A stretch of DNA of 56,394 nucleotides, taken from Thraustochytrium sp. TN22. Lineage: Eukaryota; Sar; Bigyra; Thraustochytrida; Thraustochytriidae. Each line of letters opens with the position of its first letter. Within the stretch, counting starts at the first letter, position 1. Of the stretch, positions 1 to 56,394 are shown piece by piece. Position numbers and translations under genes: made by a program. The notes below the pieces were generated by a model. The model saw only the letters and a list, made by a program, of their open reading frames with translations. It did no database searches and had not been told where the DNA came from. The stretch lies in NCBI GenBank assembly GCA_013306675.1, contig JABLUY010000238.1, forward strand, positions 1 through 56,394, written 5' to 3'.

Positions 1-1561
1 GGCTGGCTGCTACGAAGCAGGCCTGCCGTGCCTGACGAGCTGGCCGCGCTCATGCTTAATGACTGAACAGGCAATCTCCTAGCACAACCTTAGAACCGTC
101 GACTACCTACTAGAGTTTCGTCGCGCCATTCTCGATCATGCGGATGGCATCCTCCACGATGCCGCGCTCCCGCTCGTCCATCCGTGCCGTCTCGTTTGAG
201 CACCGCCGCTTCGGTAGCAACGTAAGCTCTCGAGCGAAGCCCTCTTCAGGCCTTCCACGCCGCCCGAGCCCGCGCCGTGCGCCCGCCCGCCCGCCTCTCG
301 GCCGTCGATGCAGGTCTGCTGTGCCCTGCTTCTGCTGCCTCGGCGGCCGTGCACATCGGTCGCGCGGTGGCAGGCGTCCAGCGCCAGCGGAGCCCTTGAG
401 AAGTTGAGACCCGCCCAGCGGAGAGACACCGCTCCGGATTCCGCGAAAGCAGGCTGGACTGAGAGCGAGAGCAAGGCCGGGCGCTCGTCTCGGACGGCCG
501 CTGCAAGCACGGCTTGGCAAGGCGTAACGCCGGCCGCCGCGGGCCTTGGACTCAGAGGCGCCAGCGGTCGCGGGCAGCCTGGCTGCTTCTGCGAATCTGC
601 GGTGCAAGCGCGGGCGTCCGTGGCACCGGGCCGACGGCAGCCGCGCGGGCCGGGCTCAGCCTCCAGAGTCGAGCCTCCTCTTCTCTGCGAGCCCGGCGGC
701 ACGGAAATCGGAAATCGATCATCGCGCCGACCATCGGCGCGCAGCTCGGCGCTGCCAGTGGCCGACTCCAGGCCGAGCACGTTACCCGGTGGCCGGCGCT
801 GCCACTGCTCGGCGCTGGAGCGGACGACGTCGCTGTCAGTCGTAATGTTGCAGGCCGCGTGGTGCAAGCGACTGGCGGGTCCTCAGCACGTGGCGCGGTG
901 CCCGCCAGCCTGCGCCAGGCCGGGGCCGGCCGGCCTGCAGGCCGGCGCGCGCGCGGGCCCGAATGTCGGAGCCATCTGGCTTTTGAACGAGGTTTTACAC
1001 ACGGGGAAAGGCGGGGGACAAGCCGAGGTGCGGCGAGCGTTGTTCAAGATCGCGACTCCAGTCTGAGAGCGCGCGGCGGTAGCAGGGCACCGTGATGAGC
1101 AGCCCGGCCTGCCTGGAGGACCGCTGCTTCGCCGCAATGCGGCCGCATGACTAGGCCTAGCTAGCTAGCAGCCGACAGAAGACACGATAGACGTCACGGG
1201 AACCGCACAGGACGCGCAGGAGGGCCGGCCTGGCGGGCACGGGAGGGCTTTGGACGGACGGCGACGGACAGGATGCACGGGAACCGCAACCACGGCCACA
1301 GGGGAACCGCAAAGGCGCAACCACAGCCGCCAGAACCCGCGGGCCAAGATCATCGATCAAGATCCACCCAAACCGTGGCGAAGCCGCGCGGCGAAGCCGG
1401 GCACTGGCCCGGGCAGACGGGCGGGCGCGGCAAAGCGCGGCAAAACCGCATCCGCGGGCCGACGCGCGTGGCGAGCTCCGGCGCGCGCTGCGCGAAGGGA
1501 GAGAGCCCGGCCCGGGGCGCCGCGGAGAGCGCTCGCTCCTGTCAAGTTCGGCTCGGGCGGG
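1..1561. other. GC-rich stretch, no gene recognised
   Basis: Several overlapping frames on both strands stay open here because of high GC, but their translations are Arg/Ala/Gly/Pro-rich without domains, and several overlap antiparallel. No tRNA or rRNA was recognised. The right end (about 1250-1561) is open in the frame of the next gene but has no ATG until 1562, so it is probably its promoter and 5' leader. Confidence 0.5.
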
Positions 1562-1973
1562 ATGGGGTGTGTGGAATACGTGCAGTACGACGGGTCGGTG
1601 AAGCTCGCGCCGCGCGAGTTCAAGCAGGTCGTGAAGAGGCCGCAGCGCGAGACAGGCAAGAATGGCTCGGGAACTGGGGAGTCTGCGCCCGGAGGCCTAG
1701 CAGGCTTACCTGAGGCTGCTTTGCAGGTCGTGGTCGGCTTCCTGGCCGAGTGCCCGCGGACGCTAGCGCCGCTCTATGCAGTGAACAGCGTGCTGCACCA
1801 GGTCGTCGTGAATGGGCAGAGCGCGCTTCCCCGCCTGGATGAGGCGACCAAGCACCTCCTCCTGTCCATCCTGGAGCCACGCTACTTCAGCAAGTATATG
1901 GCGGAAGACGATGAGTTCGCCAACGTGGACGTCGTCGCAACTTCAAAGTGGGACCCCAACGAAACTCTATCGA

Positions 1974-2029
<56 letters not shown>

Positions 2030-2869
2030 ATGGACTTCGAGGAGAGTGATGAGATAGACGAATGGTACGAGAACTTTCGCAACCTCAAAGACTGTGAGCC
2101 TGACCCGGAATGGGCCGCCAAGCCCAAGGTGGACTGGGAACTCGCGGCGCGAGCTGTGGCGACGCTGCGCAAGGCTCCCCATACCCCGCCTGGCTGGATC
2201 GATCCAGACGAGGAAGTTGTGTACACGGCTAAACCGCCGTGCTACTTAGGTCCACCCCTTCAGCTCATGATCGAGGCCAAGGACGGCAGCGGTGTCCTCT
2301 TCGCGTGTAACGCTGGCATGGAGAGCAAGAACAAAAGGTTCAGACCCTCGCAGTGCTTCGGTCCCCATTACTGGCTCCACTATCTCTGCTTGCGTGTGCT
2401 CGAGCCACGTGGTTACGAGGCCAACGGCGTCGTCATGTGCGCAAGTGGCATGTTTGAAGATGGAGACATCCAGTTGGTGGTGGATGGCTTCTTCGCGGTG
2501 CGCGACAACGTCGTTGACGTCGCATTCGAGATCTCCAATGGGCCGTTGTTTCTCGACGACGGTATTCTGCTCCGTGCGATTCGGCTTCGCTCGCTACCCT
2601 TGTACCCGGCGTGTACCTCGCAGGCGTTCATCGAGAATCCGAACGGGAGGCGTTGTGGCTTCATGTGTGACCACGTACCCAACATGGTTGTTCCCGGGCT
2701 CTCTCGGGCTCAGACGAAAAAGGCTGCAAAAGAGAAGCGGACAAGCGCTCAAGGTGGTGTCAAGCTCCGTGCTTTCGTGGAAGCTTCCCATGGCAGGCTC
2801 TGGCTCAGCGCCGATGGCGATGAAGTACTCTACAAGATGCACGGCAACAAGAAGAATATCCCAATCTAA
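1562..2869 (+). CDS. acidic F-box-like protein, function unknown
   Basis: A 435-residue protein. The frame is open further upstream but the first ATG is at 1562 (MGCVEYVQYDGSVKL). Residues about 40-75 (LPEAALQVVVGFLAE, then AVNSVLHQVV) resemble an F-box helix pair, the element that docks substrate receptors to SCF ubiquitin ligases; the match is by eye and weak. A run of alternating Glu/Asp (nt 1976-2029, GAGGAC repeats) follows, and then a Trp/Cys-containing domain of about 220 residues (including FGPHYWLHYLCLRVLEPRG and GFFAVRDNVVDVAFEIS) that I cannot place. The C-terminus is Lys-rich. No signal peptide or membrane segment is visible. It could be an SCF adaptor or an unrelated lineage-specific protein. 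Confidence 0.65.
1976..2029 (+). repeat. GAGGAC hexanucleotide microsatellite (Glu-Asp run)
   Basis: About nine in-frame copies of GAGGAC inside the F-box-like gene, encoding alternating Glu and Asp. The length probably varies between strains. Confidence 0.85.
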
Positions 2870-3140
2870 TCGCTCTAAGCTTTGACGGAATTTAATCGGG
2901 GCATGTTGGCTATTGTGAGAGTGATGAGGACGACGAAGACGAAGAGGAGGAAGGCGATGACCGAGACGAAGTTAGGCCGACGGTCCGGAGTCAATGTGTG
3001 CAGTCATAATCTGACCTGAAAAGAAGAAAACCGCAAAGCGGATGTCGAAACTGGTGAAAGCGTTAAGGAACGCTGCCCCCCTGGGCGGTGTAAAAGTTGG
3101 TCTCAAGCCTTGGCTTTACTTCCTACATCCCAGCTGACGG
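2870..3140. other. 3' flank with a decayed acidic-coding patch
   Basis: At about 2915-2970 the plus strand reads ESDEDDEDEEEEGDDRDEV in one frame, which echoes the acidic Glu/Asp stretch of the gene just upstream. It is bounded by stops with no start. It may be a partial duplicate of that gene's acidic segment, or chance in purine-rich 3' sequence. Confidence 0.3.
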
Positions 3141-3609
3141 AGACACAAGTACCGATGAAGCTGAGAATGATGAGGCGAAGGCCGATGCGGCGACGCGAGT
3201 AGCTAACTCTGGCTAGAAATAATCACAGCGCAGCCCGAGCTTGTTCTTTGTGCTCTTCAGAGACACAAGTACCGATGAAGCTGAGAATGAGGAGGAGAAG
3301 GCCGATGCGGCGACGCGAGTAGCTAACTCTGGCTAGCTAGAAATAATCACAGCGCAGCCCGAGCTTGTTCTTTGTGCTCTTCAGAGACACAGAAGTACCG
3401 ATGAAGCTGAGAATGAGGAGGAGAAGGCCGATGCGGCGTCGCGAGTACACAGCACAGCCCGAAGCTTGTTCTTTATGCTCTTCAGAGACTCAAGTACCGA
3501 TGAAGCTGAGAATGAAGAGGAGAAGGCCGATGCGGCGACGCGAGTAGCTAACTCTGGCTAGCTAGAAATAATCACAGCGCAGCCCGAGCTTGTTCTTCAT
3601 GCTCTTCAC
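3141..3609 (+). repeat. tandem repeat, four copies of about 101-124 bp
   Basis: Copies start at about 3141, 3261, 3385 and 3486, so spacing is 120, 124 and 101 bp. Each begins near AGACACAAGTACCGATGAAG and ends near CTTGTTCTTTGTGCTCTTCAG. The differences are small indels and substitutions (for example ATGATGAGG against ATGAGGAGG). In one frame each copy reads STDEAENEEEKADAATRVA and then meets a stop, suggesting amplification of a piece of acidic coding sequence. Confidence 0.85.
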
Positions 3610-4014
3610 CCTGCTGGGGTGCCCTCTGCTGTCCTGCGCTCGCAGCCCCGTGCTAAAACTCGATCAAAATCCGCGGTGGTCCGCCCAGTTCAACTTGTGT
3701 CGGTAACTACGGAGAGGCTGCTGGCTGGCAGTAGTTAGCTGCTGGTGTGACTGACTGTGAGTGACTGACTCACTGTGAGGGCACAGGTCGTAACTTTTAT
3801 TGCCGTTGGGCATCCAGACAACTCGTGTGCTCTTTACTCCAACGCCGTGCTGTGCTACCTCGCAATCAAAGCGGCCTGGCATCTTGTGCGGCGCAGCGTC
3901 GCGCTGTGGCTCGGGCCGCGTCGGGCAGCGTCGCGCTGTAGCTCGGGCAGCGCGCGGTGCTCGCGCTTGCGGCGGCCGCGCCGCATCTCGCGACCTGCAC
4001 AACAGAGGCAACCC

Positions 4015-6957
4015 ATGGAGGGCGAGGAGCCCGGCGCGGACGAGGGCCCGCAGGACCTAGAGGGCGCGCAAGCGGGCCAGAGCGTGGCGGAGGAGGAGCA
4101 AGAGCAGGAGGACGATGCAGCGGCAAAAGCGCAGCAGCAGACAGATGGCGGGGCGCAGCAGACACAAGATGCCGAGCCTGCTGAGGCTGCTGGCGGTGCC
4201 CTTTTCCCCGACGAACCCAAGGCTAGCGCCGAGCTCACAGAGAACGCGGACGCCGCCAAGAGCGTCGAGGAAGCGGGGTCCGCAGCAACAGTCAGACAGC
4301 CAGTGGAAGGTAAAACTTCTGGCGACGCCGAGGTCGTTAAAGTCTCGCAGCCCAAGGTCACCCCGACGACGCCGAGCCCGGCGCAAGCCCCCTTGGACCA
4401 CCGCGCCAGCGGGCTGGAGGACCTGAGCGCCCTGCTGCAGTCAGTGGAGCAGGAGGATGAGCGCGAGGATGAAAAGGAGCTGCTGGAGAGCCTGCGCGAG
4501 GACGAAGAGGGCTTGCGGGCAGCGTCGGCCGCGAACATTCCATACAACACGGCCAAGTTCGCAGACTTCTTGCGGCACACCAGGGAGCGCATCAAGTCTC
4601 AGGGAACAGACACCCACTTTCTGGCGCAGTTCGACAGCCTGACGGATGAAAAGAAGCTCAAGGTGGCGAGCGTGCCCAAGGAGCAGGTGGCGGCGCGGCT
4701 GGAGCTGATCCGCAAGCGGCAGCGCGAAAATCGCGACAAGGTGCGTACGTATTTCGAGGAGCGCGAGGCCGACATCGTGGCTCGCGAGCGTGCAGCACGC
4801 GACCGTGTGGTGCGGCAGCAGACGGATCGCGAGGCCAAGGTGGAGGCCGCACGCGCCGCAGTCCAAGCAAATCTGGCGGAGCTGGAGCCGCGGCTGCGGC
4901 GCGCCTTCTTGCGTCGCGAGGAGTCGCTGCGGTCGACCTTGGCCGAGCAGGATGCCAAGATTCGCGAGGAGTTTGGTGTGCTACGCGAGGACTACTCGTA
5001 CGGGACACGGCGGCTGGTCGTGGATACCTCCCACAAGGTCCCGCAACGCGTGGCGTTGCGCGTGGACGTGCTCCGCGGCGTCAAGGACAAGCTGCGTCGC
5101 GGCACTTATTGCGTCGGCATGTACATGCTGGACGAGCTTGGCGGGACGCGTCTGCAATTGGCGACCGAGGCAGACGCGGTGCAGGACAAGAGCAAGTCCT
5201 CGGATCTGAGCTGGTCGCGAAAGTTTTCGCACTCGGGGCGCTTCGACGCCTTTGACATTCAGGTGCACGACTCGGCCGTGGTGGTCTGTCCGCCACGCCG
5301 CAAGACAGAACGCTCCAACGTCTTCATCATCGAGATTTTCTTGTGCTCGGAGCGCGACCCGTCGGAGCTGCAGGCCATCGTGGGCTGGACGGCGCTCCCG
5401 GTCGTGAACGCGAGCAATGAACTGAGCCAAGGCCGCTTCCGCCTGCCGGTGCTCAAGGGCCCATACCGCGGCGCCTTCGACCGTTACTCCAAGATTGAAA
5501 AGGCCATGGCAGACGACCTCGACAACTGGCTATGCAACATGTACGTCTACGTCGAGCCGGTGGCCCTACTGGCGTCCAAGGTGCCCGGCGCAGGCGTGCA
5601 CGAAGACGACCTGCGCACCTCGATGGAGATGGATTTTGCGAGCAACTTTCAGAGCATGCAGTCCAACGAGGCCGAGCAGGCGGCCGACTCGCTCAAGTCG
5701 GCGGCGCAGTCGCTCAAGTCAGCAGCAGATGCCAAGCCTCGTTCCGAGGCCGAGACCGCCATTACGGCGCCCGCCCCCTTGTGGCGGCGTATGCTGCGGA
5801 CGCTGCGGCTCTCGCGCGGCACGGCGATCGTCCCGCGGGGGGGCGCTCTTACGCCAGAGGTGGAGCCTCTAAGCTCGTCAATGCGGCTGCGCGAGGAGCA
5901 GCGCAAGCGTGCGAAGCGCGCGGCGTCCTTCACGAAGCCGACCCTGGAGGACCTGCAAGAGTATCACTACTCGATGCACACGGCGCCGGTCTCGCAAAAG
6001 TCCGCCATTTTGCATCAATTGGCGTACCTGCGGCAGGAGGCGCTCGGCGGCCTGCGATTGCGGCGTTTCTGGCTCAACGAGGGCTGGATCATGCTGGTGC
6101 TGATGGCAGTCAGCTTCTACGTGCGCATGCTGGCTCACTATGGCGGCCAGTTCCTCTATTTGCGCGCAGGTGGCTACGGCGCCGCCTACGCGTTTCAGAT
6201 CCTGCCGTACAAGTGCGTCATCAAGTTTTCCGACGCGCACATGCCGCTCTACCACCTGGTGAACCTGATCTTCGCCGGCTCTGGCGCCGCGCTCGCTACC
6301 TTTGCTGGCCTGGCCTTGGTCAGCCTCCTCGTGCAGCTCGCAGCCGGCAGCATGCCGAGCCTGATGCACCGGTTCATGCTCATGCTCGGGCTTGCGGCTC
6401 TTTTGGATCCCGTGCTAACGCTCGTTGTGGATGTCGCGGCCGGCCAGGTCTCGTGCGAGGCGCACTGCGGTACGCTCAGCAGGTACGCGAGCGCGTGCGT
6501 TTGTTCCGACACGGACGCCTGGCGCGTCTTCAACTACTTTGTGGTGCACGAGGGCTCTGCTTTGAATGCCATGTATCTGCTCCTTCTCGTCTACGCGACC
6601 ATCCTCGGCATTGGTGGTCTGCTGCTTGCGCTCTACATGGTCTTTGTGCACCGGGATGGCCGTTCGCACGACCTCTACCGCCGTCTTTTCGGTGCGGACG
6701 GCTTTTTCTTTCTCCCGGACGACACGGAGGTCTCTCCCGCCTACGTGGATCTTGCATGCCGCCGCGCCGTGCAGTGGAAAGGCCCGCGCGGCGCGCTGCG
6801 CCACATCTCGACGCTCACGCATCCAGATCGCACCGACGTGGAGATTGTTGAGATTTCCCGCGAGGGCAGTCGTGCGACCTGGCGCATCTTTACGCAACTC
6901 AAGGGTGGAATGGTGGTGGAAGAACCGCGTCGCGACTCTGCCGCGACCTCTAGCTAG
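4015..6957 (+). CDS. coiled-coil / C2-like / multi-pass membrane protein, unknown
   Basis: A 980-residue protein. The ATG at 4015 (MEGEEPGADEGPQD) is preferred; the frame runs open to 3775 without an earlier ATG. The N-terminus is acidic and Gln/Ala-rich (1-170). Residues about 170-325 are charged and heptad-like (KQRENRDKVRTYFEEREADI), a probable coiled coil. Residues about 335-515 alternate strands and loops, with VALRVDVLRGVKDKL, a FIIEIFLCSERD strand and LDNWLCNMYVYVEP, suggesting a C2-like beta sandwich. At least four hydrophobic segments follow (about 690-715, 742-778, 785-810 and 845-880), with a Cys-rich loop (CEAHCGTLSRYASACVC) before the last. The architecture suggests a membrane-anchored protein with a cytosolic lipid- or protein-binding domain. 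I do not recognise the family. Confidence 0.75.
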   Translation: MEGEEPGADEGPQDLEGAQAGQSVAEEEQEQEDDAAAKAQQQTDGGAQQTQDAEPAEAAGGALFPDEPKASAELTENADAAKSVEEAGSAATVRQPVEGKTSGDAEVVKVSQPKVTPTTPSPAQAPLDHRASGLEDLSALLQSVEQEDEREDEKELLESLREDEEGLRAASAANIPYNTAKFADFLRHTRERIKSQGTDTHFLAQFDSLTDEKKLKVASVPKEQVAARLELIRKRQRENRDKVRTYFEEREADIVARERAARDRVVRQQTDREAKVEAARAAVQANLAELEPRLRRAFLRREESLRSTLAEQDAKIREEFGVLREDYSYGTRRLVVDTSHKVPQRVALRVDVLRGVKDKLRRGTYCVGMYMLDELGGTRLQLATEADAVQDKSKSSDLSWSRKFSHSGRFDAFDIQVHDSAVVVCPPRRKTERSNVFIIEIFLCSERDPSELQAIVGWTALPVVNASNELSQGRFRLPVLKGPYRGAFDRYSKIEKAMADDLDNWLCNMYVYVEPVALLASKVPGAGVHEDDLRTSMEMDFASNFQSMQSNEAEQAADSLKSAAQSLKSAADAKPRSEAETAITAPAPLWRRMLRTLRLSRGTAIVPRGGALTPEVEPLSSSMRLREEQRKRAKRAASFTKPTLEDLQEYHYSMHTAPVSQKSAILHQLAYLRQEALGGLRLRRFWLNEGWIMLVLMAVSFYVRMLAHYGGQFLYLRAGGYGAAYAFQILPYKCVIKFSDAHMPLYHLVNLIFAGSGAALATFAGLALVSLLVQLAAGSMPSLMHRFMLMLGLAALLDPVLTLVVDVAAGQVSCEAHCGTLSRYASACVCSDTDAWRVFNYFVVHEGSALNAMYLLLLVYATILGIGGLLLALYMVFVHRDGRSHDLYRRLFGADGFFFLPDDTEVSPAYVDLACRRAVQWKGPRGALRHISTLTHPDRTDVEIVEISREGSRATWRIFTQLKGGMVVEEPRRDSAATSS

Positions 6958-6996
6958 CTTAGGCCTAACCAATCTGTTTTATAACAGTGAGTAGTT

Positions 6997-7024
6997 ACAA
7001 CAACAACAACAACAACAACAACAA
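6997..7024 (+). repeat. (CAA)n microsatellite between convergent genes
   Basis: About nine CAA units lie 40 bp after the stop of the upstream plus-strand gene and 17 bp beyond the stop of the minus-strand gene. Similar CAA/GTT tracts sit at the other two compact tail-to-tail junctions (near 11642 and 27157). Confidence 0.9.
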
Positions 7025-7040
7025 TAGCTTTCCGCTCGGT

Positions 7041-8042
7041 TCAAATCATCTCAGAGCGGTTCTTGATGACCGCATCAACATCTTCCATGGAGGCGCCGGC
7101 CTGAAGCATGCGCTGACGCAAAATATGTCCCTGCACATTGGCCGCCCACTTGCCGTACTGGTCGCTCATGAGCGTGAGAATGTAGCCTTCCTCTTCAGCG
7201 TCATCGTCGGCTTCGTCAGGGATGGCCGCGCCGAGCGCACGGAGGGTCTCCTCGTTGAGCCGCTGGGCCTGGTCGCCGCGCGCCACGGGGTACTGCTGCG
7301 CAAGCTCGTCGAAGAGCTCCTCCTCGCGGCCCTGGAACTCGTCGAGAAGCTCATCGACCTCGTCCACGCGCTCGGGCGCCATCTCCGTGAGGAAGGCGGT
7401 GAGAATGGCCGCGTTGATCTCATGTGTCTCCTGCTCCTCGAGCGCGCGCGCCAGCTCGCCCATCCACAGCACGACCTCCTCCTCCTCGTCGTCGTCGTCG
7501 TCGTAGTCGTAGTCGTCGTCTTCATCGTCGTCATCGAGATGCCCCCCCTCGTTGTGGCCCTCCTCCTCCTCGTCGAGTTCCGCACCGGCAAGACTGGAAG
7601 GCGGAACGGTCTCGTGGAGCCCGCCCTCCTCCTCCTGCTGCTCCTCCTCCTCCTCGACAAGGTGGTCGCGCAGCGCGTCGTCCTCGCCGTCGTCCAGGTC
7701 GGCGCTTGGCAAGAAGTCATTCGGGTCGTGCTGCTTGGCGCCGCGGCTGCTGAGGCGGCGCAGCGAGCTGGCCGTCTCCGAGAGCCGCTTGGTGAGGCTA
7801 CGCACAAGCGAGCGGCGCTTGTCGCCGGTCTTGGCGTCCTCGGCCGCCTGCTGCTCGCGCGCCTTTTTCAGCTCATGCGCGCGCAGCGTCAGGTTGTACC
7901 TTGCGGCGCGCGCCTTGGCCACCTTGACGGCGCGGTGCAGCTCCACAGCCTTCTCCTTGGCGCGCCGCTCCTCATCCTTGATCTTGCGCTGGTGCGCCGC
8001 GAACGCTTCCGGCGTCGCCGTGTACACCACGTCGAACGGCAT
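7041..8042 (-). CDS. acidic coiled-coil protein, function unknown
   Basis: 333 residues starting at ATG 8042 (MPFDVVYTATPEAFAAHQRK). Residues 20-75 are Lys/Arg/Ala-rich and helical. Residues 80-100 are Ser/Arg-rich (SLTKRLSETASSLRRLSS), a likely phosphorylated linker. Residues about 110-195 are dominated by Glu and Asp with a D/Y run. The C-terminal third is helical (ITAFLTE-like, DELLDEFQGREEELFDEL, then ILRQRMLQAGASMEDVDAVI). No membrane segment or catalytic motif is visible. The C-terminal helices could form an oligomerisation domain, but I cannot assign a function. It ends 83 bp from the end of the convergent neighbour. Confidence 0.6.
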   Translation of the reverse strand: MPFDVVYTATPEAFAAHQRKIKDEERRAKEKAVELHRAVKVAKARAARYNLTLRAHELKKAREQQAAEDAKTGDKRRSLVRSLTKRLSETASSLRRLSSRGAKQHDPNDFLPSADLDDGEDDALRDHLVEEEEEQQEEEGGLHETVPPSSLAGAELDEEEEGHNEGGHLDDDDEDDDYDYDDDDDEEEEVVLWMGELARALEEQETHEINAAILTAFLTEMAPERVDEVDELLDEFQGREEELFDELAQQYPVARGDQAQRLNEETLRALGAAIPDEADDDAEEEGYILTLMSDQYGKWAANVQGHILRQRMLQAGASMEDVDAVIKNRSEMI

Positions 8043-8364
8043 TCTGTCGCGCCGCCGCTGCCGCTGCCGCCGCCGCCGCCGCTGCTGCCGCCGCCGCCGC
8101 CACCGCCACCGTCGCCGTGCGTCGCGCGCGGCGCTCGTCTGTCAGAGTTCTTGATTTGTTTTTCGCACAGCTTGGCTTGTGCAACTGGAAGAGCCGAGTG
8201 GCGGCTCGCTTCACAGCTCAGCAGTCAAGTTGTTGTTGGTTTAGGCTACAGTGGCGCGTGCCGCCACGTGAGCCTGCGCGGCGGTCGCAGTAGTTATGGA
8301 CAGGGCAAGGCACCAGACGAACAGTAAACGTGCCAACTTGAACAAGCGTCCTCTTTTCTATGTT
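8043..8364. other. short intergenic spacer with CCG-rich leader
   Basis: 322 bp between two minus-strand genes. The part next to the 8042 start (8050-8112) is an imperfect CCG/CGC repeat, probably the 5' leader of that gene. The rest has no recognisable feature. Confidence 0.6.
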
Positions 8365-10236
8365 TTAGGAGAAATCGTGCATGACTTGGGTGACCATGGA
8401 CATGAGCCCGTTCACGGCGCGCTCGGATTCGTCTGCGTCGTGGCCGTCCTCGTCGAGGGCGTCGGCCTGGTCAGCCATGGCGTCCGTAAAGTCCATGCGG
8501 TTGAGCACGGCTTCGATGCTGTCCATGAGCTGTTTGTCCTTGCGCTTGAGGCGAGGACGCCGCCCGCCGCGAGGAAGCTTGCTTCCGGCGGCGGCGGCGC
8601 GGGCCTCTGGCTGCGCTGCGGCGACTGGCGGCTTGAGCTTGAGCTTGCCAGAGCACGTCTGCTTGGTGAGCCGCAGCAGGGCCTCATCCTCCGACTCACC
8701 ACGCAGGTCCTCCGAGTGGACGGTGAGCGGGTGCTTGAGCGCATACCGCAGCGCGGAGGTGGCCGAGGTTACCACGGCTGGGTTTGGCTTGGGCCGCGCC
8801 CGCCGGGCCTCTGCATCGGTCGGTGGACGGAAGAGCGCCAACTGCGCGCGGAGCTGGGCCGTGGTTGCTCCTGCAGACAGTTCGAGGTCGTCCGAGTCCT
8901 CCGGGCCCTCATCGCCACCGCCCTGCGCAGTCGCAGTCGCGGCAGGCAGGACTTGCTGGGCCACGGAGGGCGGCGCAGCACTGCTTCCGAGCAGCGAAGG
9001 CTCCGTTAAGAAGACGCTGGCAGCGGTCGTGGGCCCCGCGCCGGCCTCCTTGGCCTCCGTGGCCTCCCGGTCTGCCTCTGTGGAGTCCTGCGAAGCGCAG
9101 GCCTCGTCCGCGAAGGACTGCAGCGCGAGCTTGGACTCGGCCGTGACAACGCTCTCGCCATCCTCCAGCAAACGGCGGCCGCGCTCCTTCCACTCGCGCG
9201 GATTGAGCATGCGAAGCTCGGCCACCTTGGTGACTGTGAAGCCAGCGTACATGCCGCGCGTCGGAGTCGGGCCCCGCTGATGCAAGCGGCGATCGGGCGC
9301 GTCTGTGACGACGTTGATCACCTCACGAGGCTGCGAGTGCGAGAACGATCGGCTTGCGCCCGGTTCGTGAGACGGGCCGCTGCCGCTGCCGGCGCCGCCG
9401 GCGCCGCCGGCGCTGCCGACGTGCGCGCGGCGAGGAGCAGCACGGCCCTGGGCGGTAATTGGGTTCTCATACAAGAGCACTTGGACGAGCTCGGGCGCCT
9501 GCGTGAGCGGGGCGAGGTCCTGGTGCGTGTGGATGCAGTTACCCACCAGGCTGAGCCACTCGAGCGAGGGAAAGTCAACGTCCTCCGGGAAGGAGGCCAC
9601 CTTGTTGTGCGAGAGGTCTAATTCGCGCAGTCGCGGCGCCTCCGACAGCCATCTGAGGCTGTCGAGGTCCTGCAGCTTGTTATCGGAGAGGACGAGGAGC
9701 TCGAGCGCCAAGAAGGCACACATGTTCTCCGGGAGGCGCGTAAGCTCGTTGCACGTGAGGTCTAGCTCGCGCAGGCGTTCCAGGGATGCGAGCTGCGCCA
9801 ACGCCTCGGGCGTAAGCGCGTTGAAGGAGAGGTCAAGCACCGTGAGCATTGGAAAGGGACGCGCAGCGGACCAGGAGATGGAAGCGATCTTGTTGTCCGG
9901 CATGCGCAGCTCCTCGAGCGCATGCAGGTTGGTCAGCTGCGCGATGTCAAGCTCATTCTCTCCAAGATCTGCCGCGCTTAGCCGGCCGAAGAAGGCGAGG
10001 TCCTCGCACACCGCGGAGCGCAGCCCTCTCTTGACCAGCTTGACCCTGGTCGCCTCATCCGGAAACTCCGCCCCGGACGCCTCCAGCAATAGGAAGCCGT
10101 CCAGCTGCGTCGCCGCGGGCGCCCTCGGCCGCCGCTTGCCAGTTCTCACACCGGAGGCCACGACTCCTGCGCCTGCCGACTCGACCACCTGTGAACCGTG
10201 CTCGCGCCCACGTACCGCGAGCGTCTGTTGCTCCAT
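8365..10236 (-). CDS. XRRA1-like leucine-rich repeat protein
   Basis: 623 residues from ATG 10236 (MEQQTLAVRGREHGS); the frame is open further upstream but without an ATG. After a basic N-terminus, residues about 35-260 hold a conserved lead-in (DGFLLLEASGAEF, VKLVKRGLRSAV) and six or more LRRs (LEELRMPDNKIASI, LTVLDLSFNALTPEALAQL, LRELDLTCNELTRLP, LELLVLSDNKLQDLDSL, LRELDLSHNKVASFP, LEWLSLVGNCI). The order and wording resemble animal XRRA1, a poorly understood LRR protein named for an X-ray response. The C-terminal half is low-complexity and Ser/Ala/Glu-rich with a basic patch (RGGRRPRLKRKDKQLMDSIEAVL). It lies head-to-head with the TPGS1-like gene, 489 bp away. LRR fold is certain; XRRA1 orthology is likely. 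Confidence 0.75.
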   Translation of the reverse strand: MEQQTLAVRGREHGSQVVESAGAGVVASGVRTGKRRPRAPAATQLDGFLLLEASGAEFPDEATRVKLVKRGLRSAVCEDLAFFGRLSAADLGENELDIAQLTNLHALEELRMPDNKIASISWSAARPFPMLTVLDLSFNALTPEALAQLASLERLRELDLTCNELTRLPENMCAFLALELLVLSDNKLQDLDSLRWLSEAPRLRELDLSHNKVASFPEDVDFPSLEWLSLVGNCIHTHQDLAPLTQAPELVQVLLYENPITAQGRAAPRRAHVGSAGGAGGAGSGSGPSHEPGASRSFSHSQPREVINVVTDAPDRRLHQRGPTPTRGMYAGFTVTKVAELRMLNPREWKERGRRLLEDGESVVTAESKLALQSFADEACASQDSTEADREATEAKEAGAGPTTAASVFLTEPSLLGSSAAPPSVAQQVLPAATATAQGGGDEGPEDSDDLELSAGATTAQLRAQLALFRPPTDAEARRARPKPNPAVVTSATSALRYALKHPLTVHSEDLRGESEDEALLRLTKQTCSGKLKLKPPVAAAQPEARAAAAGSKLPRGGRRPRLKRKDKQLMDSIEAVLNRMDFTDAMADQADALDEDGHDADESERAVNGLMSMVTQVMHDFS

Positions 10237-10725
10237 GCTGCGTACCGTCGCGCCGTGGCAGCGTGCTCTGCCCGAGCCTCGACGAGGCCAGCCGAGGCTG
10301 CCGCCAGGATGATAATGGTGGCCAGGGCCCGGGTGAAGTTGAGCGCACACCTCCGATCCATCCACCGATCAGCCGCGCTCTTCCGCACGCGCTTCGAGCG
10401 ACCATGGCGGCGACCGGCCGGCCAGTCAGCCACCTGTGGCGACGGCCTGTGCGCGTGGCATCATGATGCTCAGCTGGCCCGGCCGCCGTCCTAAATGGTC
10501 TACTACCGGATAGTCTGCCAGTGCTGTGCACTGCCAGTGCAAGTCTAGGTTCGAGCTGGGTGGGCGGTCAAGTGGCGCCTGGGCGGGCCCTGCCTGCGGC
10601 GGGCTTGGTCGCTTGTCAGGCCAAAACCGCCACCGCGGTCGAGCGAGCTCAGGCTGCCGCTGTCGAGCTCCGGGCGCGAGCGCGCGCGCTCGCGTGCGTG
10701 CGTGCGTGGCGTCTCCGCCGCTGCG
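10237..10725. promoter_or_regulatory. shared divergent upstream region (XRRA1-like / TPGS1-like)
   Basis: The 489 bp between two divergent ATGs must hold both promoters and 5' leaders. A GCGTGC/CGCGCG-rich segment lies near 10680-10712. I see no convincing TATA box. The role is inferred from gene arrangement only. Confidence 0.4.
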
Positions 10726-11553
10726 ATGGCGGGCGCAGGCGGCGGGTCGCTGCGTGGCGCGGAGGCCTTCCTGGTGCGGCACGGCATCGCGCAGGTGCTG
10801 GAGGAGGCGGTGGCGGAGCTGGCGAACTGCCGGCCGGGGGACACGGCGGGCGCCCGCGACGCGGACGACGGCGAGGGCGATGCCGCGGCAGCCGGGTTCC
10901 TGGCGAACGTGCTGGCGGAGAAGCTGGGCGAACGCTCGCCACAAGAGCAGGCCGAGCGGCTCGTGACGCGCTGCAGCGTGCGCAGCCCCGTGCTGTACGA
11001 TCGGCTGGCCGAGGCGTTCTTGCTGCTCGCGGACTCGAGCCAGCAGCGGGCCGGCGCAGAGGCCGGCGCAGAGACCGCCGGTGCAGCGAGCGCCGCCGGC
11101 GTGGACGCCCAGGCTGTGGCGCGCCTGCAGCAGCGGGTCTGCGAAGACCTGCCTGCGCCTGCCCGGGACCTTGCACTCGAGGTCCTCGCGCCGGTCTCCT
11201 TGGGCTACCTGCTGACGTACAATGACTTCATGTGCCACATGGGTGCGGCTCTGGCTGTGCGCGAGCTGAGCCATGCCCTGTCGGCGGTCTACGACAGCTT
11301 GGCGGCAACCTGCGCGCCGAGCGTGGATGAGGCCGTCCGCGCGCTGGGCGCTGTCAATTGGGACGAGGGGCTTTCGGCGGTGCGCGCGGGCGCAAGCTGC
11401 GGCGGTGGCGGCGAGGGAGGTGCGCTGCTGGCGGCGGCGCGAGACCACCTGATTCGGGCGGAGGATGAGGAGGACGCGATCTCTCGTGCGTCATTTCTGC
11501 GGGTGGGCCTGCAGGTGCTCTCTCCCTTGCGCGCATTTGGTGGTAGTACGTGA
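10726..11553 (+). CDS. TPGS1-like tubulin polyglutamylase complex subunit
   Basis: 275 residues from ATG 10726 (MAGAGGGSLRGAEAFLVRHG). Residues about 10-60 form a Dpy-30/RIIa-type helical pair (FLVRHGIAQVLEEAVAELANCRP, then FLANVLAEKLGERSP), as at the start of animal TPGS1. A middle helical region includes RVCEDLPAPARDLALEVLAP and a hydrophobic block. The C-terminus (ISRASFLRVGLQVLSPLR) resembles the TPGS1 tail. TPGS1 is the scaffold subunit of the TTLL1 polyglutamylase complex, which modifies axonemal and cytoplasmic tubulin; a flagellated stage would explain it. Length is close to the animal protein (about 290). The alternative is another RIIa-fold adaptor of flagella. Confidence 0.55.
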   Translation: MAGAGGGSLRGAEAFLVRHGIAQVLEEAVAELANCRPGDTAGARDADDGEGDAAAAGFLANVLAEKLGERSPQEQAERLVTRCSVRSPVLYDRLAEAFLLLADSSQQRAGAEAGAETAGAASAAGVDAQAVARLQQRVCEDLPAPARDLALEVLAPVSLGYLLTYNDFMCHMGAALAVRELSHALSAVYDSLAATCAPSVDEAVRALGAVNWDEGLSAVRAGASCGGGGEGGALLAAARDHLIRAEDEEDAISRASFLRVGLQVLSPLRAFGGST

Positions 11554-11675
11554 GTTGACGCATGTTTCTGTCAGTGTTTATCGTCGGTGTCATAATGTGT
11601 AAGTGGTGGTACCAGGTACCCTATGTTCTTTACTTTTCCTTTTGTTGTTGTTGTTGTTGTTGTTGTAGTCTCTGA
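11554..11675. repeat. tail-to-tail junction with (GTT)n tract
   Basis: A 122-bp spacer between convergent stop codons. Positions 11642-11666 are about eight GTT units (CAA on the minus strand). It is presumably within the overlapping 3' UTRs of the TPGS1-like and AP-4 beta genes. Confidence 0.85.
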
Positions 11676-12059
11676 TCATAGGAGCGAGCCGAGGCTGGCC
11701 ATGAAGGAGTCGGCAAAGGTCTGAGCGTCAGCGGGATCCTCACTCTTGATGGTTGCGGTGAGTTGGCACGAGGCCTTGTCAAGCTGGACCTCGGCGAGAT
11801 GCAGCACGTTGGCAGAGTCGCGGCCGAAGAAGAAGAACTTGAGGGCCGGGCCAAGGTCGCCGGAGGCCATGCAGTAGATGCGATTCTCGGCGGCGAGCTT
11901 CTCAACCTCCTCGGCGGGTGGGCAGGACGCCAGGTAGAGGTCAAGGCTAGCGGCGGGCTCGGAGGCCTCCCACATGGCCTGGAAGGTGCCTTGGTCGATG
12001 CTAACGTTGGCCTGGAGAGCCCATGGCTGGCGCGAGGAGGAGGCGCCGGCGTCGTCGTA

Positions 12060-12099
<40 letters not shown>

Positions 12100-14057
12100 T
12101 AGCCGCCCAGGAGGTCATCATGGGCGTGCGCGGCGCGTGCGGCGTGCGATCCGGCGTCGGCGCTCGCTGGTGGAGCGGACGCGGGCGGCGCGGAGGTTGC
12201 GAAAGTGAGCTGCGGTAGCGCGACGGTCTCTAGATGCCTGTCGTCGATGAACTGCTCGGCGGGCTTATCGTAAAGGATGGAGAGTGAGTTGAACTCGGTG
12301 AAGAGCTGCTGCTTGAGGCCGGAGAGCCTTTCCTCGGCGAACTCAGAGACTGGGTCCTTGGGGCAGGCGATGCAACGGCGAGCCTCCTGGACATCGTGAC
12401 GCAGGAGGCGGTAATACAGCAGCGCCCGATCGTGCAGATTGGTGTCGCTGGTGTCGTTCAGCATGGTGGTGAGGAGCTGCATGAGCATGGCGTGCATCTC
12501 CGGGGCGCGCTGGAAGAAGACCTTGCAGGAGGCAATGAGGAGCGCGGTCTTGACCTCGACCGAGGTCTCGTCGTCGTAGGCGTCAATGAGAGACTCGAGC
12601 AGGTAGGGCGTCTGACGCATGTGCGAGCCAAACTCACCGAGCAAAAAGACGACAGCGGCCTTGCCCGTCGGGTTCTCGATGAGGCGCAGGCAGCGCGGGA
12701 GCGCCGGGAGCACGTCGGCGCTGCGGTCCGGGTACTTGCGCAGCAGGTCCTTGATGACGATGACGGCCTCGGTGCGCACGGTTTCCATGTCGATGTTGGA
12801 GATGAACTCTAGCAGCTGGTTGATGATGCCGTCGGCACCGCCGGGGATGTTGACGGCAATGCGGCCGAAGGCGATGATGGCCCGTTTGGAGATCTCCGAG
12901 TCCACGTCCTGCACGTACTCGGTGAGCTCGTGGACGAGCTCGTGGATGTTGTTTTCGTTCGTGAGCTCGGGCAGGATGCGCAGCTTGACGAACTTGAGCG
13001 GGGACGGCTCGTTGTAGTGCAGGTAGAAGAGCTTGAACTCGGAGTCGAAGACCCCTGGGCAGCGCGTGACCATGACCTCGACGTGCTTGAGCACGGAGAA
13101 GCGAATCTCCGGGCTCGGGTTGGCCATGAGCGTGAGCGTGGGCTGCTTGAGGCGCGCGTAGATTTGGTCTTTGATGTGCCGCAGCGACTCGGCGTAGAAG
13201 AGGAAGATCTTGGTGGTGGCGAGCACGACGGCGCTACTGGCAACGCGCAAGCAGCCGTCGAGAACGTTCATAATCTGGAAGGTCTCTTCCTCGGACTCGG
13301 GTCTGTACCTGGCGAGCAGGTGCAGGATGAAGCCCTGGCCCCACTCGTTGTACTCGCGGATGCGGTTCAGCAGGTGAATGACGAGGTCGCGGTCGAGCTC
13401 GAGGCCGCCCTCTTCGAGCTGCATCTCGCCCAGCACCATGAGGGTACTGGCGGACACCTGGGCATCTGGGTCGCGCAGCATGCCTCGAACCATATCGACC
13501 AGACCGTTCTCGACAACCACACCCTTGTCGAGGGTGTACAGCTTGAGCACGGCCACGACGGCGTTGCGCCGCACGTAGGCGGCGTGGTCGCGCAAACCCT
13601 TGATGAGCACGGGCAGGAGGTACTCGATGACGGTGGCGAGCCCGAGCGAGGACAGCGACCGCAGCGCCAGGCCGCGCACGAGCGGGTCGCTGTCCTGGCA
13701 GTCTCGCGTCATGGTGTTGATGCACAGCGTCGCGAGCTCCTCGTTGCTCGCCGCGTAGGTGGACAGGAACAGGTAGCACATCTTCTTGAGCACAATGTCC
13801 GTGGTGGCGCTCGCCATCACGACCTCGCCAAAGAGCGAGCTCACGTCGATGCCAAGCGTCATGTACGCGATGACCTTTTTGATGATCTCTCGCTTGCGCC
13901 GCGGGTCGCGCTCCACCGCCTGGTTGCGCAGCAGCGCCTTGAGTTCGTTCACCTCCCCTCGCTTGGTGTCAAAGTACTTGCTGCTCGAGTCGCCGCCCTG
14001 CGCAGAGCGGTTCGCGCCGCCGGCGTCGCGCACCACGGGTGGAATGGGCGTCGCCAT
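11676..14057 (-). CDS. AP4B1: AP-4 complex subunit beta
   Basis: 793 residues from ATG 14057. AP-4 is a clathrin-independent coat that sorts cargo at the trans-Golgi network. Residues about 25-590 form the adaptin N-terminal solenoid (ELKALLRNQAVERDPRRKREIIKKVIAYMTLG region). It reads SLFGEVVMASATTDIVLKK and LVRGLALRSLSSLG, as in AP-4 beta; AP-1/AP-2 beta have SALFPDVV and ALAVRTMG instead. YYRLLRHDVQEARRCI marks the end of the trunk. The hinge has a poly-Gly run (nt about 12059-12098). The C-terminal appendage (about 690-793) includes FQAMWEASEPAASLDLYL and LHLAEVQLDKASCQLTATIK and matches the short AP-4 appendage. Length is close to the human protein (739). Assignment is firm. Confidence 0.92.
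12059..12098 (-). repeat. (GGC)n tract encoding the poly-Gly hinge of AP-4 beta
   Basis: On the plus strand this reads as about 13 CCG units. It encodes uninterrupted Gly between the trunk and appendage of AP-4 beta, and so acts as a flexible linker whose length is probably polymorphic. Confidence 0.85.
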
Positions 14058-17000
14058 GGTCTTGGAGCAGCCCTGTTCGAGCCGCTGCCCTGGACGACGA
14101 GCGCGCCGTCTGGCGAGCTGTGCTCTCCGTCTCCGGCTGTCTGTTGCCTTGCCGCGCGCGCCGTCGCGGCCCCTCCCTGTTCACGGCGCGGCCGTGGCCT
14201 CCAACGTCAGCTGCGCCTTTCTCTGCGCGGCCGAAGCGAGCGAAGGAGGAGGCGAGCGTAGTAGCCGCCACCGGCCGAACGAAGCCGCCGCGCGCCTCGG
14301 CAGCCGCCTTGGCCCGGCCTATCCTATCCCAGCGCGTCGCGCGCCCCGCCGCCGCCGAGCGTCGCGGTCTCTGCGCCGCGCCGCGGCGGCCGCACTGCCC
14401 TGCCCTGCCCTGCCTTGCTCGAGTTGCTCGCTCCAACTCGACGTCCGAGTCGGAGAGGATCACCGCGGCAGATCCGCGGCAGACGGCGTTTTCGCTCGTT
14501 GTCTCCTTCCTTGCGCGGACGAAATGGGGGAAGTCGGGGCCGGGCCGGCCCGGGCCTCTCCCCGCGTTCCGCGCTGGATCGACGCTCCAGGATCGTCATG
14601 AAGGAGCAGGCGTCCACAGTGTAGAAGTGCTGGGGAGTGGGTCCCATCAGCCACGTCGCTGTGGTGCACTGAGAAGCCTTCCCACGTGATGCGGGGGCGG
14701 GGCCTTGGGAGGGGGCAGCGACGAAGTGCGGGATGGCGCGTGCGGCACACCGGCGCCGACCGACCGACCGCCACCGGCGGGCCCCGCGCCGGCCGGCGCC
14801 GGCGGCAGGCTCCGACGCGGCACCAAGGCACGAGACGATGCGACGTGCCTGGCAGCTGGCTGGCGTGGAAGGCTGGAAGCCAACCTGAACTCACCAGGCG
14901 GCGCCTCTGTTGGCTGCGCGTCGCCGTGCATTCGCCAGCCTTCCAGCGCCTGGCTCGCGGCCAGCCATTGCAGCGAGGCAAGGAAGTCGTTGCGGTCTTG
15001 GCGAGCGGCTAGGCTAGCTGGCCATTCACCTGGCTGGCCACGTGGCTGGTGGATGACCGCCTGCCCGGGCTGGGAGTAGGCCCAAGGCAGCGAACGGTGC
15101 GACTGACTGGCTGGCGGCGTCTGCGGTACGGTCACGACTGGGCCTACGTGGCCTCGCTTGTGCGAGCGAGTGAGCGAGCGATGCGCCGCCTGCCACGGCC
15201 AGCGGCGCCTCACTGTCCCGCTGCCAGCCCTTTCCCAGGATAGGCGCGCCGGCCGCGGCGGCGGGCCGTTCACCGTCTTATTCCTGTGACAGTTGTGAGG
15301 TGAGAGCGCAGCTCAGCTCAGCTTGCACAGGGGGCGCGACCAGCCAGTCAGGGCCAAGGAAGAGCTTGTGAGAATGCGGCGGCCGCGCGGCGCGCGCGAG
15401 CTTTGACATGTGAGCCGCCCCGCAAGTTGTGCCCCAGGAGACGGAGCGACGGAAACTGCATTTTCCGGATCCCGCCGGGCGCCCGAGCGCAAAAGACAGG
15501 GCCAGCACCGGCAAGTAGCGCCAGCCACTGCACTGCAGACGCGCGAAAGGCGGGCGGCGGGCAGCGTGCAGGAGCAGACTCGACGCGCGCAACGCCAAAG
15601 CTGCCTGCGACTCGAGCCGAGCCCCCGCGTCAACAGCAAAGCTGCCCACGGGCGGCCCGCAGCGTGGCGGAAGATAGGCGGTGAAGACCTTGCAGTCCAG
15701 CACAATCCCGCAGCTGACGCCCCACTGTGGACGGCTGTTGCGTCCAAGACGCCTGCGCCCTCGGTGCCGAGGCCGGCGGCCCGGTGTAACGCGGGCAAGC
15801 TGGCCCTCGTCGTCGCTGCAGCACGAGCCGGCCGCGTGCTGCGCTCGGGCTGCCGTGCTGCTGGAGCTGCGCTGCTGCGCTGCTACGCTGTCGGCGTGGC
15901 GTTTCGGTTGCCATGGTTGGCGGGTGGCTGGCGGCGTGGAGCAAAGCCACCTGGCTTTGGCACTGTCACTGGCCAACTAACGATCGACCACCACGACTTC
16001 GAGTCGGGCGGCCACGGATAGCAACCAGAAATAATAATCATCTGGCTGGTCTCTGTCAGTCAGCCACGGGCCGCTTCAGCCAGGCACCGTCCACCGTGGC
16101 GTGTGGCTGCCCCGGCCTGGCAGGCTGAGCCACGGGCAAGCTAGCCTGTGGCTCTGGCGGCCAGGGTCGGGCAGCCCTGTCTGCTGAAGTGGGCTTTTGT
16201 TGGAGGAGACACCGCGCGCTCCCTGGCCGCCGCTCTGTGAACCGCGAGCGCCCTCACGCCACCCTCCGCGGGCTCCCGAGCGCAGGCGGAGGGAGGGCTG
16301 CGGCAGCGGACGCTGGCCATCCGGCGGGCTGCGCGCGGGATGTTCGGGCCTCGGTGGCGCAGCGTGGCACGCTCGTTCGTCCTCCGAGGTCCGCGGCGCT
16401 CCAGCACGGTGTCTGTGGGAGGCCTGCGAGCAGCACGGTGGAGCTTCTGAGCCACACGCGCAAAGCGGCGCACGCAGCACGACGCATATCTGCGGTACAC
16501 AGCGGGCCACCACGCAAAGCCGACGCGCCCCTGCCAAAGCATCCTCGGTGACGTTCCCCCACGGCGCTCTGGATCAGGCACCCCCAGCCCTACTGCGTGA
16601 GAGGGGGCCGGCCCGCCTGCGGGGGCACCTGCGCGGGGGCAGCTTGGGGCGGAGCAGGCAGGTCGGCGCGCGCCTCTCCGGCTAGCAGCGCGCGGCGCGG
16701 CGTCGCTGGACCAAGGCGCCGCACGCCCCTCACACAGGGCGCAAGCAAACCCAGGCCGGCGGCTGTGTGTCTGAGGGGGAGGCGCTGGTGCGGGCCGAGC
16801 CCGCGCTCGCGCGCGAGCTGGAGGGAGGGAGGGAGGGAGGGAGGAAGAAAGCAAAGCAAAGCAAGCAGGCAAGCAGGCCAAGTCGAGAGGAACAGACAGC
16901 ACAGAGGCAGACAGACAGACAGACAGTCAGTCAGGGAAACAAGCACAGGCTGGCGAGGAGACTCGGAGGGAGCGAGAGGCGAGAAGGGGAAGACCAGCAA

Positions 17001-17150
17001 ACTCGAGACGAGGAGGCGGCGGCCGCGCGGCGCGCGCTCGCGACTCGCCTCGTCTCCACCGGCCTCGCCCGCGCGCGGTCAGCGCGCGCGCGCGAGGGAG
17101 CGCGGCATCGCCCGCCCGCCCGCCCGCCCGCCCGCCCCCGCCCGCGCCCC

Positions 17151-17184
<34 letters not shown>

Positions 17185-17311
17185 GCGGGGCCTGGCCTTC
17201 CCGGAGCCGAGGCTGGTCATCACTGGGCGCAAGCAGGCGGCGCAAGCAAGCAAGCTAGCTTCTGCTTCCCGCCCGCCCTGGCCGCCCGCCCGCCCCTGCC
17301 CGCCCAGGCCG
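14058..17311. other. 3.25-kb gene-free GC-rich region between divergent genes
   Basis: No frame here has a recognisable domain; all open frames are Arg/Ala/Pro/Gly-rich and overlap one another. It contains scattered TGGCTGGC words (14850-15120 and 16040-16160), a (GGGA)n run and CAAG/AAGCAGGC words (16811-16885), (CAGA)n and (CAGT)n (16908-16935), a (CCCG)n run (about 17105-17145) and (CGG)n (17155-17183). The simple repeats cluster in the last 500 bp before the 17312 start, probably the leader of the giant gene. Non-coding regulatory RNA cannot be excluded. Confidence 0.5.
16811..17183 (+). repeat. cluster of simple repeats in the giant gene's leader
   Basis: In order: (GGGA)n, CAAG/CAGG-type repeats, (CAGA)n passing into (CAGT)n, (CCCG)n, and (CGG)n. 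This density of different short repeats within 370 bp is unusual compared with the other gene leaders here. Confidence 0.75.
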
Positions 17312-20300
17312 ATGCGGCAGGCGTCCGGCGAGGGCGCGCGGACGCGAGGCGGGCGCGCGGCGGAGCGCGCGGCGTGGCGCTCGAGCAGCGGCGCGCGCGC
17401 GGCCGGCGACGCGGCCGCGGCGGAGAGCGGCGCGGCGTACGAGCGCGCCTGGCAGGCGGCCTACGCGCAGGACAGCGGCATGGACGGCCTGGTGGGCGGC
17501 GGGGTGTGGCGGACGGCCACTCTCGCGGCAGACCACCGGGCGCAGGCGCTCCGGGACGAGGCCGGCCTCGGCGGCGGCAGCGGCGGCGGCGGCGGCGGCG
17601 GCGGCAGCGGCGGAGCTGCGGCGCGCAGCAGCAGCGGAGGGTCCGGCAGCAGCGGCGCCAGTGGCAGCGGCGTGAGGCGCGACAGCAAAGGCAACGGGTC
17701 CAGCGGCGCCGGCGCGCTGCCCCTGCCCCGCATGACGTCGCGCCTCGCCTCGGCGGTCGGCGCGCTGCTGAGCGAGGGCGGGCCCACGCGCCTCGTGCTG
17801 GCGCGCGGCGTCGAGACCAACGCGGCTCGCGTTGCGCCCTGCGGCACGGTCATCACCACCTGCGAGCGCGCCAAGTGGCCGGCCGGCACGCACTGTGTAG
17901 CCTGCGGCGACGACGGCTTTCCTTTCGCCTCGCACGGCGCTAGTGGCGCCAGCGGCAGCGACGGCGACCGCAACCGCGACCTGGACCGCGACTTCGACGA
18001 CGAGGACGAGGACTCCGCCGCCTCGCCCAAGGTCGGGCCCGTCCAGCAGCAGCGGAGGCAGCAGCAGCAGCAGCAGCAGCAGCGGAGGCGCCGCCGCCAG
18101 CGCCGCGAGCTCACGGGCAACAGCGAGGACGGCTCTGGAGGCCTGGACGCCGTGCTCGAGGGCGAGGACCCAGAGGAGGACAAGACCGAGGCCGAGGACG
18201 AGGATGGCACCGGCGAGGACCAAGAAATTCTGTATTTTGAGGTGCGCCTCGCGCGCCTCGAGGTCGGCTGCGAGCTGGCCATCGGACTCGAACTGGCGGA
18301 TACGCCAGACCGCATCAACTACCCAGGCTGGAACCCGGGCGCCTGGGCGCTGCACTCGAACGGCCGACTCTTTGCCGGCTCAGCCGCCAGCATGGCCAGC
18401 ACCGCCGGCGGCCAGTTTTGCCCCACTTTTGAGCCCAACGACGTCATCGGCTGCGGTTGGGACCCGTGCAAGCGCCACATCTTCTTTACGCGCAACGGCA
18501 AGCTGCTCGGCGTCGCTTTCCGCGTGGCGCACGGCGAGCGCGACCTCAAGGCCATCCCGGCCGGTGCCAACCTCTTCCCTGTGATCGGCATCCGGTCGCC
18601 CTGCGTGCGCGTCTCGGTCAACTTCGGCACCGACTCCTTTGTCTGGGACAGCTCGCGCCTCGGCCGCGTGCGCCGCGCGCGCCCGGCCATCATTACGCCC
18701 GTGCACTCCAAGATGAGCCTGCTCAAGTCCAAGCAGGCCAGCAGCTCCAGCTCCAGCGAGTCGCTCCTCACGCTCACCTCCGCCAGCCGCTCCCCGTCGC
18801 ATACCAGCACGGAAACTGATGGCGAGGCCCCGCGCATCGCGGAGACGATCGCGCGCACCATCGACCGCGGGCTGGGCCTCAACATGCTGCGCGAGGCCAA
18901 CAATGAGCCCGGCCGCCGCCTGTTGCGCTCCCTGCGCCGTGAGTCGGATGCGCTCACGCCGGCCTCTCCGGCGTCCGACTCCGAGCCCGAGCCGGCGGCG
19001 CCTGCGGCCGACCCGCGCGCGCTGCTCATCGGCGCCATCCAGGCCGATCAGGCGCAACGCCCGCCGCTCACGCACGCGCAGTCCGTCCCGGTGCTGCGCT
19101 CGCGCTCGGCGCAACCCGCTTCGGGTCACCTCACCGAGGCCGTCGACCTCACCACGGAGATGAGCTCGCGCATCAACAACTTGCTACAGCACACCAAGAA
19201 GAGCGCGCCCACGCTTTCCTCGGCCGTCTCGGCCGCCTCGACCGCCTCGCCCGACACCGCGGCTCTCGCCGCTGTCAGCTCGCTGCGCCAAGTCGACATC
19301 GCGATGGCGCCGGCGCTCAGCCAGGCCGTCGAGCAGGAGGTGGCTGCCGAGTCCTCCGAGGCGCTGCGCGAGCGCCTCGAGCAGCTGCGCTCCGACGTCA
19401 TGGAGCTCAACGCGCAGCTCGAGGTGTTCGCCAACTCCGACCGCGACGAAGCCGCCTCCGCGCTGGACGATGCTAGCCTCACGGAGGAGAAGTGCATGCT
19501 GCTGCGGCAGCGCATCTACAACCTCATCTGCGAGACGCCCGAGGACGCCATTCTCGGCGATCTCCTGCTTCTCAACGACAAGCTGCTCGCCGTCATCGAC
19601 CACACGGCGCTCTTCAAGGCCCGCGTCGAGGCCGGCTTGCCGCCCATCTCACAAAGGGAGGCCGAGGAGCACTTTGCGGCCGCCAACACCTCGTACGGCC
19701 TATCCAATGGGGTTGCCGATAGCACGCAGGAGTTTTTGGCCGCGCTGCGCGGCGGCACGGAGCAGGCGCAGCTCAACGCGGCGCGCGCGCTCTCCTACCT
19801 CGTGCGCGACTGCGAGAAGAATGCCGAGCTGCGCACCTGGAGCCGCCTCAATGCCTACCAGGAGGGCGCCATGAGCACGCTCGCCACGCTTTTTGAGAGT
19901 TCGCGCTGCAGGCAGAACCTCAAGCTCAAGCACGCTGTCGCCACCGCGCTCGTCGCCATCGTCTCCGGCTCCTGGGTCAGCACGGACGGTGCCGCGGCCA
20001 GCATCGTGGCCAGCGGCGCCTCGGCCAGCGCCACGGACCGCTCTGCCGGCCGCGGCGCCGACTCCGGCTCGCACTCTTCCGGGTCGGCGCTTGAGTCGCG
20101 GCCCATCGCCGCGCGCGCGGCCGTGCATCGCCGGCGCCGGCCTTCCATGGGCTCGGAGGAGGACGACCGCATGCCGACGTCGGCCTCCTCGCTCAGCACT
20201 ACCGAGGCGGCGGCGGCCGCCTCGGCGGCCGCCTCGAGCGAGCGTGACCCGCGTCTCGACCCGCGTTTCGTTGCCCGCAGTTTCACGGCCGTGCTGGAGA

Positions 20301-23300
20301 CCATTGTTGCTGCCTGCGGCGTCCTCGTGCGAGACCGCTGCTACTGCTGCGCGGTGCCCACCTGGCCCGGCGACAAGCGCGAGGGCTGCGCGTCCATGAT
20401 GCGCGATGCCTCGCTTGCCATCGCCAACCTCTGCATGATCCTCGCCTACCGCGACTCGATGCGCCTGGCGTCCGTTAGCACGCTCTCGGATGAGGACCAG
20501 GTCGGCGAATGGGTTCCGGTCATGACCGAGACCGTCACCGGCCTCCTGCTGGAGATTTGCCTCGCGCCCAAGCCCAAGATCGCGCGCGACGCCAAGGGCC
20601 GCCGCCGCTCGCGCGCGGCCAGCGACGAGGACACGCAGCGCCAGCGCCAGGACGGGGACGGGGACGCGAAGGATGCGCCGCTCAGCCCGGAGGAGGAGCA
20701 TCGCGAGACGCTCAGGGCCTGGAGTGAGGCGCGCCAGTTCGCTATTTACTCCGTCTCGGTGCTCTGCCAGTACGTCCAGGCCCACCAGGTACTCGTTGAG
20801 GAGGGCGCGCTGGAGATGCTGGCCACGATCTTTCGCAAGGGCGACGACATCTCCATCTACCACGCGTCCCGCGCCGTCTTCTGGCTCTCAGCGGCCGCCG
20901 CGCCTGCGCTGATCGGGGAGATCAGCGGCGCGGTGCCCTTTGCCTATCAAGACGTCGACCTCGTCACGGTCGGCTGGATCGTCGGCAAGCTCGTCAGCAG
21001 CGGCACGGTCGAGGCCGCCTTTAGCGTCACGGACCGCACGAGCCTGGCACCCGCCACGCGCACCAGCCTGGCCGCCGCGCTTGCCATCTGGTCCTCGCTG
21101 GATATCTGCGAGCGCAAGCTGCTGGAGCTCGACGCGCCGCGCGTGCTCGGCAAGCTTGCCAGCCACTGCCTCTCGGGCGTCGGCGAGAGCAAGGTCACCG
21201 TCGTGGTGCGCGAGAACAGCGAGTCCTCGGGCGACCCCAACACCTCGGGCGCCAGCGAGAGCGGCGGTGCGCGCCCCGGCGCGGAGGGCGCCGCGGCCGG
21301 CGATGCCACCAACGAGGCCGGTTCCGTGGCCTCCGGCTCGGGCGTCTCGACCTCATCGGCGACCGGCGCTGTGAACGCGGCCACCGAGGTGCTGGACTCC
21401 ATGGCGCGCCCCGAGTCGGTTCTGAACGGGCCGGCGCCCGCCGCCGCGGTGCCCATGTCCGCGACCAAGCATCTTCGCCGCCCGAGCGTGCATACCTCGT
21501 CCTCGAGTCACAGTCACCAGGTCTTCTCGGAGGACAGCAGCGCCGGGCCCAGCACGTCGAGCAGCGACGACATGGACGGCGTGCTCGGCCGCCTTGCCGG
21601 CCAGCACCAGGCCGGCGTCGACGACGATGCGCTGTCTGCGGAGTCGCGTGAACGCCGCGAGGAGCTGCGCTTTCTGGCGGCCACCTTCATGCACATGGCC
21701 GAGGCGTTGGCGCGCCGCAAGCGCCGCAAGCGCCGCAGCCGCCAGGGCGGCGTCGCGGCGCCCGAGGATGCGCACTACGGCGGCGACCTTTGGGAGGTGA
21801 TCGTCACGCACGCCAAGGCGCTCACCCGCCTGTGCCGCGCCCAGGACGACCTGACCACCTTCTTTACCGTGCAGGCCGTCTTTCAGTTGAGCAAGCTGGG
21901 CCGCGAGACGTGCGAGGAGCTGGCCAAGCAGTCTGTGGCCAAAGTGATTATCCGCGTGCTGCGCCAGACCGCCGACGACGCCTCCGTGGCGCCCCTTGGC
22001 ACGCCTTCGGCCAGCGAGACGGCTCGTATGCAGCTGCGCCTCGCCGCGGCCACCGCTCTCGGCAACATGGCGAGCGCCTCCCTGGACGCGGCCACGCGCG
22101 TGGCACTCGCTGGTGGCATCGAGTACGCGCTCGAGATCATTCGCGTGCGCTTTGGCCTGCCCGAGGACCTCGAGGCCAATGTCCACCGGCCGTGCTCGCT
22201 CGCGGACCCCCCGGGAGGTACCGAGATCGAGGTGGTCTTCCAGGCGGTGCGCACGCTGACTTGCTTCTACGGGCGCATGGCCAAGGAAGTCGCCATCGGC
22301 AAGCGCTGGGAACGCCTCGCCGAAAACTTCATCCCCAACGCCACCACGTGCGTCTACACGGCGGCGCGCCTGCTCTCGTACCCGCTCTCGGTCATGCAGG
22401 CCGAGCTCTGCCGCCTGCTGGCGGCCATCGCCGAGTGCCCTGGCAGCGAGATCTTCCGCCCGCAGATCGCGGACTGCGCGCTGCACGAGGTCGTGGAGCT
22501 CGGCCTGGGGCTCGGCGGCAACGGCAACGTGTCAAGCGACTCGGCCTTGCACGAGCGCGTCGAGGAGGTGCTCATCGCGCTCGGATTCGAGGACGGTATC
22601 GATGACGTGCGCCGCGCCGCCGGCAGCTCCGACATGCTGCGCACCTGGGGCCGCATCCAGGCTTCGCTTGAGTTCCAGTCCCTCATCTGCATCGCGCTCC
22701 AGCTCCGCGCCGCCGAGTACTGGGGCATCTCCCTCGAGTCGACGCACGACGCCGCCAAGGAGGCCGGCGCGCGGTCCGTCTTTGCTGAAACGCTCGAGCG
22801 CTTCTTCGCCTCCACCGCCGGCTCCTCGGGCAAGGCGTACCGGCCGCCACTCTGGCTGCGCGGCCTCGTGGGTGCCGACGTGGACCCTACGCCGCCCGAC
22901 GAGGTCGACTCGCGGCTGCGCAACCTCTCGCACCGCTACATCACCTCGTGGGCGAAGCAGATTGGCTTTGACCTGGACGAGTCCGCCTTTGGTCCGCTTC
23001 GTAGCGAGCAGACCATTGGGATGGACGGTATCACGCGCTCCATGCCGGCGTGGTATGTGGACATGAGCCGGCAAATCATGCCCAACCTCCTGGAGCGCCG
23101 CCGCTTTTTGCTGCCGTACGCGCGCGAGGGCCACCGCAACGCCTCTTCCAAGGCGATGCTGCCCGAGGCGCCTCTCGGTATCATCATCCCGTCCAGCCTC
23201 GACGTGACGAAGCAGTTCGGCGCCGTGCTTGACCGCATCATCAGGTCGCACGAGGAGCAGGAATCCTTCGTCAACAGCAACTCCATGCGTGATCCAGGTC

Positions 23301-26300
23301 TGCCCACGCAGTGGTCGCTTTGCGTGCGCGACTGCGTCAAGTGCTCGGCTGACCTCTTTGTGGAGAACCTTCTCGACTATCTGGCACGCTTCCCCCGCAT
23401 CAGCTCGCTGATCTTCATCGGGTCGCCGGACCCGGATGCGCGCATCGACATCCGCGTGATCGCGCGCGTCATTCGCGCGCTGCCCACCTCAGTGCGCTGG
23501 CTCACGCTCGACAACGTGCTCTGCCGCGGCAAGGACGTTCTCATGGTCGCCCGCGCCGTGCAGTCGCGCCGCGCCGCCACACTCAACCTGGCCGGTCTCT
23601 CCATCCGCAATGGCGGCCTCTCCGGTCGCGACCTGCTACCGCTGCTCACGCTCCTGCAGGCGCCCGGCCCGCGCGGTCCGAACGGCGAGGTGGCAGGCGT
23701 GCCGCCGCGCTTGCGCGTGCGATGGTTGGACCTCAACGGCAACAACCTCACTGACGTGCACTGCGCGCTCATTCTCGAGGCTGTGGCCAGCGCCGCCACG
23801 CCGTCGTGGGCCGTACGCGGCATCGACTTCTCCAACAACGCCATTCTCGGCTTTCCGACGAAGATGTTCGAGGTGCTCTTCCGTGAGGACCACGACCACG
23901 AGACGATGCCGCTGCTGGGCGGGCCTACGTGCGCCGGCACGCTTCACGAGCTCTTCCTCAGCAATATGCCCATCGGCTCGCGCGCAGCCGCCGTGCTGCT
24001 GCGCCGCCTCGCCTCGCCGCACTCCCGTCTTCGCGCGCTTGGCCTTGGCAACTGCCGCCTCGCCGGCGACAACACCATGGTCTGCGCGCTCACTGAAGTG
24101 CTGGAGAAGGCGGAGCATCTCAGCGAGCTCGACCTCTCCGGCAACCGCCTCGGCGAGGTGGCTGGCAAGGAGATCTCGCTCGCGCTGCGTCACCGCTGCC
24201 CGCATTTCATCGGTCTCCGAGGCTGCAAGGGCCTTCGCAAGGAGGATCGCGAGTTTGTCGATGAGGCCACGTGCGCCGAGCGCGCCACCTGGGCCGCGCA
24301 CCTGCAGTCGCTCGAGGAGCCTGAGCTTCTCGAGCGCGCGCAGTCTGAGTTCGTGGACACGCCCAGCACTGGCAACTCGCGCCGCGGCCAGTGGCCGTCC
24401 TCACAGTGGGACTCGGACTCATCCATCTCGCTCAGTCGCATGGAGAGCTCCACGAGCTTCGGCGCCAGCAGCGCCGTGGAAGGCCACAGCGCCACCGTCT
24501 CGAGCGGCACGGCCTACGCCGCCAGCTCGCCCTACGGCTTTGGTGGGCCCAACTCCGAGTCTGCGCCCTCGCTCATGCCCAACCCGGGCGCCGACACCCA
24601 CCCCATGGTGCGCGACATTTTGCGCGACGAGCGCGAGGGCTTTCGCCCGCGCCTTAGCGTGCTCTTCTCGGTGCCGCTCGTCCACTTTGACAACGATGGC
24701 CAGCCGGCCTCGTGCGCCAGCATCGACTTCGAGGCGGAGCGCCGCATGCTCATGCAGACCTTCCAGGACGCCAAGCGCGACATCAACCTCTCCTTCGGGT
24801 TCGCCACCGTTGACAGCCTGCGCTCCGAGGTCACCCTGCGCAGCCGCGCTATCCACTACTCGGGCCACGGCAGCCGCGACGCCCTTCTCTTCGAGGACCA
24901 GGTCGGCGGCGCACGCCCGGTGGCCACCAAGACGCTCCGCGACCTGGCCGGGAGCGGCAACAATGGCGGCATGTCCAAGGTCAAGCTCGCGTTCGTTTCG
25001 GCCTGCCACTCGGAGTTCGCCGGTCACGCCTTTGTGGATGCCGGCGTCCCGCACGTGGTCTGCGTCAAGGTGGCTGAGCGCATCCAGGACACGGCCGCCC
25101 AGGCGTTTACGCGTTGGTTCTATCTCGAGCTCGCCATTGGCGGCACGGTGCGCCGCGCATTCGAGGTCGCAACCCAGGCCGTGCGCGCGCAGGAGGAGGC
25201 GCAGACCTCGGGCGCCGCGGCCGCCCTGTCGCCCAACATCCGGCCCAACCAGGCCAGCAAGTTCCTCCTGCTCCCGGAGGACGCCGACCACGACGTGCCC
25301 ATCTTCCCTGGCCGCGCCGAGCTCAAGCGCTGGCCTTCGGGCGACGCCACCGCAGCCGGCCTGCCTGAGGACCAGGACCGCCTCGAGGAGCGCCGCAGTC
25401 TCTGGCGCGGCAGCATCGTCTCGGCAGCCCTGCCCAAGGAGTTCATGGGCCGCAATGTCCAGGCCTATGACCTCCTCACGGCCATCATGACCCGCCGCAT
25501 CGTCGCCTGCACCGGCCCGTCCGGCGTCGGCAAGCTCTCCCTCTCCTCCTTCGTCATCAATTACGCGCTGCGCCGCGGCAACTTCCCGCAGGGCGCAATC
25601 CTTATCCGGCTGAACGAGGTCGACTCGGTCAGCACGCTCGTCAAGAAGCTCTGCGACCGCACCATCGACCCGCACAGCGCCGAGTCCGGCTCCAGCATGC
25701 GCTCCTACAAGTCCGCCTCGCAGCTTCTGCAGGGTGAGGATGAGGAGTTCCGCCTGGAGCACCTCTTTGAGCTGCTGCGCTATCGCAAGTGCCTGCTGCT
25801 CTTTTCCGGCTGCGACAAGATCGACAGCAAAGACCCCACCTTCCGCTCCTTCCTCGGCCGCATGCTCGACGAGGTCGAGGGTATCTGTATCCTGCTTACC
25901 AACACCAAGGGCTTCCCGCGTGTCCCCGGCCACGCTGTCACCAACGTCAAGCTCGCCTCGTTGCACCACCGCGACGCCGCGCTCCTCTTTTTGCGCCTCG
26001 CGCTCTCCTCCTCGCTCTGCACGCCCAAGGACATTGCCCAGCTCATGTCCTCCGCTGCGGGCAACAGCGGCGCCGCGCCGTACACGGTCCTTGACGCCAT
26101 CGGGGAACACCCATTCCTCAAGCCTCTCGAGGGCAATCCGCGCCGCATCTTCGATGCCATCAGCTCGCTCGATGCCAAGCACTTTTCGACGATCATTGCG
26201 CAATGTCAGGTCGTCATCGCCAACACGACCCAGGTCGTGCGCAACGTACCGAGCTTGCCGCTTCAGCCCTCTGTCTCCACATCAAGTGCCCCTCCCGCAG

Positions 26301-26320
26301 CGACCGTGCCCAAGCCTTAG
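17312..26320 (+). CDS. giant SPRY-ARM-LRR-CHAT-NTPase protein (NLR-like)
   Basis: One uninterrupted frame of 3002 residues from ATG 17312. Regions in order: Gly/Ser-rich N-terminus with Gln and acidic runs (1-300); SPRY-like domain (about 305-446; YFEVRLARLEVG, HSNGRLFAG, FTRNGKLLGVAF); Ser-rich linker; ARM/HEAT-like helical region with Ser-rich inserts (about 780-1760); an RNI-type LRR block (about 2060-2310; WLDLNGNNLTDVHC, LSELDLSGNRLGEVAG); a CHAT caspase-like domain (about 2430-2665) with the His-Cys pair His2519 (HYSGHG) and Cys2565 (SACHSE); and a P-loop NTPase of STAND type (about 2690-2960; GPSGVGKL at 2735-2742, LLLFSGCDKID near 2829-2838, ICILLTNTKG as sensor). CHAT domains are clan CD proteases (separase/caspase fold), and STAND NTPases are switch modules of immune and cell-death receptors. 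I infer a signal-activated protease, sensing by SPRY/ARM/LRR. The frame could be several genes only if undetected introns exist; none are apparent. Confidence 0.9.
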   Translation: MRQASGEGARTRGGRAAERAAWRSSSGARAAGDAAAAESGAAYERAWQAAYAQDSGMDGLVGGGVWRTATLAADHRAQALRDEAGLGGGSGGGGGGGGSGGAAARSSSGGSGSSGASGSGVRRDSKGNGSSGAGALPLPRMTSRLASAVGALLSEGGPTRLVLARGVETNAARVAPCGTVITTCERAKWPAGTHCVACGDDGFPFASHGASGASGSDGDRNRDLDRDFDDEDEDSAASPKVGPVQQQRRQQQQQQQQRRRRRQRRELTGNSEDGSGGLDAVLEGEDPEEDKTEAEDEDGTGEDQEILYFEVRLARLEVGCELAIGLELADTPDRINYPGWNPGAWALHSNGRLFAGSAASMASTAGGQFCPTFEPNDVIGCGWDPCKRHIFFTRNGKLLGVAFRVAHGERDLKAIPAGANLFPVIGIRSPCVRVSVNFGTDSFVWDSSRLGRVRRARPAIITPVHSKMSLLKSKQASSSSSSESLLTLTSASRSPSHTSTETDGEAPRIAETIARTIDRGLGLNMLREANNEPGRRLLRSLRRESDALTPASPASDSEPEPAAPAADPRALLIGAIQADQAQRPPLTHAQSVPVLRSRSAQPASGHLTEAVDLTTEMSSRINNLLQHTKKSAPTLSSAVSAASTASPDTAALAAVSSLRQVDIAMAPALSQAVEQEVAAESSEALRERLEQLRSDVMELNAQLEVFANSDRDEAASALDDASLTEEKCMLLRQRIYNLICETPEDAILGDLLLLNDKLLAVIDHTALFKARVEAGLPPISQREAEEHFAAANTSYGLSNGVADSTQEFLAALRGGTEQAQLNAARALSYLVRDCEKNAELRTWSRLNAYQEGAMSTLATLFESSRCRQNLKLKHAVATALVAIVSGSWVSTDGAAASIVASGASASATDRSAGRGADSGSHSSGSALESRPIAARAAVHRRRRPSMGSEEDDRMPTSASSLSTTEAAAAASAAASSERDPRLDPRFVARSFTAVLETIVAACGVLVRDRCYCCAVPTWPGDKREGCASMMRDASLAIANLCMILAYRDSMRLASVSTLSDEDQVGEWVPVMTETVTGLLLEICLAPKPKIARDAKGRRRSRAASDEDTQRQRQDGDGDAKDAPLSPEEEHRETLRAWSEARQFAIYSVSVLCQYVQAHQVLVEEGALEMLATIFRKGDDISIYHASRAVFWLSAAAAPALIGEISGAVPFAYQDVDLVTVGWIVGKLVSSGTVEAAFSVTDRTSLAPATRTSLAAALAIWSSLDICERKLLELDAPRVLGKLASHCLSGVGESKVTVVVRENSESSGDPNTSGASESGGARPGAEGAAAGDATNEAGSVASGSGVSTSSATGAVNAATEVLDSMARPESVLNGPAPAAAVPMSATKHLRRPSVHTSSSSHSHQVFSEDSSAGPSTSSSDDMDGVLGRLAGQHQAGVDDDALSAESRERREELRFLAATFMHMAEALARRKRRKRRSRQGGVAAPEDAHYGGDLWEVIVTHAKALTRLCRAQDDLTTFFTVQAVFQLSKLGRETCEELAKQSVAKVIIRVLRQTADDASVAPLGTPSASETARMQLRLAAATALGNMASASLDAATRVALAGGIEYALEIIRVRFGLPEDLEANVHRPCSLADPPGGTEIEVVFQAVRTLTCFYGRMAKEVAIGKRWERLAENFIPNATTCVYTAARLLSYPLSVMQAELCRLLAAIAECPGSEIFRPQIADCALHEVVELGLGLGGNGNVSSDSALHERVEEVLIALGFEDGIDDVRRAAGSSDMLRTWGRIQASLEFQSLICIALQLRAAEYWGISLESTHDAAKEAGARSVFAETLERFFASTAGSSGKAYRPPLWLRGLVGADVDPTPPDEVDSRLRNLSHRYITSWAKQIGFDLDESAFGPLRSEQTIGMDGITRSMPAWYVDMSRQIMPNLLERRRFLLPYAREGHRNASSKAMLPEAPLGIIIPSSLDVTKQFGAVLDRIIRSHEEQESFVNSNSMRDPGLPTQWSLCVRDCVKCSADLFVENLLDYLARFPRISSLIFIGSPDPDARIDIRVIARVIRALPTSVRWLTLDNVLCRGKDVLMVARAVQSRRAATLNLAGLSIRNGGLSGRDLLPLLTLLQAPGPRGPNGEVAGVPPRLRVRWLDLNGNNLTDVHCALILEAVASAATPSWAVRGIDFSNNAILGFPTKMFEVLFREDHDHETMPLLGGPTCAGTLHELFLSNMPIGSRAAAVLLRRLASPHSRLRALGLGNCRLAGDNTMVCALTEVLEKAEHLSELDLSGNRLGEVAGKEISLALRHRCPHFIGLRGCKGLRKEDREFVDEATCAERATWAAHLQSLEEPELLERAQSEFVDTPSTGNSRRGQWPSSQWDSDSSISLSRMESSTSFGASSAVEGHSATVSSGTAYAASSPYGFGGPNSESAPSLMPNPGADTHPMVRDILRDEREGFRPRLSVLFSVPLVHFDNDGQPASCASIDFEAERRMLMQTFQDAKRDINLSFGFATVDSLRSEVTLRSRAIHYSGHGSRDALLFEDQVGGARPVATKTLRDLAGSGNNGGMSKVKLAFVSACHSEFAGHAFVDAGVPHVVCVKVAERIQDTAAQAFTRWFYLELAIGGTVRRAFEVATQAVRAQEEAQTSGAAAALSPNIRPNQASKFLLLPEDADHDVPIFPGRAELKRWPSGDATAAGLPEDQDRLEERRSLWRGSIVSAALPKEFMGRNVQAYDLLTAIMTRRIVACTGPSGVGKLSLSSFVINYALRRGNFPQGAILIRLNEVDSVSTLVKKLCDRTIDPHSAESGSSMRSYKSASQLLQGEDEEFRLEHLFELLRYRKCLLLFSGCDKIDSKDPTFRSFLGRMLDEVEGICILLTNTKGFPRVPGHAVTNVKLASLHHRDAALLFLRLALSSSLCTPKDIAQLMSSAAGNSGAAPYTVLDAIGEHPFLKPLEGNPRRIFDAISSLDAKHFSTIIAQCQVVIANTTQVVRNVPSLPLQPSVSTSSAPPAATVPKP
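18054..18082 (+). repeat. (CAG)n poly-Gln tract in the giant protein
   Basis: Two short CAG runs separated by an AGGCAG interruption encode Gln-rich sequence just before the SPRY-like domain. Confidence 0.8.
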
Positions 26321-26938
26321 CCACACAATGACCGAGGCTTTCTACAACCCGTGGCGCGCTTCGCTTTTCCACGATCAACGCTTCGCACCTTTTCTGTGCG
26401 CGATGTACACCCCACATTTCGCGCGAAAGGATCGAGATTAGAATCCCCGCGCCCTGTCGCAGTGTCGCCCCCTTTACTCTGACGAGTTTTGATCCATCTA
26501 AGGGTGTGCCGTGCTCCCGCCGGGGCGCGCGTGCCATCGATTCGTATAATCGTCTGTGTATGTTCTTAGCTCTCTGGTATGCTCACTTGTTTTCGCGGCG
26601 AGGGCGCGAGAGCACGCGAGAGAGCACCTTGGTGGGATGGATGGGAAACGTTTCAAAATTCTTGTGTGCAGTTGTGATTGCTGGCCTGGTTGTCGAGGTA
26701 CGTACGACCCCAGTGGCAGGCGAGGGGCGCGGCAGGCGCGGCAGGCGCGGCAGGCGAGGGGCGCGGCAGCTGCCACCACCAAGACGCGCGCAGCGCAGCC
26801 AGCAGCGGAGCTCGTCCAGACGTACAGAAATGTGCTTGAGACGTCGAAATGCTGTCTTTTTCCGGATTCTACGTTTGCTCGCACGTCCTGTGCCGGAGTT
26901 TTTCACATTGGTACATCACGAAGGACGCCATCACGTCG

Positions 26939-26974
<36 letters not shown>
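26939..26974 (+). repeat. (GA)n microsatellite
   Basis: About 17 GA dinucleotides in the 3' intergenic region. Confidence 0.9.
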
Positions 26975-26977
<3 letters not shown>

Positions 26978-27156
26978 GGGACCGCGTCCAGACGCTCGCG
27001 CGCTGGCCGCCTTTGACCTCCTGCTGTACGACCGATCTGTGTACCACCTCCAACGCGGTGCCACACGGTTGCAAGTCTGCACGCGTGTCGGCTCCCTCGG
27101 ACAAACTCCGTTGCTCTTTGAGGGGGGTTGGGCAAGTAGCCCTTTCTTTGCACATT

Positions 27157-27182
27157 CAACAACAACAACAACAACAACAACA
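27157..27182 (+). repeat. (CAA)n microsatellite
   Basis: About eight CAA units, 38 bp past the end of the minus-strand FAD oxidase gene; third member of the tail-to-tail CAA/GTT set. Confidence 0.9.
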
Positions 27183-27219
27183 GTTATGCCCCAGAAGAGA
27201 TCAACACTTCAAGTTGTCG

Positions 27220-30200
27220 TCAGGAAGATCCGGAATCCGAAGAGGCGTCAGAGTCAGAGTCAGAGGACAGAGACTCCTCCGAACCGGAGCCAGACCACGA
27301 CCCGGACTCATCCGAATCGCTGCCCCGGCGAGACCGGCGAGACCGACGCCGGCGACCCCGCATGATGAACTGGCCGACGCGCCAGGAAGCGAAGAAGAGC
27401 ATGCCCAGTAAAAGGACGGTGGCAAGCATATTTTTGCGTGCCTCGCGGGCGAGATCAGCGCGGAGCTCGGCCTGTTTAATGTCCAGCACGAAAAAGGCCT
27501 CAGCGAGCGCATCTGGGTCGTCGACCCCGGACAAAGTCCACTTGAGGCGCTTTGGAAAGAAGTGCGTCATTTTGCCGGACCAGAAGCGGTTCTCCGGGTC
27601 AACGGCCTGGCGGTAGCGCAGAAAGGCGGCCAGCTGCGGCTCACCAAAGAGCGTGCGCTGCACGTAAGGGTCCATGAACGGGACTGGCAGGCTGCCGAGC
27701 AGCGCGCCGTCCTCGATCTGATCCCCAGTATACGCTTCTTGCAAAAGCTCTCGGTTCAGATCGCCGAAGTAGTCGTCCTCGTTGTCCACAGCCGCTTGCG
27801 CGGCCCGGTGTTCCTGGTCAAGCGCCAGCGCCTCCACGTCCGTCTCCGCAGCGTCCACCTCGGCTCGCACCTCGGCGAGCATGGCGGCCGAGGGGTCCTC
27901 GACGCCAAAGACCTCCTCAAAGCTGAAGACCGGCTCGGGTGCCGCGCCGCCGAACCAGGACGAGATGCCGCGCGGCGGCTCTTGCGCCGCCGCGTCGGCG
28001 CGCAGGCGCGCTTCGTAGTGCCGCTTGAGCACGCCAAAGGCCTCGCGCACGCGGCGCACGCGGCGGTACTGCGCCATGAGCGCCTCAGTGCGCGTTGCGT
28101 TGACTGTGCGAAAGACGTGCAGCCCAAAGACCTGGCCCGGGTTCGGAAACACCGGCACGTCCGGGAAGGCCAGCTTCCAGCGCTGCTCGAGCTCCGCCAG
28201 CGCATAGCGCCACGAGTGCGCCCCTTCGCCATGGCGCGGCGGTGCTACGCGCACCTGAATGCTGACGAAGTCGCCGGCTGGCGAGTTGCGCGGAAGGAGC
28301 ACGTGCGTGCGCTCCTCAAAGCGAACAAATTGAAAGGTGACCGGCGCGTCTTGCATCGTGAAAGGCGCATCCCGGATGACGAGCTCGCGCACGAGCGTGC
28401 GGTAGATGTCCAGCGCTCGGAAGAGCTTGTTGAGCGGGAAAAAGTACGTCATGCTGACGGTACGCGGCGCACTCAGGTACCAGAACCCGTCGTTGGTTAG
28501 CGCGCGAGTCTCCTGCGCGGCGCGCAGCACCTTGTCGAGCTGCAGGTCCCAGTGGCACTGTGCCAGACCAGCCGGTCGTGAGGCGGGCGTCACCGGGAGA
28601 CCGGCCTCTGCGGCGAGGTCGATGTGCGGCTCGAGCGCCGCGTACGCCTCACGGACCGCGGAGCGCGATGGGTCCGGCCGACGACGCAGTCTGCACGAGT
28701 GCGCTGGCAAGAAGTCGCCGAACTCGAAGCGGTACTCGCAGAACTCGGCAAAGTTACACTGCAGGCGTGCCACGTCAAACGTGCAGTCCGCATCCGACTG
28801 AAAGCGCGAGGCTGGCGATTGGCCGCTCGTAACGCGGTCATAGAGCCGCTGGCGAGGCTTCTTGGTGACAAAGCCAACGCCCACCAGCTCGTCGGACCAC
28901 GGGTCGAACATGTACTGTCCCCCCTGCGCTCCAGGCAGGAGCGAGGAGACGGCCGCGTCGAGGAACCACGGATTCCACTCGTGCACCTGCGTCTTGCGCG
29001 TGCCCATGTAAAAGGTCTTGCGGTGCTCCACCTGGAACTCGACGCCCAGGATGAGACCATGCAGGCCCATGGACCCGCGCCACAGCGCAAGGTCGAGCGG
29101 GTCAGTGATCTCCGCGATGCGCCCGTCTGCAAAGGCCACACGGAGCCTCGTCGCATACACGGACACGAACGAGCTCCCAAAGGTGGACCCCGGCACGAGG
29201 CCGGCCACAGCACCGCCGAGCGAGAGCGACCAGGTCTCCGGCAGCGTGGGCAGGTGGTAGCCTGCGGGCCGGAGCACCTTGTTGAGGTGCAAGAAGGTGA
29301 GCCCAGCCTCGGCGCGCACGCGCTGTTCGGCGCGCAACAGGGCGTCCGCGGCTGCGTGGTTGCCGAGGGACCAGGTCGAGTCCGGCTCCGCGCGATACCG
29401 CGCGAGCGACACGCCCACGGCGCGCAAGTCAAACGGGTCGATGCTGGCCCCACTCTCGCTCTGGCGGCCGCCAACGGGCCGCACGCGGCAGCCGGCGTCG
29501 CCAATAGACCGGATCGCGTCCACCACTTCCGAGTCGTTGCGCGGGTACAGGACGGGCGCCTCGCTTTGGACCATGCCGCTCCACGACTGGAAGCGCGTGT
29601 CCGAGGCAAACCCGCAGTACGGCTCGAGCGTGCCGAGGTTGGCGTTCGCCACACTCTCAACCTTGGCATCGAGAATGGTCTCGAGCGCCGACTTGGTATC
29701 CGGTGTCACCACGTCCGCAGCGCACTCCGCCAGATCCTCGTATCGTAGCTCGTGCTGGTGGAACCACGAGCCGTCCGCGTGCCGCATGGAGCCATTGTAG
29801 AATCGCAGCGTGCCATTCGCGTATACAATGGTGCGGTTGCGCAGGACCGCCGCGCGACCATGGTCCCGCCACTCGAGCACGTCGCGGCGCTTCAGCTTCG
29901 CGAGCGCCTCATCCGTGCGCAAGACCTCTGCCACGCTCCATAGGCCGAGCACGATGACGGGTAGAAAGTGCCACAGGTAAACGGTGAGCCGCGCCACGGT
30001 CCAGCGCGGCCGCTTTCGCGAGCTGCGGGACACGCTCGATGCCTGGCTCCGGCGGCTCCACGGCGACCGTGGGCTCTTGGCCCACAGCGACCGCGGCGAG
30101 GGCGTCGGGAACCTGAAATTGCCACGACGCCGTGGCGGGGGCGAGGCTATAGCGGGGCTGGCGGCAGCGTCCGCCGCTGGGCCGCTGGAACCAGATTTTG

Positions 30201-30295
30201 CTGCGGGCTCGGTCACGTGCCGGATATCCTGCTGGCCTTGGCCGTCGATGATATTTTCCTCTTGTCGATGATGTGGCAGTGCTTGTTGTTGTTGT

Positions 30296-30327
<32 letters not shown>

Positions 30328-30714
30328 TTGTTTCTTTGGTCTATGCTGTCGCCTGGGGACGGCGTCTTCGCTGCTAATGATCTTGGCCGTCGGTACTTCC
30401 GGATCGAGAGGTGAAGGGCCTGCTTCGGGACGCTCGCGCCTCGTGCTCGCTGCGCTCGAGCCACGCGCCGCGGATTGCATCGAAGACCGCCGAGAGCCAG
30501 CCCTCCGCAGCGCGCGACCCGCGCCCTTTGCCTCTGCCGCCTCCAGCTCCTCCTCGGACTCGTAGCTGAAGCGGCTCGCCACGCCGCTCGAGTAGCTCAT
30601 GATGCTAAAGTTCTCCTCGCTCGCCACCGACACGCCCTCGCGCGTCTCTGGCGACGAGGACGCCCGCGACCTCGCTCTGGAGCCTCCCCGCCTGCCTCTC
30701 CCGCGCTCGTCCAT
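27220..30714 (-). CDS. membrane-anchored FAD-linked oxidase (ALO/GULO-like)
   Basis: 1164 residues from ATG 30714 (MDERGRGRRGGSRARS), the first ATG in the frame. The N-terminus is Ser/Arg-rich with a poly-Gln run (nt 30282-30333). A hydrophobic segment (about 240-264, TVYLWHFLPVIVLGLWSVAEVL) likely spans a membrane. Residues about 358-560 form a PCMH-type FAD-binding domain (APVLYPRNDSEVVDAIRSIG, VRPVGGRQSESG, GLTFLHLNKVLRPAGYHLPT, SLGGAVAGLVPGSTFGSSF). The rest resembles the sugar-lactone/alditol oxidase substrate domain and ends in DPENRFWSGKMTHFFP. A second membrane segment (about 1091-1112) is followed by a basic stop-transfer and a Ser/Asp-rich tail. The family oxidises aldonolactones or alditols, often in ascorbate synthesis; the HWGK-type end motif is not evident, so the substrate is unknown. 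The protein is about twice the usual length. Confidence 0.75.
30282..30333 (-). repeat. poly-Gln (CAA/CAG) tract in the FAD oxidase
   Basis: About 17 consecutive Gln codons, a mixture of CAA and CAG on the minus strand, in the cytosolic N-terminal region before the first membrane segment. Confidence 0.9.
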
Positions 30715-31205
30715 CGTCCGCGGCTCGCACGAGGGCGCCACGCCGAGCGTCAGCCCGCCGAGCGTCAAGATGGACCGCCTCGGGCCGTACCCACCCAGGC
30801 CCCTCTGCCAGCGAGCGCCCTGCGCCGCGCTCCGAGGCCGGACGCCGGACCCGCGGCCGTCCGCGCGGGCCGGGCCGCCCTCCGCCGCGCCGCGCCGCGC
30901 CGCGCCGCGCGAGCGTGGGGCGGATGGACTTCTGCCGCGTGGCGCCGGAGCGCGCGGCCTGCTCGAGTGCTCGGCCGCGTTACATCGCGTTGCAGATGTG
31001 CCGCATGTGCGCGAAGCGAACTCGTGCACGATGGCGAACTCGTGCACGGTGGCGCGGATCGGCGGCGGCGGCGGCGCGGAGAAGCGGCGCCAGGACGGCG
31101 CGCCCGTGCAGAACCAGAAGGCGCGCGGCGGCCGCGCGCGAGGCGGCGCGCGAGGCGGACGGCAAAGACGAGGGCGCAGGAGAAGGCGAGGGCGCCCCGG
31201 CCGCG
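30715..31205. promoter_or_regulatory. divergent upstream region (FAD oxidase / SART1)
   Basis: 491 bp between the chosen divergent ATGs. The SART1 frame is open upstream with an in-frame ATG at 30924 (MDFCRVAPERAA), which would extend the protein by 94 Arg/Ala-rich residues and shorten this region to 209 bp. The 31206 start is preferred because the SART1-type motif follows it at the expected distance. Confidence 0.45.
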
Positions 31206-33290
31206 ATGGCGGACTTCCCCAAGGCGCAGACGGTGGAGCGCGACGGCGTGGTGTCGTGCTCCGTGGAGGAGACCAACCGCGTGCGCGCGCTGCTGGGGCT
31301 CAAGCCCCTGAGGACGGCCACGCCGCGAAGGGAGGAGAGCGCGGAGAAGGGACCCGAGGGAGAAGCGATCAAGGCCGTGGTCACGGAGAAGAATGGCGAG
31401 ATCTCGTGCTCCGTGGAGGAGACCAACCGCATCAGGGCGGCGCTTGGGCTCAAGCCGCTGCGCGTGGACGCGGCGGCGGGCGAGGGGGGCAAGGGCGCAG
31501 CCGCGAGGCGAGACCGGAAGCTGGAGGAGCGCGAGCAGCGGAAGCGCGAGGAGCAGCTCGACGTCCAGGGCCGCATTGCGCACGCGCAGAAACAGCGCCA
31601 GCTGCGTGCGAAGCTGCAGGGACGCACGCTCGGCGACGAGACAGAGCGCGACGGCGAGAGCGCCGCGGACTGGCTCGCGCGGAGTGGCGGCCTCATGAAG
31701 AAGGAGCAGCAGCCGCAGCGGCGGCGCAAGGCTGCCGCCGCGCCGCGCGCGCACGCCGAGGACGACTTGGAGGGCGTCGTCGTGGCACACGACGCTTCGG
31801 ACCTCGCGGCCGAGGGCGGCGGCACCATTCTTACCCTCAAGGACTCTGCGCTTATCGACGAGGCGTCCGGCAAGCTCGCCGAGGACGAGGACGAGCTGGA
31901 GGATCACCGCCTAGCTGCCAGGGCGCGCGTCAGGGCCGCGCACGACAAACTGCGAACGAAGAAGTCCGCTCCCGGACTGAGCGGTGTCGAGGACCAGGCA
32001 TCTACAGCAGTACTGGACAAGTATGACAACCTTGACCTGGACGACAACAGCAAGCCGGAGAAGGCCCGCAGCTCGGGCCCGCGAACCGTCCTCGGCGCTG
32101 GCGGCAGGCTCGACAGCGGGGCGCTCGTCGTGCCCAAGGCGCCGGCCAAGACGGCCGCCGCCACGCCTGCAGACCTCGACGCCGTCGTGGCCGAGCGGCT
32201 GCGCGAGGTCAGAGAGCAGCAGGCCGGCTTCTCGACGTTCCAGCAGATGCAGGATTACTACACGGTGGAGGAGTACGGTGACCTCGCCTCGAAATCGCGC
32301 AAAGAGCGCAAGGCCAAGAAGGACAAGAAGGACAAGAAGAAGAAGGACAAGAAGAAGAAGAAGAAGGACAAGGACAAGGACAACAAGGCGGCCGAAAAAG
32401 GGGACAGTGACGCCGGCGACGGGGGTGGTGGCGATGATGAAGATGGTGCCTCCGCGCTCATCCGTCGCCGCCCTGTGCGTCGACCCGGGCCCAAGGTAGG
32501 CGCGGTCGAGGAGGGCGAAGACGCGTCTCTGGCTGCACTCGGCACATTTCCGGTCTTGTCCTCAAGCTCGTCTTCGTCCGCGGGCGCTGCGGTCGAGTCC
32601 GCCGAAGAGCTCGCGGCGCGCATCGTGCGCGAGCGCGAGAACGCCATGGACCTGTCCGATGGCGATGGTCGTCGGGGCGCCCACATCGAGGGCGGTGAGG
32701 ACGACGGTGACGCCTTCGTTCTCTCCAGCACGGCTGAGTTTGCCTCTCGCATCGAAGCGCAGGTCGAATCGGCGTCTGCCCCGGTGAGTCGCAAGCGGCC
32801 ACGGGCCGATTCGAATCACGTGTCGGCAGAGAGCACCAAGGCGCGCACACTCCCACGCTCGCACGACATTCTCGGCGACGGCGCCCTCATCGGCGAGGGC
32901 GACGAGGCTGGTGCCGCGCCGGGCGGTGGCGGACTCACCTCCGCGCTGCAGAGGCTCAAGGCCCGGGGCGAGCTCAACCCAAACAAGGCCGCTAACTCCG
33001 GTATCGTCATAGGCAGAGCCACTGACGCCCGCCCCATCATCGACGATGGCCCGGGCCCCAAACTCGAGTATCGCGACGAGCACGGCCGCCTCCTGACCCA
33101 AAAGGAGGCCTTTCGCCAACAGAACCTTGCCTTCCACGGCCAAACGCCTAGCTTTAGGAAGCTCGAGAAGCGCCAGCGCGAGATCGACCGCCAGGTCCGC
33201 ATGCTCAAGGCCGCCGACGGCAAGCTTGCCGCAGAGGCCATGCGCAAGCACCAAGAGGCCACCGGCCAGGCCTACGTCAAGCTAGACTAG
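31206..33290 (+). CDS. SART1: SART1/Snu66-like U4/U6.U5 tri-snRNP protein
   Basis: 694 residues from ATG 31206 (MADFPKAQTVERDGVVS). SART1 (yeast Snu66) is a component of the U4/U6.U5 tri-snRNP needed for spliceosome activation. The family signature SVEETNRVRALLGLKPLR occurs near residue 18 and a second copy near residue 68. A charged coiled coil follows (RRDRKLEEREQRKREEQLD). A Lys/Asp-rich run (about 375-400) looks like a nuclear localisation region. The C-terminal part has LEYRDEHGRLLTQKEAFRQQ and FHGQTPSFRKLEKRQRE, matching the conserved SART1 end. Length is somewhat shorter than human (800). Its presence implies active splicing even though no introns are obvious in this window. Confidence 0.9.
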   Translation: MADFPKAQTVERDGVVSCSVEETNRVRALLGLKPLRTATPRREESAEKGPEGEAIKAVVTEKNGEISCSVEETNRIRAALGLKPLRVDAAAGEGGKGAAARRDRKLEEREQRKREEQLDVQGRIAHAQKQRQLRAKLQGRTLGDETERDGESAADWLARSGGLMKKEQQPQRRRKAAAAPRAHAEDDLEGVVVAHDASDLAAEGGGTILTLKDSALIDEASGKLAEDEDELEDHRLAARARVRAAHDKLRTKKSAPGLSGVEDQASTAVLDKYDNLDLDDNSKPEKARSSGPRTVLGAGGRLDSGALVVPKAPAKTAAATPADLDAVVAERLREVREQQAGFSTFQQMQDYYTVEEYGDLASKSRKERKAKKDKKDKKKKDKKKKKKDKDKDNKAAEKGDSDAGDGGGGDDEDGASALIRRRPVRRPGPKVGAVEEGEDASLAALGTFPVLSSSSSSSAGAAVESAEELAARIVRERENAMDLSDGDGRRGAHIEGGEDDGDAFVLSSTAEFASRIEAQVESASAPVSRKRPRADSNHVSAESTKARTLPRSHDILGDGALIGEGDEAGAAPGGGGLTSALQRLKARGELNPNKAANSGIVIGRATDARPIIDDGPGPKLEYRDEHGRLLTQKEAFRQQNLAFHGQTPSFRKLEKRQREIDRQVRMLKAADGKLAAEAMRKHQEATGQAYVKLD
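31254..31463 (+). repeat. duplicated SART1 signature motif (150-bp spacing)
   Basis: Two copies of the SCSVEETNR-R-LGLKPLR motif begin at 31254 and 31404. Their first 27 bases are identical, and the rest differ mostly by synonymous or conservative changes. This indicates an internal tandem duplication of about 150 bp at the start of the gene. Confidence 0.85.
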
Positions 33291-34200
33291 CGCTAATGAA
33301 GGACTTACATTCAGATTGAAATGCGCTGCGCACTCTAGCCTGACTCACATTTCCGAACCTTCTTTTTTCTTGGTTCTCAAGGTGGCGAGTGATTGCTTGA
33401 TGGCGCAACCACCGAGCTGATGATTCGGGGGGCGGGTTACACCAGGAAGCTCAGTGGGACGAGGAGGTGTTGCGAGAGACAAGAAGTACTGCATGCAGGC
33501 TGCGTCGCACGCAAAAGGACAGGGAAATGCGAGACGAGACAGCAGTGGCACTCAGACAAGGACCGGGGCGGCTTGCCATGACGGAAAAGTCTTGGCGAAG
33601 TCACCTCATCTGTGTCACATGGAGAGAAAAGATAATCCATTGATCAGCACGGCGTTTGGGCACAGGCTGCGTCCCGGGCGAATATGATGGCCTCAATCAT
33701 GTCTGCCCGTGACGTGGCGAAGCCTGGAGTCGATTTAACTTGGACGATTTGGGAGCGGGCCGTGAGTTTTAAAAATTAATTGTCGCAGTCGCCAGAGCTC
33801 GAGGCGGACCCCTCAAAGATGGCCGAGAGGGACTCCCGTGAGGCGCTGGTGTTGACTCGTCGCTCACGGTTTTCCTTGGACCGCGCGACGCGAACCCAGA
33901 CAAAATTCTAATACCTTCTTGTGAGAGCCGTGCGCGGCGAGATGGATGGTGCGCGCTGCTTTAAACTTGACTGCGTATAGTGGAGAGCACACAGATGGCG
34001 AGGAGGTAGTGCACCAAAGCTGGCATAGCTGGCGATTCCTGCGAACGGCCGGAAGTCTCCGGTGCGTCCCAGACGCTCTTCCATTCCACCCAATATGAAT
34101 GAGTGCTGGTATTTAAACTAGTCTCGCTGGCAGGGCCGCGGCGTAAAGATCGCACACTGACTGAGAGTGGCATTTGATTTTGTAGTACGTACACTCAGGT
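33291..34200. other. gene-free region 3' of SART1
   Basis: No frame longer than about 77 codons and no domain. The base composition is less GC-rich than the neighbouring genes. I see nothing further in it. Confidence 0.5.
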
Positions 34201-34334
34201 CAGGCGGTCATAGGGCCGCCCCCATCCGTCCCTTGCCCTTCAATCTTGGCCAAGTCGTGGTTTTGTAGTAGTCGGTGAGCACCTCGCCAGTGGCGTCGTG
34301 CACAATGCCGTCCTTGCCACCGTACTTGACCTTT
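34201..34334 (-). pseudogene. decayed coding fragment, inverted copy A
   Basis: On the minus strand this reads KVKYGGKDGIVHDATGEV and then LTDYYKTTTWPRLKGKGR before a stop. It aligns without gaps to 35724-35857 on the plus strand, about 101 of 134 bases identical by hand count, and both copies translate in the same frame to a similar peptide. The parent gene or element is unknown. Its upstream end abuts the AT-rich island. Confidence 0.6.
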
Positions 34335-34335
34335 A

Positions 34336-34535
34336 GAGTCAGATTTTTTTAGCTGTCAATTGCAACACATGAAAAAGAACACTCAAATTTATTATAAATT
34401 AAGAATTTATATACCAAATATACAATTTTAATTTATTTCAAAAATATTTTCCTCATGGACATTTAAGACCACACTCTTTGCATTTAGTTTTCAAAATTTT
34501 ACTTAGAAATTTTGATTAAATCTTTTTTTTGACTC
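34336..34535. other. AT-rich island bounded by GAGTCA / TGACTC
   Basis: About 188 bp (34342-34529) of very AT-rich sequence with TTTATT/AATTTT words in an otherwise very GC-rich window. It starts right after GAGTCA (34336-34341) and ends right before TGACTC (34530-34535), an inverted six-base pair of borders. No gene is visible. It could be an insertion of organellar origin, a MITE-like remnant, or an AT-rich functional element such as a replication origin or matrix-attachment site. Confidence 0.6.
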
Positions 34536-35723
34536 CGTGGATGGTTGTTGCAAAGGTGATACACAATAATCAAGTACGAGCGGGCATTTCAGCCCCTCTC
34601 AAAGCTTCTACGCCGAGAGCAAGCCATCTCAGGACCGCTGGCACCTCCCAGCAGCTTTCCCCATCGAGTGGATCATCTCTGGAACCTCCCGGCGACATCT
34701 AGCTCAGCTCTCAGCAGCAGCGGTGACTTCGGCTCCCCGCTCTGGCCGAGCTACCCCATCGCCGTCCACTACACCAGCGTGGACACCGCCTCGCAGGCTG
34801 CGCCCCTCAACAGGCGCAGAGTGGACGCGCACGCGAGCCAGCCGCGACCCGCTAATGTCTTAGCAGTCCGCCGCCGCCGTCGTCGAGGCGCGAGAGGGAA
34901 GCAAAGCCGCCAGCGTAACCGCACGATGAGGCGCCTCTGGCGCCAGGTGGGCGACATCACCTCCCAGGAGTACCCCTCGGTCATCACGCCCTCCTCCAGC
35001 CACAGCAGCAACATGGGCAGCAACTTTTTTGCTCCGCCGCTGTCAAGCTCCTGGCCGACCTGGGCGCCTCCTGGAATCTGAGGGTGCCGCTGGTGTGTGC
35101 TGGTAGATCAACTCTCAAGGCTCTTACGGCAAAGAGCGTACAGGCAAATCCGCGCCCCGAGGCGACGAGAACGAGGCAACCTCCGCCCGGGACGCAGCCT
35201 GCACCACGTCGCTGCGCGAAACGCCGCATTGACGTGCACCGCCTCCTCACAGATGAGCGACTTCGCTTCGACGATTCCGACCAAGGCAAGCCGCCCCTCT
35301 ACTGCTCTCTGCGCAAGCAGCAGAGGCAGAGGGTACAGATTCCTGTGACTTCTTCTCTCATTCTTTCTGCAAGCCTGCCGCAGCGCCGCCCTCACTACCT
35401 CCTCTGAGGGCCGCGCCGCTGGCCAAATGCCGACGGCAAGCAATCCCTCAACTAGCTGCACAGACAAAGTCTCTCCGTGTGCTGAGCAAGCTCAACAACT
35501 AGCAGATAAGTTCATCGTTTGTTTCTCGCCATTGCCGCAGGCCGTCGACCACGGGTCGACGGCCCTCGCGAAGTGATCTGCGAGCGCCGCCAGCTCGGAC
35601 GCGAGCAAGGCCGCCTTCGCGCCGCTGCACCGCCTCGTCGGCTACGAGGTGAGCTGCACGGCTGCGTCCTCGCAGTCAGATTGCGCGCCACATCGAGGGA
35701 TTGTGGCCGCCCGTATCAAGGAA
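34536..35723. other. gene-free relic region
   Basis: A 138-codon open stretch (34668-35081) and others here have broken, low-information translations with Arg-rich and Ser-rich patches, which look like decayed coding sequence rather than a gene. I recognise no domain. Confidence 0.4.
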
Positions 35724-35857
35724 AAAGGCCAAGTACGGCCGCTAGGATGGTGTTGAGCACGACGCTGCTGACGAGGGGCTCACCAGCTGCTACAGTACCG
35801 CGGCCTGGCCAAAGCTGAAGGAAGAAGGACCGACAGGGCCGGCCCTTCGACCGCCTG
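35724..35857 (+). pseudogene. decayed coding fragment, copy B
   Basis: The plus-strand counterpart of 34201-34334. It reads KAKYGR, a stop codon, then DGVEHDAADEGLTSCYSTAA and WPKLKEEGPTGPALRPPDR. The internal stop shows decay. The reading frame is conserved with copy A over all 134 bases. A shorter match to its end lies at about 36238-36272. Confidence 0.6.
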
Positions 35858-37422
35858 ATCGTGGCGTATGTCCGGGACAGCCATGACCGGCCGGCCGAGC
35901 CCTATGACCCGGTCGCCTGGCCGACCCCCGCCGCGACGGTGAGGGCGTCAGCGGCTACCGGCTCTGACTCCTTCTTTGGCCAGCGCTACGAGCGAGGGTT
36001 GTCAGCAGACAAAGATTGTTGTCTCCCCGTCGTGCCACGCAAGCCTGTAAGTTCTAGCCGAGCAGGAGGCGCGGGGTTGGGCTGTCGTGGGCAAGCAAGC
36101 CCGAGCCCCCTGAGTGAGCGGTCTGACAGCAAGGCAGCCGTGGCGTACCGTGCACGCCGCCACCGGCGAGATGCTCGCCAGCTGCGCGTCATTGTGACTT
36201 GGCGCACGATGCACTGGATGAGGAGGTCAGAGACGACCGTGACCGGCCGGTCCCACGACCGCCTGCTCTGTGTAGGGTTCAGGACATCAAACCGACATCC
36301 GCGGTGACGATGGCGACATCTGTGACTGCCAAGGAAGTTCCAAGGAATTCGAGGATTCGTCACTGCGCAGACTCTCTTAGGCCCGTCGGCAGACCAGGAA
36401 TGAAAGAAATGCTCAGTCTCGTGCTGTGGGTATTTATGGCCTGTGCCGCTGAGGGCCTGTGGCTGACTGCTTCCTCTGCCGAGGAGAGAGAGCCAAGGCT
36501 TCTGGCTGGCAAACAGGGACTCGGTTGATGATCTGCTTGGCGCGGCGCAGCCTGATGGGCTGGACCGCCTCGGTCAAGTAGTCGGCGCACTGCCTGCGCC
36601 TACTCTTTAATGACGTGGGATCCGCCTGGCTGAGTGAGGCCTGTACTGGCACCGCCAGAAGTGAGCGCACTTCGAGATTGCATCGCCTTGTCTCCACATC
36701 TCTGGCCGACTTACAACGCTCTGGGCAGCCGTGGGCGAGCCCGGGCCCCTTGAGCGAGCAGTCGCGACTGACACTGGGAGTCAGCCTCAGACAATCAATC
36801 ATCAATCGAGCCTCAATAAGAGAGACCCTGACGTGTGAGTCGAGCGAGTATCACGGTCGAATGAACGACCAAGTAAGCTAGCTTTGCTGTGACACGGACT
36901 CGGTTGAGCCGTAACGTAGGTCCGGGGCCTGGAGTGCCGCAGATTGCTCTTTCCTCGCTTTGAGTTCATCTATGGCCAAGGCAAACTCTCGTCATGCCCC
37001 TCGGCTCGTCTTTGCCACATGTCTCGAGTGCCATATAAGAAGACCTGGCTGTTCTCGACGGCTGATGGCATCGAGCTCGCTCGCTCTGTTTTGACACAAA
37101 GGGTATCTATCTGTTCATGCTCTTCGTTGTCTGCGAGCTCAGCTCTTCGTTGGTGCCTGTCCCGCGCGTGGAGCTACGGAAGCGCCTTTTCTTCTAGTCG
37201 GTGCGCGCTCTCTCTCTCTCTCTCCCTCTTCCTTCTTGTGATCCTCACTCTCACTTTTCTTTTTAAAAAGTCACTCTCTTCTCCGGGTTAGGCTCTTTGG
37301 CTTCGTGCTTCTTCTTCGTATCGCGTCATGAGACCATGTCACATCTACGAGTCGATTTAGTTACATAACTGCGAGGCTGTGCTGGGCGGCAGCACGCCTC
37401 TCTTCAAGTGTTGTTGGTACTC
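35858..37422. other. relic region with a diverged local duplication
   Basis: Segments at about 36080-36130 and 36720-36770 share a diverged stretch (around GTGGGC, AAGCCCG/GAGCCCG, CCCC-TGAG-GAGC), suggesting an old direct duplication. A (CT)n tract lies at 37207-37226. No intact gene was recognised; the longest frames are about 110-150 codons with no domain. Confidence 0.4.
37207..37226 (+). repeat. (CT)n microsatellite
   Basis: About ten CT dinucleotides, followed by a T-rich segment, 200 bp beyond the 3' end of the minus-strand membrane-protein gene. Confidence 0.85.
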
Positions 37423-40400
37423 TTACACAGGCATCATCGTGGTGGTCTTGTCCCTCTCCATGCGGTCGTCGCTTGCAACCTCGTCGAGGTCTGCGTGGGC
37501 GTCGCGCGTGAGGGTGCCAGCCGAGTGGCTGGATGCCGCGCCGCGGGCGAAGCGTTCTCTCGCGCGAGGTGGCGCTTCGACGGTGGCGCCGGGAGAGCGC
37601 GCTTCGTAGTCTGGCAAGGCGTCGAAGGCGGCCGGCTGCGAGGCACTGCGCGTGAAGGTGAACTTATGGCTGCGCCTCCTCGCACGAGCATCGGGAAGCT
37701 GTTGCGAGTGCTGATGCAAGGGGTGTTGCTGCTGGTTGTGGTGGTACTGGTGCTCGGCGGAGCCGTGGTGCGAGGGCAGACGGAAACCGGTGCGGCGCGT
37801 AAAGTTGGCGGCGAGGCTGCGCCGCCGCGAACGCCAGCCGGACGCGGTCACGGTCGGGTCCTCTTCCTGAGACGTGATCGCGTCATCGCCGGGCGGCGCG
37901 ACGCCACCGGCCTCGCCGCGCTGGAGCTCGTCGACCTGCTCCATGAAGGAGTTGTCGGCGCGCTGCAGGACGTAATAGGCATTCTCGTCGACGCTCTCCT
38001 GTCGAAAGGTGTAGGACTTGCGCGTGCAACACGCGCCGCGGTAGCACAGGTACACGACGCAGCCCTCTGCGCGGTGCTTGTGCGTGGTCTCGCCGGAGGC
38101 ATAGCTCTGCTCGTTGCGGCCGTCTGCCACGAGGCCAAAGTGGCGGTGATAGGTCTCGGAAAAGTAGTACAGGTAGGGGATGTTGAGGAAGGCGACGAGG
38201 AGGCCCATGATGATGCCAGGCTCGCGACTAAGCTCGATGCAAATGGCCAGCGAGAGGCCGTCCTCCTCGTAGGCGGCGCAGTCCTCGAAGAGGTCCTCGT
38301 CGTCCCAGATGCCGGGAACGCCGTGCATGCCACTGCGCTCCATCATGGCCAGCATTATGGCGCCCGCATCGTAGGAGAAGATGATGAGAACCATCATGGC
38401 GACCTCAAATGCGGCGAATACGGAAACCAGGTTGGAGGCGTGACACATGGCGCGCAGCGCGCGCTTGCCGAGGTAGGCCTTGACTGGGAAAAAGGCAGAG
38501 ACAACGGAGACCAGGTGCAGAACGATGGGCAGCGCGAAGAGCAGCGCGAAATAAGTAATGACCAGAAAGATGACGCCAGCGATCCAGGACACTTCCACGC
38601 CGTGAAGGTTAGACAGCAGCCGCGTGCCAATGTCAGTGAGCGAGAGGCCAATGTTCTGCCGAGGCGGGTTGGTCGTGGCGCCATCGAGGTTGAAGACGTT
38701 GGTCTGGCTCACGACCGGCACAACGTAGGTGGCGAAGCCGAGCGCCGAGATGATCAACGCGTACATGACGCCCACGGCGACGCCGAAGCGAGAGCAGGCG
38801 AAGCGGTAGCTGCCCCGGATGAACTCCATGTCTGTGGACAAGGTGCCAAAGGTGCTACCGCCACGCGCGGTATCGGTGAGCTGCCATCCTTGCTTCTTTT
38901 GGCGGCGGTCGTGCGCGCTGGCCCGCGACCTGCGTGGGCGCGCGGAGGCGTAGCGCCCGCGGGGTTTGGGTGGCAGGGAGTCTTCAAACGCCAGGGGCGA
39001 GTCGGGGGGCGCCACGGGCGGCAAATGCTGTGCTGCCGCCGCACCCTGGATGCCCTCGCCGTCGGGGAAGGTATGGCCGGAGTGGCCGGCACCGCTGCCG
39101 CCATTGCTGCTCGTGTGACTGCTAAAGCTGCTGCCGCTGCTGCTCGGGTAATGCTGTTGCGGCTGCGCCGCCGGCGAGCGGGCCCCGCCTGGGGCCCCGC
39201 CTGAGGGCGCTGCCATGCCGGCGCGGTCTTCGGGCGGCGAGGAGGCCTCCGCGCGACGGGGTTCGCCGTGCTCCTCATGCCTCTGTGTCATCTCATCGAG
39301 CCAGGATGTCCCTCCCGAGAGCAAGGGCGCGCGCACATCGAGGAGCGCCGTGACACAGCAAAGCGAGCGGCAAAAGATGCTGGCATTGCCAAAGTACCAC
39401 TTGAGCTTGAGTGGGACAGACTCGCGCTCGAGCGTCCAGGTGAGCAGGTAGACAGCGTTGTAGTGCAGCACGTAGATCCACTCGGCGAGCACGAGGAGCA
39501 AAATGATGGCAGCCAAATTGACGAAGACGGCCCAGCCGGGCTCACCCCGGATGCCGCGGTCCTTGCCATCGCTGTCGCGAAAGTCGACCTGGAGAAAGGA
39601 GTCCAGGTAGATGATAAAGAAGAAGAAGAAGAGGCAGACGGTGCCGAGGCGCGAGACCCAGCGCAAGATGCGCGAGCGCACGCGCACTTGCAGCTCGCCG
39701 TACCAGACGAGGAACATGAGCCCAACGATGACAACAGGCCACGCAAGCGAGCACACGACGATGAAGATGGCGGAAGAGTAGCCGCCGTAGGCCCAGATGA
39801 CCTGGATTAGAGTGTAGAGCGAGTACGAGCCGACAACGACAAAGTCGTCAGACTCGTCTGCGCGGATGCCCCGCACGTTGCTCCACACGATGAAGGCCTC
39901 TGCGAGCACCCCGCACGCAAGCAGCACCGCATAGACGGTGAGCGCCGCCGTCACCACCACCGAGAGCCACGTCGGGTACGACATGAAGAGGCGCTCCTTG
40001 GTCATGGAGATGCGGTCCGTCACGTGAGGGCTCAGCTTGCCCACCTCTTCGATGCCGCTCGTGTGCTCGGGACCCCCCCTGCCGTGAAGAAAACCCTTGG
40101 ACCGCGTCGACACGCCGCCGCCATCGCCTCGGCCCGTGCCGTTAAGCTCGGAGCGCAGCAGCTCGGCTTCGTCCGCCTCGTCGCTGTCGTCGTGCGTCTT
40201 ACTCGCCGAGGACGCTGCCCCGCCGTTGGTGGTGCCGCCTTGGCCAGCCTCGATGTCGTCGGCATCACCCCCCTCGTGCTCTTCCTGCCTGCGGCCCCCA
40301 AAGCGGCCTGCCACGGAGGTTGTAAGCCTGTCAAGCGCGTTGGAAACGCCGCTCCATGAGAGTGCCGATGGCGAGGGGGGCGTAGGCGCGCGGTTTTCTG

Positions 40401-40881
40401 TCGAGGCGGCCGGGTAGTCTCCGTCCTCCTCCCCGTCCTCCTCTCCGTCCTCGCCCTCCTCCTCGTCCCCTGCATCGGCGGAGCCGCTGTCGCTCTCGCT
40501 CTCCGCATCCGCTAGCGTGTCCACGGACAGCGAGTCTTCGGCTCGCACCACGCCTCGGCGGTCTTCCCCGGCCGACCCGCCGTTCTCCGTGCTCGGGTTT
40601 TCCTCGTCCTGCAGCGCCCATGAGCCGGAGGACGTTGACTCTGCTGCGGCGAGCGGCGTTGTTGGTGGAGGTGACAGTGTCCGCGGCGCCTCCTGGGCGC
40701 CTTGGACCGGGTCTAGCTCCAGCACGAGCCGGAGGTCGTCCCTTTGCTGGGCCTCCTCCTCCTCCTCCTCCTCAATCGTCGTGTCCCGCGAGCCGTCCTC
40801 CTGCTCCCGCTTCTGCTCCTGCGTTTGCTCTTGCTCTTGCTCTTGCTCTTGCTCCTGCTCTTCGCGCGGGCGCCGGCGCAT
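37423..40881 (-). CDS. PqiA-like polytopic membrane protein
   Basis: 1152 residues from ATG 40881 (MRRRPREEQEQEQEQ), the first ATG in the frame. About 280 residues of acidic, Gln/Glu- and Ser-rich cytosolic sequence come first. Two membrane blocks follow. Block one (about 299-500) has WLSVVVTAALTVYAVLLACG, SYSLYTLIQVIWAYGGYSS, and VVCSLAWPVVIVGLMFLV, then RLGTVCLFFFFFIIYLDSF. Block two (about 690-910) has FGVAVGVMYALIISALGFA, LSLTDIGTRLLSN and VIFLVITYFALLFALPIVL. The repeated layout (a TM, an outside loop, a S-L-T/Y-hydrophobic stretch, paired TMs, an R-LG turn) resembles bacterial paraquat-inducible protein A, a partner of MCE lipid-transport systems. The resemblance is by eye. The C-terminal tail is Ser/His/Gln-rich and cytosolic. 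The alternative is an unrelated duplicated transporter. Confidence 0.6.
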   Translation of the reverse strand: MRRRPREEQEQEQEQEQEQTQEQKREQEDGSRDTTIEEEEEEEAQQRDDLRLVLELDPVQGAQEAPRTLSPPPTTPLAAAESTSSGSWALQDEENPSTENGGSAGEDRRGVVRAEDSLSVDTLADAESESDSGSADAGDEEEGEDGEEDGEEDGDYPAASTENRAPTPPSPSALSWSGVSNALDRLTTSVAGRFGGRRQEEHEGGDADDIEAGQGGTTNGGAASSASKTHDDSDEADEAELLRSELNGTGRGDGGGVSTRSKGFLHGRGGPEHTSGIEEVGKLSPHVTDRISMTKERLFMSYPTWLSVVVTAALTVYAVLLACGVLAEAFIVWSNVRGIRADESDDFVVVGSYSLYTLIQVIWAYGGYSSAIFIVVCSLAWPVVIVGLMFLVWYGELQVRVRSRILRWVSRLGTVCLFFFFFIIYLDSFLQVDFRDSDGKDRGIRGEPGWAVFVNLAAIILLLVLAEWIYVLHYNAVYLLTWTLERESVPLKLKWYFGNASIFCRSLCCVTALLDVRAPLLSGGTSWLDEMTQRHEEHGEPRRAEASSPPEDRAGMAAPSGGAPGGARSPAAQPQQHYPSSSGSSFSSHTSSNGGSGAGHSGHTFPDGEGIQGAAAAQHLPPVAPPDSPLAFEDSLPPKPRGRYASARPRRSRASAHDRRQKKQGWQLTDTARGGSTFGTLSTDMEFIRGSYRFACSRFGVAVGVMYALIISALGFATYVVPVVSQTNVFNLDGATTNPPRQNIGLSLTDIGTRLLSNLHGVEVSWIAGVIFLVITYFALLFALPIVLHLVSVVSAFFPVKAYLGKRALRAMCHASNLVSVFAAFEVAMMVLIIFSYDAGAIMLAMMERSGMHGVPGIWDDEDLFEDCAAYEEDGLSLAICIELSREPGIIMGLLVAFLNIPYLYYFSETYHRHFGLVADGRNEQSYASGETTHKHRAEGCVVYLCYRGACCTRKSYTFRQESVDENAYYVLQRADNSFMEQVDELQRGEAGGVAPPGDDAITSQEEDPTVTASGWRSRRRSLAANFTRRTGFRLPSHHGSAEHQYHHNQQQHPLHQHSQQLPDARARRRSHKFTFTRSASQPAAFDALPDYEARSPGATVEAPPRARERFARGAASSHSAGTLTRDAHADLDEVASDDRMERDKTTTMMPV
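40799..40862 (-). repeat. Glu-Gln codon repeat near the N-terminus
   Basis: GAGCAA-type hexamers on the minus strand encode a run of alternating Glu and Gln just after the start of the PqiA-like protein. Confidence 0.8.
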
Positions 40882-41418
40882 CCTTGCGCGGTGCTGCCGG
40901 CCGCGAGGCGTCGTCCGCGGAAACGCGGCGTCTGCGTGCGCGCTCTCGCGCTCGCGCTCGCCTCGGCCAGCTCCAGGGTCGTCGTCCTGGCTGAATGGAT
41001 GGATGAATGTATCGACGGATGGATGTCCGGCCCGCCCGCCGGGCGGCCGAATAGCGCGGGCGGCGCTCGTCGGCGCGCTCGGCCGGCGCCCTCCCGCGCG
41101 GCGGCGCCCGGCCCGCGCGCCGCGCGCGCCGCGCGCTGGGGCGGCCGCGGCGGAGGGGTCTGGTTCAAATTGAGCAAACAAGCCAAGCCGCCGGGCAAGG
41201 AAAGAACTTGAAGCTCCAACTTGAAGAGCACTTGAAGAGCACTCTCGGGCGGAGAACTAAGCTAACTAACTTTGGCAACTCGACCGCGACTCGACTCGGC
41301 GACAACCGGAGCTTGACGGCGCAGGAGCAGCGCGGCGCGGCGCGAGGCCGGCGGGCGCGCGGCAGAACGCGGGCGCGGCGCGGCCAGGCCCGGCGAGGCG
41401 CGGACGCGCGCGCACAGG
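40882..41418. promoter_or_regulatory. divergent upstream region (PqiA-like / UBC-like)
   Basis: 537 bp between divergent ATGs. The middle (about 41160-41290) is noticeably less GC-rich, with CTTGAAGAGCA repeated twice in tandem (around 41220-41240) and AACTAAGCTAACTAAC. This is the likeliest core-promoter zone, but no defined box is certain. Confidence 0.4.
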
Positions 41419-41729
41419 ATGGACCGCGGCAGCCCGCGGCGGCGGCTGCGGCCGGGCGGGCCCGGGAGCCCGGCGGCATGCTGGCCGGCGCTGGGCGCGC
41501 GCGAGGGCGGCGCCGCGGGGGCGCAGGGGCAAGGAGGCCTGCGCGCGCCGCTGGGCGTGGCGCGCGCCGCGCCGGCGCCCGGGCCCACGCAGGACGCTCG
41601 GAGGGCCTTTGGACAGCAGGCCGCTGCAGGCCGCGCTGCAGACTCTCCCGGCACGAGGTCCAGGACCTCGAGGGATTCCGCCAGCCCGCTCTCAAGCGCC
41701 AGCAACGTGTTCGAAAGCGACCGCATCTC

Positions 41730-41779
<50 letters not shown>

Positions 41780-42819
41780 GTCTTGCTCATGATGACGATG
41801 ACAACGAGAACATGGACCTCACCGGGGAGGATGGCGGCCGGCTGGGTGACGGCCAGGACAATGGGCGCGTCGAGCCGCGCTCATCGCCCCCAGCGCCCAG
41901 GCCAGCGCAGGTGCAGCAGCGGCAGCAGCCGGCGACCGTGCGGCGAAGGCATTTGGACGTAGCTTTCGCCAAACACCGGTTCGACAAGGACATAGCAGAC
42001 CTCATGGCAGCGCGCACGCCGTACTTTCTGCCGCACGCGCATGTGTCGTTCTGCACGTTCGGGCCAAACCTCGAAGGCAACGCGGAGGAGTCTGCCGACG
42101 CCAGGGTGCACCGAACCCTTCTGTGCAGCGTGCGGCCGCTGGACGGCGCTTTCAAGGGCACCTCGTGGCGGTTTCGTCTCGATCTGCTGGAGTCGTACCC
42201 GTTCGAACCGCCGCGCATCCGGGCGCTCGCGCCGCTCTTTCACCCCAACGTGCACCCGGACACCGGTGTCGTAGCCATGCCCATCCTCGCGGAGGAATGG
42301 TCGCCCGTGTGCACGCTGCAGATCGTGGTGCTGGGGCTTGTGCTGCTCTTCGTGGAGCCCAACGTTGAGCATGTGGTCAACCATGAGGCCGCGGACCTGC
42401 TCCGCAACGCGCCGGCGCGCTTTCTAGAGCGCGTCGCCTACGACCAGGCCCGGATCCGCGATGCGCAGGCCTCGCCGCACGACCCAGTGCGCGACGCTTT
42501 CTCGCACCGTCCCAAGCGCCCGTCGAGTCAGCCGGCCAGCGCCTTCACGGAGGACCAAGGTCTCGCCAAGCGCCGCTTCATCTTTCAGCCCTCCGTGGCG
42601 TCGCGCTTGGTCTCGCGTGAGGCGCAGGCGAGTCCATCGTTTCAAGGCGCAGACGCGGCTCGCGATGCCTTGAGTGCAGGTGTTGCCGCGTCGTCGCCCG
42701 AGCATGCAAGGACCAGCTGGGACGACGAGCGCCAGCAGCAGCAGCAGCAGCGCATCCTCGTCCAGAAGCTCACACACTGCTCTCTCTCGCACGAGTCCAA
42801 GCGCCGGAAAATCTTTTGA
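41419..42819 (+). CDS. UBC12-like E2 fold protein lacking the catalytic Cys
   Basis: 466 residues from ATG 41419 (MDRGSPRRRLRPGG). The first 170 residues are low-complexity with a poly-Gln run (nt 41731-41779). Residues about 174-340 have the E2 (UBC) fold: LDVAFAKHRFDKDIADLM helix, WRFRLDLLESYPFEPPRI, LFHPNVHPDTG, EEWSPVCTLQIVVLGLVLLF, then EPNVEHVVNHEAADLLRN. The end closely resembles the NEDD8 E2 UBE2M/Ubc12 (EPN-ED-N-EAA-L). In active E2s the strand after HPN-x-G reads -VCLNIL-; here it reads VVAMPIL, so the catalytic Cys position is Ala286. The protein is therefore probably a UEV-like pseudo-E2 that binds ubiquitin-like partners without forming a thioester. The C-terminus is disordered with another Gln run and a basic end (HESKRRKIF). 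Confidence 0.75.
41731..41779 (+). repeat. (CAG)n poly-Gln tract in the UBC-like gene
   Basis: About 16 consecutive CAG codons, the purest CAG run in the window. Confidence 0.95.
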
Positions 42820-42866
42820 ACGAGTCCGTGGTCCCGTGGCCGTGGCCATGACATGACCTTCGTGGC

Positions 42867-42950
42867 CATGACCATGACCATGACCATGACCATGGCCGTG
42901 GCTGTGGCCGTGGCGCAGCGCGGCGCGGCGCGGCGCGGCGCGGCGCGGCA
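42867..42950 (+). repeat. (CATGAC)n and (GGCGC)n simple repeats
   Basis: Four to five CATGAC units, followed after 20 bp by about seven GGCGC units, in the 3' flank of the UBC-like gene. Confidence 0.85.
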
Positions 42951-43455
42951 AGCCGTAGCAAAGCATGTCGAGCGAGACTTCGTTCAAGCGAGACTCCGTG
43001 GGCGTGCGAGCTAGCTAGCGAGCAAGTCCACAAGCGAGCGAGCGAGCGAGCGAGCGAATCAGAACCTGCCTCTCCTCGACCTCTCCTGACCCCCCTGTAG
43101 GCTATGTACTAATGTTCTCCGTCCTCTCCACGTGCCGCCGGCGCCGCGGCGGTGCCGGGACGGCGCAGGTTGGCGAAGCGCTCCACCTCTCCCAAGTCGT
43201 GCCGCAGCGCCGCCCTGAGTTGCTCTGCCCTCCGCACGTCGAGAGCTCCAGCGGCGTGCACGCGCCTCCGAACCGCCCTCGCCCTGCGCGTCTGCGCGTC
43301 TGCGCCTCTGCTCGCCTGCTCGCCTGCTCGCCTGCTCGCCTGCTCGCCTGCTTGCTTGCTTGCGCCATCGCCGCGCCGCCGGGATGCGCACCGCCACATA
43401 AGGGTGCGCCGCTCCGCCGCGCGCCCCCGAGGCGCGCGGCGCGCGGCAGGCCCGA

Positions 43456-43469
43456 ATTCGCGCGGCGGC

Positions 43470-43534
<65 letters not shown>

Positions 43535-43590
43535 AGCGGCAGCGGCAGCGGCAGCGGCGGCGGCGCGGCGGCGGCGGCGGCGAGCGGCCC
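43456..43590 (+). repeat. (CGG)n tract upstream of the bZIP start
   Basis: More than 30 CGG/GGC units with AGC interruptions, in the probable 5' leader. If translated from 43112 this would be a poly-Gly segment. Confidence 0.9.
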
Positions 43591-43708
43591 GCGCGGGACG
43601 GGACGGCGGCGGCTGGACGGCGGCCGACTGGCACGCGGCGCGCGGGCGCGGGAGCGGCGCGCGCGCGCGGGCGCGGCACGGCTTGGTGGCGCGGCTTGGC
43701 GCGGCGCG

Positions 43709-45324
43709 ATGGACGACCCGTTCCTGAACGACCTGGTGGACAATGACTTCGACATGCTGCTGCCGGCGATTGACGGGTCACTGCTGAGGCCCGACTCGCC
43801 GTCGTTGCTGGAGGGGGGCGAGCACGAGGTGCACGGCATGGGCGCGCGGCGCATGAGCGCGATGGCGGGCGGCAGGCACGGCAACGTGGACATGCCGTGG
43901 TCGCCGGCGGCGAACAGCGGCGCTGCGGGTGGCGTGGACCCGCTGGGCGGGGCCGGCGCCTCGGGCGCGCCGGGCGGCTCGTTCGGCGACATGGGGAGCC
44001 AGGACCTGGGGCTGCAGAGCGCGAAGCGCGTGAAGCGCGAGACGTCGACAGCCTCGCAACAGAGCGCCGATGACCTGGAGTCCTTCGCGGACGACAACGA
44101 CTCAGCGAGCGTGGGGACCGGCGCCGGCGGGAAGAAGACCGTGGCGCCGGCGCGCGGCAACAAGTCGGGCATCACGACCAAGGGCGCGGCGACCGAGGAG
44201 GAGAAGCGCGCGAAACGGCGCAAGCAGATCGCGGCGGCCAGCCGCGCGTCGCGCGCGCGGCGCAAGCGTGAGCTCGAGGACCTGCGCGAGGAGAACCAGC
44301 GGCTGCGCGACGAGCGCACAAGCTTCTTGTCCAAGATCGGCGAGCTGCAGGTCAAGGTGGAAAACATGCGCGAGCGCGGGTCCACGGACATGCGCGTGGA
44401 GAACGCGCTGCTACGCGCGCAGCTCGAGGAGCACAAGCGCTTCGTGTCCTGCTTCAAGTACCTGTGCGACGGCGCGCCCACAGCGTCAAACGCGCGCCCC
44501 CTCATCCACAAACAGGGCAGCGACGCGGCGCAGGCGCACGTGCTGGGGCTCATCTCTCAGTCGCTGGCGGACCACTGGATCCCGGGCCGCGTGCCGACCG
44601 GCCTACACATCCCGTTCCAAAACTTTCAGTTCTACTACAAGTTCAAGGACGAGTACGGCGAAAAGGGCCCGGAGTCCCGGCCAGCCGGCACCTCTGCGCG
44701 CCAGCGCCTCAACGTTCGCGTCGACATCACCTTTCCCGGCCTGCAGGCCGCCACGGTGGCCGAGTTTGTCTGGAACTCCATGAGCAATCCAGACATTCAG
44801 CGCCGTCTCTACCGCGTCAATAACATCGAGTTCGCGCAGCTCGCCGATGACATGCCCGACGCAGACACAAAGATGCTCTATTACCGCGAGAAGCGCGAGG
44901 CACCGCAAAAGGACCAGGACTGGGCCGTCATTTGCAACCGTCGCCACCGCGACATGGCGCTCTCCACGCTCGCGTCGCCCTCTGAGATCAGCGCCGCGGA
45001 CGTGCACGCGGCGGCCAGCGACCTCAAGGCAGCGCAGGAGTCCTCCTCAAACTCCATGCAGTCCTTCATGGGCAACTTTATGCGCAACTTCTTCTCTGGC
45101 TCCGCGCTCAAGGTCTTTGGCGGCGCCAAACCGCCCGCCGCCGCGCTCGAGGGCGCGCCGCTCCCGATCCCGCCCCTTGCCACCGGCGGCGCGAGCTCGC
45201 AACAGCACCAGCACCAGCACCAGCATCAGCATCAGCATCAGCATCAACATCAGCATCAGCAGCAACACCAGCAGAGCGGGATGGCTCAGTCGTCCAACGC
45301 TGGCGTGTCCGCGCAGACGGGCGC

Positions 45325-45358
<34 letters not shown>

Positions 45359-45727
45359 GGCTCGGCCGCGGGAGCCGCGCCGAGCCAACGCCGCTTCATT
45401 GGTCGCCCTGGCTTTGACGGCACCAAGCGCGTCGACGCGACCGTCATCGCCATGTCCACCACGCAGCACTCGGCCGTCACGCAGGCGGCCGACTCCAACC
45501 GCATCACCTCCCTCTTTGTACAGGGCTCGGTCGTCTGGAACCAGGGCCCCGATGCGCGCATCATCATCCTCTGCTCCTTTCCCGAGGACTTTAGTATCAA
45601 GGCCATGGAGAAGCTCGAGGATGTCGTCGCCACCGACGGCACCATGACCCAAAAGTTCGCCTCGGTCATCAAGGAGTTCAACGAGCTTCTCGGCGAGCAG
45701 GATGGAGGCGACGGCTTTGTCCTCTAA
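43709..45727 (+). CDS. bZIP transcription factor with START-like region
   Basis: 672 residues from ATG 43709 (MDDPFLNDLVDNDFDMLLPA), an acidic, activation-domain-like N-terminus. A basic region and leucine zipper lie at about 165-225: KRAKRRKQIAAASRASRARR, then heptads from ELEDLREENQRLRDERTSFL. The invariant bZIP Asn is not at its usual place: eight residues before the conserved Arg there is Ile, or Gln if one residue is inserted. Residues about 330-420 (LNVRVDITFPGLQAATVAEF, VWNSMSNPDIQRRLYRVNN) and about 575-665 (VDATVIAMSTTQHSAVTQA, RIIILCSFPEDFSIKAMEK) look like two halves of a START/Bet v1-type fold, split by a His-Gln repeat and a Ser run. Oomycetes have bZIP proteins with altered Asn positions, so a lineage-specific regulator is likely. 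A ligand for the START-like region is unknown. Confidence 0.75.
45202..45356 (+). repeat. (CAGCAT/CAGCAC)n and (AGC)n tracts inside the bZIP gene
   Basis: CAGCAC/CAGCAT units at about 45202-45270 encode alternating Gln and His. AGC units at 45328-45356 encode poly-Ser. Both lie in the insert between the two START-like halves. Confidence 0.85.
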
Positions 45728-46241
45728 GCACGACGTCCGCGACCGAGCGCTGGCAAACCCGAGCCACGCCCAACTCTCACAGATATCCCAATCACACCTC
45801 TATGCTTACTCGTATCCGCCTACCACGCGGGGGTCCCTCGGTGACGCCCGGCACAGGGGGCACTAAAGCGTATTAAGAGGGTACTTTACTCCCGATTTGC
45901 TCCAAAAAAGTGGCCTAGAGTCTGGCGAAGTTAGTTCCGCATTCGATCAAAAACGCAGCGATGGGGCCGAGCTTGAAGAGGCCCACTCGAAGCGACCCAA
46001 GGCTCCTGCCCCCTATTCATTTTGGCCGAAGGCGTGGTGGTTAGGATGAGATGAGCTCGGCAGTTCGCCCAGAGCGGCTTTGGGGGGAGCTCGCGCGCGA
46101 CTTCGTCGCGGAGCGCGCTGGAGCCGCAGGCGCTGCGGCGCGCGGCTGCAGGCGGCCCTGGCGGGTGCCTTGTGCCTGCTCTCAGCTCGCACGCCCCTGC
46201 CGCAGCGCTTGGACGTGGAGTCGGGCCCGCACTGCGACATC
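45728..46241. other. spacer before the mobile-element relic
   Basis: No gene. Base composition is closer to neutral at 45770-46020. No terminal inverted repeat matching the other side of the relic was found by eye. Confidence 0.4.
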
Positions 46242-47917
46242 ATGGCATCGGCGAGGCCTAACCACCGCGTGGAGGACGACAGCGACAGCGACAGCGACAG
46301 CGAGTTCGTGCCCCTGGACAAGCGGGACACAGGGGACGAAGACGAAGAAGGAGAGGAGCTTGGCGACGAGGATGCTCGTGCTGAGGCCGCTGCGCAGCAA
46401 GACTTCGAAGACATACTTGCGTTGGTCGACGAACCGACGCGTGGTGCGAGTGCATGTTCGAGGTCGGCCTCATTCAGCACAAGACCGTTCCGGGGCTCGC
46501 AGTCTCGCCGGATGGAGTCGCTCGCGTCCGGCTTCCAGGCGCGGAGTGCGACGCATCGTCAGTACTATGCAGCGTCGAGATCAAGACGCGCGTCGCGCCT
46601 GGAGGCGCGGTAGACGCACGTATCGTGAGCACCCAGATGAACACGTGGGGGACGAGACTTGGTGGAAGGCCATACCTGCCGAGCACCGCGCGCAAGTCTT
46701 GCACCAAGCTGTGGTCCTCCAAATCGATCACGTGCTCTACGTTGCTGCCAGCACGAGTTCGTGTTTGTACGCCTGCCTCGTTGAAGTGCCTCCGGACGCC
46801 CGGCTCGCCATGGAGCGCGCTCTGAAACCGTGGGCGGACAAGCTCACGACATGGGCGCACCAGAGCATCGACAGCGGGTGCGCCGCCCAAGCCACCTGCC
46901 ATCTTCGGCGAGGAGGAGGGGGCGGTGCTGAGCTCGCACTTCCGGCTGTGGCGCGCCATGCGCAAGCTTGTCGCTCTGAAGGGGCCCATGCGGCCCGTGC
47001 ATGTCATCAAGTGCTTACCGCAGGAGCTATACAACGTCGCAAAGGGCGGCGTCGACGGAAGCACACAGTACGTGGAGCAGATCACCAACACGCAGTGCAT
47101 GAATCTGAGCTGCGACCAGAACATCGCGTTGCGCACGTACAAGCAGCTCGTTGTCAACGCCATCGTGGTCTACCGCTACTTACAGGCTGCGAGGAAGAGC
47201 AACCTCGAAGACAGCGACGGGCTAAAGGCCCTCCGCGACAAGGTGAACCGCTCTGAAGCGCTCAGCACTGTCTCGTTCCGCCTCACTGTCGACATGGTCC
47301 GTCACGTCTACAGGAGCAGGCAGCTCGATACGGCGCAGGTGGAGTTCAACATGCAGCCAAGCATGCCCAAGCCCACTGGGCTCACCAGGGAAGCGGCGAG
47401 GGACCTCGTGACCGCCGGTAAGCGCAAGCGAACCCCCGAGTTGCAGAAGTTCTTCAACCACGGCCAAGCCCGCGACATCCGCCTCGATGCCGCACTGCAA
47501 CATGACTCAGAGGCAGCGGGAAAGGCATCCTTCAACGCCAACAACAAGAGGATTCCCGCCAAGCGGCTCTGCGTCATCTGCGGCAAGCAAACGCACCGTC
47601 GTTGCACCATCTGCGGTGTGCCTCTGCACGTGTTCATGAGAAAGAATGAACGCACAACCTGCTTTTCCAAGTGGCACACGCGCGTGCGCGTCGAGCCTCA
47701 CGAAGGCTTCAAGAAGCGCAAGACAAACGTCAACGGAACACCTTCGCCCATTTGCCTCGATCATGTCGATTCGAGCAGCGCCAGTGCCTCGTCCGGTACC
47801 CCTACAGCGCAGAGCAGGAACGACCACGTAGCCCAAGCCAGCTACACCGACACCCCATCAAGCCATAGTTCAAGATCCTCTCGCAGCAGCCTCAGCACGA
47901 GTCCATCGTGCCCTTGA
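46242..47917 (+). mobile_element. frameshifted relic: YqaJ-type nuclease plus piggyBac-like tail
   Basis: Coding sequence in three successive frames. 46242-46430 (frame of the ATG) encodes an acidic N-terminus (MASARPNHRVEDDSDSD). About 46420-46640, in another frame, reads AWCECMFEVGLIQHK, VPGLAVSPDGVARV and SVEIKTR: the EVGL, SPDG and ExK motifs of a YqaJ/lambda-exonuclease PD-(D/E)XK nuclease. About 46643-46860, in the third frame, continues with WWKAIPAEHRAQVLHQAVVL and YVAAS, fitting the glutamine helix of the same fold. From about 46865 to 47917 the second frame resumes: LPQELYNVAKGGVDGSTQY (piggyBac-type GGVD), LVVNAIVVYRYLQ, and a Cys/His end (CVICGKQTHRRCTICGVPL, then CFSKWH). The first two transposase acidic residues are not seen. 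Introns could account for the shifts, but no splice-like gaps are evident, so decay is more likely. Confidence 0.6.
46925..47917 (+). pseudogene. piggyBac-like transposase C-terminal fragment
   Basis: The longest intact stretch of the relic, about 330 codons, starts inside the frame with no proper ATG at its upstream end. It keeps the GGVD motif near 47050, a helical region (RTYKQLVVNAIVVYRYLQ), a linker, and a Cys-rich zinc-binding end at about 47565-47685 with four CxxC-type cysteines and a final CF-x2-WH. The tail is Ser-rich. Confidence 0.55.
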
Positions 47918-48399
47918 TGCAGCCCAAGTTGGCCTCAGCATCCGCACAGGCCAGTCGGAAGTGACCAACACTTTACGCTTCCATACAAACCCAGTAGTTG
48001 AAAGTTCCAAAAATGATTAGAATCATGATAGCAACAGGTCAGTCGAGCGCAAGCAGGAGAGCCGATTTACTAGGGATAATATGGCTATCCTGATTAAACT
48101 CCGTCTAGGGCGATGGGATTGGGATATCACCCACATACATACACAAAGGCACAGTCGGCAAGAAGGAGAGAACCCGGAGCCGAGCGAGCAGGCGGTCCGG
48201 TTCGGTCTCTTTTGCCCATGTTGTAGTAGCGCCCTTTCTGGGCACGCCCAATGCGCAGCCTTTCAGCAGCGGAAATAGAATTTGACAATCCTTGATGATG
48301 CACGAGCACCAGGACCAAGAGCGCCAGGACTGACGTGACAGTCAGCATTGTGGTAGAGGAGGCGAAACTAAAACGAAAGATGGTACAGAGCCTCCTCCC
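47918..48399. other. intergenic spacer
   Basis: 482 bp between the relic and the 3' end of the acyltransferase gene. I see no gene, RNA or repeat beyond a short CATACATACA tract at about 48132-48141. Confidence 0.5.
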
Positions 48400-51186
48400 T
48401 CAGTCCTGCTGCACAAGGACGTCAAAGGCGTAAATGGGGCCGAGCATGAAGAAGACGACGATAAAGACGACGATGATCTGCTCGCGCCAAGGCCATTGGT
48501 AGCTGGCCACGTCAATCTCGCGAACAAACGCGGCTTGGTCCTCCTCGTCGGCGGTGATGGAATCGGAGGCGATGCGGTCCCATTCGGCGTGAAAGTCCTT
48601 CTCGGAGATCGTATCGAGCTCGGGCTGGAAGAACATCTCGGCGTTCTCGTAGTCGTTGCGGTGAACGACCTTGTACTCGTCGAAGAGGTCCTTGAGGCGC
48701 GAGTAGTAGCGGCGGTGGAAGAGGCTTACCTGGTCCTCGGTCGGCATGGCGCGCGGGTCTCCGTCGCCTATGCACGGGACCTCGATCGGGTCGCCAAGCA
48801 CGATGGTGACCGGGCCGCGGCCCGGGACGCACGGCAGCGAGAAGCGGCCAATGGGAAAGAAGGCGACGTTGGTCCGCAGGCGGCGCACGAACCACTTTTG
48901 CAGCCAGAGCGGCATGCCGGGGAGGTTTTGCACGACACGGCGGTCGCCAAAGGCGAAGATGGGCGTAAGGAATATCTTGCGGTCGCGGCGCATGGTGGCG
49001 CGTCGGAAGGCGATGCGAACAAAGCCCTTGTGTTTGGTGCTGACCCACTCCTCGACGCCTTCGTTCTCGGGCGTGGGGACGAGGAGCATCTCATGCTGGC
49101 CACCGGGGACCAGCACGACGCTGCGAAAGGTCTCCAGGCCGTTCCAGAGGCCCTGCTTGCTGACCTCCATCCCGCCGCAGAACTGCGTGAACTCACGCAA
49201 AATGGGAATCTGATGCGTGATCGTGGCGCTCAGCGTGTAGGGCAGAATGTCCGGAAGCACCTCCTCCCACTGCGAGGTCATCTTCATGTAGGTGGCGGCC
49301 AGCGGCAGCAGGCCGTGCGGGTGGTATCCGCAGAGGTACTCGTGGCTTGCGTCCCAGGGCTTGGGCGTGGCGCGGATGATGGACAGGTTAAAGTGGTCCT
49401 CGAGGATGCGAAAGATGAAGCCGCCGCGACCCAGGCGGCGCTTGCCGGTGACGCTGGGGCGGCCCGCGTAGGTGGGCAGGTAGACGGCAAGCAGCGTGAT
49501 GACGACGTAGAGCGCCTTCTCGGCGTCGGCGGTAAAGTGCAGCACGGCGAGAGAGATGAGTCCCAGCATGGCCTCGGGCTTGACGCTGCAAAAGACGAGC
49601 AGCGTGAGTGTGACGGTGCGCAGCGCGTCGCGCAGCACGGACAAGAGAACCCCCTCATTGGCCTCGCGCTTGCGCACCAGGCTCTGCACACACACGCCGC
49701 GCACCTCGCGCACGTCCACGATGCGGTGAATCATGCCGACATCGCGCTCCTTACGCTTGAACTGGCTGAGCGAGAGCACCATCATGAGGTCGGCCAGCAC
49801 ATACAGCACGCCGACAGTACCGGGCGGGAGGGCCGCGATGCCGAGGCCGCGCGCGAGCGAGCCCATCCCATTGAGCACGTGGGCGGCCAGGCGCACGAGG
49901 TCCGAGGACGTCTGCATGCCAAAGGCCGAAGACAGCGCGCCGACGACGACCGGCGCCAGGCGCTCCGCAGACAGCGAGAGACAGATGGCGTACTGGGACC
50001 AGGCCATGACCTGGAGCACGACAAAGGACGTGCCGCCGCGCAGCGGCTGGAAAAAGGCCCAGTCGTTGGCAAAGTGCAGCCAACGGCCGCCCGCCGCATA
50101 CGTGAGCCAAAACGCCTGCAAGAAGGAGCTGGTGGACACCACGCCGCAGAGGACGATGGCAAAGTGCATCTCCCAGCCGAGCGCGCTGACGTCCTTGTGA
50201 CCGGCGCCCAGCTGGCCGTGCCAGCTCAGAAGCGTCTCCCATACGAAGGAGAGGAGCGAGGCGAAGATGACCACGCCGCTCTCCAGCAGGATGAAGGCGC
50301 CGCACCACTCGCGGCCGCCCTCGGACTGCAGGTAGTCGGCCAGGGCCTTGGCGCGGTCACCGCTCGCGTCAGGATGCGGCAGCTCCAGCTTGGGCGGCAG
50401 GCCGCTCGCCCCACTCTCCCGGCTGCTCAGGCTCGCCTGGGAAGCAAACGACGACAAGGACGAGGAAGAGGACGCCTGCTTGGGGCCAAGCATCCGCCGC
50501 TGCGAGGCCGTGCCCTCGTCGTGGGGCGCCGTTGGCGTCTGGCAGAGGTGCGCGAGGCGCGTGCCGACCTGCAGCAGCGCCGTGAAGGCGACGCCGAAGC
50601 AGAGCAGCTCGTAGGGAAAGAAGTAGGCGAGGATCCACGGCAGCGTGAAGGGGATGGTGGAGAGCATGAAGCAACTCATGACGAAGGCGTCGTGCAGCGC
50701 CTCGCCCAGAGAGCCCCAGGAAATCGCGCTGCGGGCGCGGCCCGCGCTGCCCAGGTGCGCGCGCACGTCCTCATCGCGCAGGCCGGTAATGCTGAAGAGG
50801 AAGCTGACCACGGCCGCGACGGCGCCCAGGACGGCCGCCACGCCGACGAAGCGGTCCACGATCTCGGGCGTGATGAGCGCGCGCGCCATCAGGAGCCCGA
50901 GCGAGACGCACAGCAGGATGAGCACAATGTCCACGCGCGCGCGCGCCAGGCGTTGGTCCTGCGCGCCGCGCTTGCTCGTCTCGAAGACGTCCGGCTCGCT
51001 GCCGCCCGTCGTGCTGCGCCCGCGCCGCCGCGTCGCGTGCTCCAGCTCGCACCGCTGCAGGTCGTCCACCACGTCCAACGGCCGCCCCACCACCACCAGC
51101 AGCATCCACCGCGGCCAGTGCCGCACGAAGCTCGCCACCTTGCGCGCCAGCATCCTGCCCGCCGCGCCGGCTTGCCGCTCTGCCAT
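48400..51186 (-). CDS. DGAT2-family acyltransferase with long polytopic N-terminus
   Basis: 928 residues from ATG 51186 (MAERQAGAAGRMLARK). DGAT2/MOGAT enzymes transfer acyl-CoA chains to diacylglycerol or related alcohols at the ER, making storage lipid or wax. The catalytic part is the last ~340 residues: FIFRILEDHFNLSIIRATP, the signature YHPHG with His622 and His624, FTQFCGGMEVSK, VVLVPGGQHEM, KHKGFVRIAFRRA, LTPIFAFGD, and VVLGDPIEVPC-like end. A final TM (IIVVFIVVFFMLGPIYAF) lies at the C-terminus. About 540 residues precede it with seven to ten hydrophobic segments (VDIVLILLCVSLGLLMARAL, FTLPWILAYFFPYELLCFGV, GVLYVLADLMMVLSLSQF). Ordinary DGAT2 has about 350 residues and one or two TMs, so this is an unusually large version. 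In an oil-rich thraustochytrid such an enzyme would make triacylglycerol; that link is inference. Confidence 0.85.
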   Translation of the reverse strand: MAERQAGAAGRMLARKVASFVRHWPRWMLLVVVGRPLDVVDDLQRCELEHATRRRGRSTTGGSEPDVFETSKRGAQDQRLARARVDIVLILLCVSLGLLMARALITPEIVDRFVGVAAVLGAVAAVVSFLFSITGLRDEDVRAHLGSAGRARSAISWGSLGEALHDAFVMSCFMLSTIPFTLPWILAYFFPYELLCFGVAFTALLQVGTRLAHLCQTPTAPHDEGTASQRRMLGPKQASSSSSLSSFASQASLSSRESGASGLPPKLELPHPDASGDRAKALADYLQSEGGREWCGAFILLESGVVIFASLLSFVWETLLSWHGQLGAGHKDVSALGWEMHFAIVLCGVVSTSSFLQAFWLTYAAGGRWLHFANDWAFFQPLRGGTSFVVLQVMAWSQYAICLSLSAERLAPVVVGALSSAFGMQTSSDLVRLAAHVLNGMGSLARGLGIAALPPGTVGVLYVLADLMMVLSLSQFKRKERDVGMIHRIVDVREVRGVCVQSLVRKREANEGVLLSVLRDALRTVTLTLLVFCSVKPEAMLGLISLAVLHFTADAEKALYVVITLLAVYLPTYAGRPSVTGKRRLGRGGFIFRILEDHFNLSIIRATPKPWDASHEYLCGYHPHGLLPLAATYMKMTSQWEEVLPDILPYTLSATITHQIPILREFTQFCGGMEVSKQGLWNGLETFRSVVLVPGGQHEMLLVPTPENEGVEEWVSTKHKGFVRIAFRRATMRRDRKIFLTPIFAFGDRRVVQNLPGMPLWLQKWFVRRLRTNVAFFPIGRFSLPCVPGRGPVTIVLGDPIEVPCIGDGDPRAMPTEDQVSLFHRRYYSRLKDLFDEYKVVHRNDYENAEMFFQPELDTISEKDFHAEWDRIASDSITADEEDQAAFVREIDVASYQWPWREQIIVVFIVVFFMLGPIYAFDVLVQQD

Positions 51187-52042
51187 CTTCGCCGCGGGCT
51201 GCCTCCGGGTCCGCGCCGCTCTCCGCCGGACCTCGCTCGCCTCGCCTCGGCTGCTACGGCGTCACGACTCACGTCGCCGCCGCCGGGCGGCGGTCGCGCG
51301 CGACCACCAGCGGGGGCGCCGCCGCGCCGCGGCGCCGGCGCGGGCCCTGACTCGGACTCGCTGCGCGCGCGCGGCAGGGCGCTCCCGGCCGCCGGCGCGC
51401 CGCGGTGCCTGCGCCGCAAGCTTGGGCGTCTGCCGGCTCGCGCGGCCCGGCTCGACTCGGCTCGAATCGACGTGTTCGCGAGCACGGACCTCTGTGCTGC
51501 ACTGCCGGTGGACACGCCCTGCCCTGCACGGCGCTCGTTCGGCGGGGCGGCGGACCTGGTCTGGGAGCAAAGCCTCACTGAGGGGCAGGCGAGCGGTCGT
51601 AGCCTACGCTAGCGTTAGATCTTGTGTCAGCGCGAGACGGGCCTGGACGTGATTTGCTGTCCAACCTGTGTCGCATCCCGTAGCATGGGCGGTGGGAGGG
51701 ATGGACGCCGAGGCACTGCGCAGCGCGCAACGTAGCAAGGCCGGAGCACTGGGAGCAGGTGTCCGCCGCCGCCGCTTTACAAGACCCCCTCCCCTTCTTG
51801 GTTGCTGCTGAAGCTGGCGCTGACGCTGTTGAATAAATGAACAAGCGCCGCCGTGCCACCTTGGCTCAGCCCGCACGACACAAGTGGTGGTGGGGGGGGG
51901 GTACGGGAGCCGCGGCTCGGCGGTGGCCACGGGCGAGCCAATTCCTCGTCACGATCCCAGGAGACACGCACCAACTCTGGCTGGCTGGTTGCTGGCAAGT
52001 AAGTTAGCAGTCGCAGAGAGCCTGAGAGAGAGACAAAAGAGG
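51187..52042. other. spacer between acyltransferase start and FNTA end
   Basis: 856 bp. The first ~400 bp are GC-rich and probably the promoter and leader of the acyltransferase. A poly-G run of ten bases lies near 51892-51901. No gene or RNA recognised. Confidence 0.5.
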
Positions 52043-53017
52043 TCATTGTTGTGAAATAGGAGGCGGCGGGGAAGCGGCGAGCGAGGCGGGCCCGGCGAGG
52101 ATGCATTCCTTGCGGTAGGCCCAGTACTTGCGGCGCACGGTGTCATAGGAGGTTGCGAGCGCTTCACAAGTCTGGACCGCCTGTGCGGGCTCGCCAGCGC
52201 GCGCCAGCAGGTCGACGGCGAAGCCCAGGAGGGGCGCCGGGTTCCGCGCGTTGGGGTGCTCATCCGGGGCGGCCTTGACGGCGCCGAGCAGAGCGTCCAT
52301 GGCGGCGCGCATCTCGTCGAGCTCGGCAAAACAAGGGAGCTGCATCAGGCCGCGCAGGTAGTTGAACGGGCTCTCGTTGTTGGGCGCGCGGCGCGCTTGT
52401 GCCCAGGCAAAGTCGAGCTCGCGACGACGCACGGCAGCGTGGTCAAAGCCGGTGGTATGCTTGACAACAAACCAGCGCTGGTTCCAGGCCGAGTTGTTGC
52501 GCACGTCGTCGTCCAGGAGCGCCTCCACGAACTCGAGCTCATCCTCCCAGAGGCTGAACTGCTTGAGCACGAACTGCCGGTGCGACCAGGCGTGGTAGTT
52601 CTTGGCGTCATCTGCGAGCACCTCGGCCGTAAAGTCGAGCTCCTCGGAGCCGTCGTTGAGCATCTCCACCACGGCGCGGCGGTGATACCAGATCTGATAG
52701 TTCTTCGGCGATCGCCGCGCCGCCTTGGTCACGAAGGCCAGCTCGGCGCGCAGGTCCGCGCCCAGCGCCTTGAGACACTGCCGCCGGAAGAACCACGCCG
52801 TGTAGTTGGCGGCGTTGCCCTCGATCACCTGCGCCGTGAGCGCAAGCGCTCGCTCGCTGCGCTCGTCCTGCCTCAGCACCGCGCGGAAGTACCCCATGGC
52901 CTCGGCGAACTCAGGCGCGTAGCTGATCTGCGCGCACGCGTCGTCGCTCTCCGGCGCGTCCACCGGCGTCACGTCCGCCCACCGCGCGTCCGCGGCCAGC
53001 CCGCCGCCGCCCTCCAT
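52043..53017 (-). CDS. FNTA: protein farnesyl/geranylgeranyltransferase type I alpha subunit
   Basis: 324 residues from ATG 53017 (MEGGGGLAADARWADVTP). This is the shared alpha subunit of protein farnesyltransferase and GGTase-I, which attach isoprenoids to CaaX proteins such as Ras and Rho. Prenyltransferase alpha repeats are clear: NYTAWFFRRQCLKALG, NYQIWYHRRAVVEML, NYHAWSHRQFVLKQF, NNSAWNQRWFVVKH and ESPFNYLRGLMQL. FAEAMGYFRAVLRQDERSERALAL precedes the repeats, as in the family. Length is between yeast Ram2 (316) and human (379). The frame is open upstream through a poly-Gly stretch but without an ATG. Confidence 0.95.
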   Translation of the reverse strand: MEGGGGLAADARWADVTPVDAPESDDACAQISYAPEFAEAMGYFRAVLRQDERSERALALTAQVIEGNAANYTAWFFRRQCLKALGADLRAELAFVTKAARRSPKNYQIWYHRRAVVEMLNDGSEELDFTAEVLADDAKNYHAWSHRQFVLKQFSLWEDELEFVEALLDDDVRNNSAWNQRWFVVKHTTGFDHAAVRRRELDFAWAQARRAPNNESPFNYLRGLMQLPCFAELDEMRAAMDALLGAVKAAPDEHPNARNPAPLLGFAVDLLARAGEPAQAVQTCEALATSYDTVRRKYWAYRKECILAGPASLAASPPPPISQQ

Positions 53018-53343
53018 CGCGCCGCCGCCGCCGCTGCCGCTGCCGTCGCCGCCGCCGCCGCCGCCGCTGCCGCTGCCGTCGCCGCCGCCGCCGCCGCCGC
53101 CGTCGCGCGGCTCCAGGCTTTCGTTCTGGCCGCAAGTCAGAAGGCCCACTGTGTCAGTGCCACAACGGGCGTCGAGCGGCCGCACCGCCGCGCCAGCCCT
53201 GGCCGTGGGCTGCGCGCGACGCGAGGGACTCGGACCGCGGACCGCGGACCGCGGGAGACAAGAAAGTCACTGACAGTGAGAGAATGACTCATCTGATCAC
53301 TGCCAGGAGGAAACGTAGGCTAGACCTTCGGAGAAGATAAATT
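53018..53343. other. leader of FNTA and spacer, with CCG/CTG-rich repeats
   Basis: Positions 53025-53105 are CCG units with CTG/GTC interruptions (poly-Gly on the minus strand if translated), likely the 5' leader of FNTA. A CGGACCGCGGACCGCGG tract lies at about 53229-53250. No gene seen. Confidence 0.55.
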
Positions 53344-53354
53344 ACCTAGGGGTT

Positions 53355-53530
53355 CGTTCGTGCCGTGCGGTGCGGACGAGCTTTCGTTCGTGCGGTGCGG
53401 TGCGGACGAGCTTCGTTCGTGCGGTGCGGTGCGGACGAGCTTCGTTCGTGCGGTGCGGTGCGGACGAGCTTCGTTCGTGCGGTGCGGTGCGGTGCGGACG
53501 AGCTTCGTTCGTGCGGTGCGGACGAGCTTA
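53355..53530 (-). repeat. minisatellite, about six units of 23-33 bp
   Basis: The plus strand repeats a unit close to GTTCGTGCGGTGCGGACGAG with one, two or three GTGCG copies inside. It starts at about 53355 and ends at about 53530. It is in the 3' flank of the RbfA-like gene, 32 bp past its stop. Confidence 0.9.
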
Positions 53531-53561
53531 CGCGCTGGGTCAGCAGGCTTGCTCAGCACGG

Positions 53562-56300
53562 TCAGTCCGAGCGCTTGCGGGGCGCGCCGAAGCGATGGTA
53601 TTCGGCCACGAGACCCCGGAGCACCTCGTCCGCAACCTCGCGGTCCTTCGTGTCGGCGCGCACCTGACGCATGATGGCCTGAAACTCTGGCGGCAGCTCG
53701 CTCTCGTCAAATGTGGACACGTCGAGCTCTTCACGGTAGTCCTCGTCGTCCCAGTCGTCGTTCGAGGCAGAAGCGGGCGCAGGCGCCGCTGACCGACCTT
53801 GCTGGCGCTGCGGCTGCGGCGCTAGCTCTTCCTCTTCCTCGGCGAGCTCTTCTCGACTTTCGAGGAGCAGCCGCAGCAATTCGGCTTCGGGAACGTGCGG
53901 GTACTCCTTGATTGCCGCAGCCAGGAGGGCCTCCTCCTCGGCATTCAGCGGCACGTCTTGCAGTTTCGCGGTCTCCTCGCGGCTCTCCAGGAGCAGCCGC
54001 CGCAGCTCGGCCTCCTGAATTTCGGGATGCTCCTCCATGGCAGCACGCAACATGGCCTCCTCATCCTCACTCAGCGCCTCCCACTTGTCCTCGCCAACCC
54101 CTTCTTCTCCTTCGTCCGCCTCGGAGAGCAGACGCAGGAGCTCCGCCTCGCTCAGGTCCGGGTACATGCTCTGCGCCTCCATCACCATCGCTCGCTCCGC
54201 CTCGGTGAGTTGCGAGGTGACCTCCTGCGGCTCTCCCGCAGCAGCAGCAGCAGCAGCAGCAGGAGCAGCAGCAGGCCGCACCACATCGCCATGGCTCTCC
54301 ACGAGCATCTTGACCATCTCCACATCGTTCATGCCGTCGTACTGGGCCTTGGCCTCGGCGAGCATCGCACGCTCCTCCGGGCCAAGAACGAAGTTCTCCG
54401 TGGCCTCATTCTCGAAGACTTCCTCCTCCTCTTCCTCCTCCTCGTCATCATCATCGTCATCGTCATCAACGCCAACCCCATCGACGTCGTCGTCTTCCAA
54501 CACGAGGCTCTCCACAAAGGCCTGCCGGAGCTCCGGCTTGTTGCGGCTGTCCAGAAGCATCTGGCGCAGAATGTCCGCGTCCACGTCGTCGTGGACTATT
54601 ACGGCCTGGCGCAAGAGAGCCTCCTCCTCCGCGGTAAACTCCGTCCCGCGCTTGCCGAAGCCCTCGCCCGCCGTCTCGTCAAGGCGGTCGACCAGCATCT
54701 GACGAGTCTTCCACATTTCCGGATCCTGACGCATCATCAACAGCGACTGCACCAAGTCCGCCTCAGGTGCTTCCGGGTGATTCTGCTTCGCCTTCTCCAG
54801 CAGCGCGAGGTCCTCCGGCATGAGCTTTGCACGCAAGTCCTCGATGCTGCCACCCTTGTGCTCGAGAACCTGCATTTGCTCCTCCTCATCGCCCGTCACG
54901 GGCTGAGCGCGACCCATGGCCTGCTCACGCCCAACGACAACGCCGTGGCCCATCATCTCACGAATCTTCCGCTGCTCCGCATCCTGACGGCTCTTCAACA
55001 GCAACTGCACCAGCTCCGCCTCAGAGACCTCCGGGTGATTCTGCTTTGCCTCCTCCAGCAGCGCGAGGTCCTCCGGCACAAGCTGTGCGCGCAAGTTCTC
55101 GATGCCGCCACCGTGGTCCTCGAGACCCTGCATTTGCTCCTCCTCATCGCCCGTCTCGGGCCGAGCGCGGCCCACGGCCTGCTCACGCTCTACGCCATTT
55201 TTAACGTTCTGGACCTCGGCGCGGCTCTCCAAAAGAGCCTGGCGAAGAAGGCCCTCGTCGAGCTCCGGGTGCGCCTCTTTGGCCTCCGCGAGCATGACTT
55301 CCTCACTCGCAGTGAGCGGCTCAAGCAGGGCACGCGCCTGGGCGGTATCGCCGCGAGAGGCCCGCTCACGCCGGCTGTCGCGGCCGTCGTGCTCGTTCTC
55401 GTCTTCCTCCTGGGTGGGGTCGGCCGCCGGCTTCATGTTGTGGATGAGCTCCGGGAACTGCATGGCGAGCGCCGCGCGCTCCTTGTCGACGAGGGTACGC
55501 AGCCCGGTCAAGACGGTGTCGTCCATGCTGAGGCTCTGTGTGTCGAGTTCGACCTGGACGAAGGGCGCGCGGTGGTGCTGCATGCGCTTGGCCACGATGG
55601 CGCGCACCTGCGGGGCGCAGCGGTGCATGGCCTCCTTGAGGATGCCGAGCTCCTGGTCGTTGAGCGCCGAGTTATCGGCATGCAGCGGCGGCCGCCAATA
55701 GACCGTCACGTTGCACAGGTCCTTGCTCACCTGCACGCGCGAGCACTCCACCATGGAGAAGGCGCCGTAATGGCCCACGATGCGCGTGGCGACCGAGTCC
55801 AGCAGACGCAGCTCGCGATGCATAAAGGCCTCCTGCATGCGCTGCTCGAGGCGCGCCTCGGCGCGCATCTGGCGGCGCGAGGTGGACGCCGGGCTCGGCC
55901 CGCGCGCGCGCGGGATGCCCTTGCGCAGCAGGTCCTGGTGGTGCAGCTTGACGCGCGGCGCCACCGTATCGTCCACGTCCTCCAGCTTGATCAGGTCCAG
56001 CTCCGTGAGCCCCATGCGCAGCTCCTTCCGGCCCAGCCGCACGCCGCCCGGCCCGCGCTGCCGCTTGCGCTCCTTGTCCGCGATGTACTTGGGCACGAAG
56101 TCCTCGTCCGGGACCACATCGTTCTCCACCGCGCGCCGCTCCATCTCCTCTTGGCGCTTCTCATACCGCACGCGCTTCGCGATCTGCTCCTGTCGGTTCA
56201 CGCGCTTGTACTTGGCCATGCCGCGCGCACCCACGAGTCGCAGCGGCCGCCGCCGCGCGGCCGCCGCGTCGCGCGCCACCCGTGTCGCGGCCCGCATCAT
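53562..56300 (-). CDS. RbfA-like protein with eight C-terminal helical repeats
   Basis: 912 residues from ATG 56300 (MMRAATRVARDAAAARR). The Arg/Ala-rich, acid-free start looks like a mitochondrial (or plastid) targeting peptide. Residues about 165-255 resemble ribosome-binding factor A, a KH-type protein that matures the small ribosomal subunit (FSMVECSRVQVSKDLCNVTV, YWRPP, FVQVELDTQ). From about 329 to 820 there are eight copies of a ~36-residue helical motif, separated by variable spacers: for example LTEAERAMVMEAQSMYPDL, SEAELLRLL; LSEDEEAMLRAAMEEHPEI, QEAELRRLLLESREE; LNAEEEALLAAAIKEYPHV, PEAELLRLLLESREE. The E-hhh-EA-x3-hPel-EaeL-rLL pattern has a distant look of UBA/CUE domains but lacks their usual signature. 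A long Asp/Glu run interrupts it (nt about 54422-54480). Typical RbfA is 120-340 residues, so this is a large lineage-specific extension. Confidence 0.7.
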   Translation of the reverse strand: MMRAATRVARDAAAARRRPLRLVGARGMAKYKRVNRQEQIAKRVRYEKRQEEMERRAVENDVVPDEDFVPKYIADKERKRQRGPGGVRLGRKELRMGLTELDLIKLEDVDDTVAPRVKLHHQDLLRKGIPRARGPSPASTSRRQMRAEARLEQRMQEAFMHRELRLLDSVATRIVGHYGAFSMVECSRVQVSKDLCNVTVYWRPPLHADNSALNDQELGILKEAMHRCAPQVRAIVAKRMQHHRAPFVQVELDTQSLSMDDTVLTGLRTLVDKERAALAMQFPELIHNMKPAADPTQEEDENEHDGRDSRRERASRGDTAQARALLEPLTASEEVMLAEAKEAHPELDEGLLRQALLESRAEVQNVKNGVEREQAVGRARPETGDEEEQMQGLEDHGGGIENLRAQLVPEDLALLEEAKQNHPEVSEAELVQLLLKSRQDAEQRKIREMMGHGVVVGREQAMGRAQPVTGDEEEQMQVLEHKGGSIEDLRAKLMPEDLALLEKAKQNHPEAPEADLVQSLLMMRQDPEMWKTRQMLVDRLDETAGEGFGKRGTEFTAEEEALLRQAVIVHDDVDADILRQMLLDSRNKPELRQAFVESLVLEDDDVDGVGVDDDDDDDDEEEEEEEEVFENEATENFVLGPEERAMLAEAKAQYDGMNDVEMVKMLVESHGDVVRPAAAPAAAAAAAAGEPQEVTSQLTEAERAMVMEAQSMYPDLSEAELLRLLSEADEGEEGVGEDKWEALSEDEEAMLRAAMEEHPEIQEAELRRLLLESREETAKLQDVPLNAEEEALLAAAIKEYPHVPEAELLRLLLESREELAEEEEELAPQPQRQQGRSAAPAPASASNDDWDDEDYREELDVSTFDESELPPEFQAIMRQVRADTKDREVADEVLRGLVAEYHRFGAPRKRSD

Positions 56301-56394
56301 GGCGCCGCCGCCCCGCCCGCCCGCCCGCGCCGCCGCGCGCGCGCGCCTGCCCGCCGCGCCTGGGCCTGGGCCTGGGCCTTGCCGCCTCGCCGCC
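56301..56394. other. 5' leader of the RbfA-like gene
   Basis: 94 bp to the window edge, extremely GC-rich, with CGCGCG runs and (GGGCCT)n at about 56360-56380. Too short to say more. Confidence 0.4.

Follow-up and report, generated by a model that had tools for sequence, protein, structure and literature searches.

A 3002-residue thraustochytrid protein with SPRY, LRR, CHAT and degenerate P-loop regions as a candidate NLR-like sensor-protease

The window analysed here is the whole 56,394-nucleotide stretch of contig JABLUY010000238.1 from Thraustochytrium sp. TN22 (assembly GCA_013306675.1). It contains a gene of 3002 codons whose product carries, in this order, a SPRY domain, a long helical region, leucine-rich repeats (LRRs), a predicted CHAT protease domain and a degenerate P-loop domain. 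The coordinates of these features, and of three proteins from the same genome that are compared with it below, are collected in Table 1. Other genes in the window encode adaptin, SART-1 and, close to the 3002-codon gene, a separate LRR protein (positions 8368-10365, reverse strand; LRR_8 at 59.3 bits).

Table 1. Features of the 3002-codon gene (positions in the window) and of three compared proteins (positions in their own loci)
Feature	Position	Strand	Remarks
Whole gene	17312..26320	+	one open frame, 3002 aa
SPRY domain, RanBP9/10 type	18233..18628	+	residues 308-439, PF00622
Helical region, weak ARM/HEAT-like repeats	19694..22591	+	residues ~795-1760, bounds by eye
LRR, ribonuclease-inhibitor/NLRP type	23930..24196	+	best stretch, residues ~2207-2295
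CHAT caspase-like protease (predicted)	24728..25204	+	Pfam stretch, residues 2473-2631, PF12770
His2519, presumed catalytic pair	24866..24868	+	YSGHGS; model residue 73
Cys2565, presumed catalytic pair	25004..25006	+	VSACHSE; model residue 119
Degenerate P-loop (STAND/NB-ARC-like) domain	25424..26191	+	residues 2705-2960, bounds by eye
Walker A	25514..25537	+	GPSGVGKL, residues 2735-2742; Lys2741 kept, Leu for Ser/Thr
Walker B position	25793..25810	+	LLLFSG, residues 2828-2833; Ser2832 for Asp
C316 protein	L010 4232-8230	-	receptor-like; EGF, CHAT, degenerate NTPase
C398 protein	L011 4996-7752		CHAT, P-loop NTPase and SH2 in one frame
C310 protein	L016 3942-6248		CHAT-like, P-loop NTPase, STAT-type linker, SH2

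No stop codon interrupts the frame. GC3 stays between 0.83 and 0.94 across every one of the 15 full 200-codon blocks, and a GTRAGY donor-like motif occurs once, at codon 543. In 200 dinucleotide-Markov copies of the window, the longest open frame had 741 codons (mean 421). The 179 open codons 5' of the ATG, with GC1/2/3 of 0.771/0.782/0.715, look non-coding. The unbroken frame described in the initial annotation is thus borne out by the absence of stops, the even codon-position composition and the single donor-like motif, and as far as the DNA can tell the gene is a single long coding exon.

When the whole protein was scanned with Pfam, SPRY alone exceeded its cut-off and CHAT was missed; the protein was then scanned in pieces. 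In the piece scan, the SPRY domain is well above its cut-off (E 1.3e-14, 54.8 bits), in agreement with the initial annotation, and its nearest solved structures in the PDB are Ran-binding proteins 10 (E 8.8e-13) and 9. The genome contains 26 SPRY stretches, several of them inside single frames of more than 5000 residues (for example, C439:108495-119327). Since the genome is rich in both SPRY stretches and giant frames, this part of the protein may be ordinary scaffold.

The helical region, which is interrupted by low-complexity linkers, had been described as ARM-like, and this description is weakly supported. Among the seven pieces scanned, one matches Arm and another matches HEAT_PBS, but both matches are below their cut-offs (13.0 bits against 20.6, and 13.2 against 20.9, respectively); four of the seven have no Pfam match, and the region has no PDB match under E 0.88. 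Ten helical segments were scored for self-similarity, giving 991 against 926 +/- 28 in shuffles, a value reached by 13 of 1000 shuffles, and a control set of segments from other domains showed no excess; this is weak evidence for repeats because the segments were picked by eye. A single-sequence AF2 model of residues 1440-2340 is largely helical, with a mean pLDDT of 41.7, too poor to decide anything about the fold.

The LRR claim of the initial annotation was upheld, although LRR_6, the model proposed for checking it, scores below its cut-off (19.6 bits against 23.4). In the piece scan LRR_1 (PF00560) exceeds its cut-off of 20.6 bits with 26.8 bits, though each repeat taken singly is below it. 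Among solved structures, phmmer ranks first an entry titled "leucine rich repeat protein" (E 8.1e-18) and then ribonuclease/angiogenin inhibitor (E 1e-15), with NLRP3 further down (E 1.7e-8). A protein search of the genome with the helical and LRR stretches gave no second copy.

Several lines of evidence agree on the CHAT domain. In the piece scan PF12770 scores 39.8 bits, well above its cut-off of 24, and the domain is also recovered in the profile search of the genome, and a profile built from a four-row alignment of the core (A4), that is, the CHAT and NTPase parts, matches PDB 8tl0 at E 3.3e-11. The same alignment was used as input for AF2, which gave a core model with a mean pLDDT of 62.3; in its CHAT half (1-210), 15 of the first 21 ten-residue blocks have a pLDDT of 70-90. 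Foldseek's five top-ranked matches to the model are all chains of 8tl0, a SAVED-CHAT filament (E 4.8e-10 to 8.8e-9), and the structure prediction that had been suggested as a check on the CHAT fold therefore returned that fold. In this fold the His and the Cys are expected directly after core strands; His2519 directly follows strand 67-72 of the model and Cys2565 follows strand 113-118. In the sequence the pair is present as annotated. On these grounds, the CHAT part is a predicted protease. A link to metacaspases had also been proposed, and this found no support: the CHAT piece has no C14 match in Pfam at E <= 1, and C14 matches lie elsewhere in the genome. Separase was likewise rejected as an identity, because the protein has no C50 match and the genome's separase sits at another locus found by the CHAT profile (C44; C50 at 253.8 bits).

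The final domain had been called a STAND NTPase. Its P-loop is present, but, among the matches listed for this piece, no STAND, NB-ARC or AAA model is above its cut-off (nSTAND1, E 6e-4, 20.0 bits against 27.1; NB-ARC, E 1e-3, 18.8 bits against 23.5), and the Walker A Ser/Thr, the Walker B Asp and the sensor Arg, whose position is occupied by Thr2865, are all lost. The chain terminates about 60 residues past its GNP motif, and beyond the NTPase the Pfam piece scan (E <= 1) found neither a winged helix nor C-terminal repeats. In the NTPase half of the core model (from 251), ten-residue blocks have a pLDDT of 26-77. After the chains of 8tl0, the remaining Foldseek matches among the best 50 of 1473 are P-loop ATPases: Apaf-1, CED-4 and Dark (E about 1e-5 to 1e-4) are interspersed with ORC, RFC and AAA+ proteins, and TM-scores by query length are at most 0.33 in these 50. 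The NTPase half thus has the fold of a P-loop ATPase, but the matches do not clearly favour STAND. Judged by its motifs, the domain is most likely a pseudo-NTPase, and since key catalytic NTPase positions are missing, the protein is probably not its own nucleotide switch. Accordingly, of the "self-contained sensor-switch-protease" that had been put forward, the sensor parts and the caspase-like protease fit the domains, but "self-contained" is unsupported, the NTPase lacking its key positions.

The protein sequences of the 37.9-Mb assembly were searched with the core. Note that few candidates were scored and introns were ignored, so that the resulting counts are lower bounds. In addition to the gene itself, the search recovered C316 (E 3.9e-22), C398 (E 8.8e-19), C87 (E 1.5e-5) and C310 (E 0.005). 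In the same genome, the model of the PUFA synthase PfaA (TIGR02813) scores 2539.7 bits over adjoining stretches of one frame, against a cut-off of 1010.1 that was passed in none of the 14 control genomes. PUFA synthase is a hallmark of labyrinthulomycetes, and the match supports, short of proving, the labyrinthulomycete origin implied in the initial annotation.

The relatives differ in their input parts. C316 consists of a hydrophobic N-terminal stretch, an EGF domain (above cut-off), a transmembrane-like stretch, CHAT (60.2 bits) and a degenerate NTPase domain whose NB-ARC score is 23.3 bits against a cut-off of 23.5 in the Pfam scan and 26.5 bits, above the cut-off, in the genome search; when it is aligned to 8tl0, the GH and NAC motifs coincide. 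It is likely to be a single-pass EGF-bearing receptor with a CHAT domain. By eye, the part ahead of the EGF domain resembles a discoidin-type fold, which was named by no search. In C398, CHAT (52.9 bits), AAA_16 and SH2 are all above their cut-offs, and the SH2 domain, which carries the FLVR arginine, has STATa as its nearest solved structure (E 6.4e-5), followed by STAT6 and Src. The CHAT domain of C87 is above the cut-off and contains a large insert, and this protein matches no NTPase model.

The position of C310 is less secure. Its AAA_16 and SH2 matches are above their cut-offs, but its CHAT-like piece (14.6 bits against 24) and its STAT linker (23.7 against 27) are below theirs; the solved structures nearest to its SH2 domain are STATs (E 0.01). 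A search with C310 recovered itself and the 3002-codon gene (E 0.007), but not C398 or C316. By sequence its kinship to the family is weak and leans on the domain order that it has in common with C398.

Three further loci were inspected by eye for a CHAT domain, and none was seen. C28 has two SH2 domains in one frame, and C434, another SH2 locus, is presumably Spt6-like. C332 (L028 2684-6736) is a P-loop protein outside the family, with NB-ARC above its cut-off, intact Walker A and B motifs and apparent C-terminal repeats, and appears to be a more canonical STAND-like protein.

Active-site motifs were compared in the five proteins, four of which have an NTPase domain, by eye from the sequences and in a MAFFT alignment. 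Four of the five (the 3002-residue protein, C316, C398 and C87) have an intact CHAT His/Cys pair, the His of C87 lying ahead of the insert and being left unaligned by MAFFT. In C310 an ungapped reading places Thr and Gln at the two positions, whereas MAFFT moves a nearby Cys into the column; the His is lost and the Cys probably so, and C310 is a possible pseudo-protease relative. As to the NTPase, the Walker A, Walker B and sensor Arg positions are all kept in C398 and C310. In the 3002-residue protein, Leu stands in for the Walker A Ser/Thr, Ser for the Walker B Asp and Thr for the sensor Arg. C316 retains the Walker B Asp, but its Walker A Lys has become Arg and its sensor Arg has become Ala. 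The loss of the sensor Arg alone means little, because Lys occupies that position in C332, which does not belong to the family and whose Walker A and B motifs are intact. A GNP-type motif is found in the 3002-residue protein, C316 and C398 (as GHP) and is absent from C310. The two proteins with a damaged NTPase thus have an intact CHAT pair, and the Walker motifs are intact in the one whose CHAT pair is dead. As it comes from only four proteins, we take this apparently complementary pattern of dead sites as a lead.

Searches were extended beyond this genome. In a scan of prokaryotic genomes, 315 stretches matched a pattern, and one of them encodes a relative (L031, 1179-1996, on a contig filed under a Phycisphaerae metagenome-assembled genome). 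It is 50% and 47% identical to C316 in two frames, the stretch that would hold the CHAT His is unmatched and a short piece is repeated. The contig is probably a mis-binned eukaryotic one that carries a decayed relative. If this is true, the family is not confined to the genome of Thraustochytrium sp. TN22. Four plasmid records also matched, each over 30-38% of the query and on the CHAT side only, and scans of viral_contigs gave pattern matches among which no relative was confirmed. PADLOC and NCBIfam models at E <= 0.01 gave nothing for the cores of the 3002-residue protein, C398 or C316, and three weak P-loop matches each for that of C310. A gasdermin partner was looked for with PF04598, which has no match in the genome at E <= 1.

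The reading that we favour, tentatively and at a little less than an even chance, is that the protein is a SPRY- and LRR-bearing sensor-protease of a small NLR-like CHAT family in this thraustochytrid. Under this reading, a ligand would be bound by the SPRY and LRR parts, which together with the helical scaffold would keep the protease inactive. Ligand binding would let the degenerate NTPase domain dock into an assembly that is driven by C398, and perhaps C310, as the nucleotide-competent relative; the assembly would gather CHAT domains and switch on substrate cleavage, and the output could be a danger, self/non-self or death response. The protein would then probably require a nucleotide-competent partner, a partnership suggested by the complementary motifs of the four proteins. 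The differing input parts of the relatives (EGF and transmembrane-like stretches in one, SH2 in others) strengthen a receptor-like reading. Against it, no PADLOC model matches the core and PF04598 finds no gasdermin, so that neither names a substrate or a pathway, and the core is C-terminal with the sensors upstream, which departs from an effector-NOD-repeats order. The likeness to an inflammasome that had been suggested may be kept as an analogy.

The main rival, which we consider unlikely though a serious contender, is that the large N-terminal scaffold governs the CHAT protease directly, the P-loop remnant serving as a structural cap, so that neither an oligomer nor a nucleotide switch is required. 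The loss of the NTPase motifs agrees with it, as does the TPR-CHAT protease of type III-E CRISPR, which acts in complex with gRAMP according to the available part of PMC9729208. However, Lys2741 and the P-loop fold are retained, and the CHAT domain is paired with an NTPase domain in four of the five family members, which suggests a common role.

Improbable in our view is a protease with no immune role, acting in housekeeping or developmental signalling (for instance in the cell cycle, at the cell surface or through phosphotyrosine), whose folds are merely common with those of immune receptors. The relatives with SH2 and EGF domains do resemble general signalling proteins, the SPRY domain is of the RanBP9/10 type, and separase, another match of the CHAT profile, is a cell-cycle enzyme. 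On the other hand, the ribonuclease-inhibitor-type LRR and the combination of CHAT with a P-loop domain resemble NLRs, and divergent sequences with differing input parts would fit a receptor family. It is very improbable that the frame comprises two or more genes (for example, SPRY-helical-LRR and CHAT-NTPase), separately transcribed or spliced: a low-complexity Ser-rich linker lies between LRR and CHAT, and the relatives have CHAT-NTPase without SPRY or LRR, but the 3002 codons are free of stops, GC3 is even through the linker and the one donor-like motif lies at codon 543.

The favoured reading of an NLR-like sensor-protease can be extended to a network in which protease activity and nucleotide switching are split over partners in mixed complexes. 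The 3002-residue protein and C316 would be sensor-proteases with dead NTPases, C398 would be competent in both respects and C310 would be NTPase-competent with a dead protease, and intracellular, surface and phosphotyrosine signals would be linked to one caspase-like output. We regard this extension as doubtful and hold it lower, because the kinship of C310 is weak and C310 lacks the GNP-type motif. If the system is real, a CHAT-P-loop core with interchangeable SPRY-LRR, membrane-receptor and SH2 inputs and complementary dead sites would constitute a testable NLR-like system in thraustochytrids. To our knowledge, infection sensing and caspase-like death are poorly known in protists outside animals, plants and fungi.

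In searches of an open-access library we did not encounter the full domain order, the SH2- or receptor-type relatives or the split of dead sites, and queries combining the CHAT domain with STAND and SPRY, with stramenopiles or with SH2 returned nothing. For CHAT domains in protists the only return was a paper that, from its available part, concerns Chlamydiae; titles and the beginnings of abstracts on thraustochytrid NLRs or immunity mention no such proteins, and "CHAT" does not occur as a whole word in PMC8195603. Receptors joining CHAT and an NTPase domain are nevertheless already known. The available parts of PMC12881547 and PMC10197012 describe CHAT-bearing NLRs of fungi and the activation of gasdermin by a CHAT protease; those of PMC10907252 and PMC10952713 (a table) mention CHAT proteins among bacterial systems of conflict or defence, and that of PMC11417357 treats SAVED-CHAT.

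As far as the available parts of these sources go, the fungal CHAT NLRs resemble the present protein in joining a caspase-like CHAT domain, an NTPase and sensor parts in one chain, but their protease is N-terminal, they carry WD40, ANK or TPR repeats and they often have a gasdermin gene close by. In the present protein, in contrast, SPRY and LRR precede a C-terminal CHAT-NTPase part with a degenerate NTPase, and the genome has no PF04598 gasdermin. Bacterial SAVED-CHAT (PDB 8tl0) and the TPR-CHAT of type III CRISPR have in common with it the CHAT fold and the positions of the His and Cys motifs, whereas the input is a second-messenger-binding SAVED domain in the former and a guided RNA complex in the latter. 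We know of no LRR, SPRY or P-loop parts in either. The protease fold is distantly related to that of separase (C50), from which the protein differs in having no C50 match in a genome with a separase of its own. In animal NLRs, which may carry LRR and B30.2/SPRY domains, and caspase-1, a ribonuclease-inhibitor-type LRR, SPRY, a P-loop domain and a caspase-like protease are likewise all involved, but the caspase is a separate protein, and the domain order and the condition of the NTPase differ. Plant NLRs have evolved sensor/helper splits; if the favoured reading is true, it would suggest that CHAT receptors have evolved such splits as well.
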